Of a stretch of DNA of 64,000 nt, positions 1 through 64,000 are shown piece after piece. The notes beneath the pieces were generated by a model. That model saw only the letters and a program-made list of their open reading frames with translations. It was not told where the DNA came from and did not search any database. The stretch comes from Rufibacter roseus (lineage in GTDB: Bacteria; Bacteroidota; Bacteroidia; Cytophagales; Hymenobacteraceae). Numbering within the stretch: the stretch's first letter is position 1; each line of letters opens with the position of its first letter. The position numbers were made by a program, and so were the translations under genes. Where the stretch lies: NCBI RefSeq assembly GCF_001647285.1, contig NZ_LRML01000004.1, positions 372,001-436,000 of the forward strand, read 5' to 3'.

Positions 1-2337
1 GTCAGAGGCTGGGCGCGCGTTTTTCTGAAAGGGATAATGGCCTTGGTACTCTTCTTTTTCATCTTCTACCTGATGGTGTACATCGGGTTCTTCGGCAACA
101 TGCCCTCTCAGCGGAAACTCAAAGCGGTGCAGAACAACATGCCCTCTGAGGTGTACACTGCTGATGGTGTTCTGATTGGTCGCTTTTTTATCCAGGACCG
201 GACCAATGTAAAGTATGATAAGATTGCCGAGCCTGCCATTCATGCCCTCATTGCCACCGAAGATGCTCGTTTCTACGAGCACGGCGGCGTAGACTACAGG
301 AGCCTGGCCCGCGTACTCATAAAAACCTTGCTCCTGCAGAAAGAAACATCAGGCGGGGGCAGCACCATATCTCAGCAGATTATCAAAAACCTCTTCCCGC
401 GCAAGAGCCTTGGGGTTCTATCTATGCCTGTGAACAAGCTACGCGAGGCTATTCTGGCTAAGCGGCTAGAGCAGGTGTACAACAAGCAGGAGATTCTGGA
501 GCTGTACCTGAATACTGTGCCCATGGGTGGCAATATCTACGGCATTGAATCAGCGGCTCGCCGGTTTTTCAGCACCTCCGCAGACTCCTTAAAAACCGAA
601 GAAGCCGCCGTGCTGATTGGCCTGCTTAAAGGTACTACTTATTATCACCCCAGATTACACCCAGAGCGTTCCAAAATCCGGCGGAATGTGGTGCTTGCCC
701 AAATGGAGAAGTATGGTTTCCTCACTGCCGCCCAAACAGATTCGCTGCAGGCCCTCCCCCTCAAGCTTAGATATAACCCCTACTCGCATAACACCGGTTT
801 GGCTACCTATTTCAGAGAGCACCTGCGGGAGGAATTAAGCCAATGGGTATCCCAAGTAGATAAGCCCAACGGAGAGCCATACAACCTGTACACCGATGGT
901 CTGAAAATCACCACCACCCTAGACAGCCGCGCCCAACGGCACGCGGAGGCTTCCTTAAAGAAGCGGATGTACTCGCTACAAATTGATTTTGACAAGCACT
1001 GGGGCAAGAGGGCACCATGGTCGGGGCAGCCGGAAATATTAACCGCAGCCAAGCAAAGGTCGCTTCGGTACAAGCGCCTGAAAGAGGCCGGGGCATCTGA
1101 AGAGGAGATAAACGAAATTTTCAATACCCCAGTAAAGATGAACGTTTTCCGCTGGAGTGGCACTACCTCCCGTACCCTCTCCCCCTTAGATTCTATTAGG
1201 CATTACCTGCGGTACCTGAATGCGGGCTTTCTGGCTATGGAGCCAGAAACTGGCTACATCAGGGCTTGGGTAGGCGGCATCAATCACTCCTTTTTCAAAT
1301 ATGACCACGTGCGTGCCAAGCGTCAGATTGGCTCCACATTCAAGCCCATTGTATATGCTGCTGCCCTTGAGAAAGGCATTGCCCCCTGCTCCTATTTTTC
1401 AAATGACCGTCGCACTTTTCCGGATTATGAAAACTGGTCGCCCCGCAATGCTGATAATCAATATGGCGGAGCTTATTCCATGCAAGGAGCCCTCACCCAA
1501 TCAGTGAACACCGTGGCCGTGAACGTGGCGCTCCAGGCGGGTCTGCCCAGTGTCATCAACACAGCCAAAAGCTTGGGCATTACTGACCAGATTCCGGAAA
1601 CACCAGCCATTGCCCTAGGCACCATGGATGCCAATCTTCTGGAAATGGTGACCGCCTACGCCACCTTGGCCAATGGCGGATACGAGGTTGAGCCACGGTA
1701 CATTCTTAAAATTGAGGACCGGCAGAATAGGGTCCTATTAGACTACACCACACCTGAAGAAAACAGAAGAAAGATTCTGTCTAGCCAAACGACCGCTCTG
1801 CTACGCCCCATGCTAGAGAGTGTCATCAGCCAAGGCACCGGCCGCCGCCTACGAAGCACCTATAACTTAAAGATGGACATAGCGGGCAAAACCGGCACCA
1901 CGCAATCGCACGCCGATGGCTGGTTTGTGGGCTTCACGCCTGACTTGGTAGCCGGGGCTTGGGTAGGTGGCGAGGACCGCCGCATTCGCTTCCGTGATTT
2001 GAAACTAGGTGAGGGCGCCAATACAGCGTTGCCTATTTGGGCAGGTTTCTTCCAACGCCTTACCAAAGAAAGAGAGTTTAGAGGCTACGCTACGAGTAAA
2101 TTCCCTGCCATTCCGGAGGCACTTCGCGGTTACCTGAACTGTCCGCCTTACCAACCGCCTGCTCCTGTTGCCCCACCTGAAGAGGAACGTGGAATTGATA
2201 AGTTTCTGGAAAAGGCGGAGAGGAAGTTGAAAGACTTTTTTAAAGGGAAGAAAAAGAAAAAGAAGGAAAAAGATTGGCAGGAGGAGTTGGAGGAAGAGAT
2301 TGAAAGAAAGCAGCGGGGAAGAGGACGCGGGAATTAG
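1..2337 (+). CDS. Penicillin-binding protein 1A-type bifunctional transglycosylase/transpeptidase (5' end outside window)
   Basis: Class A PBP that polymerises glycan strands and cross-links stem peptides in the periplasm. The frame is open from base 1, so the true start lies upstream; the first internal ATG is at 37 and residues are counted from there. One membrane segment (about residues 1-20) is followed by a GT51 domain with the EDxxFxxHxG motif (E75 as catalytic Glu) and GGSTISQQ. The transpeptidase domain has S433-x-x-K436, S489-V-N491 and K618-T-G-T. The C-terminus is a lysine/glutamate-rich charged tail. All catalytic motifs are present, so the enzyme should be active. The next genes are on the other strand, and a 513-bp repeat element lies between this gene and the strong hairpin at 3008-3064. 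Confidence 0.93.
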   Translation, partial: VRGWARVFLKGIMALVLFFFIFYLMVYIGFFGNMPSQRKLKAVQNNMPSEVYTADGVLIGRFFIQDRTNVKYDKIAEPAIHALIATEDARFYEHGGVDYRSLARVLIKTLLLQKETSGGGSTISQQIIKNLFPRKSLGVLSMPVNKLREAILAKRLEQVYNKQEILELYLNTVPMGGNIYGIESAARRFFSTSADSLKTEEAAVLIGLLKGTTYYHPRLHPERSKIRRNVVLAQMEKYGFLTAAQTDSLQALPLKLRYNPYSHNTGLATYFREHLREELSQWVSQVDKPNGEPYNLYTDGLKITTTLDSRAQRHAEASLKKRMYSLQIDFDKHWGKRAPWSGQPEILTAAKQRSLRYKRLKEAGASEEEINEIFNTPVKMNVFRWSGTTSRTLSPLDSIRHYLRYLNAGFLAMEPETGYIRAWVGGINHSFFKYDHVRAKRQIGSTFKPIVYAAALEKGIAPCSYFSNDRRTFPDYENWSPRNADNQYGGAYSMQGALTQSVNTVAVNVALQAGLPSVINTAKSLGITDQIPETPAIALGTMDANLLEMVTAYATLANGGYEVEPRYILKIEDRQNRVLLDYTTPEENRRKILSSQTTALLRPMLESVISQGTGRRLRSTYNLKMDIAGKTGTTQSHADGWFVGFTPDLVAGAWVGGEDRRIRFRDLKLGEGANTALPIWAGFFQRLTKEREFRGYATSKFPAIPEALRGYLNCPPYQPPAPVAPPEEERGIDKFLEKAERKLKDFFKGKKKKKKEKDWQEELEEEIERKQRGRGRGN

Positions 2338-2460
2338 GTTTAATTTGATGCTGAACAATAAGACCTCGCTTCAAAAACACATTTACCTGCAAAAAGCAGA
2401 TTCTCCAAGAATAGTTCTGCTCATTTCTATAGTCAAATGCTAAATACACGCCAGCTAAGA

Positions 2461-2502
2461 GCAGATTCTCCCCTTGAGGGGAGCGTAGAGGGGTGTTTAC
2501 AC
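2461..2502 (+). repeat. Left inverted repeat of the DUF559 element
   Basis: 42 bp; starts GCAGATTCTCC, has the palindrome CTCCCCTTGAGGGGAG and ends GTGTTTACAC. One mismatch to the reverse complement of 2932-2973. It lies 24 bp past the DUF559 stop codon. Confidence 0.9.
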
Positions 2503-2526
2503 AGGAGAGCAAACATTTCTGCTCCT

Positions 2527-2901
2527 TCACTTTTGCTGGATCTTATACTCTTCCACCCAGTGAAGAATCTCATCCAACACCCAAGATATTCTTCTCTTAA
2601 CATCGATGTCTTCAAATCTAATAATTCTTACTCCATACGCCTTCAACGCTTCTTCTCTGTTTGTATCATACTCAACCTTTTCATTGTGGCTGTCTCCGTC
2701 TACCTCAATAGCTAGTCCTATTTCATGGCTGTAGAAATCAACAATGAAATTGAGCATAGGCACTTGTCGGTGGAATTGCACTCCGAGCTTTCTGTCCTTT
2801 ATCTCTTCCCAAAGCAGAACTTCAGAGAGTGTGCTATTTTTACGAAGTTGTCTTGCTTTCTCACGTAAGTCTGGCCGGTATGGGATAATTCTGTTTGGCA
2901 T
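2527..2901 (-). CDS. DUF559 domain protein (Vsr/PD-(D/E)xK-like endonuclease fold)
   Basis: A 124-residue protein of the DUF559 (COG2852) family, related to very-short-patch-repair endonucleases. The family signature is present: the N-terminal LR...ST.SE..LW segment, QFHRQVP around residues 42-48, then D55 and E66-V-D68-G, which fit the acidic residues of a PD-(D/E)xK-type core. The start at 2901 (MPNRIIPY) is usual for the family. Function is unproven; nicking or cutting of DNA is inferred from the fold. The gene fills almost the whole space between the 42-bp inverted repeats, so it may act on them. Confidence 0.88.
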   Translation of the reverse strand: MPNRIIPYRPDLREKARQLRKNSTLSEVLLWEEIKDRKLGVQFHRQVPMLNFIVDFYSHEIGLAIEVDGDSHNEKVEYDTNREEALKAYGVRIIRFEDIDVKRRISWVLDEILHWVEEYKIQQK

Positions 2902-2931
2902 TCCTATATCTACGGAATCGTGGACCGGCAG

Positions 2932-2973
2932 GTGTAAACACCCCTCTTCGCTCCCCTCAAGGGGAGAATCTGC
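2932..2973 (-). repeat. Right inverted repeat of the DUF559 element
   Basis: 42 bp, inverted copy of 2461-2502 with one mismatch. The neighbouring inner sequence CGTGGACC (2918-2925) is also found beside the related repeat at 63678-63717, so homology runs past the repeat itself. Confidence 0.9.
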
Positions 2974-3007
2974 TTTTGGTACCTGCGTTCACAATTGTGC
3001 CAACCCT

Positions 3008-3064
3008 AAACAGAAACAGAGAAGCCCCACCAGTTAAACTGGTGGGGCTTCTCTGTTTCTGTTT
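3008..3064. terminator. Very long bidirectional terminator hairpin
   Basis: A 28-bp perfect stem (3008-3035 with 3037-3064), core GCCCCACCAGTT, flanked by A and T runs. It lies downstream of folB (minus strand) and, but for the DUF559 element, of the PBP1A gene (plus strand). It probably ends transcription from both sides. Confidence 0.85.
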
Positions 3065-3097
3065 TTTGCCTATTTCCTCAAAAACAGGCCGAAAAAG
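3061..3097. repeat. Dispersed palindrome family, copy 1
   Basis: Imperfect copy of the window-wide palindrome; the right arm AAAACAGGCCGAAAAA is well conserved and the left arm is decayed. Between folB and the long hairpin. Confidence 0.6.
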
Positions 3098-3108
3098 ACT
3101 AACTGTTA

Positions 3109-3471
3109 TTACTTACTTCTCTCCTGCTCCAACGTCACTTTGGCTTTGTGGCAGATACCGCCGAGCGGAGGGTTGAACTTAGACACGCTGACTTTTACCT
3201 GCTGCACAAACGGGAACTCCTGAAATACGCCTTCAATGATGCGGTGACCCAGGTGCTCCAATAAACGCGCGGGCAAACTCATCTCGTGCAAGACCAGTTT
3301 ATAGAGGCGTTCGTAGTTCACCGTTTCATCCAGGTTGTCTGAGGCGGCGGCGGCGTGCAAATCGGTTTGGATGTAGAGGTCTACGCCGTATTTGTTGCCA
3401 ATTTTCTGCTCCTCGTCATAAAACCCATGGAAGGCGAAGAACTCCATGCCCTCCAGCGCAATTTGTCCCAT
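3109..3471 (-). CDS. folB: Dihydroneopterin aldolase
   Basis: Cytoplasmic folate enzyme that cleaves 7,8-dihydroneopterin to 6-hydroxymethyl-dihydropterin and glycolaldehyde. The 120-residue length is typical. It begins with the family pattern (GMEFFAFHGFYDEE), has the conserved NYE segment at about 52-54 and the C-terminal KFNPPLGG segment carrying the catalytic lysine. It ends the leftward run WD40 - DivIVA - folB, 12 bp after the DivIVA-domain gene, so co-transcription is likely. No other folate genes are in the window. Confidence 0.93.
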   Translation of the reverse strand: MGQIALEGMEFFAFHGFYDEEQKIGNKYGVDLYIQTDLHAAAASDNLDETVNYERLYKLVLHEMSLPARLLEHLGHRIIEGVFQEFPFVQQVKVSVSKFNPPLGGICHKAKVTLEQERSK

Positions 3472-3483
3472 ACGTGTGGCAGC

Positions 3484-4497
3484 CTATAGTTCATCGAAGA
3501 AAGAGCCACCGCCGGCTACTGCTGGGGCTGGTTCTCTCTTGGTCATAGGCGGCTGTACCTCTGGTGTGGTAGGCACTGGTTGCTCGCGCTCTGGTTCTGG
3601 CTCCTCTACAGGCGTTGGGCTTGGGGCCGGTATGGTATCTGGCTGCGGATCTTCGCGTCTTGGCGGATCAATAGACGGCGTAGGAATAGCTGGCGGCACA
3701 ATTTCTGGCGTGCGAGGGCTTACATCTGGAGCCGGATTAGGCGTGGGCACGGCCGGAATGGTACCTGGGGTATCTGGAATTGCTTCGCGGCTACCTCCGC
3801 CATAGGCCTGTGGCTCGTCAGCTACTACTGGAGCTGGAGCCGGGGCTACATGGGTTGATACTGCCGGTGCGGCGATGGATGGTGCTGATTCTAGTGATTT
3901 CATAAAAGCATCGTTATCATTGTCGGGCCGCTTGGCTTTGGCTTGCGCGGCTCTTGATAAGATACTCCCGATGGCTGCTTTGGGTTTTGCCTTGGTCTTT
4001 TCTACTTTCTCCAAGGCGTCCGAGGCCAAGCTCTGCAAGTCACGGACCATGCTCTCCAGGTAATCTTCCAGGCGCAGGTAGTCCAACTCTAGATTTTTGA
4101 CCTCGGCTTGCATGTCAGAAATGGTTTTATCGGCTTGCTGGAAGGCGTTGTCTACCATGCTTCTGGCTTTTTGCCGCGCGGCCTCCAGAATCTGGTCGGC
4201 CTGTAGTTGGGCTTCCCGTATTTGCAGGTCGGCGGCTTTAGAAGCTTGCTCAACCATGCTGTTGCTGGTGTCTTCGGCGGTCTTGAGTGTTTTGTAGAGC
4301 GATGATTCCACCTCGCGCATTTTCTGCGTTTCACGGGTGGCGGCTTCCAACTTCACTTTCAGGTCTTTGTTTTCGTCTTGCAGCTTCTCCCACTGCTGAG
4401 ACAAATTAAGCAAAAAGGCTTGTACCTCATCCTTGTCCAACCCTCTGAACGCTTTTTCAAACGTTTTCTGTCTGATTTCTAACGGTGTAATCTTCAT
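3484..4497 (-). CDS. DivIVA-domain coiled-coil protein
   Basis: The N-terminus (MKITPLEIRQKTFEKAFRG) is the DivIVA/GpsB-type membrane-targeting domain. A long coiled coil follows (about residues 25-160), then an alanine/lysine stretch and a proline-rich, probably disordered tail (about 205-320), ending FFDEL. DivIVA proteins scaffold growth or division complexes at curved membranes; the exact role here is unknown. I chose the ATG at 4497, not the upstream ATG at 4521, because it begins the domain exactly and leaves a 2-bp gap after the WD40 stop codon. Length is about 337 residues. Confidence 0.85.
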   Translation of the reverse strand: MKITPLEIRQKTFEKAFRGLDKDEVQAFLLNLSQQWEKLQDENKDLKVKLEAATRETQKMREVESSLYKTLKTAEDTSNSMVEQASKAADLQIREAQLQADQILEAARQKARSMVDNAFQQADKTISDMQAEVKNLELDYLRLEDYLESMVRDLQSLASDALEKVEKTKAKPKAAIGSILSRAAQAKAKRPDNDNDAFMKSLESAPSIAAPAVSTHVAPAPAPVVADEPQAYGGGSREAIPDTPGTIPAVPTPNPAPDVSPRTPEIVPPAIPTPSIDPPRREDPQPDTIPAPSPTPVEEPEPEREQPVPTTPEVQPPMTKREPAPAVAGGGSFFDEL

Positions 4498-4499
4498 AT

Positions 4500-5423
4500 C
4501 TACTTCAAGGTTAACGCCCAAACCGCAATGCTACGGTCATCGCTACACGAAACTAACTGATTCCAATGACTAGACCAAAACAATTTATTCACTGATGTGC
4601 CGTGACCTGCGTGGCGGGCTTTATCTATCACTTTCAGCAATTTAAAACTCTGGGCATCCCACACCTTAATGGATTTGTCCATGCTGCAGGTGGCAAATAA
4701 TCGGCCATTGGGGCTGAAGGCAATGTGGTTGAGCGTGAAGAGGTGCGCAATAACGCTTACGTGCTCGGTATAAACGTTTTCCACGTCCCACACTTTCAGG
4801 TGGGCATCACGACTGCCGCTGAGCAAATAGTTACCATCAGGAGTATAGGCTACAGTGAACACGGAATTGGTGTGGCTTGCCAGCGTCTGCTTTACCTCCA
4901 GCGTTTCAGGGTCTAGGATCTGAATTTGGTGGTCGCTCAGACCCACGGCTATTTCCTGCTTCTCCGGGTGAAGCGCAATGGCCCGCACACTTTTCTCCGA
5001 GAGCCTCACCGCTTTTTGCACTTCCAACTTTTCAAGGTCTATGCTTACTAACGTACCATCACCCAAGCCTACAAAGACCAGCTGGCTTTGGGCGGAATAT
5101 TGAATATCAAAAATAGCGGCGGGCGGCAGCGGAATGGTTTTCACAATTTGTTTCTGCTCCAAATCCAGCACTTCCAGGCTGTTTTGGTTGTGGCCAATGA
5201 GCAGCCAATTCCGCTCGGGCACGTACCTAAGCGCGTACACACTGGAACTCACCTTGGCTATTAATTCGCCCTGCTCTGGGTTGGTCAGGTCCCAGCGCAC
5301 CACCATTCCATCGGCTCCGGCAGAAAAGAATTTCTGGTTCTCAGGCGCGCGCTCTAACGTGTATACACAGTCGCGGTGGCCGGTGAGGGTGGTGACTTTT
5401 TCAACCTGAAACGGACTTGCCAT
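4500..5423 (-). CDS. WD40 repeat beta-propeller protein
   Basis: A 307-residue protein made almost entirely of WD40 repeats (clear units ending VVRWDL, LKVWDVE, IKVWDAQ, IAVWAL), about seven blades, so one propeller. No signal peptide or enzyme motif is seen, so it is probably a cytoplasmic scaffold. The gap to the DivIVA-domain gene is only 2 bp, suggesting co-translation and perhaps a physical link; partners are not known from sequence. Start at 5423, divergent from the phosphopantetheinyl transferase. Confidence 0.85.
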   Translation of the reverse strand: MASPFQVEKVTTLTGHRDCVYTLERAPENQKFFSAGADGMVVRWDLTNPEQGELIAKVSSSVYALRYVPERNWLLIGHNQNSLEVLDLEQKQIVKTIPLPPAAIFDIQYSAQSQLVFVGLGDGTLVSIDLEKLEVQKAVRLSEKSVRAIALHPEKQEIAVGLSDHQIQILDPETLEVKQTLASHTNSVFTVAYTPDGNYLLSGSRDAHLKVWDVENVYTEHVSVIAHLFTLNHIAFSPNGRLFATCSMDKSIKVWDAQSFKLLKVIDKARHAGHGTSVNKLFWSSHWNQLVSCSDDRSIAVWALTLK

Positions 5424-5446
5424 GGAGAAACGGGAAAGGTGAAATG

Positions 5447-5486
5447 CTATTTTTGGCTAAATTTACCAAAAACAGCCCGAAAACAG
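5447..5486. repeat. Dispersed palindrome family, copy 2
   Basis: Core TATTTTTGGCTAAATTTA, loop, AAAAACAGCCCGAAAACA. It lies in the divergent gap between the WD40 gene and the phosphopantetheinyl transferase, so here it sits in a promoter or 5' leader rather than after a gene. Confidence 0.75.
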
Positions 5487-5509
5487 ATTTTCTTCTGCTT
5501 TATTTGCCT

Positions 5510-6181
5510 ATGCCCCTTCTGCGCGTAAAACAGCTAAACTCCACCTCTTACCTTGGCCTATGGCGAGTTGAGGAAACAGTGGAGCAACTGCGGGCATCTT
5601 TACTGGAGCTTCGGCCGAGCCACGAAATACCCGTCTTCAAAGCAGAAACAAGAAACAAAGAGTGGTTGGCAGCCAGAATATTAGCCTACACATTACTGGC
5701 CGAACTGACGCATGAGCCGGTACTGCTGGAGAAGCACGAAACGGGGCAACCCTACTGTACAGCTGAACATCTTCAAGTCTCCCTTACGCATTCTGGACCT
5801 TGGGTGGCGGCTCTTATTTCAGCTACTTACAGAGTTGGCATAGATATTGAACAGAAGGGTAACAAGGTAGAGCGGCTCATCTCTAAATTTATGAATGAAA
5901 TCGAGCTAGCCGCTGTAGAAAACAGACCTGAAAAAATGCACCTGTATTGGAGCGCGAAAGAAACCTTGTACAAAGTGTATAGCCATAAAAAGCTGCTGTT
6001 CAAGGAGAACATTCGGCTTCAATATTTTGATCTTCAGCCGGAAGGACAGTTCAAGGGCAGAGTACAGACAGATAACTTCAAGGAAGATTATGACGTTTTG
6101 TACGAATCTACCCCAGATTACGTGTTAACCTATACGTTGGCGCCTCTTGCAGAGACACAAGATGTAAGACACAAGACGTAA
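5510..6181 (+). CDS. 4'-phosphopantetheinyl transferase (Sfp family)
   Basis: Transfers phosphopantetheine from CoA to a carrier-protein serine (acyl or peptidyl carrier). From the ATG at 5510 the protein has about 223 residues. It carries the magnesium-binding motif V109-G-I-D112-I-E114 and the W147-S-A-K150-E151 motif of the superfamily. The earlier in-frame ATG at 5417 would put the palindrome at 5447-5486 inside the coding sequence, so 5510 is preferred. The C-terminal codons run into a GATGTAAGACACAAGACGTAAG phrase repeat. No carrier-protein or synthase gene is nearby, so it may serve the general acyl carrier protein. Confidence 0.88.
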   Translation: MPLLRVKQLNSTSYLGLWRVEETVEQLRASLLELRPSHEIPVFKAETRNKEWLAARILAYTLLAELTHEPVLLEKHETGQPYCTAEHLQVSLTHSGPWVAALISATYRVGIDIEQKGNKVERLISKFMNEIELAAVENRPEKMHLYWSAKETLYKVYSHKKLLFKENIRLQYFDLQPEGQFKGRVQTDNFKEDYDVLYESTPDYVLTYTLAPLAETQDVRHKT

Positions 6182-6183
6182 GG
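6153..6183. repeat. Short phrase repeat overlapping a gene end
   Basis: Alternating GACACAAG / ATGTAAGAC / GACGTAAG phrases; they supply the last codons of the phosphopantetheinyl transferase. A reverse-complement form ends the window (near 63984-64000). Confidence 0.45.
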
Positions 6184-6197
6184 TTGTTAATACTTAC

Positions 6198-6235
6198 AAG
6201 ATTTTACACGATGATGTAAAGGTTTAAAATCTTGA
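6198..6235. terminator. Possible weak terminator hairpin
   Basis: A 10-bp stem CAAGATTTTA / TAAAATCTTG with an 18-nt loop, just after the phosphopantetheinyl transferase. A+T-rich and without a clean T run, so only tentative. Confidence 0.35.
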
Positions 6236-6267
6236 GTCTAACGTCCTGAATCCATAAAAAAAGAAAT

Positions 6268-6864
6268 ATGAAACGAATTTACACCCTAGCCCTCACATTG
6301 CTGATAGGCAGCATGGCCTTTGCTCAAAGCGGTTACCGTGTTGGGGTAAAAGTGGAGGATTTTACGCTTAAGAATCTTCAAGGGCAGGCCGTACCGTTAT
6401 CCAGCTTTAATGATGCCCAACTGGTAGTAGTGGTGTTCACCAGCGTAAAATGCCCTTATGCCAAATCTTATGAGGCGCGTTTGCAACAACTTGATCAGAC
6501 ATATGCGGGGCGGGGCGTTCGGTTTGTTTATGTCAATGCACCAATAGGTTTGGAAGAAGGCACCGCTCCCAAAGCCCAGCCTGACGACGCAACTGCCAAC
6601 AATCTCAATTATCCTTATTTAGTAGACGAGGGCCAGCAACTCAGTAAGCAATTCGGCGCCACAAAAGCCCCAGAGGTATTCGTGCTGCAAAATTCACCTG
6701 ATGGTTTCTTTCTGCGCTACAAAGGCGCCATTGACGATAATCCGCAGGTGGAGTCATACGTGAAAGAAAGATATTTAGCCAGTGCCCTTGATAATCTGTT
6801 GGCGGGCCGCTCCGTTGGCACCTCTGAACGCCGTGCCACCGGGTGTATGATTAAACGCTTTTAG
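6268..6864 (+). CDS. Secreted redoxin/thioredoxin-family protein
   Basis: A 198-residue protein with a signal peptide (MKRIYTLALTLLIGSMAFAQ) and a thioredoxin-like AhpC/TSA-type fold. The active-site region is SVKCPYAKSYE, with a single CPYA cysteine near residue 66 rather than CxxC. A second cysteine lies in the C-terminal TGCMIKRF, a tail seen in related Bacteroidota redoxins. It probably acts in the periplasm as a peroxidase or thiol-handling protein; the substrate cannot be read from sequence. Confidence 0.8.
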   Translation: MKRIYTLALTLLIGSMAFAQSGYRVGVKVEDFTLKNLQGQAVPLSSFNDAQLVVVVFTSVKCPYAKSYEARLQQLDQTYAGRGVRFVYVNAPIGLEEGTAPKAQPDDATANNLNYPYLVDEGQQLSKQFGATKAPEVFVLQNSPDGFFLRYKGAIDDNPQVESYVKERYLASALDNLLAGRSVGTSERRATGCMIKRF

Positions 6865-6973
6865 TTGTTGATTGATTATTGTTGATTGTTACTTTCCATA
6901 ATATCACGCTCCTCACTTATGGCGCAAGAAGTTTCTTGCGCCATCTCTATTTCTAGCCTACATCCCCACGTGC

Positions 6974-7009
6974 GTTTTTAACCTGTTTTTAGAAATTCAG
7001 GCCAAAAAC
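6974..7009. repeat. Dispersed palindrome family, copy 3
   Basis: GTTTTTAACCTGTTTTT, loop, TTCAGGCCAAAAAC. Intergenic between the redoxin and the O-methyltransferase, both on the plus strand. Confidence 0.7.
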
Positions 7010-7059
7010 AAATTTCTCTCCCCTCTCACCCGTACCTTTACCCCAGGAACAATTTGTAC

Positions 7060-7083
7060 TTTCTAATTCTTAATTTCTAATTA
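7060..7083. repeat. TAATTTC phrase repeat before the O-methyltransferase
   Basis: Reiterated 7-8-mers (TTCTAATTCTTAATTTC and onward) directly upstream of the ATG at 7091. A near-identical stretch occurs at 10446-10470 after the MFS gene. Confidence 0.5.
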
Positions 7084-7090
7084 AAGAAAT

Positions 7091-7735
7091 ATGGATTTCC
7101 TGGACCCAGACCTGCAGGCTTATGCAGAAGCACACACCACTCCTGAAACTGAGCTTTTGCACCAGCTCAACCGTGAGACGCACCTGAAGGTGATGAAGCC
7201 GCGCATGTTGTCGGGGCATTTGCAGGGGCGTACCTTAGCCATGTTCTCGCAAATGTTGCGCCCGCGCCGGATTCTGGAAATTGGCACCTACACCGGTTAC
7301 TCCGCCCTCTGCCTGACCGAAGGACTTGCCGAAGATGGTATTTTGCACACCATTGATGTAAATGACGAACTGGAAGACATGGTGCGGGACTATATTGAGA
7401 AAGCAGAACTGACTCAGAAAATTCAACTGCACATAGGTCAGGCAGCAGAAGTGATTCCAACTTTAGATGAAGTTTGGGACCTGGTGTTCATTGACGCCGA
7501 TAAAAAGAGCAACGGTGTTTACTATGACATGGTGCTGGACAAGGTGCGGCCGGGTGGCTTCATCATTGCAGATAATGTGCTCTGGAGCGGAAAAGTGGTA
7601 GAAAAATTTCGTTCTAAACTAGACAAAGACACCCAACTGGTACTTGACTTCAACCAGAAAATACACCTAGACCCAAGGGTAGAAAACGTGTTATTGCCTA
7701 TAAGAGACGGTATTCTGGTAATCAGGAAAAAGTAG
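7091..7735 (+). CDS. Class I SAM-dependent O-methyltransferase (COMT-like)
   Basis: A 214-residue member of the Methyltransf_3 (catechol/caffeoyl-CoA O-methyltransferase-like) family. SAM motif I is ILEIGTYTGYSAL (about residues 61-73). The metal-binding region is VFIDADK, followed by DNVLWSGKV. It is cytoplasmic and probably methylates a hydroxyl of a small molecule with Mg2+; the substrate is unknown. It stands alone between two intergenic gaps, so no pathway is suggested by context. Confidence 0.88.
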   Translation: MDFLDPDLQAYAEAHTTPETELLHQLNRETHLKVMKPRMLSGHLQGRTLAMFSQMLRPRRILEIGTYTGYSALCLTEGLAEDGILHTIDVNDELEDMVRDYIEKAELTQKIQLHIGQAAEVIPTLDEVWDLVFIDADKKSNGVYYDMVLDKVRPGGFIIADNVLWSGKVVEKFRSKLDKDTQLVLDFNQKIHLDPRVENVLLPIRDGILVIRKK

Positions 7736-7928
7736 CCCCCATAAATGTGGATAAGCTAGTGGATAAATAGTGGTCCTCTTTATTTCTTTCTCCCTCTCAA
7801 ATTTGCCTACTTTGTAGAAGATTACGCCTGTACAACTAGTTACAATATAGTTAATTAACTATCTACAACTCTAGCATTACAAGAGGACAGGTGTTGTCTT
7901 ATAGTTTTTCTTTGCGAATAGAGTTACC

Positions 7929-10220
7929 ATGAAAAAAAGCTTACTCCTGCTGTTGCTCAGCCTTATATGCTGGGTAGCGCGTGCCCAAAAACCAGTAGTA
8001 CCTCACAATATTTACTTTGCAGACATGCACCTGCAAGTGAAAGATGATGCCCGGGCCGATATACAGAAGATTGTGGATGCCATTACCAAACACCCCGGCT
8101 ACTTCCAGAAGAAAGTTGATTTAGCTGATGCTTACTTCCCTTTCATTGAACGTGCATTTGAGCAAGAGGGCGTTCCTACCGATTTTAAATATCTTGTTTT
8201 GCAGGAGAGTGGTCTTGTATCTGACGCCGTTTCTACCTCTAATGCAGTAGGTTTCTGGCAATTCAAAGAAGGAGCCGCTACTGAATTGGGCGTTAAAGTA
8301 AACAGCAATGTTGACGAGCGCAAGCATATAATTGAATCAAGCCACGGAGCTGCTAAATACCTTTTGCGCAATAACCAATACTACCAAAATTGGTTTAATG
8401 CGCTCCTCTCCTATTACCAGGGCCTTACCGGCACAAAAGCCCTGACCAAAACATCTGACATAGGAAAGAAAAAAATGGTATTAGATGGCAGCACCAACAA
8501 GTACCTGCTTACTTTTCTTGCCCATAAAATAGCTTATGAGAACGCTGTGGGCAAAAACCCTAACCCTCCGCTGGCGCTTCAAGCGGTTAAGGCTCAGCCA
8601 GGGCAAAAGCTTTCCGAAATTGCCCTGCAGGTAAATGCCAAAGTTGAGGAAGTAGAGCTCTATAATAAATGGCTTTCAGCCTCTGCCATTCCAGCCGACA
8701 AAGAATATTTTGTTATGATTCCGGTTACTGGCGGTCAGGGCATACAGGCTATTGCCACTCAACCGGCCAGCCCGGTGCAGCAGCCTGTCATAACAGATAA
8801 AGTCACCAAAGCGGAATTAAAGACAATAGCGTCCTCACGCAAAGCCGTATTCACTTCGCTAAACGGTTTAAAGGCTATTGTTGCCCAAGAGAATGACACG
8901 AAAGACATTCTGGCTTTACAGGCCGATATCTCCACAAGAAAATTTCTACGCTATAATGATCTTAGGTCTTTTGACCCAATTGTACCGGGCAAGAAATATT
9001 ACCTACAGACCAAACGCACCAAGTCAGACACTGATTACCACGTAGCCCGCGCCGGTGAAACCATGCATGACATTGCACAAGAGTATGGTGTAAAGCTAAG
9101 CCGACTATTAAGCAAAAACCGCATGAAGAAGACGGAGGCGCTGGTACAAGGCCGATTGGTTTGGCTAAAACACACGCGCCCCAAAACAACTCCTGTAGAG
9201 TTTAGAAGTGTAGAGGTAGAATTCAAGGAAGAACCTGCTATCCCAAGCCAAGGACAGCAAAAACAACAGGTCATTGCCAAAAAGTCTGAATCCACTTCAG
9301 AAAAAGGAAAGCCAGAGGCTACAAAAGGAGCCATTGCCTCTGAGCCAACGGCCACTGTTTCTACTTCCCCGGCGCAAGATAAAGCCACAGCAAGCGGTAG
9401 TTCAACTAAGGCAGAAAATGGTGCCTTAGCTGCCAATGAGCCAATGAACCACCAAGAATCAGCAGTAGATTCTATTACAGTAAAAGCAGCTACCACGGCG
9501 GCCACTTATCCTGTTAAAAGAAATTCAGCACCCGTACAGCCTAAAGCCCCAGACGAACCTTTGGTAGCCGAAGTGAAACCAGCTGCACCCGTAAAGCAAA
9601 AACCTGCTTCAGTAGAAGTGTCAACGGAGCACGCGGTGAAGTCAGGAGAGACTTTGTATGCTATATCAAAACAGTACGAAGTTGCGATGGAAGACTTGGT
9701 TGCCTGGAACAAGCTAGATGTGAATGCACCGCTGGCGCTTGGCCAAAAGATCAGGTTGACTGGTCCTGCAAAAACTGCCGAAGTTACCCAAGTTGTTTCT
9801 TCCGCCCCTGCTTCTCAAGCAAAAAGCACCTCACCTGCTTCAGTGAGCGAACATAAGGTAGCAGCCGGAGAGACTTTGTACAGCATTTCGCGCAAATATG
9901 GCATTACTCTACAAGAGCTGCAGAAATGGAACGCCTTAGGCACCTCCGGATCTATTTCAATAGGGCAAAAATTAGTAGTTTCTGCCCCGGCTGCCCCAGT
10001 CTCATCAGCACAGCCCGAAGCTCAGACAAATGCAGTTGCTGCTGTCAGTCCGGCTAAAAGCTCGGCTGGGACGGTGACGCATAAAGTAGCCACCGGTGAA
10101 TCAATGTACCAGATCTCCCGCAAGTATGGAGTGACCATCAAAGAGATTATGGACTGGAACAACAAACCTGACTTTAATGTGAGTGTAGGCGAAAACTTAG
10201 TTATAAAGCCGAAGCTGTAA
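7929..10220 (+). CDS. LysM-containing lytic transglycosylase (MltD-like)
   Basis: Secreted murein hydrolase of 763 residues. The signal peptide ends WVARAQ near residue 20. A goose-lysozyme-like SLT domain (about 65-200) has the catalytic glutamate in LQE93SGL and the family segment AVGFWQF. A LysM-like unit follows near 375-420, then a long A/T/P/K/E-rich linker and three clear LysM modules near 568-612, 640-690 and 715-763 (GETLYAISKQY, GETLYSISRKY, GESMYQISRKY). It cleaves glycan strands between MurNAc and GlcNAc in the periplasm and binds sugar chains through LysM. A strong hairpin follows at 10235. Confidence 0.92.
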   Translation: MKKSLLLLLLSLICWVARAQKPVVPHNIYFADMHLQVKDDARADIQKIVDAITKHPGYFQKKVDLADAYFPFIERAFEQEGVPTDFKYLVLQESGLVSDAVSTSNAVGFWQFKEGAATELGVKVNSNVDERKHIIESSHGAAKYLLRNNQYYQNWFNALLSYYQGLTGTKALTKTSDIGKKKMVLDGSTNKYLLTFLAHKIAYENAVGKNPNPPLALQAVKAQPGQKLSEIALQVNAKVEEVELYNKWLSASAIPADKEYFVMIPVTGGQGIQAIATQPASPVQQPVITDKVTKAELKTIASSRKAVFTSLNGLKAIVAQENDTKDILALQADISTRKFLRYNDLRSFDPIVPGKKYYLQTKRTKSDTDYHVARAGETMHDIAQEYGVKLSRLLSKNRMKKTEALVQGRLVWLKHTRPKTTPVEFRSVEVEFKEEPAIPSQGQQKQQVIAKKSESTSEKGKPEATKGAIASEPTATVSTSPAQDKATASGSSTKAENGALAANEPMNHQESAVDSITVKAATTAATYPVKRNSAPVQPKAPDEPLVAEVKPAAPVKQKPASVEVSTEHAVKSGETLYAISKQYEVAMEDLVAWNKLDVNAPLALGQKIRLTGPAKTAEVTQVVSSAPASQAKSTSPASVSEHKVAAGETLYSISRKYGITLQELQKWNALGTSGSISIGQKLVVSAPAAPVSSAQPEAQTNAVAAVSPAKSSAGTVTHKVATGESMYQISRKYGVTIKEIMDWNNKPDFNVSVGENLVIKPKL

Positions 10221-10234
10221 CCTGCCCATAACTC

Positions 10235-10293
10235 AAAAGCTCTGCCGTTTTGGCTGTTTTTTGAAAACAGGCCCAAAACGGCAGAGCTTTTTT
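10235..10293 (+). terminator. Terminator formed by dispersed palindrome copy 4
   Basis: Perfect outer arms AAAAGCTCTGCC / GGCAGAGCTTTTTT around the family core GTTTTGGCTGTTTT ... AAAACAGGCCCAAAAC. The T run after the stem and the position 15 bp past the stop codon make it a convincing intrinsic terminator for the LysM protein gene. Confidence 0.85.
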
Positions 10294-10445
10294 ATTCAAA
10301 GATGCTTGCCCTTAAACCGGCATTTTTCTTTGAGTATTACGAGAAAAATTTGACTACCACTTAAGTCTTTTAATTAAGCTACAGAGTTCAGATTCTTAGA
10401 GTTGGCTTACCGGGTAAATTCCATCAGCAGGTACACCACTCCCAT

Positions 10446-10474
10446 TTCTAATTCATAATTTCTAATTTATAATT
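10446..10474. repeat. TAATTTC phrase repeat after the MFS gene
   Basis: Reiterated 7-8-mers (TTCTAATTCATAATTTC and onward) similar to 7060-7083; lies just past the end of the minus-strand MFS gene. Confidence 0.5.
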
Positions 10475-10484
10475 AAGCACAGTC

Positions 10485-11820
10485 TTAGTCTTGCCTAGGT
10501 GGAGTGGTCAGGACGGAGGCAGCTCTCAAACCAGTTGCTATCTCTGGTAGTATGCCCAAACGCCGGTAAATAGGCCTCACCATTCGCTGCAGAACGGGTA
10601 GCTGTATGGCAAACGGAATAATACTCAGGGCACAGAGAATTCCGCAGCCTAGCAAGGTATATGTTACGCCCACATGCTCCGCCACCCAACTAGCCAGTAT
10701 ACTCCCGAAGGGGGCCATGCCCATAAACGCCATGGAGTAAAAGCTCATCACGCGCGCGTTTGTCTTCGTCTACAATGGTTTGCAGAACCGTATTGCAGGA
10801 GGCCATCTGCAACATCATACCCAAGCCAGCCAGAAAAATACAGAACATGGCCAAGGGCAAGTTACGGGCAAAAGAAAACAGCACAAGGCCCAGCCCGAAC
10901 AAAAAGGCAGCCCCTACTATAATTTTCCCTAACCCCACCACCGTTTTACGGGAGGCCAGATACATGGCTCCTGTTAAAGCCCCTACCCCAGACGCTCCCA
11001 TAATTAAACCCAAAGTATTGGCTGTGCCACCCAGCACATCACGGGCAAATACCGGCATGAGCACACTGAAAGGCATCCCGAAGAGACTTAGCATGGCAAT
11101 AACCAGAAGAAGAGCCCGGATTGGCGGAAACCCAAACGCATAGCTTACTCCTTCCCTAAGTGACTCCCACACACGGTGCTCCACTGTTGGACGAACAAAG
11201 GGCTTCAGGCGCATGGCCAGCAAAGAGGCAATCACGGCCAGATAACTAATAGCGTTGAACAGAAAACACAAGCCCTCTCCTACCGCCGCTATCACTATGC
11301 CCGCTATAAAAGGCCCCACCAACCTTGCCCCATTAAACATGGATGAATTTAAGGCAATGGCGTTGCTCATGTCTTCACGGTTTTCCACCATTTCCACCAC
11401 AAACGACTGCCGGGCTGAAATATCAAAGGCATTAATTACCCCCAATAGTGCACTCAGTACCATAATAGCCGGTATGGTAACATGGTCAGTCAACACCAAG
11501 GCCGCCAGCGTACCTGCCTGAAGCATAGAGAGCGCCTGCGTGACGAGCAGCACTTTGTGCCGGCTGAAGCGGTCTGAGATCACCCCGGCTACCGGCCCTA
11601 ATAAAAAAGATGGCATTTGAGCGGCAAAGTTTACGGCACCCAACAATAGCACTGAGTCGGTGAGGCGGTACACCAGCCAGCTCATGGCTAATTGCTGCAT
11701 CCAGGTGCCAATTAGGGAAATACCCTGTCCTATGAAAAATAGGCGGTAATTGTAATGACGGAGCGCTCGGAACATATCGCCCAACCGGGAAGAAACTGGT
11801 TTGGAAGTAGAATCGGCCAT
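10485..11820 (-). pseudogene. MFS exporter (MFS_3/EntS-like), frameshifted in a CG repeat
   Basis: Two overlapping frames together make one 12-helix major facilitator protein of about 445 residues. The first (start 11820, MADSTSKPVSSRL) runs through IVDEDKRAR and then reads out of frame to a stop at 10690. The correct continuation, VMSFYSMAFMGMAPFGS, is in the next frame from 10751. In this family the region normally reads R-V-M-S without a break. The break falls in a (CG)4 run at 10751-10758; two more bases (one CG) would restore K-R-A-R-V-M-S. It could be a true mutation, a slippage-type switch or a sequence error. The family exports siderophores or drugs. Confidence 0.82.
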
Positions 11821-12203
11821 CTGAACATCAAATCAACTTTGTTCATACGAGGCAAAGGCGTTCAAAGATGAAATTCAGGTTACTGGTTCCCTTCCCCATT
11901 GTTTCTTATGCTGACTCCTAAAAATTCACATTGACTACTGTTACTTATTCAAAAAGACTCCGTATTTATTCCAACTCCATCAAACTTAAAGTTATTTGAA
12001 AATTACTGTTCTGAAGAGTGCCTGTTCCTGCACCTTCTGCAGAGCAGCTCTTGGCTAAAATTTATCGTGCTAGATTATTAGTTATCAGAAAATTAGACGT
12101 CCTTTGGTTGCGTAGACTCCTCTTCCTTTGGCAAAGTCTGACAAGTCCAAAGCGCTGTTTAAAACTTCACTTGTATCAGTAAACCGACTTCAACAGATAG
12201 TAT
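11821..12203. other. Divergent intergenic region, 383 bp
   Basis: Lies between the MFS gene (leftward) and cyanophycinase (rightward), so it must hold both promoters. It is A+T-rich; I see no convincing -7 box, palindrome or RNA element, and no copy of the dispersed palindrome. Confidence 0.5.
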
Positions 12204-13100
12204 ATGGCAAAAGGAAAGGCACCCGGAAATAATCACCCAAATAGCCGGGTATTTATACCGAAGGGAAAACTGCTAGCCATTGGCGGCAAGGAAAGCAAAA
12301 GCGAGAACGACCAGTCTTCCGGCCAAAGCAAAAACATCAATTTCATAAGTGAACAGATTTTAAAGCGCTTTGTAAAAGAACTGAAAGGTGAAAATCCTTT
12401 GGTAGCCATTGTTCCTACTGCTTCCAGTGTACCTGAACTTTCTGCCCAAGATTATATTGAAGTATTCAAGCACCTGGGTGTCGATAACTTAGAGGTACTG
12501 GATATTCGAAACCGATTAGACACGCTTAAACCGGAGTACCTGGAAACTGTTAAAAAAGCGGCGGGCATTATGTTCACCGGCGGTGATCAGCTGCGCCTGA
12601 CGGCTATATTTGGAGGTACGGCACTTCTGGAAGCCATGAAAGAGCGCTATGCGTGGTCAGACATAATTGTGGCGGGCACCAGTGCCGGGGCAATGGCCAT
12701 GTCCACTCCCATGATTTTCGAAGGCGAGTCTGAAGGAGGTTACATTAAAGGCGATGTACGCATTACCACCGGTCTTGAGTTTTTGAAAGACGTGGCCATA
12801 GACACCCACTTTATTGCCAGAGGCCGTATTGTGCGCATGACCCAAGCCATAGCCACCAACCCTGAATGCATTGGTATTGGTTTAGAGGAAGACACGGCCA
12901 TTTTAGTAACCGAGGGCGGGAAAGTGGAAGTAGTAGGCAGCGGTTTAATAACGGTGGTAGACGGCAGAGGCATTACAGAGACCAACATCTTCGATATACA
13001 GAACGGCGAGCCCTTTACCGCAAAAGGCCTCAAAGTTCATTTTCTGGGCGACACAGAGGAGTACTTCATCCCCAGCTATACCCGCACCCAGTTAAAGTAA
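12204..13100 (+). CDS. Cyanophycinase (peptidase S51)
   Basis: Serine exopeptidase family that degrades cyanophycin (multi-arginyl-poly-aspartate) to beta-Asp-Arg dipeptides. The 298-residue length fits. The nucleophile elbow is G-T-S160-A-G-A, with LLAIGG near the start and MFTGGDQLRLT in the middle. There is no signal peptide, so it is intracellular, as expected for use of an internal store. No cyanophycin synthetase is in the window. A secreted isoaspartyl peptidase lies at 29008-30051, in a different compartment and not linked in an operon. Confidence 0.9.
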   Translation: MAKGKAPGNNHPNSRVFIPKGKLLAIGGKESKSENDQSSGQSKNINFISEQILKRFVKELKGENPLVAIVPTASSVPELSAQDYIEVFKHLGVDNLEVLDIRNRLDTLKPEYLETVKKAAGIMFTGGDQLRLTAIFGGTALLEAMKERYAWSDIIVAGTSAGAMAMSTPMIFEGESEGGYIKGDVRITTGLEFLKDVAIDTHFIARGRIVRMTQAIATNPECIGIGLEEDTAILVTEGGKVEVVGSGLITVVDGRGITETNIFDIQNGEPFTAKGLKVHFLGDTEEYFIPSYTRTQLK

Positions 13101-13104
13101 GTTT

Positions 13105-13142
13105 TGTTTTCGGCCTGGTTTAACTAAAACAGGCCGAAAAAC
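13105..13142. repeat. Dispersed palindrome family, copy 5
   Basis: GTTTTCGGCCTGGTTT, short loop, AAAACAGGCCGAAAAAC; close to consensus. Placed between the convergent ends of cyanophycinase and the bestrophin, where it could terminate both. Confidence 0.8.
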
Positions 13143-13198
13143 TGAAAAGGAAGAAGTAAAACCTGAGCCAGTTAAAGTCGCTGACTGAGCGAATGAAT

Positions 13199-14119
13199 TT
13201 ACAGTATATAAAAATTCACCACCTTAGGCTGCTTCTTAAGAGCATCTTCCTCTTTGTATTCCCGCAACATCTGTTTCAGGTCACGGTGAATTGTTTGGGC
13301 TATGGAGGTAACAGGCGTATCGGTGGGTTTATTCTCAAAAGGATCTTGCAGGTGAATGGCCATTTTTTCTATCAGCAGGAAAGAAGCCGCAATGGCCACC
13401 ACCAACGGCACCATCATTACCCCAAACACGTCTATCACCCCAAAGGGCAACAGCATGATAAACAGCACCAACGCTAAGTGGGTGTACAAGCTGTAAGTAG
13501 CCGGAAAAATGGTATTCTTGATCCGTTCACAGCCTCCCATGGAGTTACAAAGGCGGGTAAGGGTGCGGTCTAGTTCCACCTGCTGGTATTTGTTGATCCA
13601 GCCCTCTTTGTAAGCCAATCGTAAGTCTTCACCATGTAGTTCCAGCAGCCCCACCGGTTTATTGGTGTACTCCTGCAGGTAGACCAGCTGCTCGGGCGAC
13701 ATCAGTTTTTCGGCTTCCTTCACGGGGCAGAGTCCGCGCAGTGACTGACCTAAACTGTAGCACCACGCAATCTGGCGGTTAATGAACCTTTCTTTGAAGT
13801 ACAATGCCTCCACCGAGTTATAAGGCGTATCAACAAAGTTCAGCACTTGGCGGGAGAGTGTGCGGGAGTCGTTTACGATGGCGCCCCAAAGGGTACGTGC
13901 TTCCCACCAGCGGTCATAGGCCTGGTTTGACCTGAACGCTAACAGCAGAGACAGAATAGTACCCAGCATGGCGGGCACCGCAATAGGTATGGAGATTCTG
14001 GTAAAATGGAAGTTAACGTATGCCACTCCTACTAGCAGCGCATACAGCAAGACCAGCAGCACCTCTATCTTTATTTTCCCAAACACATACTTTATGGGGA
14101 TATTTTTCTTCAGCAACAT
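13199..14119 (-). CDS. Bestrophin-family ion channel (UPF0187)
   Basis: A 306-residue inner-membrane protein of the bacterial bestrophin family. Two N-terminal membrane helices (about 18-35 and 44-62) are followed by the signature AFRSNQAYDRWWEAR and a second hydrophobic pair near residues 210-255. Bacterial members form pentameric cation or anion channels. The C-terminus is charged (EYKEEDALKKQ). The gene lies 50 bp downstream of the small protein at 14170 and is probably co-transcribed with it. Confidence 0.9.
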   Translation of the reverse strand: MLLKKNIPIKYVFGKIKIEVLLVLLYALLVGVAYVNFHFTRISIPIAVPAMLGTILSLLLAFRSNQAYDRWWEARTLWGAIVNDSRTLSRQVLNFVDTPYNSVEALYFKERFINRQIAWCYSLGQSLRGLCPVKEAEKLMSPEQLVYLQEYTNKPVGLLELHGEDLRLAYKEGWINKYQQVELDRTLTRLCNSMGGCERIKNTIFPATYSLYTHLALVLFIMLLPFGVIDVFGVMMVPLVVAIAASFLLIEKMAIHLQDPFENKPTDTPVTSIAQTIHRDLKQMLREYKEEDALKKQPKVVNFYIL

Positions 14120-14169
14120 AATTCAAACAGTTAAAGGGGAAAGGGAAAAAATAATGCTCCGAGCAGCGC

Positions 14170-14622
14170 TTATACAGCAGCACTGGCCATTTGCGTTACC
14201 CGCGGCGCAACCGTTATCAAGGGTAGCCCTGCTTTTTCCATGAAAGCAAAAGGGCTTTGACTAAAAGGGCTTATAGCTTGGTAACTGTATTCTTGAGGGC
14301 TCACCATTACATCTATCTTATTTGCCTTCAGGAAATTTCGGAAAGACACGTTGGTGGAGCCGTAGAAAAAAACTGGTTCTATGCTCTTTACCTGCTCCAC
14401 CTCCTTCTCCAGTTGTTGGCATTGGCGGGTAAAACGGGTAGAAATCAGGATTGCCTCTTGCCCCTCCCTGGGTAGCATCAGCAATTCCGTAATAGAGGTA
14501 GGCATCGCCAACGCATGGAAAAGCACCACCTTTAGCGGCACACCGGAAAAAGTCTCGGTTAATTCTGTCAGGCAAGGGAAGGTGTCTTCTTTGAAGTTGG
14601 AGGGTATAAGCACATGGATCAT
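14170..14622 (-). CDS. Small UspA-like protein of unknown function
   Basis: A 150-residue soluble protein. The start MIHVLIPSNFKEDTFPCL, the central VKVVLFHAL-type strand and the C-terminal PLITVAPR resemble the alternating strand/helix plan of a universal stress protein, but the ATP-binding glycine motif is missing. No signal peptide. It lies immediately upstream of the bestrophin gene on the same strand, so a role connected with that channel is possible but unproven. Confidence 0.6.
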   Translation of the reverse strand: MIHVLIPSNFKEDTFPCLTELTETFSGVPLKVVLFHALAMPTSITELLMLPREGQEAILISTRFTRQCQQLEKEVEQVKSIEPVFFYGSTNVSFRNFLKANKIDVMVSPQEYSYQAISPFSQSPFAFMEKAGLPLITVAPRVTQMASAAV

Positions 14623-14803
14623 GGGTGTTATTACTGGTTTCGGTAAACTTACGCCCGTGCCATTAAGCTCATTTAAGAGCGAGATTAGAATGTCATTAGA
14701 ATTTTATAAATCTGTTTTTATAACTTTGAAACGCCCACAAGGGCTTCTTTGAAATTAAGTTTTGCAGTATGAAAAGCGGATGGTGAAAAAGAGAAAGGCG
14801 GTT

Positions 14804-14839
14804 GTTTTTGAGCCGTTTTCTGAAAAACAGCCTTAAAAC
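14804..14839. repeat. Dispersed palindrome family, copy 6
   Basis: GTTTTTGAGCCGTTTTC, loop, AAAAACAGCCTTAAAAC. Downstream of the histidine kinase gene (minus strand), where it may act as terminator. Confidence 0.75.
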
Positions 14840-14871
14840 AGGAACATATAAAAGGTAAGCTATTTGTTTCT

Positions 14872-16251
14872 TTATTGGCCAGCTGCCTCTACCGTGGGCA
14901 GCAGCACTTTTATCTCCGTGCCCGCCCCCACTTGCGTATTGATGACAATGCTGCCCTTGTGCAACCGCACAATATTGAGCGATAACGGCAGTCCCACCCC
15001 ATGGCCTTCGAACTCTGAGGTGTTGGAGGCTCTAAAGAAAGGCACGAAGATATGGGGCAGCTCCTGCTCCGGTATACCAATTCCTTTATCGCGTACCACT
15101 ACAGCTACTAACGTTTGCTCTGACTGAATACTTAAAACCACTTCTTGGTTATGCGAGTACTTGCAGGCATTCATGACAATGTTGCCAATAGCCAATTTAA
15201 GCAGGTTTACATTTCCATATACCAGCAGCAGCTCTTCTTCTGTGGGCATCTGGCTAAAATCGAGACGTATGTTGCAGCCAGGGTACAATTGGCTTGTTGA
15301 TTCTTTCACCAGCCACAGGAGTTCATCAATGCGCACCTGCTCCCAATTCTGCTTTTTGCCATCAAACCCACTTTGGGCCATGCCCAACAGGCTGGTCAAG
15401 ATGTCTCGAAGCACATCGGCCTCATGCAAAATCACTTCTAATGACTGCCGCTGACCAGAGGTTAAACCGGCGCTGGCCAAGGTAAGTTCGGCTTCACCTT
15501 TGATGATGGTTAGGGGTGTGCGTAGTTCATGGGAGGCGTTGCTGACAAAATTGTTCTGGGTTTCAAAAGCGGTTTCCAGCCGGGTGAGCATGCCATTGAA
15601 TGTTTGGGCCAGCTCTGCCAGTTCATCTTTATTATTGTCTACCTCCAGCCGCTGATTCAGGTTCTCCACCGAAATACCTTGCACGTTTTTGATTATTTCC
15701 CGCACCGGATTAAACGTGTGGGCCGTAAACTTTCTACCTATCACATATACTATTCCAACTGAAAGGAGAAAACCGATGAGCAGAAACTTGTACAGCTTTT
15801 CCACTTCTTCTAGCCAATAAGGATCATGCGCTGACACCACCACCAAATAGGTTTTATCGTTGGCCTGCTCTAATTTCCCAGCATAGAAAGTGCGGTTTGC
15901 CCGGTATCGAGCAGACTGCTTCGCCAAGGCTTCTCGTAGCAAAGGCTCTGGTAGCTCACTAGTCTGTAGCGTCTCCAGTGCCGTCTCTTGCGGAACCTCC
16001 AGCAAATACTCTTTCTCCCCCGGAAGCTTTTCTAGATAGGCCTGCCGCATTTGCCGCACCAATTCTTTATCGGTGTTAGAATTTAAGTGCAGGTGCAGAT
16101 CAGAGGCAATAATGACACGGGTCTCTAAACGCCGGTAGAAGTCTTCAAAGGCATAATGATTGGTGAATAAATAGATAGAGCCACAGAAGACCAGAATCAC
16201 TAAAGATGTGAGGGCAGAAAACAGAAGCGTGGCTCGGGTCTGTATTTTCAT
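14872..16251 (-). CDS. Two-component sensor histidine kinase
   Basis: A 459-residue inner-membrane kinase. Membrane helices are near residues 8-30 and 155-177 and enclose a periplasmic sensor domain of about 125 residues. HAMP follows, then HisKA with the phospho-accepting H241 in NASHELRTPLT, then HATPase_c with N, G1 and G2 boxes (NACKYS, DKGIGIPEQ, GHGVGLPLS). The layout resembles heavy-metal or envelope-stress sensors, but the ligand is unknown. It overlaps the response regulator gene by 4 bp, showing translational coupling. Confidence 0.93.
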   Translation of the reverse strand: MKIQTRATLLFSALTSLVILVFCGSIYLFTNHYAFEDFYRRLETRVIIASDLHLHLNSNTDKELVRQMRQAYLEKLPGEKEYLLEVPQETALETLQTSELPEPLLREALAKQSARYRANRTFYAGKLEQANDKTYLVVVSAHDPYWLEEVEKLYKFLLIGFLLSVGIVYVIGRKFTAHTFNPVREIIKNVQGISVENLNQRLEVDNNKDELAELAQTFNGMLTRLETAFETQNNFVSNASHELRTPLTIIKGEAELTLASAGLTSGQRQSLEVILHEADVLRDILTSLLGMAQSGFDGKKQNWEQVRIDELLWLVKESTSQLYPGCNIRLDFSQMPTEEELLLVYGNVNLLKLAIGNIVMNACKYSHNQEVVLSIQSEQTLVAVVVRDKGIGIPEQELPHIFVPFFRASNTSEFEGHGVGLPLSLNIVRLHKGSIVINTQVGAGTEIKVLLPTVEAAGQ

Positions 16252-16940
16252 ACCTCCACGCTATCTTTCAGCACGTAGCCCATGCCAATGACTGTGTGAA
16301 TCAATTTAGGGGTAAACTTTCGGTCTAGTTTCTTACGGAGGTAGTTGATGTACACATCTACTACATTAGTGCCCAAGTTAAAATCTACATTCCAAACGTG
16401 CTCCAGAATTTCCATACGGGATAATACCCGGTTGGGGCGCTGTGCCAGAAATTCAAGCAACCTGAATTCTGTGGCGGTAAGGGTAATGGAGGTTCCACTA
16501 CGGGTAACGGTTTTACTTTGAGTATTGATTTCTAAATCTGCCAGTGCGATGAGATGCTTGGCAGGCGTACCATTCTGGTTTCGGCGGGTCAAGTTTCTGA
16601 TACGGGCTCCCAGTTCGGCGAAGTTGAATGGCTTTACCAGATAATCATCGGCCCCGCCATCTAGTCCCGTTACAATGTTTTCCGGAGAATCCAGAGCGGT
16701 AAGCATAAGAATGGGGGTTTGAAGCTCTTGTTGGCGGAGCCTCTTAAGCACGTCTAATCCATTCAGCTCTGGGAGCATGATATCCAGAATAATCAAATCA
16801 AAGCCAAAGGAGAGGGCCATGTCTAAGCCAGCGCTCCCGCTCATGGCCACGCTCACCTGATACCCTTCTTCCTTTAGCCCCCGCTGTAGCATACTTGCTA
16901 ATTTTGGCTCATCTTCCACGAGTAAGATCTTCAGCCCCAT
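16248..16940 (-). CDS. OmpR/PhoB-family response regulator
   Basis: Receiver domain with the acidic pair E9-D10, phospho-acceptor D53 (ILDIMLPELNG) and the KPFNFAEL lysine, followed by a winged-helix DNA-binding domain (TATEFRLLEFLAQRPNRVLSR). About 230 residues from the ATG at 16940; a TTG at 16967 would add nine residues but leaves an unusual N-terminus. Partner of the kinase downstream. Targets are unknown; the nearest envelope gene is the NlpE-like lipoprotein at 17583-18053. Confidence 0.93.
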   Translation of the reverse strand: MGLKILLVEDEPKLASMLQRGLKEEGYQVSVAMSGSAGLDMALSFGFDLIILDIMLPELNGLDVLKRLRQQELQTPILMLTALDSPENIVTGLDGGADDYLVKPFNFAELGARIRNLTRRNQNGTPAKHLIALADLEINTQSKTVTRSGTSITLTATEFRLLEFLAQRPNRVLSRMEILEHVWNVDFNLGTNVVDVYINYLRKKLDRKFTPKLIHTVIGMGYVLKDSVEV

Positions 16941-17123
16941 ATAAACATTCTTTAGCTGTTTCCTCAAAAATAGTAGCGCAAGTGAAACAGACCAAAGTAG
17001 TAGTTGCCAAAGTAGTAGTTGTTTAAACTGCTGCGTATATTTTTTTGGTTTCTAACCACGGCACGTTTAAACATTAAGTTTAGGCGAAAGATCAGGCAAA
17101 ATTGGTTGACCTATTCAAAGAAA

Positions 17124-17169
17124 CTCCCGTTTTGGGGCTGTTTTCATAAAAACAGCCCCAAAACGGGAG
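17124..17169. repeat. Dispersed palindrome family, copy 7 (perfect hairpin)
   Basis: A 20-bp perfect stem: CTCCCGTTTTGGGGCTGTTT pairs with AAACAGCCCCAAAACGGGAG around a TCATAA loop. The outer CTCCCG/CGGGAG arms are unique to this copy yet fully complementary. It lies just downstream of the DUF3817 gene (minus strand). Confidence 0.9.
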
Positions 17170-17214
17170 AAAACAATAAATTTATATTTTTGAGTAAACC
17201 TTACCTACACTACC

Positions 17215-17520
17215 TTACAATTGCTTGTCGTGTGCAATCTTCTTGTCTAAATAGAAGGTTCCGAAGGGAATGAGTGATGAAATAAATGCCAAGACGACAT
17301 TCTTGAAAGACCACTTATACTGCACCCATACCTGAAGCAGTAGCAAGCAAAACAAGACAAACAAAACGCCGTGTGCCCAGCCGGTATATTTTACGGCCTC
17401 ATCTATGCCGGCCATATATTTTAACGGCATGGCTATCAGCAACAGCACAAGGTAAGAGATGCCCTCTATAATGGCGATTAGCCTAAAGCGGCCAAGGGTA
17501 GTTTCTAAATGAAAACTCAT
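17215..17520 (-). CDS. DUF3817 integral membrane protein
   Basis: Small membrane protein of about 101 residues with three hydrophobic segments. The DUF3817 pattern is present: RFRLIAIIEGISYLVLLLIAM, then KYTGWAHGVLFVLF, and a C-terminal KK.A dilysine-like end. The ATG at 17520 begins exactly at the domain; the longer frame from 17586 adds a charged, non-conserved stretch. The function of the family is unknown. It follows the NlpE-like gene on the same strand. Confidence 0.8.
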   Translation of the reverse strand: MSFHLETTLGRFRLIAIIEGISYLVLLLIAMPLKYMAGIDEAVKYTGWAHGVLFVLFCLLLLQVWVQYKWSFKNVVLAFISSLIPFGTFYLDKKIAHDKQL

Positions 17521-17582
17521 AACTAAGTAATGCAGATGAAAATCCAAAGGTACACCATCCTTCCGAACTCTGCACCTTCTTC

Positions 17583-18053
17583 TCACTTTGCCGCAGTAGA
17601 GTCACTGGCTTGGGTTCTTTTTAAGATATAAGCCTCTTTATCTTGCTCCCTTTCTGTTACCAGCAAATCTAACCGCAGTTGATTTTCATTTATAACGTCA
17701 AAATCTCTGGAGTCTTGCGCTCCTGACTGCAGTAATTGCAGTTCTTTTCCCTTATCGCGCAACGTCCAGGTTCCCTCACTCTGCATTTGCTCAGGCTGAT
17801 CACGCTGGTATTCCTCCGTTAACGTGTACGTGTTGTCTGCCTTTAGGCTGAGGGTCATGGCAATGCCTTTACAATCTGAACAAGGAACAATGCCTGAGAA
17901 AGTACCCACCAGCAATTGTTCAGAATACGGCTCTCGTACCTCTGGGGCGGTAGTCTCTTGTTCTTGAGTTTCATGGTCTGCTTCAGCGGCCTTGCGCTCG
18001 TTACAGGCAAAGAGGGTGAACCCCACAAACAACAGACAGAATAACTTTTTCAT
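17583..18053 (-). CDS. NlpE-like lipoprotein (copper resistance/envelope sensing)
   Basis: The lipoprotein signal MKKLFCLLFVGFTLFAC places the lipidated cysteine at residue 17. The NlpE N-terminal domain follows with VGTFSGIVPC58SDC61KGI, the CxxC motif typical of the family, then the lipocalin-like TLSLKADNTYTLTEEY pattern. About 156 residues from the ATG at 18053; the longer frame from 18098 would bury the signal peptide. In other bacteria NlpE senses surface contact, copper or lipoprotein stress. A two-component system lies just downstream on the same strand, so a link is possible. Confidence 0.85.
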   Translation of the reverse strand: MKKLFCLLFVGFTLFACNERKAAEADHETQEQETTAPEVREPYSEQLLVGTFSGIVPCSDCKGIAMTLSLKADNTYTLTEEYQRDQPEQMQSEGTWTLRDKGKELQLLQSGAQDSRDFDVINENQLRLDLLVTEREQDKEAYILKRTQASDSTAAK

Positions 18054-18128
18054 AGCATAAATTGGCAGGTGATACTCTTCATACTTTCTTGCAAACACTA
18101 AGGTTTAAACGGGTTGTAAATGTCAAGC

Positions 18129-18166
18129 TGTTTTCGGCCTGATTTCCAGAAAACAAGCCAAAAACA
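18129..18166. repeat. Dispersed palindrome family, copy 8
   Basis: TGTTTTCGGCCTGATTTC, loop, GAAAACAAGCCAAAAACA. Located in the divergent gap upstream of dnaE and of the NlpE-like gene, so it is not simply a terminator at this site. Confidence 0.75.
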
Positions 18167-18243
18167 CCCTTCCTAATCGCAACTTTTAGACCCGAATCCA
18201 CTGTTTATTTCGTATCTTCGTAGTCCGCTCCAGATTCTTTTCT

Positions 18244-18278
18244 GACTCTGGACTCAAGACTCAGAACTCAAGACTTTT
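18244..18278. repeat. GACTC phrase repeat before dnaE
   Basis: Reiterated GACTCNA-like 7-mers (GACTCTGGACTCAAGACTC) in the dnaE leader. A matching stretch is at 25111-25145 at the end of the unknown 641-residue gene. Confidence 0.5.
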
Positions 18279-18285
18279 ACATACC

Positions 18286-21200
18286 GTGCCTGATTTTTCC
18301 CACCTTCATACCCATACCCAATATTCGTTGCTAGACGGGGCCGCCAGCATTGGCTCACTCATGAAAAAGGCGCAGGCCGACGGCATGAAAGCCGTAGCCA
18401 TGACCGACCACGGCAACATGTTTGGGGCATTTAACTTCGTGGCCGAGGCCAATAAGTACAACGTGAAACCTATTGTGGGCTGTGAGTTCTATTTAGTGGA
18501 AGACCGGCACCAGAAGAGTTTCAGCAAAGAGCAGAAAGACGTACGCCACCACCAGTTGCTGTTGGCCAAAGACCAGGAAGGCTACCAAAATCTGGCCAAG
18601 CTCTGCTCCTACTCGTACATTGACGGCCTCTACAGCAAGTGGCCCCGTATTGACAAAGAGTTGCTAGTGAAATATCACAAAGGCCTTATTGCCACGTCTT
18701 GCTGTATTGGCGCCGAGCTTCCCCAGGCCATTCTCTGGAAAGGCGAAGAAGAAGCCGAAAAGCTGTTGAAATGGTGGCTGGATTTGTTCGGTGACGATTT
18801 CTACATTGAGATTCAGCGCCACGGCCTCATGAATATTGACGGCACCGGTATGTCTCAGGAAGACGTGAACCAGGTGCTCCTGAAATGGGCCATTAAGTAC
18901 AACGTGAAGGTGATTTGTACGAATGACTCGCACTACGTAGACCAAACTGACTGGAGCGCGCATGACATTCTGCTTTGCGTGAACACAGGCGAGCAGCAAA
19001 GTGTACCCGTGGGTGATTTCAGGACGAATTATTTCAGGTTAATGAGCGGCCGCGGTGAGGTGATTTACGATACCCTGGACAACATCAGGAACACCTACAG
19101 CCACGACGACAATGTGCGCCGCATGCTTTACCGCATTGACGAAGAGCTGCAGAAACCGCGCCCTGCTGACCGCTTCGGGTTCCCGAACGACCAGTTCTAC
19201 TTCAAGTCTCAGGAAGAAATGAACAAACTGTTCGCGGATGTTCCGTTTGCTGTGGACAATACCAACGAAATTGTAGACAAGATTACGCCACCCAAGCTGC
19301 AGCGCGATATTCTATTGCCTAACTTCCCGCTCCCACCAGAGCACCCCACCGCTGACTTGTTTTTGCGCCACCTCACCTTTGAAGGCGCTAAGAAGCGGTA
19401 CACCGAAATCACCCAAGAAGTAGAGGAGCGTCTGAATTACGAACTGGGCATTATTGAAACCATGGGTTTTGCAGGATACTTCCTCATCACTCAGGACTTC
19501 ATCAACAAAGGCCGTAGCATGGGTGTTGCCGTGGGCCCGGGCCGTGGTTCGGCGGCAGGTTCTGCCGTGGCGTATTGCGTGGGTATCACCAACATCGACC
19601 CCATCAAGTATTCGCTCCTGTTTGAGCGTTTCCTTAACCCGGAGCGGGTGTCCATGCCCGATATTGATATTGACTTTGACGACGTGAACCGCCAGCGCGT
19701 GATTGACTACGTGGTGGAGAAATACGGCAAAACGCAGGTGGCTCAGATCATCACCTTCGGTACCATGGCCGCCAAATCGTCTATCAAAGACGTGGCCCGT
19801 GCTCTAGATTTACCGCTATCTGAAGCGAACGAACTGGCTAAGTTAGTACCTGACACTCCCGGCACTACACTCGCAAAAGCTTTTATTGAATCGCCTGAAC
19901 TGGCGGCTTTTAGAGAAGGGAATGACCTGAAAGGCGAAACTTTGCGTTTGGCTGAGAAACTGGAAGGCTCTGTACGAAACACGGGTATTCACGCGGCGGG
20001 GGTAATTATTGCGCCAGATGACATTACCAACTACATTCCGGTGTCTACCTCCAAAGACTCTGACCTGTTAGTGACGCAGTTTGACGGTAAGGTGATTGAA
20101 AGTGCAGGTATGTTGAAGATGGACTTTTTGGGCTTAAAAACCTTGTCCATTCTGAAAGACGCCATGGCCCTCATCAAGCGGAACCATGGCGTATACATTG
20201 ATATTGACAACATTCCGCTGGATGATGAGAAGACCTATGCCCTCTACCAGCGCGGCGATACTATTGGTACGTTCCAGTTTGAGTCCGAGGGCATGCGCAT
20301 GTACCTCAAAGACCTGAAGCCTACCAACATTGAAGACTTGATTGCCATGAACGCCTTGTACCGCCCGGGCCCCATGCAGTTCATCCCGAACTTCATTAAC
20401 CGGAAGCACGGCAAAGAGGAGGTGGAATACCCGCATGACCTGCTGGAACCGCTCTTGAAGAACACCTACGGCATTATGGTGTACCAGGAGCAAATCATGC
20501 AGACGGCGCAGGTACTGGCGGGCTATAGCCTTGGTGGTGCCGACTTGCTGCGCCGCGCCATGGGTAAGAAGGACATGAAGAAAATGGCTTTGGAGCGCGA
20601 GAAATTCGTGGCCGGCGCCAAAGAGATTCATGATATTCCGGCCAAAAAGGCGTCTGAGGTGTTTGACGTGATGGAGAAGTTCGCGCAGTACGGCTTCAAC
20701 CGCTCGCATTCTGCCGCCTACTCCGTGGTCGCCTACCAGACCGGTTACCTCAAGGCCCACTACCCAGCCGAATACATGGCTGCGGTGCTGACCCACAACA
20801 TGAACGACATCAAGAAGGTGACGTTCTTTATTGAGGAAGCGCGTAAGCAACAGATTCAGGTATTGGGCCCAGACGTGAACGAATCCATCCACCAGTTCAA
20901 CGTGAACCAGCAAGGGCAGATCCGTTTTGGGATGGGCGCTGTGAAGGGAACCGGTGAAGCCGCCGTGGAAGCCATCATTGAAGAGCGCGAGAAGAACGGC
21001 AACTACACAGACATTTTTGATTTCGCGAAACGCGTGAACCTGCGCGCGGTGAACAAGAAAACCTTTGAAAGTCTAGCCCAGGCCGGAGCCTTTGACTCCT
21101 TTGAACGCTACCACCGCGCACAATATTTGGAGACTCCAGAAGGCGAAAGCATTAACCTGATTGAAAAGGCGGTGCGCTTCGGGAATCAGTTTCAGGCCGA

Positions 21201-21921
21201 GAAGAACGCTGCCCAGCAGTCGTTGTTTGGCGGAGGAGGAGCGGTGGACATGCCGCTGCCCAAAGTGCCGGACGTACAGCCTTGGACGTTGACCGAGATG
21301 CTTCGCCGCGAAAAAGAAGTAATCGGTTTCTATCTCTCAGGTCACCCGCTGGACCAGTTTAAGCTGGAAATTGACTCTTACTGCACCTGCAGTCTGGACC
21401 GCATTGCTGAATTCAAGAACCGCGATGTGAACGTGGCGGGTATTGTAAGCAACGTGGTGGTGCGCACGGGTAAAAACGGCAATCCGTTCATGCTCTTCTC
21501 TTTTGAGGATTATGATAACACCATGGGCTTGGCTTTATTCGGAGAGGATTTCGTGAAGTTCTCTCCGTACATCAAAGAAGGCATGTATCTGTTCATAAGG
21601 GCTAAGGTAACGTTACGCTACAAGTCTGAAGACCAATGGGAGCTGAAGCCTATCTCTATGCAGCTGCTCAGTGACGTAGCCGACAAGATGGCCAAAGGCG
21701 TACGCATGGACATTGACATACGCAACATCAACGCCCTGCTCATTGACCGCTTGGAAGAAGCCGCTGTGAATAGCCCTGGACAGAAGAAGCTGGAGCTGGT
21801 GTTAACAGAGCCTGGTGAACGGTTGGCCGTGGAGTTGTTCAGCCGGAAATACAGAATTGACCCTAAGGCGTTCCTGCAGAATGTGAAAGATTTGGAGGTG
21901 GCTACTTGTCAGTTGATTTGA
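18286..21921 (+). CDS. dnaE: DNA polymerase III subunit alpha
   Basis: Replicative polymerase of 1211 residues. The N-terminal PHP domain starts HLHTHTQYSLLDG. The polymerase active-site aspartates are D459-I-D461 (PDIDIDFDD) and D613 (KMDFLGLKT). A helix-hairpin-helix region and an OB domain (NVAGIVSNVVVRTGKNG, near residue 1055) follow. The frame begins with GTG at 18286, and the residues directly after it already belong to the PHP domain. No intein or split is seen. A possible -7 element TATCTTCG lies at 18213-18220 without a clear -33 partner. G+C is higher here than in the following insert. Confidence 0.97.
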   Translation: MPDFSHLHTHTQYSLLDGAASIGSLMKKAQADGMKAVAMTDHGNMFGAFNFVAEANKYNVKPIVGCEFYLVEDRHQKSFSKEQKDVRHHQLLLAKDQEGYQNLAKLCSYSYIDGLYSKWPRIDKELLVKYHKGLIATSCCIGAELPQAILWKGEEEAEKLLKWWLDLFGDDFYIEIQRHGLMNIDGTGMSQEDVNQVLLKWAIKYNVKVICTNDSHYVDQTDWSAHDILLCVNTGEQQSVPVGDFRTNYFRLMSGRGEVIYDTLDNIRNTYSHDDNVRRMLYRIDEELQKPRPADRFGFPNDQFYFKSQEEMNKLFADVPFAVDNTNEIVDKITPPKLQRDILLPNFPLPPEHPTADLFLRHLTFEGAKKRYTEITQEVEERLNYELGIIETMGFAGYFLITQDFINKGRSMGVAVGPGRGSAAGSAVAYCVGITNIDPIKYSLLFERFLNPERVSMPDIDIDFDDVNRQRVIDYVVEKYGKTQVAQIITFGTMAAKSSIKDVARALDLPLSEANELAKLVPDTPGTTLAKAFIESPELAAFREGNDLKGETLRLAEKLEGSVRNTGIHAAGVIIAPDDITNYIPVSTSKDSDLLVTQFDGKVIESAGMLKMDFLGLKTLSILKDAMALIKRNHGVYIDIDNIPLDDEKTYALYQRGDTIGTFQFESEGMRMYLKDLKPTNIEDLIAMNALYRPGPMQFIPNFINRKHGKEEVEYPHDLLEPLLKNTYGIMVYQEQIMQTAQVLAGYSLGGADLLRRAMGKKDMKKMALEREKFVAGAKEIHDIPAKKASEVFDVMEKFAQYGFNRSHSAAYSVVAYQTGYLKAHYPAEYMAAVLTHNMNDIKKVTFFIEEARKQQIQVLGPDVNESIHQFNVNQQGQIRFGMGAVKGTGEAAVEAIIEEREKNGNYTDIFDFAKRVNLRAVNKKTFESLAQAGAFDSFERYHRAQYLETPEGESINLIEKAVRFGNQFQAEKNAAQQSLFGGGGAVDMPLPKVPDVQPWTLTEMLRREKEVIGFYLSGHPLDQFKLEIDSYCTCSLDRIAEFKNRDVNVAGIVSNVVVRTGKNGNPFMLFSFEDYDNTMGLALFGEDFVKFSPYIKEGMYLFIRAKVTLRYKSEDQWELKPISMQLLSDVADKMAKGVRMDIDIRNINALLIDRLEEAAVNSPGQKKLELVLTEPGERLAVELFSRKYRIDPKAFLQNVKDLEVATCQLI

Positions 21922-21936
21922 TTCAAATTAATTACT

Positions 21937-22194
21937 ATGAAATGGATAAAAAGGCTTCTAACTGAAGATGAATTAAAAAGTTATATCTTAAATAATGATT
22001 CACTAGATAAAGTTTATGCCAGGATGGAATTCTCTTGGGAGAACTACAATAATGAGCAAGTAATAAAAGAGGAATATGAAGTTCTACAAAAAAACAATTT
22101 ATCCTCTCCATCTTTTGAGGAATTAAAATCTTCTACAAGCTCCATTGCAGCATCTTACCCTTCTGGCGTAAGATGGGAAGTTGATTCTTATTAA
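21937..22194 (+). CDS. Small A+T-rich hypothetical protein
   Basis: An 85-residue soluble protein (MKWIKRLLTEDELKSYILNN), 15 bp after dnaE. I do not recognise it. It is rich in Glu, Ser and Asn, with no signal peptide, membrane segment or metal motif. Its base composition is much more A+T-rich than dnaE and like the WG-repeat gene that follows, so both may have arrived together. It could be a small immunity or accessory protein, but nothing in the sequence proves this. Confidence 0.5.
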   Translation: MKWIKRLLTEDELKSYILNNDSLDKVYARMEFSWENYNNEQVIKEEYEVLQKNNLSSPSFEELKSSTSSIAASYPSGVRWEVDSY

Positions 22195-22227
22195 TGTTGT
22201 TCGTTAAGCTCGGGAGAAGCAAATTAT

Positions 22228-23379
22228 TTAATTGGAGGGTTGCCAAATGTATCTTCCTGACGCATTGACATATCCATACTTATAGCTATTTTCTGAGCCC
22301 AGCAAACCTATCCTTGCCAAACCATTTTTAAACTTTTCTGCTTTATCAAATTGAGGTTTTATGATGATATTATTATCCTTATCTAAATAACCCCATTTAT
22401 TCCCTCTTTTGAATGCGGCTAATCCTTCAGAAAATTGCCCTAAGCCATAGTAAATAATTGGAACAACTATTTCACCTCTTTTATTGATAAAGCCAAGTTT
22501 TGTATCTTCATCACAAACGATTGAAGCAATAGGCTTTATACCTCTAGCAGCCATCCTGCTACTTCCAAACCCTACTTCTTCTCTGCAGTTAACTCTTCTT
22601 GTAAAACTTACCATTGCAAGACCTTCTGAAAAGCTGGAACCAAAATAAGAGTTACTACCAGTTGCCCTAAACTCAAATTTATCATTTTCAATTATTTCAA
22701 ACTTTCCTTTTTTACCTATAAATCCTACTTCGTGTCCATCATAAGCTAAAGCAAGACCTTCTGAGAATTCATGACACCAAGTAAACTTGGGCGGAAATAA
22801 ATAATCTCCGTTTTTATTTATCCCTCCAAATTTTCCGTTAGAACCAACGATTGCAACGCCATCTGTAAAATCTTGTGCTTCTTGATAAGTCGGGTTCAAG
22901 TAATACGAAGTTTGTCCAGCTTTTATAAATCCATAGTTTTCTCCAATACTAAATCTCATCAGCCCTCCACTCATGGAATAGATATTATCAATATTAGTAT
23001 TGACTAACTGACTGTTTCCCTCTCTATCATAAATTTTGTATTTATCATTAGATTTCAAAACAATAGAACCCTCCTTAAAATTCGGGAACTTTTGAAAATC
23101 CACAAATCCTTCCTCAATCCTAATCACTACGTTCCCGCCCTTGTCTATATAATTGATTCCAGACTCCACTTCAACTTTTGCTAATCCTTCATTGAAATCA
23201 CCAGCGTTTAGAAACTGGGGTTCTAAAATGAGATTTCCTACTGAATCTATATAGCCCCATTTCCCACCTTGCTTGATAGCAAACAGATTCCCTTTAAAAG
23301 GTTCTCTTTTACAAGAAGAACAGAAAAAGATGGCGACAATTAAATATGTAATTACAGAAAATGTTTTTATAGAACTCAT
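22228..23379 (-). CDS. WG-repeat lipoprotein
   Basis: The signal SVITYLIVAIFFCSSC marks a lipoprotein. The rest is about eight WG repeats (units such as GGKWGYIDSVGNLILEPQF, GNKWGYLDKDNNIIIKPQF). These repeats form beta-rich domains thought to mediate protein or surface interactions; no enzyme is implied. About 383 residues from the ATG at 23379; the longer frame from 23433 adds residues before the signal peptide. The gene is strikingly A+T-rich and convergent with the dnaE side, so it is probably acquired. Confidence 0.8.
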   Translation of the reverse strand: MSSIKTFSVITYLIVAIFFCSSCKREPFKGNLFAIKQGGKWGYIDSVGNLILEPQFLNAGDFNEGLAKVEVESGINYIDKGGNVVIRIEEGFVDFQKFPNFKEGSIVLKSNDKYKIYDREGNSQLVNTNIDNIYSMSGGLMRFSIGENYGFIKAGQTSYYLNPTYQEAQDFTDGVAIVGSNGKFGGINKNGDYLFPPKFTWCHEFSEGLALAYDGHEVGFIGKKGKFEIIENDKFEFRATGSNSYFGSSFSEGLAMVSFTRRVNCREEVGFGSSRMAARGIKPIASIVCDEDTKLGFINKRGEIVVPIIYYGLGQFSEGLAAFKRGNKWGYLDKDNNIIIKPQFDKAEKFKNGLARIGLLGSENSYKYGYVNASGRYIWQPSN

Positions 23380-23505
23380 TATTACAAACCTAATAAGTTT
23401 ACAATAGCTGTTAAATTTATAAAAAAAAGACACTCTCTTCTAGTTTTAATTTATCTCTTCGCCATCCGCTTTTTTTTTCGAGATGTAATCATCGCTTTCT
23501 CCGCT

Positions 23506-23636
23506 CTTCCGGATTTATCAATCCGGAAGTTCTCTGTCGGGGATTTATCAATCCCCGTGCGCACGCTTTCCTAATTGGCCAGTAACGGGGATTATGAAAT
23601 CCCCGACAGAGTGGTTCGGGATTGGTAAATCCCGAA
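23506..23636. repeat. Four REP palindromes upstream of a RAYT gene
   Basis: Hairpins at 23506-23529 (CTTCCGGATTT/ATCCGGAAG), 23538-23557 (CGGGGATTTATCAATCCCCG), 23586-23605 (CGGGGATTATGAAATCCCCG) and 23615-23636 (TTCGGGATTG/TAAATCCCGAA). The second and third are inverted copies that share the flank CTGTC/GACAG, a BIME-like pair. They lie about 100-220 bp before the transposase that processes such repeats. Confidence 0.85.
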
Positions 23637-23729
23637 CAGCAGTCAGAGGTCTTGAAGCAAGCAATCAAGCAGCAACGTTAAAAGAGAACTTTTGAGAACT
23701 CACAAAGTCGGCACTACGTAATTTTTTTC

Positions 23730-24275
23730 ATGGGCATCAAGAACAAAATCCATGAAGGCCACCTTTATTATTTGACATTGACGGTGGTGGATTGGATTGA
23801 TGTTTTCACCAGACCTGTTTACCGCCACATCATTATTGACTCGCTCAAATTCTGCCAGGAGAAGAAAGGGCTGGAGTTGTATGCGTGGGTTTTGATGAGC
23901 AACCACCTGCACCTAATTGCTTCGGCCAAAGAAGGCTTTCATTTGTCAGACATTTTAAGGGATTTCAAGAAATTTACCAGCCGAAGCATTGTTGCTGCCA
24001 TTCAGCAAGAAAATGAAAGCCGAAAGGAATGGATGCTGCACCGCTTTCAGTTCCAAAGCAATGTGCAAAGCAAAGTAACCAACCACAAATTCTGGCAAGA
24101 CGGCAACGAGGCGAAAGAAATACACTCAAATGAATTCCTACAGCAGAAGCTAGATTACATTCACATGAACCCCGTGAGGGCAGAAATGGTGCGGGAGCCG
24201 GAGCATTATCTCTACAGCTCTGCGTTGGATTATGCCGGCGGCAAGGGCCTTTTGAAAATTGTTCTGGCAGATTAG
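23730..24275 (+). CDS. REP-associated tyrosine transposase (RAYT, Y1_Tnp/HUH family)
   Basis: A 181-residue single-domain transposase of the IS200/IS605-like Y1 superfamily. The HUH metal motif is in MSNHLHLIA (about residues 56-64) and the catalytic tyrosine is in KLDYIHMNPVRAEMV (about residue 139), the family signature. RAYTs are usually single-copy domesticated enzymes that nick and mobilise REP hairpins. Four such hairpins lie directly upstream. The gene sits between the A+T-rich insert and trxA. Confidence 0.93.
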   Translation: MGIKNKIHEGHLYYLTLTVVDWIDVFTRPVYRHIIIDSLKFCQEKKGLELYAWVLMSNHLHLIASAKEGFHLSDILRDFKKFTSRSIVAAIQQENESRKEWMLHRFQFQSNVQSKVTNHKFWQDGNEAKEIHSNEFLQQKLDYIHMNPVRAEMVREPEHYLYSSALDYAGGKGLLKIVLAD

Positions 24276-24493
24276 ATGCTCTCTGTTACCTAGCACGTCC
24301 ATTTCTTTGCCAATCCCGGCAATTCCCGTATCTTTGTCTCAACCTTCGGGTTCTTGGCTTTTCCGGTTTAAAGTTGGCTTCCACCTCTTTTTACCAGAAA
24401 AGCCTTGTCTTTTTAGAGTTCCGCCATTCTGTCACAGCCTTCTTATCTGCAGCGTATTAACCTTTTTCTATCAAATTCAGTAGATATACTGAT

Positions 24494-24529
24494 GTTTTTG
24501 GCTTATTTTAGCAAAACCAGCCCTAAAAT
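24494..24529. repeat. Dispersed palindrome family, copy 9
   Basis: GTTTTTGGCTTATTTT, loop, AAAACCAGCCCTAAAA. It lies upstream of the trxA promoter, on the RAYT side, so it may isolate trxA from upstream transcription. Confidence 0.7.
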
Positions 24530-24572
24530 GGTATCCTGCAGGATACTGGCGAGGCTGACAGAAAAGCGTTAA

Positions 24573-24605
24573 TTTTACCAGATATCCCTTTTGGTTCTAT
24601 ATTTG
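24573..24605 (+). promoter_or_regulatory. Bacteroidota-type promoter of trxA
   Basis: TATATTTG at 24598-24605 matches the Bacteroidetes -7 consensus TAnnTTTG exactly. A TTTTA at 24573-24577 lies at about the right distance to serve as a weak -33 element. The ATG follows 43 bp later. Confidence 0.55.
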
Positions 24606-24648
24606 AACTAGGGCCGTTATATTCAAAAGAAATCATAAACCGACAATT

Positions 24649-24975
24649 ATGGCACATAAAGCAATAGAGATCACCGATGCTAACTTCGAGGAGATCATCA
24701 ATTCAGATAAACCTGTATTAGTAGACTTCTGGGCCGAGTGGTGCGGACCTTGCCGCATGGTAGGCCCTGTAGTAGAAGAACTAGCCGGCGACTATGAAGG
24801 CCGGGTGGTAGTAGGAAAAGTAGACGTAGATGCCAACCCGCAGACTTCTGCCAAGTTTGGTATCCGTAGTATCCCTACCCTGCTGGTTTTCAAAAACGGA
24901 CAAGTGGTAGACAAACAAGTAGGCGCAGTTCCGAAAAACGTGTTGGCCCAGAAATTAGATGGTCAATTAGCCTAG
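24649..24975 (+). CDS. trxA: Thioredoxin
   Basis: A 108-residue cytoplasmic disulfide reductase, standard length, with the active site W31-C32-G-P-C35 and the cis-proline segment [13 protein letters not shown]. It reduces ribonucleotide reductase, peroxiredoxins and other partners, using thioredoxin reductase (not in the window). It has its own promoter and terminator. Confidence 0.96.
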
Positions 24976-24992
24976 GCTAGTTTACCCTTCTT

Positions 24993-25038
24993 AAAAACAG
25001 AAAAGCCGATCCTTTACAGGATCGGCTTTTCTGTTTTT
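24993..25038 (+). terminator. trxA intrinsic terminator
   Basis: A 20-bp stem (AAAAACAGAAAAGCCGATCC with its complement at 25019-25038), loop TTTACA, ending in a T run. It starts 18 bp after the trxA stop codon. Confidence 0.9.
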
Positions 25039-25070
25039 GGTCTGTTTTCTGAATATCAGGCCATAAAGAC
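25031..25070. repeat. Dispersed palindrome family, copy 10
   Basis: CTGTTTTTGGTCTGTTTTC, loop, ATCAGGCCATAAAG. Abuts the trxA terminator; the right arm has decayed. Confidence 0.55.
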
Positions 25071-25110
25071 GCTGATTCAAAGAAAGAGAGTCCTGTTTGA
25101 GACCTGCTAC

Positions 25111-25145
25111 TGACTCAGGACTCGTGACTCAAGACTCAGAACTCT
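25111..25145. repeat. GACTC phrase repeat at the end of the 641-residue gene
   Basis: Reiterated GACTCAG/GACTCGT/GACTCAA 7-mers, sharing CTCAAGACTCAGAACTC with 18244-18278. Lies just past the stop codon of the minus-strand gene. Confidence 0.5.
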
Positions 25146-25148
25146 TTT

Positions 25149-27074
25149 TTATTCGCACCCGCAGAGGCTCTTTTCAAGCTCACAAATATCTTTGTACCCT
25201 TGCTCTAACTGACGCAAATAGGCCTTGAGGCGTTGGTTATGCTCCCGATGTCGGTTGTAGTTCATTTCAGTGGGCGGAGTCTTGGCAAAACTCTCCATCT
25301 CAATGACCTGTTTCCTAAGTTCTTGTTTTTTCTCATACAGGCGTCTGATATGCGCTGGCAATGAATCTTCGGGGTATTGAGTTTTGAAGGCATTTTCCAT
25401 GCAATCATCTTTCTTCAAATATAAAATGACCTTGTGTTCTACATCTTGGGTAAGCTCACGTAATACATGGCGTTCTTTCTCCAGTAACTGCTCCTCCAAA
25501 CGCTGATTAAACTGACGGGCGGCTCTGTTCACCTCTTCGCGGCAGCTCCGGCACTTGGTGACATTGGCTTTCTCTACCAGTTGGTTCCGGAAACTCACAT
25601 TTTCTTCGGAGGGCGCCGCATCCCGAAGACGCACCACCTCTCTGGCGAAGGCATCAGTATATTGGGCACTCTCCAGCCTTTTCAAGTGACGGGACAGACC
25701 CTCTCCCTCTAAGGATGCCGCCAAAAACTCCTGGTTGGGAAGTTCTACTGAATATAGCTTGTTTAAGTAAGCCTCGCGCTGGGCTATTGTATAAGGTCTA
25801 TTTTGCTCCTGGTCCAGTTCAAGTAGCGTGTTTACCAGTTCCCGCCCATTCTTGAGGTTAAGGTCGGCCGCCATAAAATTATCGGCATTGGAAATGATAT
25901 TCTGGTACTCGTCTTTGAACACCCGCTGGTAAGTGTTGTTTCTGGAAAACTCCCTGTCACGGAGCTGGGCTGTTGTCTTGAGCCGCTTGTAATCCTGAAT
26001 AACAGAAAACAGTGACTTGGCATTAGCTTCGGGGCTGTTGTTTTTATAATTGAGGCGGTAGTTGTTCAGGTTCTGCTTCAGGTCAGCAAAATTGCGCAAA
26101 AACTCCACGAAATATTTTTCCTGCCGATAAGCATCATCACTCACTAGGCCAGAATTGTGGGCCTGTTCAATACGCACCCGGCGCCGTTCAATGGTTTCAG
26201 AGGTGATCTCGCTGCCCGTCAGCACATCCATGCGGTACAGTGACTTGTAATTGGCCACCACCAGCAAAGGATAGTTTTTGTAGTTCAGCGCCGCCTCTAG
26301 CTTTTGCCGCTCAAACCCCTGTGGGCTGTTTTCCAAGAGCTCTTTCAGGCGGCTCATGTGCAAAGGAGGCAGCTTTGCAAAAGAAGGCACAAATACATAC
26401 ACCCTTACCGAGTGCAGTCTGGTATTAAAGTTTTGCCCCTCATATAACCTGATGGTAGAGCTAAATCTGTATTCTTCCCGTTTGGCGGCATTCCGAATAA
26501 GATTTCCGAACTCCCCAACCAATGACAGCATAGCCGCCTGCGGTACTACTTGTTTGCCGATGTTAGAAAGTTGGTTGGCTATAATGTTAAAGAAAACATC
26601 ACGGCTATCAGAAGTGAACAATTTGGCATCAATGGTGGCGTCTATGTTCCGTTCGTCATCTGCCAAGGGCAGCTTGTCAATAATCCGGATTGCTTCAATA
26701 TGGTCAGAAACGTTGGTAGTGTACTCTTTCTTTGAATTATCTATTGCGAAATTGTACAGAGGGTACACTATTGGGTCTTGCCCAAACAACTTGGCGTTCT
26801 TCAATTGAGCCGAAATAAACAACGACTCCAGATTGATATAATCTCTTCTACGGGCTTTCGTGGTGCCCTGCTCCAGTTCATTGATCACCTTGGTAAACTG
26901 CCCCGGGTTGAACAGGTACATATCGGTAGTCAGGTACTGCCATTCATCTGTGAACTCAAATTGATCTAAGTAGTTGTAAGCCAGACGGGTTTCTATCATA
27001 TCCTGGCCCTGCCCTCTGAAGGGGATCAACAGCAAGAAAAAAAGAAAGAAGCGGAGGGTACTGCTCAATTTCAT
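25149..27074 (-). CDS. Large secreted protein of unknown function, helical
   Basis: A 641-residue protein I do not recognise. A signal peptide (MKLSSTLRFFLFFLLLIPFRGQGQ) points to export. The rest is mostly charged and helix-forming, with long stretches typical of coiled coil near the C-terminus (about 480-640). Cysteines are few and clustered: KCRSCREE near residue 510 and the terminal CELEKSLCGCE. There are no membrane segments after the signal and no catalytic motif that I can name. Flanked by trxA and a divergent GT-C gene. Whether it is a scaffold or enzyme is open. Confidence 0.75.
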   Translation of the reverse strand: MKLSSTLRFFLFFLLLIPFRGQGQDMIETRLAYNYLDQFEFTDEWQYLTTDMYLFNPGQFTKVINELEQGTTKARRRDYINLESLFISAQLKNAKLFGQDPIVYPLYNFAIDNSKKEYTTNVSDHIEAIRIIDKLPLADDERNIDATIDAKLFTSDSRDVFFNIIANQLSNIGKQVVPQAAMLSLVGEFGNLIRNAAKREEYRFSSTIRLYEGQNFNTRLHSVRVYVFVPSFAKLPPLHMSRLKELLENSPQGFERQKLEAALNYKNYPLLVVANYKSLYRMDVLTGSEITSETIERRRVRIEQAHNSGLVSDDAYRQEKYFVEFLRNFADLKQNLNNYRLNYKNNSPEANAKSLFSVIQDYKRLKTTAQLRDREFSRNNTYQRVFKDEYQNIISNADNFMAADLNLKNGRELVNTLLELDQEQNRPYTIAQREAYLNKLYSVELPNQEFLAASLEGEGLSRHLKRLESAQYTDAFAREVVRLRDAAPSEENVSFRNQLVEKANVTKCRSCREEVNRAARQFNQRLEEQLLEKERHVLRELTQDVEHKVILYLKKDDCMENAFKTQYPEDSLPAHIRRLYEKKQELRKQVIEMESFAKTPPTEMNYNRHREHNQRLKAYLRQLEQGYKDICELEKSLCGCE

Positions 27075-27274
27075 GAATTCACTCTTATTTTGTGAGGGAT
27101 CTTTCTACTAACGAAGAAAACTGGGTAACGCGTGTGGACCTCTACAAAGTTCGTTCCTAAAATATCTAAAGCAAAGGGTAAGAAGCGATTCAGCCGCCAA
27201 AGGAATGTTATTTTCTGTAAAAAATTGATGACATCGGCAAGCGGTTGTAAGTGCAAGCGGTAATCACGAACTTC

Positions 27275-27327
27275 CGCCTTCAAAAATTACCTACTGGTGC
27301 CTGTACTGCTTCGCCTTCAAAAATTAC
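27275..27327. repeat. Direct repeat around the GT-C start
   Basis: CGCCTTCAAAAATTAC occurs at 27275-27290 and 27312-27327, period 37 bp. The second copy encodes the first residues of the glycosyltransferase and the first lies in its leader, which suggests a small duplication at the gene start. Confidence 0.7.
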
Positions 27328-28925
27328 TTCAAAGCCCGCTGTTCTGGTTTTTAGCCACAAGCGCGTTCACGCTGCTGTACTATTTTGCGGCGCATGAAGG
27401 CTTTTACTTCGGCGATGACTATTCTTACAGTCTCTACGCGCACCAACTCCTGCAGGGCACATACCATTTAGACGAGTATGTCTTCTGCCACCGTTTTATG
27501 GTGTTTGTACCCACTGCACTGTTTTATTGGCTTTGGGGTATGAATATTTACACAACTACGCTTTGGCCTTTGCTGTGTACGTTGGGCACCTATTTGCTTC
27601 TCTTCTTAACCTTTAGAAGAACTCACCCTTCTGCCACCTCCTGGGCACTGGTTTTACTGGGGTTTTATTATTTCCAGTTAAACACCTCTAACTACCTGTA
27701 CCCAGACAACATCTTGCTCTTCTTTTCGGCAGCCTGTCTGTTAGTTCTTTATAAGGCCCGCTCTCCTCTGCCCAATAAATCAGCTAAAATCGGGTTAGGG
27801 CTACTTTTTGCTACTCTCAACTTGCTAGCATTTCTCACTAAAGAGACCATTGTGTATGCCGTTCCATTTTACGGGTGCGTGTTTTTATATCATATATATT
27901 CTCGCAAAAACCGATGGTTCTGGGTAACTGCAGCTGTATCAGGCGCCACTTTCTTGTTTCTTTACTTTTACCTGTACGCTTTCTACACGGGTCACGCTTT
28001 CCAGCGATTCATTGACATTCAGAATGCAGGCTTAGCTGATACCTCAAGCACATTCATATCACAACCTTTTATTTCTCATCTGCCAAGGCTTACCTACGGC
28101 CCAATACTTTTTTTTATTGGCTCCGGTTTGGCCATTCCGTTGATTTTTGCGGCTCTGTATTTCTTCATTCCAGCTAAGCCTAAATTGATTAATCTGCAGC
28201 ACCCACTCTCTTTCTGGGCGGTAGCTACCTTGGCCATGCTGCTCCCCATTTGGGTTGGTTCTGTCTCGCTGGGCTATTACAAACCTATGCCTTTGCTGCC
28301 CCGCATGTTTCACCCGCTTTTGCCTGCTTTTTGCGTACTGGCAGGGCTCAGCATTGAGAGAATTGGGGAGAAACGATGGATTTATGCTCTGTTAGCCATT
28401 CTATTTGCTCTATCTGCTTACTTAGCTGGTGGTGTCATGTGGACTCTGTACCTGCCGCCGATGCTGTTCTTTTTGGTGGCATTTTTCTGGCCAGTGCTCA
28501 GGAAAGCTTGGTTAGCACTTTGTGTAGTAGCGCTAGCTCAGGCAGTCAGACCAGCTTATTTCATGCTGAAGCCAACCGTTTCTTATTATTTTGAGCAGAA
28601 AAATATTGTTGACCAACATTTAGCACACCCTGAAGGCAATTACACCGTGTACATGGATTCTACTATGCTGCGCCGGCACCCTTTCTTCTATGGTTTTAAA
28701 GTTCCTTCAAATTATACCTTCAAAGGCTACGCTGCTTTTGACCATCACCTAACCGCACCAACTGATACAACTTTTCTTCTCATCAATAATGGTGTGCTTG
28801 AACATCCGGAGCTTATGATGCAGCTACGTGAGAAAGATATTCTGCCCTTTTTTCCAACGGCAAAGCTTCTAGACCAAAAGGGGAAAGTTAAATTGTATTA
28901 CCTCCCCCAAAAGCAGCAGCCTTAA
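27297..28925 (+). CDS. GT-C-type membrane glycosyltransferase (PMT/ArnT-like)
   Basis: A 542-residue inner-membrane protein with about 11-13 hydrophobic segments. The first periplasmic loop carries the acidic pair in FYFGDDYSYSLYAHQL (about residues 38-53), typical of polyprenyl-phosphate-sugar-dependent GT-C enzymes. A soluble C-terminal part begins near residue 440. It should transfer a lipid-linked sugar in the periplasm; the acceptor is unknown. The start is a GTG at 27297 inside a short direct-repeat region, with an in-frame stop at 27261; no better ATG is available before the first helix. Confidence 0.8.
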   Translation: MPVLLRLQKLLQSPLFWFLATSAFTLLYYFAAHEGFYFGDDYSYSLYAHQLLQGTYHLDEYVFCHRFMVFVPTALFYWLWGMNIYTTTLWPLLCTLGTYLLLFLTFRRTHPSATSWALVLLGFYYFQLNTSNYLYPDNILLFFSAACLLVLYKARSPLPNKSAKIGLGLLFATLNLLAFLTKETIVYAVPFYGCVFLYHIYSRKNRWFWVTAAVSGATFLFLYFYLYAFYTGHAFQRFIDIQNAGLADTSSTFISQPFISHLPRLTYGPILFFIGSGLAIPLIFAALYFFIPAKPKLINLQHPLSFWAVATLAMLLPIWVGSVSLGYYKPMPLLPRMFHPLLPAFCVLAGLSIERIGEKRWIYALLAILFALSAYLAGGVMWTLYLPPMLFFLVAFFWPVLRKAWLALCVVALAQAVRPAYFMLKPTVSYYFEQKNIVDQHLAHPEGNYTVYMDSTMLRRHPFFYGFKVPSNYTFKGYAAFDHHLTAPTDTTFLLINNGVLEHPELMMQLREKDILPFFPTAKLLDQKGKVKLYYLPQKQQP

Positions 28926-28928
28926 AAC

Positions 28929-28959
28929 AAAAGAGGCCGGATTGTTTCCGGCCTCTTTT
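28929..28959. terminator. Terminator between convergent genes
   Basis: AAAAGAGGCCGGA / TCCGGCCTCTTTT stem with a 5-nt loop, right after the GT-C stop codon and before the end of the isoaspartyl peptidase gene. The A and T flanks suit both directions. Confidence 0.85.
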
Positions 28960-28978
28960 CTTAAAAACAGCTTTAAAC
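28944..28978. repeat. Dispersed palindrome family, copy 11 (overlaps terminator)
   Basis: GTTTCCGGCCTCTTTTC, loop, AAAAACAGCTTTAAAC. Its left arm doubles as the right arm of the terminator at 28929-28959, so the two hairpins are mutually exclusive. Confidence 0.6.
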
Positions 28979-29007
28979 CAGAAAAGCAGCAGCTCTTCTG
29001 TAAAGAA

Positions 29008-30051
29008 CTAATCTTTATAAATAAGTACTTCGCTTTTTTTGTTGTTGATGTAGCCGCGGTACATGCCTTCTGAGTTAAAAGGCATAGCGAAATTACCGTT
29101 CTTGTCTAAAGCAATGAGGCCGCCTTCGCCGCCAAACTTCACCAATTTATCCATAACTACTTCCTCGGCTGCTTTCTTAATTGGCAGCTTTTTATAGTTC
29201 ATCAGGGCTGCCACGTCATAAGCCACCACAGCCCTGATAAAATATTCCCCGTGGCCAGTAGCTGACACCGCACAAGTGTTGTTGTCGGCGTAGGTACCGG
29301 CGCCTATAATAGGGGCGTCTCCCACTCGGCCGTAGCGCTTGTTGGTCATGCCGCCGGTAGAGGTAGCAGCGGCCAGGTTTCCGTACGCATCTAAAGCAAC
29401 GGCACCCACGGTACCAAACTTTTTGCCCTCGGTAAATATATTCTCTCCGTTGTTGATGCTGCTGGTTGTATCAGAGTGATCAAGTTTTACTTTTTCACTT
29501 TGGCGGGCACGCTCCAATTGCTGAAAACGGGTTTCAGTACGGAAATAAAAAGGATCTACAATAGTTTGGCCTTGTTCTTTCGCGAACTGCTCGGCACCGT
29601 TGCCCATCATCATGACATGAGGAGACTTTTCCATCACGGCGCGGGCCGTGGAGATGGGATTACGGATGGTGGTGACGCTGGCAATAGCACCGGCATTGCG
29701 GGTTTTGCCGTCCATAATGGCCGCATCCATCTCGTTTTTACCTTCGTTCGTAAATACGGCGCCTTTCCCGGCATTAAAAAGCGGCGAGTCTTCCATTACT
29801 CTTACGGTGGCCTCTACAGCATCAAGGCTGGAGCCGCCTTTTTTCAAGATAACATAGCCGGTTTGCAGGGCTTGGTTCAATACTTCCTGATACGCTTTTT
29901 CGCGCTCCGGTGTCATGTTTTTGCGCGTGATGGTGCCCGCTCCACCGTGTATGACCAACGTAATTTTGCTATAGTCTGGCTTAGTTTGCTGTGCCTCGGC
30001 ATTGAATACAAGCGCCAAACAGCACAAGAGGAGTAGGAGTTGTTTTTTCAT
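29008..30051 (-). CDS. Secreted isoaspartyl peptidase/L-asparaginase (Ntn hydrolase)
   Basis: A 347-residue plant-type asparaginase that cleaves beta-aspartyl dipeptides. The signal peptide ends FNAEAQ, so it is periplasmic or surface-bound. The autocleavage site and nucleophile are in KKFG-T214-VGAVALD, and the substrate pocket includes RVGDAPIIGAGTYAD and TSTGGMTNKRYGR. Activation by self-cleavage before T214 is established for the family. It could finish cyanophycin breakdown, but the cyanophycinase at 12204 is cytoplasmic; turnover of damaged or dietary peptides is equally likely. Confidence 0.93.
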   Translation of the reverse strand: MKKQLLLLLCCLALVFNAEAQQTKPDYSKITLVIHGGAGTITRKNMTPEREKAYQEVLNQALQTGYVILKKGGSSLDAVEATVRVMEDSPLFNAGKGAVFTNEGKNEMDAAIMDGKTRNAGAIASVTTIRNPISTARAVMEKSPHVMMMGNGAEQFAKEQGQTIVDPFYFRTETRFQQLERARQSEKVKLDHSDTTSSINNGENIFTEGKKFGTVGAVALDAYGNLAAATSTGGMTNKRYGRVGDAPIIGAGTYADNNTCAVSATGHGEYFIRAVVAYDVAALMNYKKLPIKKAAEEVVMDKLVKFGGEGGLIALDKNGNFAMPFNSEGMYRGYINNKKSEVLIYKD

Positions 30052-30200
30052 TTATGAATGAGGTGAGAAAAGGTATAGGTAGCGAAAGTAAGCAATAAGC
30101 TTCTTCTTTTAATTGTGCAGAAGCTAAAAACTTACTTAAACTCCAACAAGAAACTGCAGTTGTAAACCTACTCAGGGGCTAATTCTCACCTTGTGCTTTA

Positions 30201-30767
30201 CTACTGAGCCTGCTCCTGTTTAATACGTTGGTAATCTTTCAAGTCAGCGCGATTCTCTAAAGTGAGGTATTCGGCCTGAAGGGCTTTGATTTTAGTGGCG
30301 TGCCGCAGAATAATGTCATCATGCAGCTGTTTCTCTCGTTCATTCAGGCGCTTGTAAATGGCGTTGGCGTAGTCCCAGTCTTCCAAAGTCCAGGTGTCTT
30401 TCTGGTCGCGGACCTGCTGCAGAAAATGCACGTAGGCATCGCGTAGGTTTTCTGCTGCAACATTTGATAGGTTTCGGTAATCACCTAGCAGCAGCTGCTC
30501 CATTTGGCTCATTTTACCAGGTACTAATCCGCGGGCCTCGCGCTGTTTCCGCTCAGCTTTTTGTCGGGCCAAAGCCTCCTTGGCTTCTTTCGCTTCCGAC
30601 TTTGCTTTACCAGCAAGGTCTTCAACACGTTCGTCTATCTTGCTTATCTCTTGTTCGGCTACTTCACGGCGCTCACGCGGAGTGGTATCACAGGCTACCA
30701 TTGAAATGCCCAAGAATACCATTAGCACCATCATTAGGTTTAAAGGAAACAGGTACGCTCTCTTCAT
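30201..30767 (-). CDS. Lipoprotein with charged helical domain, unknown function
   Basis: About 188 residues from the ATG at 30767; the lipobox is MVLMVFLGISMVAC. A strongly charged Lys/Glu/Ala helix follows (about residues 30-80), then a second helical part rich in Lys, Glu and Gln. I do not recognise a named domain with certainty. The gene is alone, divergent from DUF4385. The longer frame from 30788 adds seven residues before the signal. Confidence 0.7.
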   Translation of the reverse strand: MKRAYLFPLNLMMVLMVFLGISMVACDTTPRERREVAEQEISKIDERVEDLAGKAKSEAKEAKEALARQKAERKQREARGLVPGKMSQMEQLLLGDYRNLSNVAAENLRDAYVHFLQQVRDQKDTWTLEDWDYANAIYKRLNEREKQLHDDIILRHATKIKALQAEYLTLENRADLKDYQRIKQEQAQ

Positions 30768-30842
30768 AGTAAAAGGGAATGTTGTCAACCTCCATACGCA
30801 AACTGCCCATGGTAGGGTGCCTCTCTTTCCTTCTAATCTGAC

Positions 30843-31373
30843 ATGGCTAAAAACAGTTTTCCCTACAACCTAGATTTCAAAGCAACAGATTTCAGGCAGC
30901 ACCCAGAGTTGTACCGAGTTGGTGTGGGTGAGCAGGGTGTCTTACTAGTAGAGCCTTACAAAAGCGAGATTCTACCGCACTGGCGCTTCAAAAATGTGGA
31001 AGTAGCTACTACCTCAGCTGAAAAGATTTATGGCTTGTTTGAAGAATATCTGGCCCAGCAGGATTTTGTAGGGGCTGATATGGCTCGTAAGTTTCTGCAA
31101 ATGGGCTTCACCCGCGCCCGGCGCTACGCCAACCACAAAGGCGGCCGCAAATACAAATCTTCTGAAACAGATAACTCAGCAGATCTTCCTTACCCCTATT
31201 CTTCGGGCAGCGCCCACAAAGGAAATGAGGTACTGCCGCAGGAAAAAAATGCTCTCACCAATGAGAAAGCCCAGGCTGCTGCGGTTTTCAAAGAATATTG
31301 GTTTAGAGCCAAAGACCACCCCGAGTACCAGAAACTGAAGCAGGCATTTAAAGAGAAGTATTATGAGAAATAG
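30843..31373 (+). CDS. DUF4385 family protein
   Basis: A 176-residue cytoplasmic protein that matches the DUF4385 pattern: YNLDF at the start, RVGVGEQGVL.VEPYKSE.LPHWRFK, GADMARKFLQMGFTRARRYANHKGG, and a C-terminal FK.YW.RA..HPEY..LK. The function is unknown; the basic, aromatic-rich middle would suit nucleic-acid binding, but that is a guess. Palindrome copy 12 starts 2 bp after its stop codon. Confidence 0.85.
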   Translation: MAKNSFPYNLDFKATDFRQHPELYRVGVGEQGVLLVEPYKSEILPHWRFKNVEVATTSAEKIYGLFEEYLAQQDFVGADMARKFLQMGFTRARRYANHKGGRKYKSSETDNSADLPYPYSSGSAHKGNEVLPQEKNALTNEKAQAAAVFKEYWFRAKDHPEYQKLKQAFKEKYYEK

Positions 31374-31374
31374 C

Positions 31375-31409
31375 GTTTCAGCCTGTTTTTGAAAAAGTAC
31401 GCCTAAAAC
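31375..31409 (+). repeat. Dispersed palindrome family, copy 12
   Basis: GTTTCAGCCTGTTTTTG, loop, AAGTACGCCTAAAAC, directly at the stop codon of the DUF4385 gene; likely to act as its terminator or mRNA 3' end. Confidence 0.7.
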
Positions 31410-31632
31410 AAATATTCTGCACTTCAGAAACCAATGAATATTTGCTGTGAATTATGAGTAACAACACATAAAAGGGATTTTCACTGCAGAAACCATAGCT
31501 CTCAATTATACTTTGCAAACAAATAGCATTTAGTGTAACAAAAGTCTGTTCCTTAAACTTTACTGTTTTTCTTGCTTCAGACCAAACTTTTAACTACTAT
31601 TATCTTCTTAAACAGATAGTTTAGCTAATAAA

Positions 31633-32094
31633 ATGGATTCTTTAGACGAAACAGACAAAGCTATTTTACGCCGGCTGCAGCAAGATGCCAAAGTAACTAC
31701 CAAAGAGCTGGCATCGCAGCTGGGATTGACCATTTCACCTATTTACGAGCGGATAAAAAGGCTAGAAAACCAAGGCTATATCAAACAGTATGTAGCAGTG
31801 CTGGACAAAAGCCAGTTAGGGCAATCTATCACCACCTTTTGCCAGGTTTCTATGCGCTACCACAATGAAGCGTTTATTGAAAAATTTGAGCAGCAGATTC
31901 AGGAACTGGAGGAAGTGCAGGAATGCTACCACATGGCCGGCCAGGTAGATTTTCTGCTAAAGATAAACGTGAGCAGCCTCAATCAATACCATGATTTCGT
32001 GAAGACCAAGCTTTCTAAACTTGAAAATATTGCCACGCTCAACAGTATCTTCGCCTTAAAGGAGATTAAACATACGCTGGCGCTGAATGTGTAG
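31633..32094 (+). CDS. Lrp/AsnC-family transcriptional regulator
   Basis: A 153-residue regulator: N-terminal helix-turn-helix (DETDKAILRRLQQDAKVTTKELASQLGLT) and C-terminal RAM/AsnC ligand-binding domain (about 65-145, with VQECYHMAGQVDFLLKI). Members bind amino acids and control amino-acid and peptide metabolism. It is the only recognisable regulator beside the peptide/muropeptide island that starts at 32216, and it converges on it, so it is the best candidate regulator of that locus, though this is inference. Confidence 0.92.
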   Translation: MDSLDETDKAILRRLQQDAKVTTKELASQLGLTISPIYERIKRLENQGYIKQYVAVLDKSQLGQSITTFCQVSMRYHNEAFIEKFEQQIQELEEVQECYHMAGQVDFLLKINVSSLNQYHDFVKTKLSKLENIATLNSIFALKEIKHTLALNV

Positions 32095-32123
32095 TAATAA
32101 ATCAAGAGGCTGCTAAGTACTTC

Positions 32124-32161
32124 TGTTTCTGGGCTGTTTTTGAAAAATTAGGCTTAAAACA
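32124..32161. repeat. Dispersed palindrome family, copy 13
   Basis: TGTTTCTGGGCTGTTTTTG, loop, AATTAGGCTTAAAACA. Downstream of the Lrp gene, next to a second hairpin. Confidence 0.75.
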
Positions 32162-32162
32162 A

Positions 32163-32196
32163 AAAAGGGGGCAACGAATGAATCGCTGCCCCTTTT
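32163..32196. terminator. Terminator between lrp-like and serine hydrolase genes
   Basis: AAAAGGGGGCA / TGCCCCTTTT stem with one bulged G; A and T flanks make it usable in both directions between two convergent genes. Confidence 0.8.
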
Positions 32197-32215
32197 ACGT
32201 TTTTAGCTTCTCAAC

Positions 32216-33751
32216 CTATTCTACTTTCTTAAACTCATACTCCAGCGGATCTAGAAACTCAGGGCGGACGGTGAGTTTGAAACCAGTGGCTGATTTGCCA
32301 TCCACTGTGAAAGGTACTATGCCTTTATCAAACACAGGATCGTTCCAGCGGCACAGGAAGGTGTCTTTCTCCCAGTTCTCCAGAGTGCCTACCTCGTTTT
32401 CATGGCCCAGCAGGGTTAGTTTCAGCTTGCCTTTCTCCAAGGTAACGCGGGCATCGCCGTAGTGCTCATTACGGTAAAGACCAGTGTAGTTTTTAAGTGC
32501 CAAAGATGGTTTGGCGTTCTTGTTTCTTTCGCGCTCCAGCTTGGCCCACTTCTCTTTTTCCTCTTGCTGCGCTTTCTGGTGAATGGCGAAAAGCTGCTGC
32601 TGCCAATCTTTTTTAGGGGTGGTGCCCAAATAGGCATCAATAATCTGGTACAACAGCGCGGTACAGAAGTTGTTGGCGTCTGTGTTGGTCATTATTACAA
32701 TGCCCAATTGCTCCTCCGGCAGGAATACCGTCTGCGATGTCATACCGTCTACGCCACCGCCGTGGGCAATCATGATGCGGCCCTGGTAGTCATTGGTGCG
32801 CCAGCCCGAGGCGTAGGCAGCAAAGTGGTTTGCCGGATTCACCGGGTTTCCGTAAGGCGGCACCTGCAGCGCAATATTTGGGTAATGCGTGGCTTTGATA
32901 ATTTCAGGCTTTACAATGGTTTTACCGTTGAGCGTGCCTTGGTTTAGCTGCATGGTAATCCACTTGGCCAAATCTACCGCCGATGAGTTCAACGCTCCTG
33001 CCGCGGCAATACCGTCAATGTTGCGGTAAGGCACCGCTACCAGCTTGTCATTATGGATGGTGTGCGGCGCGGCCACGTTCTGGTAGTTTGGCAGCTCGGT
33101 GACACTGGTAGAGGTGCGGTTCATGCCTAGCGGCGTCAGGAAATTAGTTTTGATGTACTCTTGCCAGCTTTGATTGGTGAGTTTAGAGAGAACTGCCCCG
33201 GCGGTGGCGAAACCTACGTTAGTATAGCCGTAGCTGCTCCGGAAAGCCGAGGCAGGCTTGATAAAACGCATCTTGTAAATGAGTTCATCAGTGGTATACT
33301 TTGATCCGTAAGCCACAAAATCTCCGTGCCAGGTGCCCAGACCGTAGCGGTGGCTGATCACATCTCTGATAGTTACATTCTCCGTAGCCACCGGGTCATA
33401 GAGTTTAAAGTCTGGCAGAAACTTGGTCACTTTATCATCCAATGACAATTTGTTCTGGTCGGCCAGTTGGTGCATGGCAGTGGCGGTAAAGGCTTTGGTG
33501 TTGGAGCCAATGGCGAAGATGGTATTCTCGTCCACCTTGTCCGGCTTGCCTACTTCACGCACGCCATAGCCTTTGGCGTACACCACTTTCCCGTCTTTGA
33601 TAATAGCCAGAGACATACCCGGAATTCGCCATTCTTTCATGCCATTTTCTACAAAGGCATCAATATTGGGGAATTGGGCGGGTGCCTGTTGGGCTTGCGC
33701 CAACCCTAAAAAGCAGCAGCAGAAAACCAGTACAGAAAAAAGCTTTTTCAT
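32216..33751 (-). CDS. Serine hydrolase (class C beta-lactamase/D-alanyl-peptidase fold) with DUF3471
   Basis: A 511-residue secreted protein, signal peptide ending LGLAQAQ. The beta-lactamase-family catalytic set is complete: S83-N-T-K86, Y176-T-N178 and the third motif as HGG in MIAHGGGVDGM. A DUF3471 domain forms the last 100 residues. Family members act as D-aminopeptidases, esterases or D-Ala carboxypeptidases, so small D-amino-acid peptides are plausible substrates. It shares this architecture with the next gene upstream (33857-35392) and is last in the leftward island. Confidence 0.88.
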   Translation of the reverse strand: MKKLFSVLVFCCCFLGLAQAQQAPAQFPNIDAFVENGMKEWRIPGMSLAIIKDGKVVYAKGYGVREVGKPDKVDENTIFAIGSNTKAFTATAMHQLADQNKLSLDDKVTKFLPDFKLYDPVATENVTIRDVISHRYGLGTWHGDFVAYGSKYTTDELIYKMRFIKPASAFRSSYGYTNVGFATAGAVLSKLTNQSWQEYIKTNFLTPLGMNRTSTSVTELPNYQNVAAPHTIHNDKLVAVPYRNIDGIAAAGALNSSAVDLAKWITMQLNQGTLNGKTIVKPEIIKATHYPNIALQVPPYGNPVNPANHFAAYASGWRTNDYQGRIMIAHGGGVDGMTSQTVFLPEEQLGIVIMTNTDANNFCTALLYQIIDAYLGTTPKKDWQQQLFAIHQKAQQEEKEKWAKLERERNKNAKPSLALKNYTGLYRNEHYGDARVTLEKGKLKLTLLGHENEVGTLENWEKDTFLCRWNDPVFDKGIVPFTVDGKSATGFKLTVRPEFLDPLEYEFKKVE

Positions 33752-33800
33752 ATCAGGTGATTTGGTTCTAAATTCAATTTTAATTTAAGAAAATCAGTTG

Positions 33801-33840
33801 GCGTTTAAGGCTTGTTTTTTGAAAAACAGGCGCAAAACGC
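33801..33840. repeat. Dispersed palindrome family, copy 14
   Basis: GCGTTTAAGGCTTGTTTT, loop, AAAACAGGCGCAAAACGC; outer GCGTTT/AAACGC arms pair. Sits between two co-directional serine hydrolase genes, so it may terminate or attenuate between them. Confidence 0.8.
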
Positions 33841-33856
33841 AAAGCCGTTCCGGACA

Positions 33857-35392
33857 TTACTTCACTTTGGTTATTTGACCCAGCTCGGTAAAGTCCACGT
33901 CCAGCATGTTGGGTTGCTCAAATTTCATTTCGGCTACTTCGCCTTTGGCGTTAAGGGTAAAAGTGACAAAGCCTTTAGGTACCATTGGGTCACGCCAGTT
34001 CAGCTCAAAGGTATTGTAATGCCAGTGCGACAAATCAGCGGTGAAAGAGGGTGTATGGGTGAAAGAAATTACCAACTTCTTACCTTCCTGCTTTACCTCA
34101 ATGTCTCCGTACATTTTATCACGGAATGTTCCGGTGTAGCTAGCAAAGTTTAACGGTTTGGTACCTTTTACGCGGGTTGCTGCTACTTTCTTGCGGTTCT
34201 CCTCAAGGGTATACTTTTTCTTGTCGCGGAGAGATTTGCGGGCGGTTTGGTAGGTTTGGTAAGATGGGTCTTGTATGGCTTGCCCAACCATGTTCAGGGT
34301 GAGCGCCACCGCAGCCGGTTCTTCAGTGTTAGACAAAGCAATAATCCCAAATTTCTTGTCAGTGACCATTTCCAGGTTCGCCACCATGCCGTCTACGCCG
34401 CCGCTGTGCTCCACCACTTTGTGCCCGTTTTTAGGCGTTACCCACCACCCAAAAGCATAGGAAGAAAACTCGTTATGAATGGGCTTGGGGAAGATGGGAA
34501 AAAACGTATGCGGCTTTAAAATCTCTTCCATCGTCTTTTCACGCACCAGAGTATCACCGTTGATCACGCCCTTGTTCAGCATCAGCTTCATGTATTGAGC
34601 CATGTCTTTGGCGGTAGAGTAAATAGAACCGGCCGGCCCAATATTGTCGTGGTTACGATGCGCCACGGTAATCACGCTAAAATGAGCGTCTTTTGAATGC
34701 GGCGTGGTAATGTTCTTGTTGCTGACAATGTCTTGGTACCGGCTGAAGGTGTGGTTCATGCCCAGCGGCTTAAATAGTCGCTCTTTGATGAAATCATCCC
34801 AACTTTGGCCCGTCACAACTGCCACTATCTCGCCCCCAGCCACAAAAGTGAGATTCTGGTAGGCAGCCGTTGTTCTGAATTCAGAAACAGGCGGCAGGTC
34901 TTTCATTTTACGGATGACCTGCTCACGGTTCAGGTCAGAACCATACCACAGCAAGCCGCCGGCGGTTGGTTTAAGGCCGCTTTTGTGGGTCATGAGGTCA
35001 CGGATGGTGAAGGCGTTAGTCACCTCGGGCGCATACATCTGGAAATACGGCAGATAATCAGTCACCTTATCGTCCCACTTTATTTTGCCTTCGTCTACCA
35101 ACATGCCCAGCGAGAGTGCCGTAATGGACTTGGAGATAGAACCTATGCCGAACAAGGTATTCTCATCTACTGGCTCCTGCTTGCCTTTGGTCTTAGTACC
35201 GAGGGCGTTCAGATACACCACGTCAGTACCTTTCACAATGGCCACCGACATTGCAGGTACCTCAAAGTCAGTCATGAGCTGCCGGATAGCGGTGTCAAGG
35301 GAGTCTTTGTTAATGCGCTGACCTTGAGCAACGGTTACGGAAAAAAAGGCAACCACTGCCAGATACAGGTGCATTCTTTTGAATGTGAGCAT
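33857..35392 (-). CDS. Serine hydrolase (beta-lactamase fold) with DUF3471
   Basis: A 511-residue exported protein, signal MLTFKRMHLYLAVVAFFSVTVAQG. Catalytic motifs are intact: S85-I-S-K88, Y178-Q-N180 and HSG in VVEHSGGVDGM. The C-terminal DUF3471 region is like that of 32216-33751, and the two are paralogues of equal length. It lies just downstream of the dipeptide epimerase gene, which suggests that both work on small peptides. The exact substrate is not readable. Confidence 0.88.
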   Translation of the reverse strand: MLTFKRMHLYLAVVAFFSVTVAQGQRINKDSLDTAIRQLMTDFEVPAMSVAIVKGTDVVYLNALGTKTKGKQEPVDENTLFGIGSISKSITALSLGMLVDEGKIKWDDKVTDYLPYFQMYAPEVTNAFTIRDLMTHKSGLKPTAGGLLWYGSDLNREQVIRKMKDLPPVSEFRTTAAYQNLTFVAGGEIVAVVTGQSWDDFIKERLFKPLGMNHTFSRYQDIVSNKNITTPHSKDAHFSVITVAHRNHDNIGPAGSIYSTAKDMAQYMKLMLNKGVINGDTLVREKTMEEILKPHTFFPIFPKPIHNEFSSYAFGWWVTPKNGHKVVEHSGGVDGMVANLEMVTDKKFGIIALSNTEEPAAVALTLNMVGQAIQDPSYQTYQTARKSLRDKKKYTLEENRKKVAATRVKGTKPLNFASYTGTFRDKMYGDIEVKQEGKKLVISFTHTPSFTADLSHWHYNTFELNWRDPMVPKGFVTFTLNAKGEVAEMKFEQPNMLDVDFTELGQITKVK

Positions 35393-35506
35393 TAGTTTAG
35401 ATGTATTTTATTACCTGTGTTGAATTAGTCTATTTTCCATGGCGCGGAGGTAACTCCCCTTCCTTTCTACCAGTACCGTCAAGTGCCATGATTGTGGTTT
35501 CGTCTG

Positions 35507-35546
35507 CTGTTTTCGGCCTTTTTTTCAAAAAACAGGCTGAAAACGG
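35507..35546. repeat. Dispersed palindrome family, copy 15
   Basis: CTGTTTTCGGCCTTTTTTT, loop, AAAAAACAGGCTGAAAACGG. Follows the dipeptide epimerase gene (minus strand). Confidence 0.8.
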
Positions 35547-35564
35547 TTTATAAATCCAGCCGAG

Positions 35565-36662
35565 TTATACCGTAAATTTCTCGCAATTCTTCAGGAAAGC
35601 CTCATCTACATCGGCGCCAATGCCAATCTGGTCTTCCATCTCCATCAGGAATCCATTGTAGCTGACACCACCTACCACCGGGTCTTCCAGCGGACCAGTC
35701 ATGCAGCTGTCCAGGTCAAAAAATTGTAGCGTGGGGTTGGCGTAGGCGAAGTGGAGATTGGCGCTTAATGCCAAACGACTTTCCAGCATGCAGCCAATCA
35801 TGCAGGGCGTGTTATTTTTTTCAGCGATATCGGCAATACGTTGGGCTTCGGCTATGCCCCCAGATTTTGCGAATTTGATGTTCAGGTAATCTGTGGCTCC
35901 CTTGGCAATGAGCTTGCGGGCATCGTGGTGGTGATAGCAACTTTCATCAGCCATAATTTTCACCGGCGACTTCTGCACCAGCTCCGGCAGGTAATCATCA
36001 TACCAGGTGCGCATGGGTTGCTCACAAAATTGAATATCCAACTCTTCCATGGCCTGAAAAGCATAACCGGCTTCATCGAATTCCCAGCCCTGGTTGGCGT
36101 CTAGCCGTAGCTTTATTTCCGGCCCCACCGCTTGCCGGATGGCTCTAATTCTCTCTAGGTCTTCATTCACGCCTTTGCCCAACTTCACTTTTATCATGCT
36201 GGCACCCTTAGACTTGAATTCTTTGGCTTGGGTTGCCATTTCTTCTGGGCTGGAAATGCCAATGGTAATATCAGTTTCTATGCTGCGCTTGCTGCCGCCC
36301 AGGTACTGGTACAGCGGTTGATTGGCCGCTTTGGCCGCCAAATCATACAAGGCCATATCAAAGGCGCTTTTGGCGGTGGGGTTGTAGGCGGTGTAAAGGT
36401 TCAACTCATGCAGGCGGCCCGGAATATCAGAAGCGTCTTTCCCTTTCCAGATCTTAGCGAAATCTTTGGCCATAGCCAGACAAGTTTCCTGGGTCTCCCC
36501 CACCACTACCGGAAAAGCCGAGCACTCGCCCACGCCGTAAAGCCCCTGGTCAGTGTGCACTCTAATGAGCACGTTTTGGGTGGCGGTCATGGTGCCGGTG
36601 GCAATGGTGAAAGGCTCCATTTTAATGCTGAACCGGTAAATGTCTATATGCGTGATTTTCAT
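35565..36662 (-). CDS. Dipeptide epimerase (L-Ala-D/L-Glu epimerase type)
   Basis: A 365-residue cytoplasmic enolase-superfamily enzyme. The capping domain is N-terminal and the barrel carries K158-V-K160 (KxK), the metal ligands D188, E214 and D239, a second-half lysine (K263 or K266) and CMLES. The D316-L-D318 motif, which binds the dipeptide amino group, marks the dipeptide epimerase branch. These enzymes convert L-Ala-D-Glu from peptidoglycan into L-Ala-L-Glu so that normal peptidases can use it; other dipeptide specificities exist. It lies beside the VanX-like dipeptidase. Confidence 0.92.
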   Translation of the reverse strand: MKITHIDIYRFSIKMEPFTIATGTMTATQNVLIRVHTDQGLYGVGECSAFPVVVGETQETCLAMAKDFAKIWKGKDASDIPGRLHELNLYTAYNPTAKSAFDMALYDLAAKAANQPLYQYLGGSKRSIETDITIGISSPEEMATQAKEFKSKGASMIKVKLGKGVNEDLERIRAIRQAVGPEIKLRLDANQGWEFDEAGYAFQAMEELDIQFCEQPMRTWYDDYLPELVQKSPVKIMADESCYHHHDARKLIAKGATDYLNIKFAKSGGIAEAQRIADIAEKNNTPCMIGCMLESRLALSANLHFAYANPTLQFFDLDSCMTGPLEDPVVGGVSYNGFLMEMEDQIGIGADVDEAFLKNCEKFTV

Positions 36663-36739
36663 TTTTGGATGTTAGTAGGTAGATGGTAGACGAGGGACTT
36701 CTCGTTTAAACATCTGCAAATTTAGTAGTAGTTGGAGTA

Positions 36740-36781
36740 GCTGTTTTCGGCCTCTTTTATAAAAAACAGCCCAGAAACAGC
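36740..36781. repeat. Dispersed palindrome family, copy 16
   Basis: GCTGTTTTCGGCCTCTTTT, loop, AAAAACAGCCCAGAAACAGC; outer GCTG/CAGC arms pair. Between the VanX-like gene and the epimerase gene, inside the co-directional island. Confidence 0.8.
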
Positions 36782-36789
36782 GTTAGATT

Positions 36790-37509
36790 TTACTGTTTAG
36801 TTTTGTTGAGTTCTTCAAAGGAAATATCCATGACCGGATGCTCTTTCCAACCTGAGAAGTCAAAGTGCCACCATTCATCGGGGTATATTTCGAAGCCGTG
36901 CTTGAGCATGACCTCCTGCAACAGCTGGCGGTTTTTCAACACTTTCTTGGGAAGTTTGGCATACTGAGAGTGCGCCTGAGGCGAGAACTCGTCAAAAGGC
37001 GTAGGCATTTTCAGCTCTTTGCCAGTCTTCAAATCAACCAGCGTTAAATCTACCGCGCAGCCCCGGTTATGTCTTGAACCGCGGTAAGGTGATGCCACAA
37101 ACACCGTGTCTCTTACTTTCTCATAGAAAGCCACCGTAACGGCATAAGGGCGGTAGGCATCATAAATCTTCAGGCCTACACCCTGTTTTTTCAGCTCTTC
37201 CTGCACCGCCTGTAGCGCCTTAGCCGCCGGCAAACTCAAAAACGCCCCCGCCGATTGGTACATAGGCTCGCCCATGAGGTTGTTGGAAGTGGCGTAGCGG
37301 ATGTCTAGCTGAATGTTGGGGATGTACTGTTTGAGTGCCACCAATGCTACAGAGGAATCTTGCCGCACCAGTGCCTCATACTCAGTTAAGTCAGAGACAG
37401 TCTTCAGGCGGTATTTCTCAAAATTGGTCTGCCCAAAAGCCTGTAGGCCATACTGGCTCACCAAGAGGGAAAAAAGAAAAAGCCACCATTTTCTGTAAAG
37501 TTTGAGCAT
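36790..37509 (-). CDS. D-Ala-D-Ala dipeptidase (M15D, VanX-like)
   Basis: A 239-residue zinc dipeptidase. A signal peptide or anchor (about residues 1-26) places it outside the cytoplasm. Zinc ligands are H147 and D154 (SRHNRGCAVDLTL) and H215; E212 in DEWWHFDF is the catalytic base, and R120 (DAYRPY) matches the VanX substrate arginine. It hydrolyses D-Ala-D-Ala. With no VanA/VanH ligase genes here it is more likely nutritional or cell-wall recycling than glycopeptide resistance. The dipeptide epimerase is the next gene downstream. Confidence 0.92.
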   Translation of the reverse strand: MLKLYRKWWLFLFSLLVSQYGLQAFGQTNFEKYRLKTVSDLTEYEALVRQDSSVALVALKQYIPNIQLDIRYATSNNLMGEPMYQSAGAFLSLPAAKALQAVQEELKKQGVGLKIYDAYRPYAVTVAFYEKVRDTVFVASPYRGSRHNRGCAVDLTLVDLKTGKELKMPTPFDEFSPQAHSQYAKLPKKVLKNRQLLQEVMLKHGFEIYPDEWWHFDFSGWKEHPVMDISFEELNKTKQ

Positions 37510-37549
37510 AGACTTGCGCTTTTTTAAAAGAAACCTGAGCTAAAAAAAA

Positions 37550-37581
37550 CGCCAACCTGTCCCTTTCAGAACTGGTTGGCG
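37550..37581 (-). terminator. Terminator of the lipoprotein serine hydrolase gene
   Basis: CGCCAACC / GGTTGGCG stem, followed on the minus strand by eight T residues. Starts 8 bp after the stop codon at 37589, so it separates this gene from the VanX-like gene. Confidence 0.9.
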
Positions 37582-37588
37582 GTAAAAC

Positions 37589-38767
37589 TTATTTCTGGAA
37601 CAAATCTTTAGAAGGCCATTTCACATTAGAGTTGTTCATGGTCTTCCACATTATTTGCTCAATGTCGGCATCCATGGTGGTGGCGGTGGTTCTGGTGTTG
37701 GTTAAGATTACCCAATTGTACCCAGTAGACAAACGGGCCATAAAAGTAACCGTGCCTGGCAATGCCCCGCTGTGCCACCAGTGACCGGCGTTGTTCACCA
37801 TCCAACCTAAGGCATAGTTGGCTCTTTGCGGCGAAGGTGTAGTCATGATCTCAGTACTTTGGCCGGTCAGTAAATCAAGTTTTGAACTGAAACCGTCTAC
37901 ATGCACTAAGAAACGGGCTAAATCATTAGCGGAGGAAATCCATCCGCCGTGGGCATCCATGCGGGCAATTTGGTAACGATATGGGTCCCCTCCCTGCTGA
38001 CCGTAATATTTCACCTCATTGGCTTTTCTGTCACCCAAGGTGTTGCCGCCAATCTGCATGTTTTTAATCCCCATGGGCTGAAAGATGGAAGTCTTTACAT
38101 ATTCTTCATAAGATTTGCCGCTAACCTTTTCAATGACCCTTCCTAAAATATTATACCCGAAGTTGGAGTAGGCGTAGGCTGTACCGGGGGCGTTGTTTAA
38201 CCCTCGGTTATCTAGCGTCCAGGAGATAAGTTCTTGGGCCGACAGATTAGGGTTTGTGAACATGGGATCGTTGTTATCATTGGTCCAGCCGCCCGCGGTG
38301 TGTTGCAGAAGGTGTTTAACGGTAATATCGGTAATACCGCTTTGGTAAGGTTGGGTGCCGTATTGGGTGCCTAATATTCCGTTAGCGCCAAACACTTTAT
38401 CGGTTAAAGCCAGCTTGTTGTCTTCTACTAATCTCATGATAGCCACTGCCGTTATTGGCTTAGACAAGCTGGCAATTCTGAATAGTTTGGTGGTGTCTAC
38501 AATGGCAGAAGCTTCTTTATCGGCTAAGCCGTAGCCTTTGGAATAGATTAGCTTTCCGTCTTTGGTCACGGCCACTTGTACGCCGGGCACGTTATGCCGC
38601 CCCATAAAAGCACTTACTTCATTATCTATTTCAGCTATGGCCACAGGATCACCCGGGTTCACCGGGGGAGGAGTAACAATAGGCGCTGGATCTTTCTTTT
38701 TATCTCCGCAGGAAAAAACTGTAAAAGTGCCTACCGCCAACAAAAGGTAAATCGGAAATTTCTTCAT
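37589..38767 (-). CDS. Lipoprotein serine hydrolase (beta-lactamase fold)
   Basis: A 392-residue protein; lipobox ending S-C20, so membrane-anchored, with a proline-rich linker after it. The catalytic set is complete: S100-L-S-K103, Y200-S-N202 and HSG in WWHSGALPG. No DUF3471 domain. It is a close paralogue of the next gene upstream (38887-40053); long stretches such as DNNDPMFTNP and NFGYNILGRVIEKV are almost the same. Probably a D-amino-acid peptidase or esterase acting on imported or surface peptides. Confidence 0.88.
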   Translation of the reverse strand: MKKFPIYLLLAVGTFTVFSCGDKKKDPAPIVTPPPVNPGDPVAIAEIDNEVSAFMGRHNVPGVQVAVTKDGKLIYSKGYGLADKEASAIVDTTKLFRIASLSKPITAVAIMRLVEDNKLALTDKVFGANGILGTQYGTQPYQSGITDITVKHLLQHTAGGWTNDNNDPMFTNPNLSAQELISWTLDNRGLNNAPGTAYAYSNFGYNILGRVIEKVSGKSYEEYVKTSIFQPMGIKNMQIGGNTLGDRKANEVKYYGQQGGDPYRYQIARMDAHGGWISSANDLARFLVHVDGFSSKLDLLTGQSTEIMTTPSPQRANYALGWMVNNAGHWWHSGALPGTVTFMARLSTGYNWVILTNTRTTATTMDADIEQIMWKTMNNSNVKWPSKDLFQK

Positions 38768-38886
38768 TGTAGTAATTAAATATAACTGCTCTCTTCTTTA
38801 TTCAACCTCACTACTCTTTATAACATTCAAAGCGAAGCCGTTATTATGTCTTTTAAACCTTTGGGAAAGCTCTGCTGAAACCGTTT

Positions 38887-40053
38887 TTAAAAAAGATCTT
38901 GGTTTGGCCAAACGGTGGTGGAGTCATTGATTGCCGTCCAGACCAACCGGTCTATGTCTTTTCCGAAGTCTGGATTAGTAGTTCTGGTGTTGGTTAAGAT
39001 GGCCCAACTAAATCCCCCGGAAGTTCTGGCCAACATGGTAAAAGTGCCAGGCAATGATCCGGTGTGCCACCAACTATTTCTTTCATTCACCATCCAACCC
39101 AAAGCATATCTTGGATTCACCGTAGAGGCGGTTGTCATTTGTTCAATGCTTTCTGGCTTAAGCACATCCGGTTTAGAGGCGAAGCCATCCACGAAAGCGG
39201 TAAGCTTCACTAAATCAGTGGCATTTGCTAACCAACCGCCGTGAGCGTCCATACGGGTGATGTTGTAGATATAGGGTTGCCCCCCCTGCTGGCCGTAATA
39301 TTTTACTTCGTTGGGTTTGCGGTCAGCAAGTGTGTTGCCGCCCACTTGCATGGAAGTAATGCCCAAAGGTTTCAAAATTTCGGTTTGAACATACTGTTCA
39401 TACGTCTGGCCGGTCACCTTCTCAATAATACGACCTAAAATGCTATACCCAAAGTTAGAGTAGGCGTAGGCGGTACCAGGTGTGTTATCTAGGGGGCGGT
39501 TGTCCAGTGTCCACGTAATTAGTTCATCAGCGGTCATGGTGGGGTTGGTGAACATGGGGTCATTGTTGTCATTCACCCAGCCACCGCTGGTGTGGTTTAA
39601 CAGCTGCCGTACGGTAATGTCCGTGATTCCTTTGCTGTAGGGCTTTGTCCCGTAGGTGGTTCCTAAAATACCGCCAGTACCAAATACTTTGGCGTCTAAG
39701 GAAATTTTACCCTCTTCGGCCAACTTCACAAATGCTATCCCTGTGATAGGTTTGGAGATGCTGGCTATCCGGAACAGGCTGCTAGGCGTTACCGGCTCCC
39801 GTGCCTCCACATCAGCGTAACCGTATCCTTTTACATGTACCAAACGACCGTCTTTGGTGATGGCTATAGAAACGCCAGGCACATTGTGCTTTCTCATGAA
39901 GGCATGCACGGCACTGTCTACCTGCGGCACCGGCTGTATCACTTTTGCAGTGGCTGGAGAGGCAGTTTTTGTGGCAGTGGCACCATTGTCAGCACATGAA
40001 CCGAGTACCATAAAAGAAGCCACTAAAAGAAGCGTAGTATTGAAACGTAACAT
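38887..40053 (-). CDS. Lipoprotein serine hydrolase (beta-lactamase fold), paralogue
   Basis: A 388-residue lipoprotein (lipid anchor C20, MLRFNTTLLLVASFMVLGSC). Motifs S98-I-S-K101, Y198-S-N200 and HTG in WWHTGSLPG are intact. It lies directly downstream of susD on the same strand, 168 bp apart, and next to its paralogue. Such surface or periplasmic hydrolases beside SusCD pairs usually trim the ligand that the pair imports. Confidence 0.88.
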   Translation of the reverse strand: MLRFNTTLLLVASFMVLGSCADNGATATKTASPATAKVIQPVPQVDSAVHAFMRKHNVPGVSIAITKDGRLVHVKGYGYADVEAREPVTPSSLFRIASISKPITGIAFVKLAEEGKISLDAKVFGTGGILGTTYGTKPYSKGITDITVRQLLNHTSGGWVNDNNDPMFTNPTMTADELITWTLDNRPLDNTPGTAYAYSNFGYSILGRIIEKVTGQTYEQYVQTEILKPLGITSMQVGGNTLADRKPNEVKYYGQQGGQPYIYNITRMDAHGGWLANATDLVKLTAFVDGFASKPDVLKPESIEQMTTASTVNPRYALGWMVNERNSWWHTGSLPGTFTMLARTSGGFSWAILTNTRTTNPDFGKDIDRLVWTAINDSTTVWPNQDLF

Positions 40054-40221
40054 GTTTGTTTGTAGCAGTTGGGCTGCAGGCAGCCTTTGTGTGAATGTTG
40101 TTCTTTCCTTCTTATTTCCTAGCCTCTATAAAGCCTCTGGAAAGAGAGACGGTCTACCATCTATCAAAGATTGTAGACGTCTTGATAGGCAGGCTGTGTC
40201 TAGCAGCTGCCGGCTGGTGTT

Positions 40222-41649
40222 TTATAAATAACCTGGGTTTTGCTCAATGTTCGGGTTAGCGTTTATTTCCGCAATAGGAATTGGCAACACCAGCCGGTCA
40301 TCATTGTAAGGGATTACCTCAGAAGAAGTAGCTCTGATTAAGGTTACGTCTTTCTTTTTGCGGGTAAGGTCAAACAAGCGATTTCCTTCAAAAGCTAGTT
40401 CTTTCCTTCTTTCCAGAAGGATTCTGTCTACCAGTTCTTCTCCCGTGAGCAGCACCTTTAAAGCTGTTGGGTCAGCTCTTCTCATAACCTCATAAAGGTC
40501 ATCCTGCGCTAAATTACTTTTACCTTGTTCTGCGCGGGCCTCGGCTCTAATTAAATATACCTCAGCCAGCCGAAGCACTTTTATATTATCGTCTTGGGTG
40601 CTAAGGCCTTTCGGGTATTTGTGTACAATGTAGGCAGGGTTGTCTACCCCTCTGCGGCCTACCTGAATAAGGGTTCTCCTCACATCTGTTAAGGAGTACG
40701 TGTTGTACAAGTCAGCGGTGGTAAGTATGTCACCATACTGGCCTTGCTCGTACATCATGCCTATTCCGTTCACACCAGCCTTGTCTACGTTGGTGTTTTC
40801 AATTTCAAAAATCGACTCAGTGCTGAAATCAAACCGCCAGCTGTTTTGGTACTGATTTGTTGGAAGAAGGCTATAAGTACCGCCAGAAATCACTTCAGTA
40901 GCATATCGTTCAGCTTCTGCCCAGTCCTCCATGTACAAGTACGCTTTAGAGAGTAAGGCTTTGGCGGCATCTGGTGTGAAACGGCCGTTTTTGCGGTATT
41001 TTTCTCCGTTAGGAGCCATTAACTGGATAGCCTTCTCTAAGTCTTTAATGATCTGGGTATACACCTGCTGCACGGTATTGCGCGAAGGCGAGATGATCTC
41101 TGTTTGCGGCTCAGTAATAACCGGCACCCCTAAATGCGAAGCATCTGCGGTAGCATTGTAAGGCTTGGCAAAAAAACGCACCAAATCAAAATGCGCCAAG
41201 GCTCTGGCCGCATACATTTCACCTATTATTTGATTGGCGGTTCCTTGCTGAGCGGGGTTAAGGTTGAGCCGCTCACCACTGGCAATGGCTAAATTGGCAT
41301 TTGCAATCACACCATACATGGAAGCCCAAGCTCCCTGTGCATAGCCATCTTGGTTATTTACCTCCAGCGCATCATAATTGGTGTAGAATCCAACATTTTG
41401 TCTGCTTACAAAAGCATTATCGGTCATTAGATCAGGTAGCAGAATAAAAGTACGGTTATAATAACCGGCACTCTGGAAACCACTGTACACTCCGTTGGCG
41501 GCATTGGTTAAAGAGGGTAAATCTTTCACCGTGGTGCCCACGTCTAAGCTGTTAGCATTTTCTAAATCAAGAAAATCTGAGCAGGCACCTAAATTAAGGG
41601 CAAAGGCAACCAACACTATGGGTTTTGAAATATTCTTAAGCATTCTCAT
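40222..41649 (-). CDS. RagB/SusD-family outer-membrane lipoprotein
   Basis: A 475-residue surface lipoprotein; signal ending LGAC (about residue 23) followed by SDFLDL, the usual SusD start. TPR-like helices and the family C-terminus (RRKELAFEGNRLFDLTRK, then LPIPIAEINANPNIEQNPGY) are clear. It acts as the lid and ligand binder of the SusC channel encoded 13 bp upstream. The ligand is not proven; the neighbouring peptidases favour peptides or muropeptides over glycans. Confidence 0.95.
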   Translation of the reverse strand: MRMLKNISKPIVLVAFALNLGACSDFLDLENANSLDVGTTVKDLPSLTNAANGVYSGFQSAGYYNRTFILLPDLMTDNAFVSRQNVGFYTNYDALEVNNQDGYAQGAWASMYGVIANANLAIASGERLNLNPAQQGTANQIIGEMYAARALAHFDLVRFFAKPYNATADASHLGVPVITEPQTEIISPSRNTVQQVYTQIIKDLEKAIQLMAPNGEKYRKNGRFTPDAAKALLSKAYLYMEDWAEAERYATEVISGGTYSLLPTNQYQNSWRFDFSTESIFEIENTNVDKAGVNGIGMMYEQGQYGDILTTADLYNTYSLTDVRRTLIQVGRRGVDNPAYIVHKYPKGLSTQDDNIKVLRLAEVYLIRAEARAEQGKSNLAQDDLYEVMRRADPTALKVLLTGEELVDRILLERRKELAFEGNRLFDLTRKKKDVTLIRATSSEVIPYNDDRLVLPIPIAEINANPNIEQNPGYL

Positions 41650-41662
41650 AAGTCATCTTTGA

Positions 41663-44600
41663 TTAAAAGGACAAGTTCAAACCTACTGTTACCTGTTTTG
41701 AAACAGGCACCTGACCATTGTTTAAGCCTCCTAAATAACCTTCAGGGTCATAAGGGAGCAGGTCATCCTTCACATACGTCCATAAATTGTTTCCCCGTAC
41801 GTACACCTGCGCTCTGTTCACAAACCTTTTAAGAGGCAATTCATAGGCTAAGGTAATATCACGAAGTCTGATGTAGCTGCCATCATATAAGAAACGGCTA
41901 GAGTGTTGGTTTACTACCCCAGTCTGACTGTTACCATAAACTACTTTTGGAGTATTAGTAACATCACCTGGTTTTTGCCATCTGTTCTCATAGGTGATCC
42001 GGTCCATGGCGCCATAAATATTACTCACTCCAATGGCTCCGTCTGATGCAGTAAAGTGACCATAGTTGTCATAAATCTTGTTCCCGAAACTGTAGTAAAA
42101 CTGGAAACTTAAAGAGAGACCTTTAAAGCCGAAGGTATTAGTTAAACCCCCAAAGAAATCTGGCAAAGAACTTCCTTGGTTGAAAGGAAGGGCAGCATTG
42201 TAATCTGTGGTGGTAGCAGTCATGGTTTCATCAGTCCACCAAAGGCCTTCTCCGTTTTCTGGGTTTACTCCAGCCCAACCCTTCATCCAGTATTCATACA
42301 TTTCGCCTCCTTCTTCAAAAACGAAGAAACCGCTCAATATTCTTTCCTGAGACATTTTAAGAATTTCGTTTTTCTGGGTTGAGAAATTGAAGCTCGTTTC
42401 CCAGCTCAGGCCACCTTCAGAAGGTTTTAGGTTCTGTGATTTCAGGGTCAACTCTATACCGCTGTTTCTGAAGGAACCAATGTTTTTGGTTACGTTGGCT
42501 GGCCCTCCGTTAGTGAAAGAAACTGGCACCCCAAATAACAGGTCAGAGGTGGTTCTTGTGTAGTAGTCAAATGAACCGCTTATCCGGTAGTTAAACAATG
42601 AGAACTCTGCCCCAACATCAAATGGTTTGTTTTTCTCCCAGGAAAGGTTCCGGTTTTCTAGAGCACCAAGGCCGTATCCAGGCTGGTCGAAATAGTTGTG
42701 TCCTAGTCCGTAAAAGCCCATCCAGGCATACCAGTTACCTGGTTGGTTACCGCTGGTACCAAAGCTAGAACGTAGTTTCAAGGCATTTATGAACTCAAAA
42801 GACCTCATAAATTCTTCCTGTTCTACATTCCAGGCTACCCCCACAGAACCAAAGTTACCGTACTGCACATTTGGCCCAAAACGTGAAGATCCGTCTCTAC
42901 GGCCTGTCAGGTTCAGGTAATATTTGCCTTTGTAGTTAAAGCTGGTGTTAAGAAAGAATGAAAGCAAGGAGGTTTCATAAAGGTCTGAACCAACGTAATT
43001 TCTAACAGAAGCTCCGTCTAACACCTCAATAGAGGGGTCTACAAAGTTTGATGCCTCAGCGGCCACTCTTTTACGGACAGCTTTTTGAGCTTCTTGCCCC
43101 AAGGTTGCCTCTACCCCGAAATCACCGAACTGCTTTCTGAATTTCAAGAGGTTGGTAATATTCCAGTTGGTAACCATAGTAGCGTAGTTACCAGCAATAC
43201 CGTTGATAGCGGCGGCGTCGCTCCAAAGGGGATCCCAATACAGCTCTTCATCTCCGAAGTTGAAATCAATTCCGACTTTAGACTCAACAGAAAGCGGCTC
43301 AATTATTTTGAACTCCGCCCCCAGGTTACCTAGTAGCTGGTAGATTTTAGAGTTCTTCTTGTTTTCATTCACCAATATTTCGTTGTTATACAAGATACCA
43401 GTGTTATATGTACCATCTGCATTGTAAGGAGACACCCAAGGAACAGTAAGGCGAAGGTTCCGGATTGGATTCTGTCCCCACCATTGGGCATACATGGTGT
43501 TCATGTCTTGGTAGTTGGCACCTAATGAAGCATTTATATTTAGCCGGTCGTTGGCGCGGTGGGTTAAATTAAGGCGGGAATTCAATCGTTCATAATCCAC
43601 ACCTTTTACAACTGCCTCTTGATTGTAGTAGCCTCCGGACACAAAAAAAGTAGTTTTGTCAGTTCCGCCAGAAGCTGACAGGTTATACTGAGAGAAACTA
43701 CCGTCACGCAATATATAGTCAGCCCAGTCGGTGCTTACTTCAGGGTTATAGGTGCTGCTTTGGGTTCTTAAGAAAGCAATGGCGTCTTCTCTGGAGGTAA
43801 TATTTCTGGAAGAAACTATGTCAGGGCGATTGAAAACTCCCTCCACCAGTAGGTCTGTCATTTCAGTAGTGCTCAGAGGTTTTTGCTTATCAAACATGGT
43901 CATGGTATTGACTCCCTGCTGAACATTGAAGTCTATTTTTGTGTTGCCCGCTGAGCCTCTTTTGGTAGTAATGAGAATAACACCATTCGCACCTCTTGAC
44001 CCGTAAATGGATGTGGCAGAGGCATCTTTCAGCACGGTTACCGTCTCAATGTCATTTGGGTTGATACCGGCTAACGTATTAGAAGACCAGGCATAACCAG
44101 TGGCGGCCACATCGGTCATGGGTACTCCGTCAACCACAAAGAGTGGCTGGTTTGAGGCAGAGTAAGATCCCAACCCTCTGATGTTGATGTTCACAGCGGC
44201 ACCAGGTTGACCTGACCCCTGCGACACCTGCAAACCGGCAACGTTCCCTTGCAAGCTTTCCTGAAAAGAAGCCCTCGGTCTTGACTCCAGTTCCTCTCCG
44301 CCAACTGCCTCGGCGGAGCCGGTGAAAGAGGCTTTGGTTTGGGTTCCGTACGGCACCTGAATTACTACTTCTTTTAATTGGTTTACATCTTCTTTCAATT
44401 GAATGTTGATGGAGGTGCGACCGGCGGCCGGAACTTGGAGGGTTTCGTAGCCTATGTAGGTGAAGACAAGAGTAGCATTGGCATCTGGCACAGAAATATT
44501 ATAGTTCCCGTTTACATCTGTGCCAGATGCTGCGGTAGAACCTTCTACCCGTACAACTACCCCAGGCAATGGGGTACCTTCTTTGGCGCTTATCACTTTA

Positions 44601-44716
44601 CCAGTAATGACCGTACCCGTAGTTTGGGCCTGCAAGGTCAAAGGCAAAAACAAGCAACTGTATGTTAAGACTGCAAGAGTGAGCCTGAACAATAACTTAA
44701 GCTTAAATCTAGGCAT
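41663..44716 (-). CDS. RagA/SusC-family TonB-dependent outer-membrane transporter
   Basis: A 1017-residue TonB-dependent channel. Signal peptide, then a carboxypeptidase-regulatory-like domain (GTVITGKVISAKEGTPLPGV, about 35-110), plug with the SusC signatures LQGNVAGLQVSQGSGQPG and NIRGLGSYS...PLFVVDGVP, and a large beta-barrel ending in an aromatic residue (GLNLSF). Forms the import complex with the SusD protein downstream. No sigma/anti-sigma pair or hybrid sensor is adjacent, unlike many polysaccharide loci. An 18-bp palindrome lies upstream at 44809. Confidence 0.95.
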   Translation of the reverse strand: MPRFKLKLLFRLTLAVLTYSCLFLPLTLQAQTTGTVITGKVISAKEGTPLPGVVVRVEGSTAASGTDVNGNYNISVPDANATLVFTYIGYETLQVPAAGRTSINIQLKEDVNQLKEVVIQVPYGTQTKASFTGSAEAVGGEELESRPRASFQESLQGNVAGLQVSQGSGQPGAAVNINIRGLGSYSASNQPLFVVDGVPMTDVAATGYAWSSNTLAGINPNDIETVTVLKDASATSIYGSRGANGVILITTKRGSAGNTKIDFNVQQGVNTMTMFDKQKPLSTTEMTDLLVEGVFNRPDIVSSRNITSREDAIAFLRTQSSTYNPEVSTDWADYILRDGSFSQYNLSASGGTDKTTFFVSGGYYNQEAVVKGVDYERLNSRLNLTHRANDRLNINASLGANYQDMNTMYAQWWGQNPIRNLRLTVPWVSPYNADGTYNTGILYNNEILVNENKKNSKIYQLLGNLGAEFKIIEPLSVESKVGIDFNFGDEELYWDPLWSDAAAINGIAGNYATMVTNWNITNLLKFRKQFGDFGVEATLGQEAQKAVRKRVAAEASNFVDPSIEVLDGASVRNYVGSDLYETSLLSFFLNTSFNYKGKYYLNLTGRRDGSSRFGPNVQYGNFGSVGVAWNVEQEEFMRSFEFINALKLRSSFGTSGNQPGNWYAWMGFYGLGHNYFDQPGYGLGALENRNLSWEKNKPFDVGAEFSLFNYRISGSFDYYTRTTSDLLFGVPVSFTNGGPANVTKNIGSFRNSGIELTLKSQNLKPSEGGLSWETSFNFSTQKNEILKMSQERILSGFFVFEEGGEMYEYWMKGWAGVNPENGEGLWWTDETMTATTTDYNAALPFNQGSSLPDFFGGLTNTFGFKGLSLSFQFYYSFGNKIYDNYGHFTASDGAIGVSNIYGAMDRITYENRWQKPGDVTNTPKVVYGNSQTGVVNQHSSRFLYDGSYIRLRDITLAYELPLKRFVNRAQVYVRGNNLWTYVKDDLLPYDPEGYLGGLNNGQVPVSKQVTVGLNLSF

Positions 44717-44808
44717 AGTACTTCTGAATTATTTGTTATGTTAGTTTGGCAGTTTTTACCAGTGTGGTTTCTCTATTAGTTGCGCATTCTAGTAGCGCTG
44801 TGTGTTAC

Positions 44809-44826
44809 ACCTGAGTATACTCAGGT
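44809..44826. promoter_or_regulatory. 18-bp perfect palindrome upstream of susC, possible operator
   Basis: ACCTGAGTATACTCAGGT is its own reverse complement and lies 93 bp before the susC start codon. Its size and symmetry suit a dimeric regulator site. No other copy was noticed in the window. Confidence 0.45.
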
Positions 44827-44965
44827 TTCCAATGTATTTTTGGGGTTCTTCTTTCTGCAGACATTTAAACTACAGAATACCAGCCTTTCCACCCTTGACC
44901 TTCCCCTCTGTTCTATAAGCTCTAAAAATTCACTAACCCCCTAGCACGAAATGAACACTTTGTTT

Positions 44966-45005
44966 CTGTTTTAAGCCTGATTTCAGAAAAACGTGTCTAA
45001 AACAG
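44966..45005. repeat. Dispersed palindrome family, copy 17
   Basis: CTGTTTTAAGCCTGATTTC, loop, AAAAACGTGTCTAAAACAG; one arm partly decayed. In the gap upstream of susC. Confidence 0.7.
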
Positions 45006-45074
45006 GCACTAAAACTACAGCTGATCTATTTCCCTCAGCAATAAGGTTATGCTTAGAAAAGCTTCCGTCAAGAA

Positions 45075-45118
45075 ATCAACAGGAATAAGCCTGTCATTGG
45101 TGGCTTACTCCTGTTGAT
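45075..45118 (-). terminator. Hairpin after the T9SS serine hydrolase-like gene
   Basis: ATCAACAGGAATAAGCC / GGCTTACTCCTGTTGAT, a 17-bp stem with one mismatch and a 10-nt loop, 56 bp past the stop codon. The T run on the minus strand is short. Confidence 0.65.
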
Positions 45119-45173
45119 AGCTTTTTACTATTCATTCAACCCGAATTCTCTGGCTGAATTGTACCATATTAAA

Positions 45174-47129
45174 TTAGATCTTCACGAACCGTTTGGTGTA
45201 GGTAGTTCCTTTCACGTTGATTCTCATGATGTACACCCCGGGAGTAAGGTTTTTAGCATCTACTCCACCTGCCTTTCCGTTTAGGGTGGCGCTAAGCACT
45301 TGAACACCCTGCATGTTCGCAATGGTTACTTCAGCGCTCTTGGCTTCTCCTGGCAAGGCTGTTAAGTTAATGTTCACATAGCCGTTAGATGGGTTTGGAT
45401 ACACCCCAATAGCTTTGCTATCAGCCTCTTTTGCTATTCCTAAGGCATTTGGTGTGGTGAAGTTGGCAGCGGCACTCTGGCCCAACAAGTACAAGGCATG
45501 ATCACCAGTAGTAGTGTTCTGGTTGTACTCATATACTTTAAAAGAATAAGCAGTTTCTGGAGACAAGCCTGTAATGGTTATGCTGTTACCAGTGCCATTA
45601 TAGGCCACAAATGCCCCTGAACCTAAATCTGCGCCAGAACCAAATGAAGCGTTGGCAGTATAAGTTGCCCCTTCTAAAGGATAAGATGCTACCGGTGTTC
45701 CGCCTTGGCTTACCACTAACATTCTTTTGTCACCGTTCCCGCTAGTCCAGGAAACGTCTACTGACGTGCTGGTGGCGTTGGCAAACGTGATGTCTTTACT
45801 GTTGATGGTGGGTGATGCCATTAAGTCATAGGTAGGTATTCCGGTGAAGGCATTGTACACCCCCGCCCAAAGCGCATCAAGTTCATTGATGTAAGGGTTG
45901 TGACTTAAATTACCATCTACCACGCCATAAGGGTACCGGTTAAAGAGAATAATAAAATTTAAACCGTTAGCAATTCTCCCGTACATAGCAGAAGTACCGG
46001 TGAGGGCTTGGCTAAAATTCCACCAAGAACTGGTAACACCTCCTTGGCCACTCACCCACCAGCTTTGGGCAGAGTTGTAAGTAGGCCAGTTTGGTAATTT
46101 GGCAGTCATAGTGTTAATGGTAGCCTCACTCAAAATATCTGGCTGCGGGCCTCTACCATCGGTGGCAGCTAAAAACTTAAGCATGTCTTTGGCTGTAGCA
46201 ACCCAACCGGCATAAGGGCCTTGAGTTTCAACATTCCATCCGCCGTACTCCCAAGGAACTACTTCATTTGCATTGTAGCTTGAAAGCCAAGTTCCATCAT
46301 CGCCTTTGTATTCTACCTCACGCTCCAATTTGTCTGAGCGAAGGCTTCTGCCTATGTGCATATCAAAGATCCCGAGTGGTGCCAAAAGGGCTGTCTTTAC
46401 ATAGTTTTCATAAGACGTGCCTGTTATTTCTTCAATTATTTCGCCTAGGACCATGTAGTTCATGCCGCTGTCTTTTACGGTGTCATAGCCTGGTTCCCAG
46501 TTGAGCCCTTTCTCCAAGTTATACCGGATGTAAGCCTCTGGGGTAGCTCTATCAAGACCATAGGTATGGGCTACATGCAAGGGAACATGCAAAGGCTGAC
46601 AGCCGCCTACTTGGCCATCTGAGTAAGGAGTGGTTGGGTTAGTAAAGCAGTTCCTTCCGGGGCCTAAGCCAGAAAGGTCTTGTAGCAGATGGTAAACAGT
46701 AATATTAAATACACGGCTATCGGTAATGTTTGCCTGTGAGAAAACTGGATGGTCTTTTAAAACACCAGTTGGACCGAAGACCAAATCATTCATGTTCAGC
46801 CTTCCTTCCTCTATTAACTTCATGATGGCAACGGAAGTAATGTGCTGCGACAGATCACCTATTCTAAACAGGTGGTATGGCTGAAGCACTTCTCTGTTGG
46901 TCCCATCATCTAGATCTGCATCGGCGTAGCCAAAAGACTTGTGGTAAATGATACGCCCATCTGGGGAAGTGATGGCATAAGTTCCACCAGGAATGTTCCA
47001 CTTCTGAATGAAGTTCAACATCACCTGATCAGCGCTTGCGGTTAGTGGATCGTTTATGCCTGTTTGAGCAAAGCTATTCTGCCCCAAGACGAAGCAGGAA
47101 GCAAGTAAGAGAGTAATTTTTTTCATCAT
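45174..47129 (-). CDS. Catalytically dead beta-lactamase-fold protein with T9SS sorting domain
   Basis: A 651-residue secreted protein. Signal peptide to about residue 22 (NSFAQ); beta-lactamase-like fold (about 30-430) clearly related to the serine hydrolases at 37589 and 38887; a fibronectin-III-like domain near 455-560; and a type IX sorting domain at the end (YPNPSNGYVNINL ... TYTKRFVKI). All three catalytic motifs are lost: SxxK reads D92-L-S-Q95, YxN reads D220-S-G222, and HxG in WWHSG reads WWNFS. It is therefore probably a surface binding protein, not an enzyme. Placed upstream of susC, same strand. Confidence 0.9.
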   Translation of the reverse strand: MMKKITLLLASCFVLGQNSFAQTGINDPLTASADQVMLNFIQKWNIPGGTYAITSPDGRIIYHKSFGYADADLDDGTNREVLQPYHLFRIGDLSQHITSVAIMKLIEEGRLNMNDLVFGPTGVLKDHPVFSQANITDSRVFNITVYHLLQDLSGLGPGRNCFTNPTTPYSDGQVGGCQPLHVPLHVAHTYGLDRATPEAYIRYNLEKGLNWEPGYDTVKDSGMNYMVLGEIIEEITGTSYENYVKTALLAPLGIFDMHIGRSLRSDKLEREVEYKGDDGTWLSSYNANEVVPWEYGGWNVETQGPYAGWVATAKDMLKFLAATDGRGPQPDILSEATINTMTAKLPNWPTYNSAQSWWVSGQGGVTSSWWNFSQALTGTSAMYGRIANGLNFIILFNRYPYGVVDGNLSHNPYINELDALWAGVYNAFTGIPTYDLMASPTINSKDITFANATSTSVDVSWTSGNGDKRMLVVSQGGTPVASYPLEGATYTANASFGSGADLGSGAFVAYNGTGNSITITGLSPETAYSFKVYEYNQNTTTGDHALYLLGQSAAANFTTPNALGIAKEADSKAIGVYPNPSNGYVNINLTALPGEAKSAEVTIANMQGVQVLSATLNGKAGGVDAKNLTPGVYIMRINVKGTTYTKRFVKI

Positions 47130-47228
47130 ATTAATTTTTTTGTTGTTAGTGGTGGTATTAGTAAGTACTCAGAATTTTCTCTCTACATCTGCAGTCCACT
47201 TAACGGCAGCCTTATTTTTAATTAAACT

Positions 47229-48488
47229 TTACCCTGAAATAGATTGCATCAACAGGCCGCATAGGTAAGCTCCATACGTTCCGAGGGCATAGCCTAAAAT
47301 TGCTAACAGCACCCCCACTGGTGCCAACACCGGATGGAACGCACCCGCAATGATGGGCGCCGAGGCTGCTCCACCAATGTTGGCATCACTCCCGACTGCC
47401 AGAAAGAAAAATGGAGCTTTGATCAGCTTTGCCACAATCACTAAAAGCAAAATGTGGATGACAATCCAGACAAAACCCACCAGAAACAGAATTGGGCTTC
47501 CGTAAATGGCGGTCACGTCCATTTGCATGCCTATGGTAGCCACCATGATATACAAAAACACGCTCCCTATTCTAGAGGCGCCTACTCCTTCTAATCTGCG
47601 CACTTTGGTAAAAGACAGCAGAACACCTATCACGGTTGCAAGCACCACTAGCCAGAAAAAACCAGAGGTTAAGCTGAATTTACTAAGTTCCGGCGCATTT
47701 TCAGCTATCCAGGGGGCAATTAAGTCTGAGAAGAAGTGCGCAATGCCAGTTACACCCAAACCAACGCCAACTACCATCATGGTGTCAGGCAGCGTTGGTA
47801 TTTTAAGATTATCTAATTGGTACGCTTCAACTTTTTTCTTCAGTTCTTCCACCGCAGAACTGTCTGCCTTAAAGAAGCGGTCGACTTTTTTGGCATGGCC
47901 CACCCCAAAAAGCACCACAGCCATCCAAAGGCTGGCTACAATTACGTCTACCGCAATCATGGCAGAGAACAGGTTAGGGCTCGGTTTGAACACTTCATAC
48001 ATGGCCAACTGGTTGGCGCCACCACCTATCCAACTGCCTGCCACGGTAGACAAACCGCGCCATACTTCTTCAGAGCCCTCACCAGCAAAAAGGCTAGGTG
48101 CAAATGAACCAACCAAAAGCAAAGCCAACGGTCCGCCCAACACCACTCCAACCGTTCCGGCAATAAACATGGCCCCAGCTTTATGCCTCAGTTTCCAAAT
48201 TTCCTTCAGGTCTAGGCTTATTGTAAAGAGAACCAAACTGGCTGGCAGAAGATATTGCGAGGCAACAGTATACAGTTTAGAAGTCTCTCCGGAAATAATA
48301 CCCAAAGAGTTAAAGATGCTGGGAATGAGGTAGCACAGCAGTAGGGAAGGAACAACCGAATAAAACTTTTTAAAAACTGGTCTTTCGCTAGCCGCTGTTT
48401 TAAAGACAACTGCCAATATGAGCACAAGAATCCCAAGCACAACGGCATCATTGGTTATTAGCGGCTCATTAATTGGCAAAGACTCCAT
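47229..48488 (-). CDS. DUF819 family permease, copy 1
   Basis: A 419-residue inner-membrane protein with about 10-12 hydrophobic helices and the DUF819 pattern (GSWIGGGANQLAM, GGAASAPIIAGAFHP near the C-terminus). The family is related to sodium-dependent transport folds; substrates are not established. It is nearly the same length as, and strongly similar throughout to, copy 2 at 50276-51535. Its place between the T9SS protein and a threonine-dehydrogenase-like gene, in an island of peptidases, suggests uptake of amino acids or dipeptides (inference). Confidence 0.88.
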   Translation of the reverse strand: MESLPINEPLITNDAVVLGILVLILAVVFKTAASERPVFKKFYSVVPSLLLCYLIPSIFNSLGIISGETSKLYTVASQYLLPASLVLFTISLDLKEIWKLRHKAGAMFIAGTVGVVLGGPLALLLVGSFAPSLFAGEGSEEVWRGLSTVAGSWIGGGANQLAMYEVFKPSPNLFSAMIAVDVIVASLWMAVVLFGVGHAKKVDRFFKADSSAVEELKKKVEAYQLDNLKIPTLPDTMMVVGVGLGVTGIAHFFSDLIAPWIAENAPELSKFSLTSGFFWLVVLATVIGVLLSFTKVRRLEGVGASRIGSVFLYIMVATIGMQMDVTAIYGSPILFLVGFVWIVIHILLLVIVAKLIKAPFFFLAVGSDANIGGAASAPIIAGAFHPVLAPVGVLLAILGYALGTYGAYLCGLLMQSISG

Positions 48489-48785
48489 ACGGGAACAAAT
48501 TATATACTATGGGAAAGAGGAAGAGCTGTTATTTATTAGAGTTAGGAAAGTTTTTCTTTTCTACATCACCTCCCTAGAACAGCCTCCAAATTAATTAACA
48601 ATTTTTTAACCACCGACAACAAAGCCATAAATATTTACACCGTTCCATCCTTTTCACCATTCACATACATAATAACGCAAGAATTACATTACCAATATCA
48701 CAATACATGACTCTCACTTCAACCTGTTACTAAGGAATTCATATAAGAGCTTCAGCTGAATTGGGAAATAGCTAACACGAGTCAG

Positions 48786-49763
48786 CTACGCCTGCCTATT
48801 TGATTCATGTGCTATTTCTAAAGTGTATTTTTTGGTTAGCTGCTCAATCATGTCTTTTGTCATGGAGGACAAATCATAAATTGGTTTCCAACCCCACTGT
48901 TGCCGCGCCATCGAATCATCTATAGAATTTGGCCAAGAATCTGCTATGGTTTGCCTAAAATCAGGTTTGAATGTTGAACTAAAATGAGGCAAAATACTTT
49001 GAATACAAGAAAGCAATTCTGCCGGGGTAAAACTCATTCCCGCTAAGTTATATGAAGATCTTATTTTAATTTTGTCTGATTCCGCTTCCATTAGCTCCAG
49101 CGTTGCTCTAGTGGCATCTGGCATGTAGATCATTGGCAAAGAGGTATCTTCCTTAAGAAAGCATTCATATTCCTCTCCTAATACAGCTTTGTGGAAAATG
49201 TCTACCGCATAGTCCGTAGTCCCCCCGCCGGGCATGGTTTCATAGCTAATCACTCCGGGGTATCGCAAAGAGCGAACATCCAAACCATATTTTTTGTGGT
49301 AATAAACTGACCAGTTCTCCGCAGCCACTTTGCTCACGCCATACACGGTGGCAGGGTCTAGGTAAGTAAGTTGCGGCGTGTCCGTTACTGGAGCACTCGC
49401 CCCAAACACAGCTATAGAACTCGGCACAAACACTTTGTCCAATTGATTCTCCCGCGCCACCTCAAACACATTCAACAGGGTTTTCATATTCAGGTCCCAA
49501 GCCCATAGCGGATCTGCCTCACCTTTTGCCGACAAAATAGCTGCCAAATGATAGATCTGAGTGACTCTGTACTTTCGCACCACATTTGCCAATTGGTCAG
49601 CGTTAGTTGCATCTAGTGTCTCAAAAATTCCTGATTCCACAATTGGCGCCCGTAGGTCTGATGACACTACATTAGCTGCTCCGTATGCTCCCTTCAGAAC
49701 TGGTAATAACGCCGTCCCTATTTGCCCATTACTGCCAATAACCAGAATTACTTCTTTCTTCAT
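48786..49763 (-). CDS. NAD-dependent epimerase-type L-threonine 3-dehydrogenase
   Basis: A 325-residue extended SDR. Rossmann motif G10-S-N-G13-Q-I-G16 and the catalytic Y141-G-V-S-K145. The overall pattern (IGSNGQIGTALLPVL, PSSIAVFG, YPGVISYE..PGGGTTDYAVDIF) is that of the SDR-type L-threonine dehydrogenase, which makes 2-amino-3-ketobutyrate. The partner ligase kbl is not in the window. It lies between two DUF819 permease genes, so the imported compound may be an amino acid that this enzyme uses. Confidence 0.85.
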   Translation of the reverse strand: MKKEVILVIGSNGQIGTALLPVLKGAYGAANVVSSDLRAPIVESGIFETLDATNADQLANVVRKYRVTQIYHLAAILSAKGEADPLWAWDLNMKTLLNVFEVARENQLDKVFVPSSIAVFGASAPVTDTPQLTYLDPATVYGVSKVAAENWSVYYHKKYGLDVRSLRYPGVISYETMPGGGTTDYAVDIFHKAVLGEEYECFLKEDTSLPMIYMPDATRATLELMEAESDKIKIRSSYNLAGMSFTPAELLSCIQSILPHFSSTFKPDFRQTIADSWPNSIDDSMARQQWGWKPIYDLSSMTKDMIEQLTKKYTLEIAHESNRQA

Positions 49764-50275
49764 CTTTAGAATTTAAAGAAAACATCTACTGCTTTGAAAG
49801 CAGTAGTTCCGCCTCTGTTATCTCTAATTAGCTAAATTAATTATACACATACAATGCAGCAGATAATTTTATTGAGCAAGGTCATTTTGGTAGATAATTT
49901 ATCTTTTTATACTTTATTCACCTGTAACAAATAGAAAAAATTCCCAACACCTATCAATTGATAGCACCGCTATACAACCAGATCAAGCTTGACAGAACAC
50001 TCATCTTTTATTGCCAAAACATTGACAAAAGAAAATAAAACATAAGATATTGAATTTGAGCGATTAAGGAATTGGCTAAAAAAAACACCTTGTGTTTTAG
50101 TCTTACTTTTGAAAAAGCAAGGCTAAAACACAAGGTGGAAATAAATGGAAGCTATGCCTCCAAGCCAGAACTCCCTTTAAATTACAGGAAGGCTATTTTA
50201 ATAATACTCCAGATTGGTACACGACACAGGGATCTCCTTTTTTTCAGAGTACATTTTGAAAAGCAGAATTTATAC
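49764..50275. other. Intergenic region, 512 bp
   Basis: A+T-rich gap between the threonine-dehydrogenase-like gene and DUF819 copy 2. Holds palindrome copy 18 and no convincing gene; presumably contains the promoter for the leftward genes. Confidence 0.6.
50086..50137. repeat. Dispersed palindrome family, copy 18 (long arms)
   Basis: CACCTTGTGTTTTAGTCTT, loop, AAGGCTAAAACACAAGGTG. The CACCTTGT/ACAAGGTG outer arms occur only here and pair perfectly. Confidence 0.85.
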
Positions 50276-51535
50276 CTACTGCACAATAGCCTGCATCAGC
50301 AAAGCACAGATGTAAGCCCCATAGGTACCTAGTCCGTAGCCCAGAATGGACAACAAAACCCCTACCGGCGTCAGCGCGGGGTGAAAGGCTCCTGCCATAA
50401 TAGAGGCTGAAGCTGCGCCGCCCACATTGGCCTGACTACCCACTGCAAAGAAAAAGAACGGTGCCCTTATTAGCTTCCCAATAATAATGAGCAGCAAGGC
50501 ATGAAAGGCTATCCAGACAAAACCAACCAGGAATAGACCCGGGTTACTGAAGATAGCCAGTAGGTCCATTTGCATACCAATGGTGGCCACCAGAATGTAC
50601 AGGAACAGACTGCCAATGCGCGAGGCTCCTACTCCTTCTAATTTACGGGCACCGGTAAATGACATGGCAATCCCGAAGCCGGTAGCCAGCACCACCAGCC
50701 AGAAAAAGCCCGAGGTAAGGCTGTATTGCTCCAGATACGGAGCGTTTTCTTTTATCCAAGGAGCAATAATATCAGCCAGAAAGTGGGAAAGGCCAGTTAT
50801 TCCCAAGCCTACGCCCACAATAGACATGGTGTCTGGCAACGTTGGAATTTTGGTAATGCTTAAGCGGTAATTTTCAATCTTGCTTTTGAGGTTAGTGACA
50901 GCCGTGGTATCAGCCTTGAAGAAACGGTCCACCATATCGCCTTTGCCTACGCCGTATAGCATAATAGCCATCCAGACGTTGGCTACTACCACATCTACCG
51001 CAATCATGGCTGAGAAAAGCGTTGGGCTGGGCTGGAAAACTTCTTTCATAGCCAATTGGTTGGCACCGCCACCAATCCAGGAACCGGCGATGGTAGAAAG
51101 CCCCCGCCAAACGGCTTCGGGTCCGGCACCGCCTACTACATCTGGGGCAAGTGCTGAAAAAAGCAGGATGGCCAAAGGTCCGCCCAATACAATACCCACG
51201 GTTCCAGTCAAGAACATGATGAGGGCTTTGGGGCCGAGTTTGATGATTTCTTTTAAGTCCAGGCTAATGGTGAACAGCACCAAACTTGCCGGCAGCAAAT
51301 ATCTAGAGGCTACAAAATAAAGATTAGATGCTTCGCCGTTAATGATACCTGCCGAATTTAAAAGACTAGGAATCAGGTAACACAGTAAAATAGAAGGCAC
51401 CACACCATAGAACTTCTTAAAGAACGGTTGCTCACTGGAGGACGTTTTGAATACTATAGCCAGTATAACAACTAGAATACCAAAAACAACGGCATCGTTG
51501 GTAATGAGGGCTTCATTGGTGTGAACTTCTTCCAT
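50276..51535 (-). CDS. DUF819 family permease, copy 2
   Basis: A 419-residue paralogue of 47229-48488 with the same start pattern (NEALITNDAVVFGILV), GSWIGGGANQLAM motif, ISLDLKEI segment and C-terminal GGAASASIMAGAFHP. The differences concentrate in loops and in the cytoplasmic linker near residues 215-240. Two similar permeases in one island may divide related substrates or conditions. The first gene of the leftward island, downstream of dsbD. Confidence 0.88.
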   Translation of the reverse strand: MEEVHTNEALITNDAVVFGILVVILAIVFKTSSSEQPFFKKFYGVVPSILLCYLIPSLLNSAGIINGEASNLYFVASRYLLPASLVLFTISLDLKEIIKLGPKALIMFLTGTVGIVLGGPLAILLFSALAPDVVGGAGPEAVWRGLSTIAGSWIGGGANQLAMKEVFQPSPTLFSAMIAVDVVVANVWMAIMLYGVGKGDMVDRFFKADTTAVTNLKSKIENYRLSITKIPTLPDTMSIVGVGLGITGLSHFLADIIAPWIKENAPYLEQYSLTSGFFWLVVLATGFGIAMSFTGARKLEGVGASRIGSLFLYILVATIGMQMDLLAIFSNPGLFLVGFVWIAFHALLLIIIGKLIRAPFFFFAVGSQANVGGAASASIMAGAFHPALTPVGVLLSILGYGLGTYGAYICALLMQAIVQ

Positions 51536-51597
51536 GGCGGAGCGCAGGGTTATAAACTAAGGGTTAAAATGCTTTATTAGTAAAAAGGAGAACCAAC

Positions 51598-51641
51598 GTC
51601 TGTTTTGGGCTTTGTTTTTGAAAAGTAAGCCTAAAACAGAC
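51598..51641. repeat. Dispersed palindrome family, copy 19
   Basis: GTCTGTTTTGGGCTTTGTTT, loop, AAGTAAGCCTAAAACAGAC; outer GTCTG/CAGAC arms pair. Just downstream of dsbD (minus strand). Confidence 0.8.
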
Positions 51642-51677
51642 CAAAGTTCTCACAGGAAATTGTAGACTGAAATGGAA

Positions 51678-53945
51678 CTACTCGGCCTGATTATGGGCTT
51701 TATACGCCGCTATGCCTTTGTCTAAGTATTGAATAAACTTTTGGACATTCGGCTCATAGGCAATGGGCTCTTGCACTAGCTTGTTGCCTTCTTCATCCAT
51801 AATAACATAATAAGGTTGAGCATTGGCGTTGAACTTTGTGATCTGGTAGTCAGCATTCTTCTTGCCGATGGTGTTTTTTAACTTTCCGTCATAGGTGCTT
51901 GTCACCCACTCGTTTTGGGCTAGTTCTGTTTTGTCGTCTACGTAAAGAGCCACAATCACAAACTCTTCACGCAGGCGTTTTAGAACCTCGGGGTGCGACC
52001 ACACGTTGGCCTCCATTTCGCGACAGTTCACGCAGCCATGGCCGGTAAAGTCAATAAATATGGGCTTATTCTGCTTCTCGGCGCAGCGCTTGGCTTGCTC
52101 TAAATCAAAATAACCATTTAACCCATGAGGCAGGTGCAAGATATCACCATATTTGGGCGTCTCGCAAATTTCGTTTTCTCCCCCCTCTCTTAATAGCGCC
52201 GACAAGTCAAAGTCATGCGTAGCCTGTGGTGGCAAGTACCCAGAAAGTGCTTTCAATGGAGCGCCAATCATCCCAGGAACAAGGTACACTACAAACGAGA
52301 AGGTGACAATGGCCAGCATCAGGCGGGGCACGCCCAGGTAGGGCAAATCAGAATCATGCGAGAACTTGAGCTTGCCCAACAGATACAATCCCATCAGAGA
52401 GAAAATCGCGATCCAGAGAGCCAGGTACACCTCGCGGTCCAGAATACCCCAATGGTAAACCTGGTCAGCAATGCTCAGGAACTTGAGGGCCAGCGCCAGC
52501 TCAAGAAACCCTAGCACCACCTTCACAGAATTCAACCAACCTCCAGATTTTGGCAGGCTATTGAGCAGGTTCGGGAAAATAGCGAACAAAGTGAAAGGCA
52601 AGGCAAACGCCAGTGAGAAACCAAACATACCAACCACAGGCTTCAGAATTTCGCCGCCCGCAGAAGCAATGAGCACTGTGCCTACAATGGGCCCCGTGCA
52701 GGAAAAAGAAACCACCGCCAGTGTAAACGCCATAAAAAACACTCCATACAACCCGCCTTTATCGGCTTGGGCATCTATTTTGTTTACTAAGGAGTGCGGC
52801 AAGGTAATTTCAAACAATCCCAGAAAAGACATCCCGAACACCAGGAACACCAAAAAGAACAGCACATTAGGTAGCCAGTGGGTGCTGAGGTAGTAATTTA
52901 TCTCAGATGCTCCGAAAATACGGGCGAAGATGACTCCAATCACCGTATAAATGGCAATTATAGAGAATCCGTACACGAGTGCCTTAAAGATAGCCTGCCC
53001 GCGGGTGGTACTGCTGTTGGTGAAAAAGCTCACCGTCATTGGAATCATGGGGAACACGCAGGGGGTCACCAGCGCAGAAAGCCCAAACATGAAAGCCAGC
53101 AAAAAGAAAGCCCAAAGGCTCTCAGAGGGAACCACACCTGCTGTACCGTTATCGGCAACCGTGCCCGTATTAATGGGAGATATGTTATCCGAAGGTTCTG
53201 TGACACCTGCTTCCGTTGGCACTTGCTCCCCCGTTTTGTCAGCCAATTGGGTGGCAGTATCTACCGGTGCAGAAGCTACAGGCTGTTGCGTAGTTAATAA
53301 CGGATCTGGCTTGGAAACTGTAGTACTGCCTAAGCTGGGCTGCTGCGCATTAGCCTGAGCAGGGGCATTATTGTCTATTTTACCGGTAGCGGCAGCAGGC
53401 GTGTTTGCCGGCGCATTCTTTTCTGAAGCGGGAGTTGTAGCCGCCGGTGCCGCACCGGGCAATACATTTATCTGATTAAAACTGAAATCTCCTTCACCTG
53501 GAATACATTGACCGGTTACCTCAGAGCACACCTGGTACTCATAACTGCCTTTCACCACCAGGTTTTGTTGCAAAACTTTAACACGTTGCCTGAACTGGGC
53601 AGTCTTGGTGAAATAGGTGTATTCCCCTCCCCACAAATCATCGTACTTCTTCTTAGGGTTTACAGGCTTAATCTTACCCACCAATGCGTAAGAAGGGTGT
53701 TTTTGAAACGTAAAGGAGGTGACAATAGGTCCTAAATCTGGGTCAAAGTCAGAAGAGTAGAGATACCAGTTAGGGATAATCTTTACATTGAAAATCAGTT
53801 CCACCTCCTCGCCTACTTTCACCTCTTTGGCAGAGGCTTCATAACTCCAAGTAGCTGGTTTCAGAATCTGGCCCTGTGCCGTTATCAGCAAGAAGAACAA
53901 AGGCAACAGCAGTAACCAGGTACGGTTCCAGAATTTATTATTCAT
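51678..53945 (-). CDS. dsbD: Thiol:disulfide interchange protein DsbD
   Basis: A 755-residue inner-membrane reductase that carries electrons from cytoplasmic thioredoxin to periplasmic proteins. N-terminal signal and periplasmic alpha-like domain with cysteines in VCSEVTGQC (about 138-146); an Ala/Pro/Thr/Gln-rich linker of about 100 residues; eight membrane helices with the paired cysteines in VTPCVFPMIP and SFSCTGPIVG; and a C-terminal thioredoxin-like domain with GHGCVNCREME. All redox cysteines are present. The linker is longer than in enterobacterial DsbD. It likely supports the redoxin at 6268 among others. Confidence 0.93.
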   Translation of the reverse strand: MNNKFWNRTWLLLLPLFFLLITAQGQILKPATWSYEASAKEVKVGEEVELIFNVKIIPNWYLYSSDFDPDLGPIVTSFTFQKHPSYALVGKIKPVNPKKKYDDLWGGEYTYFTKTAQFRQRVKVLQQNLVVKGSYEYQVCSEVTGQCIPGEGDFSFNQINVLPGAAPAATTPASEKNAPANTPAAATGKIDNNAPAQANAQQPSLGSTTVSKPDPLLTTQQPVASAPVDTATQLADKTGEQVPTEAGVTEPSDNISPINTGTVADNGTAGVVPSESLWAFFLLAFMFGLSALVTPCVFPMIPMTVSFFTNSSTTRGQAIFKALVYGFSIIAIYTVIGVIFARIFGASEINYYLSTHWLPNVLFFLVFLVFGMSFLGLFEITLPHSLVNKIDAQADKGGLYGVFFMAFTLAVVSFSCTGPIVGTVLIASAGGEILKPVVGMFGFSLAFALPFTLFAIFPNLLNSLPKSGGWLNSVKVVLGFLELALALKFLSIADQVYHWGILDREVYLALWIAIFSLMGLYLLGKLKFSHDSDLPYLGVPRLMLAIVTFSFVVYLVPGMIGAPLKALSGYLPPQATHDFDLSALLREGGENEICETPKYGDILHLPHGLNGYFDLEQAKRCAEKQNKPIFIDFTGHGCVNCREMEANVWSHPEVLKRLREEFVIVALYVDDKTELAQNEWVTSTYDGKLKNTIGKKNADYQITKFNANAQPYYVIMDEEGNKLVQEPIAYEPNVQKFIQYLDKGIAAYKAHNQAE

Positions 53946-54209
53946 TTGATTTTTTTAAGACTAACAAGCTGCGCAGGAAAAAAACCGGAGCGAAGGTATT
54001 GTGCTACAGGCAACCTTTTGCAGAAGAAAAGCAAATTTACACAATTACCTTACAAACCCGTACTAACTCAGGTTTCCGCCTGTACACCAGATTTTACTTT
54101 CTGCATGATTTCACGTACATGAAACGATTACCGTCACTTTGATAGTGCAGATAAACCGTTAAATTTGACGCATGTGGTCTGCCTGTACCCTGGCAACCTC
54201 TGACCAACT

Positions 54210-55520
54210 ATGATACTCAACATTTTTTTAACCCTTTTTCTGGTAGCGCTGAACGGGTTCTTTGTAGCCGCTGAATTTGCGCTGGTAAAGGTACGCTCGT
54301 CCCAAATAGAACTGAGAGCACAGGCTGGTAACAGTCTGGCCAAAGTGGCCCACCACATGATAGGGCACCTAGATGCCTATTTATCTGCCACGCAATTGGG
54401 CATCACCCTTGCTTCTCTTGGGCTAGGATGGATTGGCGAGGGTGTGGTGTCTGAAATTGTAATTGAGATCATGCATGCCTTGGGCTTTGCCCCAGACCCT
54501 GAGTTAGCTCACCAGATTGCCTTGCCTATTTCCTTTGCTGTGATAACGGTGCTGCACATTGTGTTTGGGGAGCTGGCTCCAAAATCGCTGGCCATTCAGC
54601 GGCCCGAGTCAACCACGTTGGCCGTAGCCATTCCGCTGCGGATTGTATATTACATTCTGCTGCCTTTTATCTGGGTGCTGAATGGGTTCTCTAATTTTAT
54701 TCTGCGGAGGGTTGGCATTACGCCCATGCACGGCTCTGAGGTACACACCGCCGAGGAACTTCGCCTTTTGTTTGAGCAGAGCGCCGAAAGCGGCGAGATT
54801 GGCAATAGCCAACAAGAACTAATTGAGAATGTATTCGAGTTTAACGAGCGCATGGTCAAGCAGATCATGGTGCCCCGCACCAAACTCATAGCCCTTGACT
54901 TAGACTCCACCGAAGATGAAATTTTTGAAGTGGTATTCAACGAAGGCTACACCCGCATTCCCGTTTACCGCGACACCATTGACAACATTGTGGGCATCTT
55001 GTATGTGAAAGACCTGCTGGTGGTGTTAAGGGCCGGTGAGAAAGTCAGTCTGGAGAAACTTATGCGACAAGCCTACTTTGTACCTGAAACCAAACGCATC
55101 AGCCGCCTGCTCAAAGACTTCCAGAGCAACCGCATGCACATAGCCGTGGTGTCAGATGAATTTGGCGGAACCTCGGGCATTGTCACCATTGAAGACATCA
55201 TAGAGGAACTGGTTGGCGAGATTCAGGATGAGTATGATGAAGAAGTGCCCATTGTAGAGAAAGTAGGTGACTTTAAATACAAAGTGGTACCAGGTGCCTC
55301 TATTCAAGATGCCAATGACTTCCTGCCCTACCCTTTACCTGAAGGCGATGACTACGAAACCGTCGGCGGCTTTATCAATATGATTTATGGCCGCATCCCA
55401 GACATTGGTGACACAGTGGTGCATGGGGTGTATGAATTCAACATTATTGAAAAAACTGATCGTAACGTAGAAAAGGTACTTTTAACCATTACCGAGGACA
55501 AGCGGAACGATATTTTGTAA
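54210..55520 (+). CDS. CNNM/CorC-type transporter (hemolysin-family, DUF21-CBS-CorC_HlyC)
   Basis: A 436-residue inner-membrane protein. DUF21 domain with about four hydrophobic helices (residues 3-160, including VALNGFFVAAEFALVKVRSSQIE), a CBS pair (about 200-335, starting IMVPRTKLIALD) and a C-terminal CorC_HlyC domain (about 350-430). These proteins are linked to magnesium or other divalent-cation efflux; older annotations call them hemolysins. Standalone gene with its own terminator. Confidence 0.92.
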   Translation: MILNIFLTLFLVALNGFFVAAEFALVKVRSSQIELRAQAGNSLAKVAHHMIGHLDAYLSATQLGITLASLGLGWIGEGVVSEIVIEIMHALGFAPDPELAHQIALPISFAVITVLHIVFGELAPKSLAIQRPESTTLAVAIPLRIVYYILLPFIWVLNGFSNFILRRVGITPMHGSEVHTAEELRLLFEQSAESGEIGNSQQELIENVFEFNERMVKQIMVPRTKLIALDLDSTEDEIFEVVFNEGYTRIPVYRDTIDNIVGILYVKDLLVVLRAGEKVSLEKLMRQAYFVPETKRISRLLKDFQSNRMHIAVVSDEFGGTSGIVTIEDIIEELVGEIQDEYDEEVPIVEKVGDFKYKVVPGASIQDANDFLPYPLPEGDDYETVGGFINMIYGRIPDIGDTVVHGVYEFNIIEKTDRNVEKVLLTITEDKRNDIL

Positions 55521-55522
55521 TG

Positions 55523-55560
55523 CTGTTTTAGGCCTGTTTCATGAAAAACAGGCCTAAAAT
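55523..55560. repeat. Dispersed palindrome family, copy 20 (near-consensus)
   Basis: CTGTTTTAGGCCTGTTTC, loop, AAAAACAGGCCTAAAAT, 3 bp after the stop codon of the CNNM gene. Confidence 0.85.
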
Positions 55561-55569
55561 AAGTGGAGA

Positions 55570-55606
55570 GCCCTCACAGTATTTCTAATCCTGTGAGGGC
55601 TTTTTT
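55570..55606 (+). terminator. Intrinsic terminator of the CNNM-type gene
   Basis: GCCCTCACAG / CTGTGAGGGC stem, 11-nt loop, then TTTTTT. It follows palindrome copy 20, so this gene has two hairpins in a row, which argues that the family palindrome is not just an ordinary terminator. Confidence 0.92.
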
Positions 55607-55660
55607 ATTCATTTTTTGCACCTGCAGGATACTTTGAGATCTTTTGAGCAAAGAATAGTT

Positions 55661-55716
55661 GGTAATGTGTGTTTTCGGCTTGTTCTAAGAAAAACAGGCC
55701 AAAAACACACATTACC
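55661..55716. repeat. Dispersed palindrome family, copy 21 (type example)
   Basis: GGTAATGTGTGTTTTCGGCT ... AGGCCAAAAACACACATTACC. The inner core is the family consensus (GTTTTNGGCCTGTTTT, short loop, AAAACAGGCCNAAAAC). The outer arms GGTAATGTGT/ACACATTACC occur only here and pair completely. Not adjacent to any gene end: the nearest are 140 bp upstream and over 400 bp downstream. Confidence 0.92.
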
Positions 55717-56124
55717 TTTCTCCATATTTCTTCAAAGAACCAGAGTTATTGCAGCCTCTTCTTTGAACGCTTTCTCTTCTTCTGGTAGTAACTCTATCAG
55801 CTATAGTTGCAATTATGGCCATATATTTTTCAACATTATAAATCTGTGGTTCTATGGCCAGTATATAAGCCTGTAAAAATCTTAATATAATACTTTAGCA
55901 CCCCACCTTAGTCTTCAAAGAGAAATCTACCTTCACCAGGAGTACAATTTTAACAATCCTATTTACCGACACTTTTCCACCACCTTTTCCACAACGCTTC
56001 AACTAAAACGCACATCCGTATTTATACGAAGAAGAAGCTTCTTCTACAACCCTACCCTACGCTTTCACGTTTTGAAGCTTTAAAAGCAAAAAAGCTATAT
56101 AGAAATTATTCAGCATCTTCTTCT
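55717..56124. other. Leader region before the sugar operon, about 400 bp
   Basis: A+T-rich with no convincing gene or named RNA element. It must contain the promoter of the operon that starts at 56125; I could not place a clear -7 box. Confidence 0.5.
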
Positions 56125-56838
56125 ATGGTAAAAGATCCTTCCTCTTCTACTCCTTCCCTCGCTCTGGTTAGCGGCGGAGCGTCTGGAATTGGAAGAGCTA
56201 TTGCGGAGAAGCTGGCATTAGCTGGCATAAAGGTTATTGTAGCCGATGTAGTGCCTTGGGACGGGTCAGCTGAAATTGACCATTGCCTCTGTGATGTCAC
56301 CAACCCAGAAGACGTTGACAAGCTTTACAACCACATAACCCAAACCCACGGGCACCCAGACGTGCTGATATGCTGTGCTGGACGTGGAATACATGAGAAA
56401 CTTACTGAGGGCGACCCTGCTAAATGGCAAGCAGTGCTGGAACTAAACCTCATGGGTACCCTAAGACTTATCAGATCGTTCACCCCCGCCATGGTGGAAA
56501 AAGGCTACGGCGATGTGATTATCATCAGCTCCGTATCAGCGGGGCAGGCGTACCCGTACGGTGGCATTTACGCGGCCAGCAAAAGTGCGCTCAACATCAT
56601 CGCGGAAACTTTGCGGCAGGAGACGCTGCCCAAATTAAGGGTCACCACCATCGCCCCAGGGGTTACGGACACCCACTTCTTTGAAAACACCATTTCTGGA
56701 TATAACACAGTAGAATCTATCGGGTACGGAGCCTTAAGTGCTGATGAAGTGGCCGAGACCGTGCTGTTTGCCTTGCGGCAACCGCGGCATGTCTCGTTGA
56801 ACCACCTCACCATTCGGCCAACGCCGCAACCCTTTTAA
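56125..56838 (+). CDS. Short-chain dehydrogenase/reductase
   Basis: A 237-residue classical SDR: cofactor motif SGGASGIG (16-23), NNAG-like CCAGRG (81-86), the serine region S133-S134 and the catalytic Y147-x-x-x-K151 (YAASK). Oxidises or reduces a hydroxyl/ketone group with NAD(P); the substrate is unknown. First gene of a six-gene plus-strand operon with two epimerases, a zinc dehydrogenase, a Gfo/Idh oxidoreductase and a glycosyltransferase, so a sugar-like substrate is likely. Confidence 0.9.
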   Translation: MVKDPSSSTPSLALVSGGASGIGRAIAEKLALAGIKVIVADVVPWDGSAEIDHCLCDVTNPEDVDKLYNHITQTHGHPDVLICCAGRGIHEKLTEGDPAKWQAVLELNLMGTLRLIRSFTPAMVEKGYGDVIIISSVSAGQAYPYGGIYAASKSALNIIAETLRQETLPKLRVTTIAPGVTDTHFFENTISGYNTVESIGYGALSADEVAETVLFALRQPRHVSLNHLTIRPTPQPF

Positions 56839-56859
56839 CCCCCTAAAAAACACCCACGA

Positions 56860-57984
56860 ATGACTATGAAAAAGAAAGTCTTGATTACAGGCGGTGCAGG
56901 CTTTATTGGCTCGCACCTGGCAGATGAATTAATCAACTTTGGGTATGAAGTCCGTGCGCTGGACAACCTTTCGGAGCAGGTGCACGGCAAAGACTGCGAG
57001 CGCCCCGAGTACCTGAACCCAGCTGTAGAACTGCAGATAGGCGACGTGCGTGACAAAGCCGCCGTTATGAAAGCTTTGGAGGGCGTAGACGCTGTGTTCC
57101 ATTTCGCCGCCATGGTAGGCGTGGGCCAGAGCATGTATGAAATCAAGGAGTACACCGATGTGAATAACATCGGCACTGCCGTTTTACTGGAGTGCCTCAT
57201 TGAGAAGCCTGTGAGTAAGTTGGTAGTGGCCTCCAGCATGAGCATTTACGGCGAAGGGCTTTATACTTCCCCTACGGGTGAGAAAGTGATTGCCGCCGAG
57301 CGCGGGTTGGAGCAACTGAAGGCTGGTGAATGGGAACTGAAAGACGGCCAAGGCGGAAAGTTACAGCCGGTGCCCACGCCAGAATCTAAAATCCCGTCGC
57401 TATCATCGGTGTACGCGCTTTCTAAATATGACCAGGAACGCCTTTGCTTAATGGTGGGCCGTGCTTACAACATCCCTACGGTGGCCATGCGCTTCTTCAA
57501 CGTGTACGGCACGCGCCAGGCGCTCTCTAACCCATACACGGGTGTGCTGGCCATCTTCGCCTCGCGCTTCCTGAACAACAATGCGCCCATGATTTTTGAG
57601 GACGGAAACCAACAGCGCGACTTCGTGCATGTGCGTGATGTGGCCTTGGCTTGTCGTTTAGCCATGGAGAAAGAAGAAGCCGCGGGCCAAGTGTTTAACG
57701 TGGGCAGCGGCAACAACTACACCATCAGAGAAATTGGCGAGCGTCTGGCCGAGGTAATGGGCAAGCAGGAGTTGATGCCAGAAATCACGGGCAAGTACCG
57801 CGTGGGCGACATCCGTCATTGCTACGCCGACATCAGCCTGGCCAAAGAGGTACTGGGCTTTTACCCGCAGGTAGACTTTAACAGCGGATTAACTGAGCTG
57901 GCCGACTGGCTGGAGGGACAGATTGCGTATGACCGCGTGAGTGAGGCCAGCGCCGAGTTGGCCGCTAGAGGCTTAACGGTTTAA
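56860..57984 (+). CDS. NAD-dependent sugar-nucleotide epimerase/dehydratase
   Basis: A 374-residue extended SDR with TGGAGFIG at 10-17, SSMSIYG (125-131) and the catalytic Y185-x-x-x-K189. A large insert of about 40 residues after the serine motif (residues 132-175) is unusual against UDP-glucose 4-epimerase. RFFNVYGTRQ and the ISLAKEVLGFYPQ ending fit the GalE/WbpP/RmlB-like group. Probably acts on an NDP-sugar. Begins 21 bp after the SDR gene; an ATG at 56866 is an equal start. Confidence 0.88.
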   Translation: MTMKKKVLITGGAGFIGSHLADELINFGYEVRALDNLSEQVHGKDCERPEYLNPAVELQIGDVRDKAAVMKALEGVDAVFHFAAMVGVGQSMYEIKEYTDVNNIGTAVLLECLIEKPVSKLVVASSMSIYGEGLYTSPTGEKVIAAERGLEQLKAGEWELKDGQGGKLQPVPTPESKIPSLSSVYALSKYDQERLCLMVGRAYNIPTVAMRFFNVYGTRQALSNPYTGVLAIFASRFLNNNAPMIFEDGNQQRDFVHVRDVALACRLAMEKEEAAGQVFNVGSGNNYTIREIGERLAEVMGKQELMPEITGKYRVGDIRHCYADISLAKEVLGFYPQVDFNSGLTELADWLEGQIAYDRVSEASAELAARGLTV

Positions 57985-57988
57985 GCCC

Positions 57989-58028
57989 GCGTTTCTGACC
58001 TGTTTTTCCCAAAAGAAGCTAAAAACGC
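57989..58028 (+). repeat. Dispersed palindrome family, copy 22 (inside an operon)
   Basis: GCGTTTCTGACCTGTTTTT, loop, AAAAGAAGCTAAAAACGC. It ends one base before the ATG of the next gene at 58030, so if it folds in mRNA it would cover the ribosome binding site of the fusion gene. Confidence 0.8.
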
Positions 58029-58029
58029 T

Positions 58030-60090
58030 ATGAATAATATCAAAACAAAACACACCTCCCTCGCCGCCCCCACCATTGGCATTGTGGAATGGTTCCAGCC
58101 CAATGAACACGCCCGCGTAGAAAAAGTCCTCGCGGAGCTGAAAGAACTGGGCGTAACCGAACTGCGAACGGGCATCTCCTGGGCCGACTACTACACCCCA
58201 AGCGGCAAAGAATGGTATGACTGGCTCATCCCTACCCTCGCCCAACAGGTGAAGGTACTGCCATGTTTTTTATACACCCCACCATCCTTAGGCGAGGTAG
58301 CCAAAACCTCTTCCCCGCCCAGAGATTTAAAAGCCTTCGCCGATTTTCTGGACGTGATTATCACAGACTTGGGCGAGCACTTTGAGTGGGTAGAACTCTG
58401 GAACGAGCCGAACAACAAAGTAGAATATGACTACACGCTAGACCACAGCTGGGACAAGTTTGCCGAAATGATTGGCGGCGCGGCTTATTGGGCGAAGCAC
58501 CGCGGTAAGAAAACCGTGCTGGGCGGCATGAGTCCCATTGACCCTAACTGGCTGCAGCTCATGTTTGACCGCGGCGTGATGCAGTACATTGATGCCGTAG
58601 GTATTCACGGATTCCCCGATGTCTTCGACCAGATGTGGGAAGGCTGGGAAACCAACATCTCCCGCGTGCGCGAAGTCCTGAACCACAACAACTCCAAAGC
58701 CGAGCTCTGGATTACCGAAGCAGGTTTCTCCACCTGGCAACACGACGAGTTCAAACAACTGCAGGAGTTCCGCAACGTGTGCCAACAGGCCGTGAACAAA
58801 GTGTACTGGTACAGCCTGCATGACTTGGATTTGGAGCGCTCTACCGTAGGCGGGTTCCACGTGGACGACCGCGAATATTTCTTCGGGCTGAAAAACACAG
58901 ACGGCTCTCCCAAACTCCTGTACCGCCTCTGGGCCGAAAATGGATTGGAGGGGCTGGAGAAATTCAACTTCATACAGCGCAAAGAGAAGTTCTCTGAGCA
59001 GGAGCGCTATTCTGTGGTAACGGGCGGTGCTGGCTTTGTGGGCACCAACTTGGCCAAGCGCCTTTTAGAGCAAGGCAAGCGCGTGCTCATTTTTGATAAT
59101 CTTTCCCGCACGGGTGTAGAGCGTAACCTACAGTGGCTGCACGAAAACTACGGCGACAAGCTGGAAGTGTACGTAGGCGACATCCGTGATTTGCAGTCGG
59201 TGAAGCGCGTGATGAAATACGCCAATGAAGTGTTCCACTTCGCGGCGCAGGTAGCGGTGACTACTTCTTTGACAGGCCCAATCCAGGACTTTGAAATCAA
59301 CGCCCGTGGCGTGGTGAACGTGCTGGAAGCCATCAGAGCCCAAAAAACGCCGCCCCCGCTGGTGTTCACCTCTACCAATAAAGTGTACGGCGGCTTGGAG
59401 GATTTGCGCTTCATTGAGAACGGCACCCGCTACAACCCCTCAGACAAAACCATCAAAGCCAACGGTATTTCAGAGGCCCGTTCGCTGGATTTCCACAGCC
59501 CCTACGGCTGTTCCAAAGGCGCTGCCGACCAGTACGTGGTAGACTACGCCCGTACCTATGGCCTGCCTGCCGTGGTGTTCAGAATGAGCTGCATCTACGG
59601 TCCGCACCAGTACGGCAATGAAGACCAGGGCTGGGTAGCGCACTTCGCCATACGCGCCATTGAAAACAAGCCCATCAGCATCTACGGCGACGGCAAACAG
59701 GTACGCGACATCTTGTACGTGGAAGACCTGGTAGACGCGTTCTTGCTCGCGCAGGAGAACATGAAAGACCTCTCGGGGCAGGCGTTCAACATTGGCGGCG
59801 GCGTGAAAAACACCACCAGCTTGTTAGAACTCTTAGACCTGATTGGCACCTACCGTGGCAAGAAAGTGAACCTGAGCTTCGGTGATTGGCGCCCTGGCGA
59901 CCAGCACTATTATGTGTCTGACATCCGCAAGTTCCACGAAGCCACGGGCTGGTACCCCAAGAACAGCGTGCAGGAAGGCGTTGCCAAACTCTACCAGTGG
60001 CTCTGCGAAACCAGAGGCATTGAAGTGTCTTTGCCCGCCCCCGTTGCCACCGCCGTTGAAGCCGAAACCGATAACGTAGCCGTCGCTTAG
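58030..60090 (+). CDS. Glycosidase-like (GH clan A) and CDP-paratose 2-epimerase-like fusion protein
   Basis: A 686-residue two-domain protein. Residues 12-305 form a TIM-barrel like clan GH-A (GH5/GH39-like), with likely acid/base E126 in LWNEPNN and nucleophile E230 in WITEAGFS. Residues 325-660 form an extended SDR closest in pattern to CDP-paratose/tyvelose 2-epimerases: TGGAGFVG (331-338), TSTNKVYGG, Y492-G-C-S-K496, and FRMSCIYGPHQYGNEDQGWVAHF. No signal peptide, so cytoplasmic. The fusion is unusual; both active sites look intact. It may build or edit a glycoside whose sugar it epimerises. Confidence 0.9.
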   Translation: MNNIKTKHTSLAAPTIGIVEWFQPNEHARVEKVLAELKELGVTELRTGISWADYYTPSGKEWYDWLIPTLAQQVKVLPCFLYTPPSLGEVAKTSSPPRDLKAFADFLDVIITDLGEHFEWVELWNEPNNKVEYDYTLDHSWDKFAEMIGGAAYWAKHRGKKTVLGGMSPIDPNWLQLMFDRGVMQYIDAVGIHGFPDVFDQMWEGWETNISRVREVLNHNNSKAELWITEAGFSTWQHDEFKQLQEFRNVCQQAVNKVYWYSLHDLDLERSTVGGFHVDDREYFFGLKNTDGSPKLLYRLWAENGLEGLEKFNFIQRKEKFSEQERYSVVTGGAGFVGTNLAKRLLEQGKRVLIFDNLSRTGVERNLQWLHENYGDKLEVYVGDIRDLQSVKRVMKYANEVFHFAAQVAVTTSLTGPIQDFEINARGVVNVLEAIRAQKTPPPLVFTSTNKVYGGLEDLRFIENGTRYNPSDKTIKANGISEARSLDFHSPYGCSKGAADQYVVDYARTYGLPAVVFRMSCIYGPHQYGNEDQGWVAHFAIRAIENKPISIYGDGKQVRDILYVEDLVDAFLLAQENMKDLSGQAFNIGGGVKNTTSLLELLDLIGTYRGKKVNLSFGDWRPGDQHYYVSDIRKFHEATGWYPKNSVQEGVAKLYQWLCETRGIEVSLPAPVATAVEAETDNVAVA

Positions 60091-60094
60091 TTTT

Positions 60095-61099
60095 ATGCAA
60101 ACCGATATTTTACAAGACACTCCAGACACCGCCGTTGCCACCACCATGGCCGCGGCGGTGTTAATTGCGCCCAAGCAAGTTGAAATACAAGAAGTAGCCC
60201 TGCCCGAGCCAACCGCCACCCAAGTGCGCATCAAGCTGGAAGGCTGCGGCCTCTGCGCCTCCAATATTCCCGTGTGGGAAGGACGTGACTGGTTCACCTA
60301 TCCTGTTTCTGCGGGCAACCCAGGCCATGAAGGCTGGGGCGTAATAGACGCCGTGGGCGAAGACGTGAAAGACCTGAAAGTAGGTGACCGCGTAGCTGCC
60401 CTCTCCTACAACTCCTACGCCGCCTATGATGTGGCCGAGGCAACATCCGTAGTAAAACTACCCGAGTCCTTGGCAGGCAAACCGTTCCCAGGCGAGCCGT
60501 TGGGCTGCGCTATGAACATCTTCAAACGCTCCGACATCAAAGCAGGTCAGACCGTGGCTATACTAGGCATCGGGTTTTTAGGCGCTTTACTGGTTCAATT
60601 GGCTAAAGAGGCGGGCGCCAGGGTTATTGCCATCTCCCAGCGCCCGTTCTCTCTGGACATCGCCACTAAGTGCGGAGCCGATGAAACCATCGCCATGAAC
60701 GACCATTACCAAATCATTGAGCAGGTAAAGGAACTCACGGGCGGCGTCTTCTGCGACCGCGTCATTGAGTGCACTGGCAAGGAGTGGCCCCTGAATCTAG
60801 CAGGCGAGTTGTGCAAGGAACGTGGCAAACTCATCATCGCAGGCTTCCACCAAGACGGCATGCGCCAGGTGAACATCCAACTCTGGAACTGGCGCGGCCT
60901 TGACGTCATCAACGCCCACGAACGCGACCCGCAGATGTACCTGGACGGCATAAAAGAAGCCGTAGACGCCGTGGAAAGTGGCCGCCTGAAACCTGAAATT
61001 CTCTACACCCATACCTTCCCGCTGGAGAATATGGAAGAGGCCTTTCATGCCCTGACCAACCGCCCAGACGGATTCATGAAAGCGTTGGTGACGATGTAA
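60095..61099 (+). CDS. Zinc-dependent medium-chain dehydrogenase
   Basis: A 334-residue MDR-family enzyme. The catalytic-zinc region has C54 (GLCASN) and H78-E79 (NPGHEGWG), and the Rossmann motif is AILGIGFLGALL. The four-cysteine structural zinc lobe is missing. An ATG at 60146 (MAAAVLIAPKQVEIQEV) starts at the usual family position; the upstream 17 residues are an extension or a mis-called start, but the 60095 ATG sits 4 bp after the fusion gene. It probably oxidises a sugar or polyol hydroxyl. Confidence 0.88.
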   Translation: MQTDILQDTPDTAVATTMAAAVLIAPKQVEIQEVALPEPTATQVRIKLEGCGLCASNIPVWEGRDWFTYPVSAGNPGHEGWGVIDAVGEDVKDLKVGDRVAALSYNSYAAYDVAEATSVVKLPESLAGKPFPGEPLGCAMNIFKRSDIKAGQTVAILGIGFLGALLVQLAKEAGARVIAISQRPFSLDIATKCGADETIAMNDHYQIIEQVKELTGGVFCDRVIECTGKEWPLNLAGELCKERGKLIIAGFHQDGMRQVNIQLWNWRGLDVINAHERDPQMYLDGIKEAVDAVESGRLKPEILYTHTFPLENMEEAFHALTNRPDGFMKALVTM

Positions 61100-61104
61100 A
61101 AATC

Positions 61105-61176
61105 GTAGGGGAATCCCTTGTGGTTGCCCTAACGCGGGTGCAAACGTAATGGGCAACCACAAGGGATTGCCCCTAC
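61105..61176. repeat. MITE-like inverted repeat A inside the operon
   Basis: GTAGGGGAATCCCTTGTGGT pairs with ACCACAAGGGATTGCCCCTAC; arms of about 25 bp around a 21-bp centre. It starts 5 bp after the dehydrogenase stop codon. Confidence 0.8.
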
Positions 61177-61192
61177 AGACCCAAATAAAAAT

Positions 61193-61312
61193 GTAGGGAC
61201 AGGTCGCGACCTGTCCTAAACGGTTGCCCCGCGCTAGGAACATGCGCCCTGGCAACTGGCAGCCTGTATTGCATTGAATTACCGCATTGGACAGGTCGCG
61301 ACCTGTCCCTAC
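61193..61312. repeat. MITE-like inverted repeat B inside the operon
   Basis: Ends GTAGGGACAGGTCGCGACCT and AGGTCGCGACCTGTCCCTAC in inverted order, each itself centred on the palindrome AGGTCGCGACCT, around a 70-bp middle. Together with repeat A it separates the dehydrogenase gene from the Gfo/Idh gene by 290 bp. Such repeats are likely non-autonomous mobile elements. Confidence 0.8.
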
Positions 61313-61322
61313 TACCAGAATA

Positions 61323-61360
61323 CGTTTTCGGTCTGTTTTTCTAAAAACAGACGAAAACAG
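61323..61360 (+). repeat. Dispersed palindrome family, copy 23 (inside an operon)
   Basis: CGTTTTCGGTCTGTTTTTC, loop, AAAAACAGACGAAAACAG. The core reads GGTCTG/CAGAC instead of GGCCTG/CAGGCC: both arms have changed together, a compensatory change. 31 bp before the Gfo/Idh start. Confidence 0.85.
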
Positions 61361-61391
61361 CAAAACGAACACAACCATAACCCTTTACACT

Positions 61392-62438
61392 ATGGCGGAA
61401 GAGACTGTACTAGAACCTACCAAAGCAGCAGCGACCCCCACCGTTGCCTCTACTGATACCTTAAAATTCGGCTTCCTGGGCATCGGCTGGATTGGCCGAA
61501 ACCGCATGGAAGCCATCGCCAATTCGGGCGTGGGCGAAGTGACCGCCGTGGCGGACCCTGCACCGCAGAACGTGGAGGAAGCCCAGAAAACCGCTCCTAA
61601 CACCAAAGTCTGCCAAACCATCAACGAGTTACTGGAAGAAGACATTGAGGGCGTGGTCATTGCCACCCCCAGCGCCTTCCATGCCGAGCAATCCATCATC
61701 GCTTTAGAAAGCGGCAAAGCCGTTTTCTGCCAGAAGCCTTTAGGTCGTTATGCAGAAGAAACCAAGCGCGTGGTAGAGGCTGCCCGTCAGGCCAACACCT
61801 TGCTGGGCGTGGACCTTTCTTACCGTAGCACCGTGGCCATGCGCAAAGTCTATGAACTGGTGAAATCTGGGGAGCTAGGCAACATCTACGGCGTGGAGCT
61901 GGTCTTCCACAACGCCTATGGCCCGGACAAAGCCTGGTTCTATGACCCCAAACTGTCGGGCGGCGGCTGCGTGATTGACCTGGGCGTACACTTAGTAGAT
62001 TTAGCGCTCTGGACATTAGACTTCCCCGAAGTGGAGAACGTGACCAGCAGCCTCTTTTCTAAAGGCAAACGCGTGACGCCCGCCGATGGCAAGGTAGAAG
62101 ACTACGCCACCGCCAGCATCCATCTGGCCACGGGTCCGCATGTGCAGCTGAGCTGTTCCTGGAACTTGCCCGCGGGGCAGGAAGCCATCATCAGCGCCAC
62201 CTTCTACGGCACCAACGGCGGCGCCTCGTTCAAGAATGTGAACGGCTCTTTCTATGATTTCGTGGCCGAGCGGTTCTGGGGCACCAGGACCGAAACGCTG
62301 GTGTCGCCGCCAGACGCCTGGGGCGGAAGAGCGGCAGTGGAGTGGGCAGAGCGTGTGGCCAACGGAGAGAAATTTAGCGAAGAAGCAGAAGAGTTTGTGA
62401 AAGTAGCCGAAGTTTTAGACAGAATCTATGGTAGATAA
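61392..62438 (+). CDS. Gfo/Idh/MocA-family oxidoreductase
   Basis: About 348 residues from the ATG at 61392; the longer frame from 61287 would start inside repeat B and is rejected. NAD-binding motif GFLGIGWIGRNR (27-38), and the family (E)KP motif reads Q114-K115-P116, with Gln in place of the usual Glu. The C-terminal domain (about 135-335) is the usual beta-sheet substrate domain with GGGCVIDLGVHLVDLALW. Acts on sugars, inositols or their nucleotides. Overlaps the next gene by 11 bp, so translation is coupled. Confidence 0.9.
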   Translation: MAEETVLEPTKAAATPTVASTDTLKFGFLGIGWIGRNRMEAIANSGVGEVTAVADPAPQNVEEAQKTAPNTKVCQTINELLEEDIEGVVIATPSAFHAEQSIIALESGKAVFCQKPLGRYAEETKRVVEAARQANTLLGVDLSYRSTVAMRKVYELVKSGELGNIYGVELVFHNAYGPDKAWFYDPKLSGGGCVIDLGVHLVDLALWTLDFPEVENVTSSLFSKGKRVTPADGKVEDYATASIHLATGPHVQLSCSWNLPAGQEAIISATFYGTNGGASFKNVNGSFYDFVAERFWGTRTETLVSPPDAWGGRAAVEWAERVANGEKFSEEAEEFVKVAEVLDRIYGR

Positions 62439-63552
62439 GCAGCACAGAACCGTTCTAATGACCACCGACACCGTGGGCGGCGTCTGGACCTACAGTCTGG
62501 AACTCATCCGTGCCATGGCGCCGCACCACGTGCACTTTTACCTCGCCACCATGGGCGCGGCCATCACCCTGCAGCAACGGCAGGAACTAGCCACGCTTAC
62601 CAACGTGACGGTGTACGAAAGCACCTACCAACTGGAGTGGATGGACTATCCTTGGGCCGATGTGGACGCCGCGGGCGAGTGGCTCCTGGAACTCAGCCTT
62701 GAACTGAACCCCGACCTCATTCACCTGAACAACTTCTGCCACGGCCAACTGCCCTGGAACAAGCCCGTGCTCATGGTCATCCACTCGTGCGTACAAACCT
62801 GGTGGCGCGCCGTGAAAAACGAGAAAGCCCCCGCAGGTCGGGACTATTACTTTGAGCGCGTGCGCGAGGGCCTGCACGCCGCAGATGTCGTGGTAGCTCC
62901 CACCCAAGCCATGCTCACAGAAGCCGAAGCCGTTTATGGCACGTTTTCGCAAAAACAGGTCATAAACAACGGCCGCGACCCGCACGCCTTCCGCTTCGGG
63001 CGCAAAGAACCGTTCATCTTCAGCATGGGCCGCGTCTGGGACGAAGCCAAGAACATCGCCCTCCTCACCCAGGTAGCCGATGCCGTGGACTGGCCCATCT
63101 ACATTGCAGGAGACGCCACCCACCCCGCCACGGGCCAGAACAAGCTCTTCAAGAACGTGCACTTCCTGGGCAAACTCTCCCAACGCGAAATCGCCGACTG
63201 GCTTTCCCGCGCCTCGTTGTACGTGCTGCCCGCCAAATATGAGCCGTTCGGGTTATCTATTCTGGAGGCCGCTTTCTCAGGCTGCGCTCTGGTGCTAGGC
63301 AAGATTGACAGCCTCAAAGAAGTCTGGGACCGCTCCGCCGAATTCGTGGACACCAACAATGTAGAGGGCCTCACCGCCATCCTCAATAAATTAATTGACG
63401 ACGAGTTCCTCCGCAACATCATGGCCTGCCGCGCCGTGAAAAAAGCTCAGGACTACACCACCGCGCTCATGGCGCAGGAGTACCTACAAGCCTACGCTGA
63501 TTTGCCCAAGCGTGTGAAAACCAAACAAGCGAATCATGTGGAGACGATGTAG
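62428..63552 (+). CDS. Glycosyltransferase family 4
   Basis: A 374-residue GT-B enzyme. N-terminal TTDTVGGVWTYSLELI is the GT4 acceptor-side start; the donor side has SMGRVWDEAKNIALL and the E-x7-E-like EPFGLSILEAAFSGCALVLG. No membrane segment. As last visible gene of the operon it probably transfers the sugar made by the upstream enzymes to a lipid, polysaccharide or small acceptor. The start overlaps the Gfo/Idh gene. No further gene is visible before the window ends. Confidence 0.92.
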   Translation: MVDKQHRTVLMTTDTVGGVWTYSLELIRAMAPHHVHFYLATMGAAITLQQRQELATLTNVTVYESTYQLEWMDYPWADVDAAGEWLLELSLELNPDLIHLNNFCHGQLPWNKPVLMVIHSCVQTWWRAVKNEKAPAGRDYYFERVREGLHAADVVVAPTQAMLTEAEAVYGTFSQKQVINNGRDPHAFRFGRKEPFIFSMGRVWDEAKNIALLTQVADAVDWPIYIAGDATHPATGQNKLFKNVHFLGKLSQREIADWLSRASLYVLPAKYEPFGLSILEAAFSGCALVLGKIDSLKEVWDRSAEFVDTNNVEGLTAILNKLIDDEFLRNIMACRAVKKAQDYTTALMAQEYLQAYADLPKRVKTKQANHVETM

Positions 63553-63578
63553 CTTCAAAAAAATACTGCACGCATTCC

Positions 63579-63608
63579 GTCCTCCTTTGGAGGGGGTAGG
63601 GGGAGGAT
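63579..63608 (+). repeat. G/C-rich repeat, left arm
   Basis: GTCCTCCTTTGGAGGGGGTA and onward; an inverted partner of 63847-63876. Begins 26 bp after the glycosyltransferase stop codon. Confidence 0.75.
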
Positions 63609-63677
63609 AAGGACGGTTGCTGATATGAGTGTTGCTAAGAACAAAAAGGGAAACTTCAGCAATGCGTGGACCTACAG

Positions 63678-63717
63678 GTGTAAACATCCCCCCTCGCCCC
63701 TTCAAAGGGGGAGTATC
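63678..63717 (-). repeat. Diverged copy of the DUF559-element repeat
   Basis: GTGTAAACATCCCCCCTCG and CCCTTCAAAGGGGG, in the same direction as 2932-2973. The adjacent CGTGGACC at 63665-63672 is shared with that site, so more than the repeat is homologous. Confidence 0.75.
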
Positions 63718-63767
63718 AGAAAGGTACGGAAGTAAATCCATGCCATAGAAAGTTAACGATTGAAGAA

Positions 63768-63810
63768 GCGGATTCTCCCCTTGAGGGGAGATAAAGAGGG
63801 GTGTTTACAC
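63768..63810 (+). repeat. Copy of the DUF559-element repeat
   Basis: GCGGATTCTCCCCTTGAGGG ... AGAGGGGTGTTTACAC, close to 2461-2502. No DUF559 gene is next to it. With 63678-63717 the orientation is opposite to that in the 2461-2973 element. Confidence 0.85.
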
Positions 63811-63846
63811 CTGCAGAAGAACCAGCTTAGGGTGCTCTCTTGTGTA

Positions 63847-63876
63847 GTCCTCCCCCTACCCCCTCCAAAGGGGGAC
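63847..63876 (-). repeat. G/C-rich repeat, right arm
   Basis: GTCCTCCCCCTACCCCCTCC and onward, the reverse complement of 63579-63608 with few mismatches. The pair bounds about 300 bp that contain both DUF559-type repeats. Confidence 0.75.
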
Positions 63877-63894
63877 GACCAGCAAAAGTAGTTT

Positions 63895-63955
63895 GAGGCT
63901 TACGCCTCATGGCAGTTGCAAACTGCCGCCATAACAGATCCAAGTCACAGACTTG
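63895..63955. repeat. Three REP-like hairpins in a row
   Basis: GAGGC/GCCTC (63895-63908), GGCAGTT/AACTGCC (63911-63927) and CAAGTC/GACTTG (63941-63955). The order and short loops resemble RAYT-type REP clusters, different from those at 23506-23636. Confidence 0.55.
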
Positions 63956-64000
63956 AACCAGAAAAAAATTAATAAAACAAAAAGTCTTAAGTCTTACATC

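Follow-up and report, generated by a model that had tools for sequence, protein, structure and literature searches.

A DUF559 nuclease gene between inverted REP-like hairpins as a putative minimal mobile element

Near the start of a 64,000-nucleotide stretch of the Rufibacter roseus genome (hereafter the window), a small DUF559 gene is enclosed by two near-perfect inverted repeats, raising the question of whether repeats and gene together form a mobile unit. The initial annotation described 42-bp repeats around a DUF559 gene and proposed a minimal mobile element or a REP/RAYT-like partnership with a nuclease in place of the transposase. The repeat core (2461-2502 against 2932-2973) was found to align at 98%, and the full arms extend over 46 nt each (2457-2502 and 2932-2977), inverted, 96% complementary and separated by 429 nt. 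The open reading frame between them, 2527-2901 on the minus strand, encodes 124 aa and matches Pfam DUF559 (E 3.3e-28). The related gene-less repeats noticed 60 kb away were located within a further repeat cluster at 63665-63814. The features are as follows.

2386-2406, no strand: fragment like the arm's outer end (GCAGATTCTCC), an 86% direct repeat and possible remnant
2457-2502, no strand: left REP-like arm, hairpin CTCCCC-TTGA-GGGGAG with tail CGTAGAGGGGTGTTTACAC and inner AGGAG; the gene's downstream end
2527-2901, minus strand: DUF559 (EDxHD/Vsr-like) nuclease gene, 124 aa
2932-2977, no strand: right REP-like arm, inverted copy with inner CTGC; the gene's upstream end
63665-63717, no strand: repeat copy without a gene, diverged type
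63768-63814, no strand: type-A repeat copy without a gene

The element and its sites in the genus and beyond

The outer end reads GCAGATT. Each arm carries the CTCCCC-TTGA-GGGGAG hairpin and, on the side facing the gene, a short spacer and GAGGGGTGTTTACAC; the spacer varies among copies (CGAA, CGTA, CGCA or ATAAA). Seven type-A genes of the genus are two-armed (L010, L024, L028, L033, L034, L036 and L044); inner CTGC lies upstream of the gene in all seven and inner AGGAG downstream in six, with AGGGG in L044. The same two inner ends, CTGC at one side and AGGAG at the other, were present in 5/5 gene-less pairs read in the window's genome (L003-L007). Because the inner bases of the two arms differ consistently, the unit is an element with a defined left and right end. 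The folding of single arms was not significantly more stable than that of shuffled controls (z -1.4 and -1.0 in the two window arms, -0.8 in L011), and the evidence for the hairpins is positional, not energetic. Rfam returned 0 families at gathering score in nine loci.

The 513-bp stretch gave 56 matches in its own genome (5.1 Mb, 39 contigs), nearly all of them to the arms. In the five gene-less pairs the arm starts are 99-137 nt apart, and one arm of L007 is of variant type. Two more DUF559 genes are present in this genome: L011, a second repeat-bounded element with a palindrome variant, and L009, with a repeat pair downstream only. At 3008-3064 of the window lies a perfect 28-bp inverted repeat, probably a bidirectional terminator between two convergent genes.

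Judging from translations, the window element sits between a penicillin-binding protein (PBP) gene and folB, whose protein is present in all 16 genomes of the genus that were compared. Empty sites in relatives, which the initial annotation had suggested looking for, took the form of a polymorphic site: the gene is present in 2/16 genomes (G000, and G007 in the opposite orientation) and a gene-less pair in 2/16 (type-A in G014, with a variant palindrome in G001). Inverted pairs of other families occur there in G002, G003, G004, G006 and G011, and also in G005 and G009; G008 has degenerate pieces, G013 a single piece of another family and G010 a small two-gene insert, and nothing recognisable was found at the site in G012 and G015. 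The space between PBP and folB forms a hot spot for repeats. Its second inverted-pair family, GTAGGGGCAATCCCTTGTGGTTGCCC, was seen in five genomes (G002 L066, G006 L068, G004 L070, G003 L071 and G011 L074), a pair similar to this family is nested in the gene-less type-A pair of G014 (L072), and a third family, ACTCGCCAGAGGCGAG, lies there in G009 (L069) and G005 (L073). The two-gene insert of G010 (L077) reads, from its translations, like a HigB/HigA toxin-antitoxin pair.

Alleles with and without the gene occur at further loci. At pdxJ-era in another genus (eight genomes, genes named from translations), the order repeat pair, DUF559, repeat pair was found in G041, G115 and G312 and a single repeat pair in G053, G069 and G084 (degenerate in G084); no repeat pair was found there in G080, and in G313 the two flanks are split between contigs. 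The single pairs of G053 and G069 each show traits of the left and of the right flanking pair, and the best reading is therefore that the gene was lost when these two pairs recombined. In Sinorhizobium, an intact DUF559 gene lies upstream of smc in three strains, and S. meliloti Ak57 (about 96% identical, with DsbA-family and SMC genes annotated) has an internal deletion reaching from the DUF559 gene into a hairpin. The gene-less alleles at pdxJ-era and in Ak57 are better read as gene losses, and the case for a mobile element is softened to the extent that some gene-less alleles resemble such losses, not pre-insertion states. One Shinella has a different gene-less hairpin pair at the dsbA-smc site. 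A 2.3-kb Sinorhizobium query gave partial matches at no fewer than 558 places in 117 plasmid records; among the matches listed, those below the first seven cover the repeat only. Neither a pre-insertion allele alignable to the base nor a target-site duplication was found at the window site, metH, pdxJ-era or the Sinorhizobium dsbA-smc site.

Repeat types, nuclease subfamilies and their generality

DUF559 gave 36 matches in the genus, one to four per genome in 15 of the 16 genomes, and its subfamilies are accompanied by distinct repeat types.

Type I: CTCCCCTTGAGGGGAG (or CCCCCTTTGAAGGGGG), with genus DUF559 subfamily I
Type II: TCCCCTCCT-x-GGAGGGG with AGGGGTGGGT, with genus DUF559 subfamily II
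Type III: CCTTCTCCCTGAGGGAGAAGG, with genus DUF559 subfamily III
Type IV: CCCCTCTCC..GGAGAGGGG, with genus DUF559 subfamily IV
Type V: CCCCCTTTGAAGGGGG with TAGGGGGATGA, with genus DUF559 subfamily V, mostly on one side only
Type VI: CCCCTCCTAAT..AGGAGGGG, with genus DUF559 subfamily VI

Co-divergence of repeats and subfamilies, a further point put forward at the outset, was borne out by Mantel tests of arm against protein similarity (r 0.59 for 34 genus loci; r 0.24 for 75 phylum-sample loci), the value being reached in 0/2000 permutations in each case. One type-III copy (L026, G010:C140) is interrupted by a single in-frame stop.

Type-A copies were counted as the exact pattern on both strands with a spacer of 4-5 nt. 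The pattern occurs in 15/16 genus genomes (0-41 copies) and a backward-read control pattern in 0/16. Genomes with a type-I DUF559 gene of the type-A group contain 10 (G000), 6 (G001), 18 (G002), 3 (G003), 13 (G007), 41 (G008), 7 (G010), 11 (G011), 13 (G014) and 24 (G015) copies, and those lacking one contain 2 (G004), 8 (G005), 21 (G006), 6 (G009), 17 (G012) and 0 (G013), the last having a variant palindrome. Across the 16 genomes, repeat copy number showed no clear dependence on the presence of the type-I gene, which is evidence against tight gene-repeat coupling, and the persistence of type-A repeats in genomes without the matching subfamily likewise softens the case. The type-I gene of G003, G010 and G011 has no full repeat pair in an ungapped test, its hairpin arms numbering one or none. 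In G006, 18 of the 21 type-A repeats share the CGCA spacer though type-I DUF559 is absent, as if a recently active copy had since been lost.

To ask how general the arrangement is, C-rich hairpins (stem of at least 7 bp, loop of 2-10, 5' arm pyrimidine- and C-rich) were counted within 250 nt of DUF559 genes in four samples, leaving out 15 loci with short flanks. The genus sample comprised all 36 matches. The phylum sample comprised 90 of 150 Bacteroidota matches from 148 genomes, 60 of the 90 being picked from a ranked list. The named sample was a non-random choice, the best 80 of 580 confirmed DUF559 loci in GTDB genomes, and its query was built from already inspected phylum loci, several of them adjoining repeats or embedded. 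The Alphaproteobacteria, the class of a Brevundimonas MAG, contributed 29 loci from 142 genomes. The only locus common to two samples is L081, which matches L118 without a difference along 1.3 kb; L118 comes from Candidatus Kapabacteria, a group that GTDB assigns to Bacteroidota, and the phylum name of the sample rests on this identity.

Hairpins were found on any side, and on both sides, of 35 and 19 of 36 genus loci, 75 and 49 of 87 in Bacteroidota, 54 and 41 of 68 in the named sample and 29 and 19 of 29 in Alphaproteobacteria. Pooled, these give 193 and 128 of 220 (192 and 127 of 219 minus the shared locus), so that DUF559 genes elsewhere are repeat-flanked far above controls. At a distance of 940-1200 nt the counts fell to 12 and 0 of 204, and the mirror-image hairpin with a G-rich 5' arm occurred near 11 and 0 of 220. 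Around Y1_Tnp genes of the 148-genome panel (27 usable of 30) the counts were three and one; in that panel the hairpin class therefore goes with DUF559, not with Y1 genes. The remaining 27/220 DUF559 domains had no such hairpin within 250 nt. Orientation with the tail gene-ward is a tendency only (140 in, 88 out, 31 both, 60 none).

According to record titles, the named sample covers Bacteroidota, Anaerolineae and other Chloroflexi, Cyanobacteria, several Proteobacteria, Planctomycetes, Myxococcota, Kiritimatiellae, Nitrospirae, Ignavibacteria, Kapabacteria, Cloacimonadota and others. Phage records yielded two distant DUF559 matches and plasmid records 30; the regions inspected from this search were those of Sinorhizobium, Synechocystis, Picosynechococcus, Sphingomonas and Shinella. 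On a Synechocystis plasmid (L391), a short gene annotated as DUF1156 precedes a DUF559 gene that has C-rich hairpins. The RIME/IRU repeats of Rhizobiales and Caulobacter may be members of the DUF559 repeat class; the literature searched yielded no sequence for comparison.

The nuclease and its residence in host proteins

Twelve residues are invariant in 53 aligned sequences (E27, W31, F43, R45, Q46, D55, F56, E66, G69, H72, D79 and R95); of these, E27, D55, E66, H72 and D79 are candidates for the catalytic residues that give the EDxHD group its name. The AlphaFold2 model of the window protein (mean pLDDT 88.8) was matched best by Foldseek to PDB 3hrl (E 5.2e-7), an endonuclease-like protein of Neisseria gonorrhoeae that is itself a DUF559 protein and is structurally closest to the model. 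The next match was the homing endonuclease I-Bth0305I (3r3p, E 2.7e-5, TM 0.56/0.67), which a sequence profile also reaches (E 7.5e-5); the Vsr structure 1vsr matched weakly (E 0.12). In the window protein, Pfam detected DUF559 and a weak MTES_1575, and a Y1 domain was not found. The best PADLOC match, a weak one at E 8.6e-4, was the profile of a type II restriction enzyme of the methyl-directed kind. The nuclease is under purifying selection: dN/dS was usable in four pairs, at 0.04-0.08 for three pairs at pdxJ-era and 0.19 for the metH pair with the least divergence, while dS was saturated in two further metH pairs, and pN was below pS in 55/55 pairs of the type-I clade.

The attribution to the EDxHD group is not new, because PMC9403480, where it treats genes that contain inteins, already assigns a Thermosynechococcus DUF559 gene to the family of EDxHD homing endonucleases; EDxHD enzymes are described in PMC3943268. 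Caulobacter VsrA, another DUF559 protein, has been tied to a DNA-damage response and proposed to be a Vsr-type repair enzyme (PMC12907096). Titles and abstract openings in the literature gave no link of DUF559 to REP-type repeats and no account of DUF559 inside host enzymes; subscription papers lay mostly outside this search, and an earlier description may exist elsewhere.

At 40 of 235 loci (genus 3/36, Bacteroidota 20/90, named 17/80, Alphaproteobacteria 0/29) the DUF559 domain is embedded, its frame continuing for at least 130 residues on both sides. A Pfam scan covered 36 of these 40 frames (leaving out L013, L014, L169 and L295) and found another protein family in the same frame in 36/36. 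Host domains lie on both sides of DUF559 in 26 of the scanned frames, in two stretches, one without a printed position, in four (L111, L145, L148 and L154), and on one side only in six (L079, L090, L107, L116, L176 and L270). The hosts include methionine synthase, with three different insert positions, leucyl-tRNA synthetase (with the insert within or behind the editing domain), valyl-tRNA synthetase, RecG, UvrC and an HrpA-like helicase, as well as type I restriction R and M subunits, type ISP, Eco57I-like and MmeI-like enzymes, N6/N4 methylase, a DUF1156 protein, an M23 peptidase and an HMGL-like enzyme. In the 36 fused proteins, Pfam detected no Hint splicing domain (E up to 1e-5). In Planktothrix (L176) DUF559 is in frame with a DUF1156 domain, and in an alphaproteobacterial MAG (L189) a DUF559 gene with hairpins reads as apparently in frame in a PriA-like helicase.

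Of the 16 methionine synthase (metH) genes of the genus, three (G008, G010 and G013) are occupied, and the other 13 have a short linker at this point and are empty; two more phylum-sample genomes (L093 and L098) have the insert between the same two domains. The hairpins are translated as linkers such as PHPQPLSHGEG and SPRERGQGGE. Between G010 and G013, similarity in 100-nt windows is 93-97% along the later portion of the insert and 75-93% in the host gene, and the synonymous difference of the nuclease (pS 0.18) is below that of the upstream host part (0.43). Comparison with G008 gave the reverse pattern, insert windows being 54-77% and host windows 63-91% alike. Repeated arrival at one metH site would yield this divergence pattern, which is only suggestive.

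A FastTree phylogeny of 234 domains, each of about 107 residues and so meant to give only a broad picture, required 16 changes between embedded and free states (33-40 in 100 label shuffles). Host state among 31 embedded copies in eight recurrent hosts required 13 changes (shuffles 16-22, minimum 7); the labels of L013 and L014 were taken from translations and that of L169 from its likeness to L149. These change counts therefore indicate that embedded copies cluster and partly keep to their host gene, yet switch hosts.

Proposed mechanism, rival explanations and known systems

Taken together, we consider it probable that the window holds a minimal mobile element composed of two inverted REP-type hairpins and one DUF559 homing-type nuclease gene. 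The proposal of a minimal element or REP/RAYT-like partnership is thus supported by flanking, polymorphism and co-divergence, from which we infer movement and cleavage; homing is the preferred but unproven mechanism. The nuclease would recognise its cognate hairpin, be it extruded, single-stranded or a palindromic duplex, and would nick or cut at the hairpin or at an unoccupied target, after which host repair would copy the element into the break in homing fashion. The gene-less pairs, which are REPIN-like, may have arisen from full elements by deletion and be mobilised in trans, and the gene would be removed when repeats recombine, leaving a repeat footprint. In-frame copies between or within domains may be tolerated because the palindromes are stop-free and yield Pro/Gly/Ser-rich linkers, so a housekeeping protein could be made with the element included in its chain. 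Against this explanation stands that neither movement, nor cleavage, nor a clean pre-insertion junction was observed at the loci studied.

The same element might work by another chemistry, RAYT-style single-strand transposition in which DUF559 processes hairpin ends on one strand, a proposal that overlaps with ours in all but this step. A likeness to REPINs is seen in the hairpin ends, in the inverted pairs and in the gene-less forms present in many copies (REPIN/RAYT papers PMC3116915 and PMC2817692), but Pfam finds DUF559 and no Y1 domain, and the nearest structures to the model are those of a DUF559 protein and a homing endonuclease. Hydrolytic nucleases of the DUF559 kind have no known strand-transfer chemistry. 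We regard this route as unlikely. We think it quite unlikely that the element is a relic, once mobile and now immobile, with the nuclease domesticated (for example for defence or mismatch repair) and the repeats serving only as terminators or mRNA hairpins. Purifying selection, the weak PADLOC similarity (E 8.6e-4) and the pdxJ-era site, common to three species with losses in others, would fit such a history, whereas relatives differ in hosts, positions and orientations and genomes hold many identical short repeat copies, which suggests activity in the recent past.

That DUF559 serves the host in repair or defence and lies by chance in repeat-rich intergenic space, with another enzyme (e.g. 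a RAYT) moving the repeats, is highly unlikely in our judgement. The link of VsrA to a DNA-damage response (PMC12907096), repeats in genomes without the cognate gene and six Y1_Tnp matches in the window's genome speak for it. Yet in the same 148-genome panel C-rich hairpins flank 1/27 Y1_Tnp genes on both sides against 49/87 DUF559 genes, the repeat type tracks the DUF559 subfamily, and repeats and gene occur together inside protein-coding genes.

Beyond the homing-type element favoured here, a wider reading can be proposed tentatively, which we hold to be slightly less likely than not. DUF559 proteins may be the dedicated enzymes of a second great REP class, with C-rich/G-rich hairpins, parallel to RAYTs and GTAG-REPs, and one lineage may be a protein-level parasite, an unspliced in-frame homing nuclease that resides within essential enzymes (MetH, LeuRS, RecG and others) and hops from one host gene to another. 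If true, a domain of unknown function would gain a role, a common class of bacterial hairpin repeats would gain its missing enzyme, and essential proteins could carry mobile nuclease genes without introns or inteins. The model is directly testable, because it predicts the repeat cut by each nuclease.

Among known systems, REP/REPIN-RAYT is alike in having one small gene between REP hairpins in inverted orientation, gene-less inverted pairs in many copies and a family-specific pairing of gene and repeat. It differs in its enzyme, RAYT being an HUH Y1 transposase and the present one a DUF559 nuclease, and in that DUF559 elements are frequently in frame in large proteins. No constant GTAG, the tag of RAYT-associated REPs (PMC3733652), was found in the aligned DUF559 arms. 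The same paper describes REP families, in-frame Rickettsia palindromic elements (RPEs) and REPs in repair genes, and CGTC-tagged REPs are there said to be without a dedicated transposase, which is why a link of the latter to alphaproteobacterial DUF559 was tested. RPEs share with DUF559 elements the palindromes in frame within coding genes; unlike RPEs and CGTC-REPs, the DUF559 in-frame insert carries a nuclease and its hairpins are C-rich/G-rich. With TCATTGCG taken as the CGTC-type motif, CGTC-REPs were rejected as DUF559 partners, the motif lying within 300 nt of only 1/29 alphaproteobacterial DUF559 genes.

The EDxHD homing endonucleases are alike in the fold and sequence of the catalytic domain, as seen for I-Bth0305I (3r3p; structure E 2.7e-5, profile E 7.5e-5), and in the existence of occupied and unoccupied alleles. 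They differ in that the window protein, at 124 aa, has no counterpart to the extended DNA-binding region that PMC3943268 describes in I-Bth0305I, in that no intron or intein was seen around the DUF559 gene, and in that the DUF559 element is bounded by REP hairpins and has gene-less REP-pair derivatives. Inteins, finally, likewise add an in-frame nuclease domain to conserved proteins, and do so at sites common to distant relatives; no Hint domain was found by Pfam in the 36 fused proteins (E 1e-5), and the DUF559 insert, unlike an intein, is expected to stay in the mature host protein.
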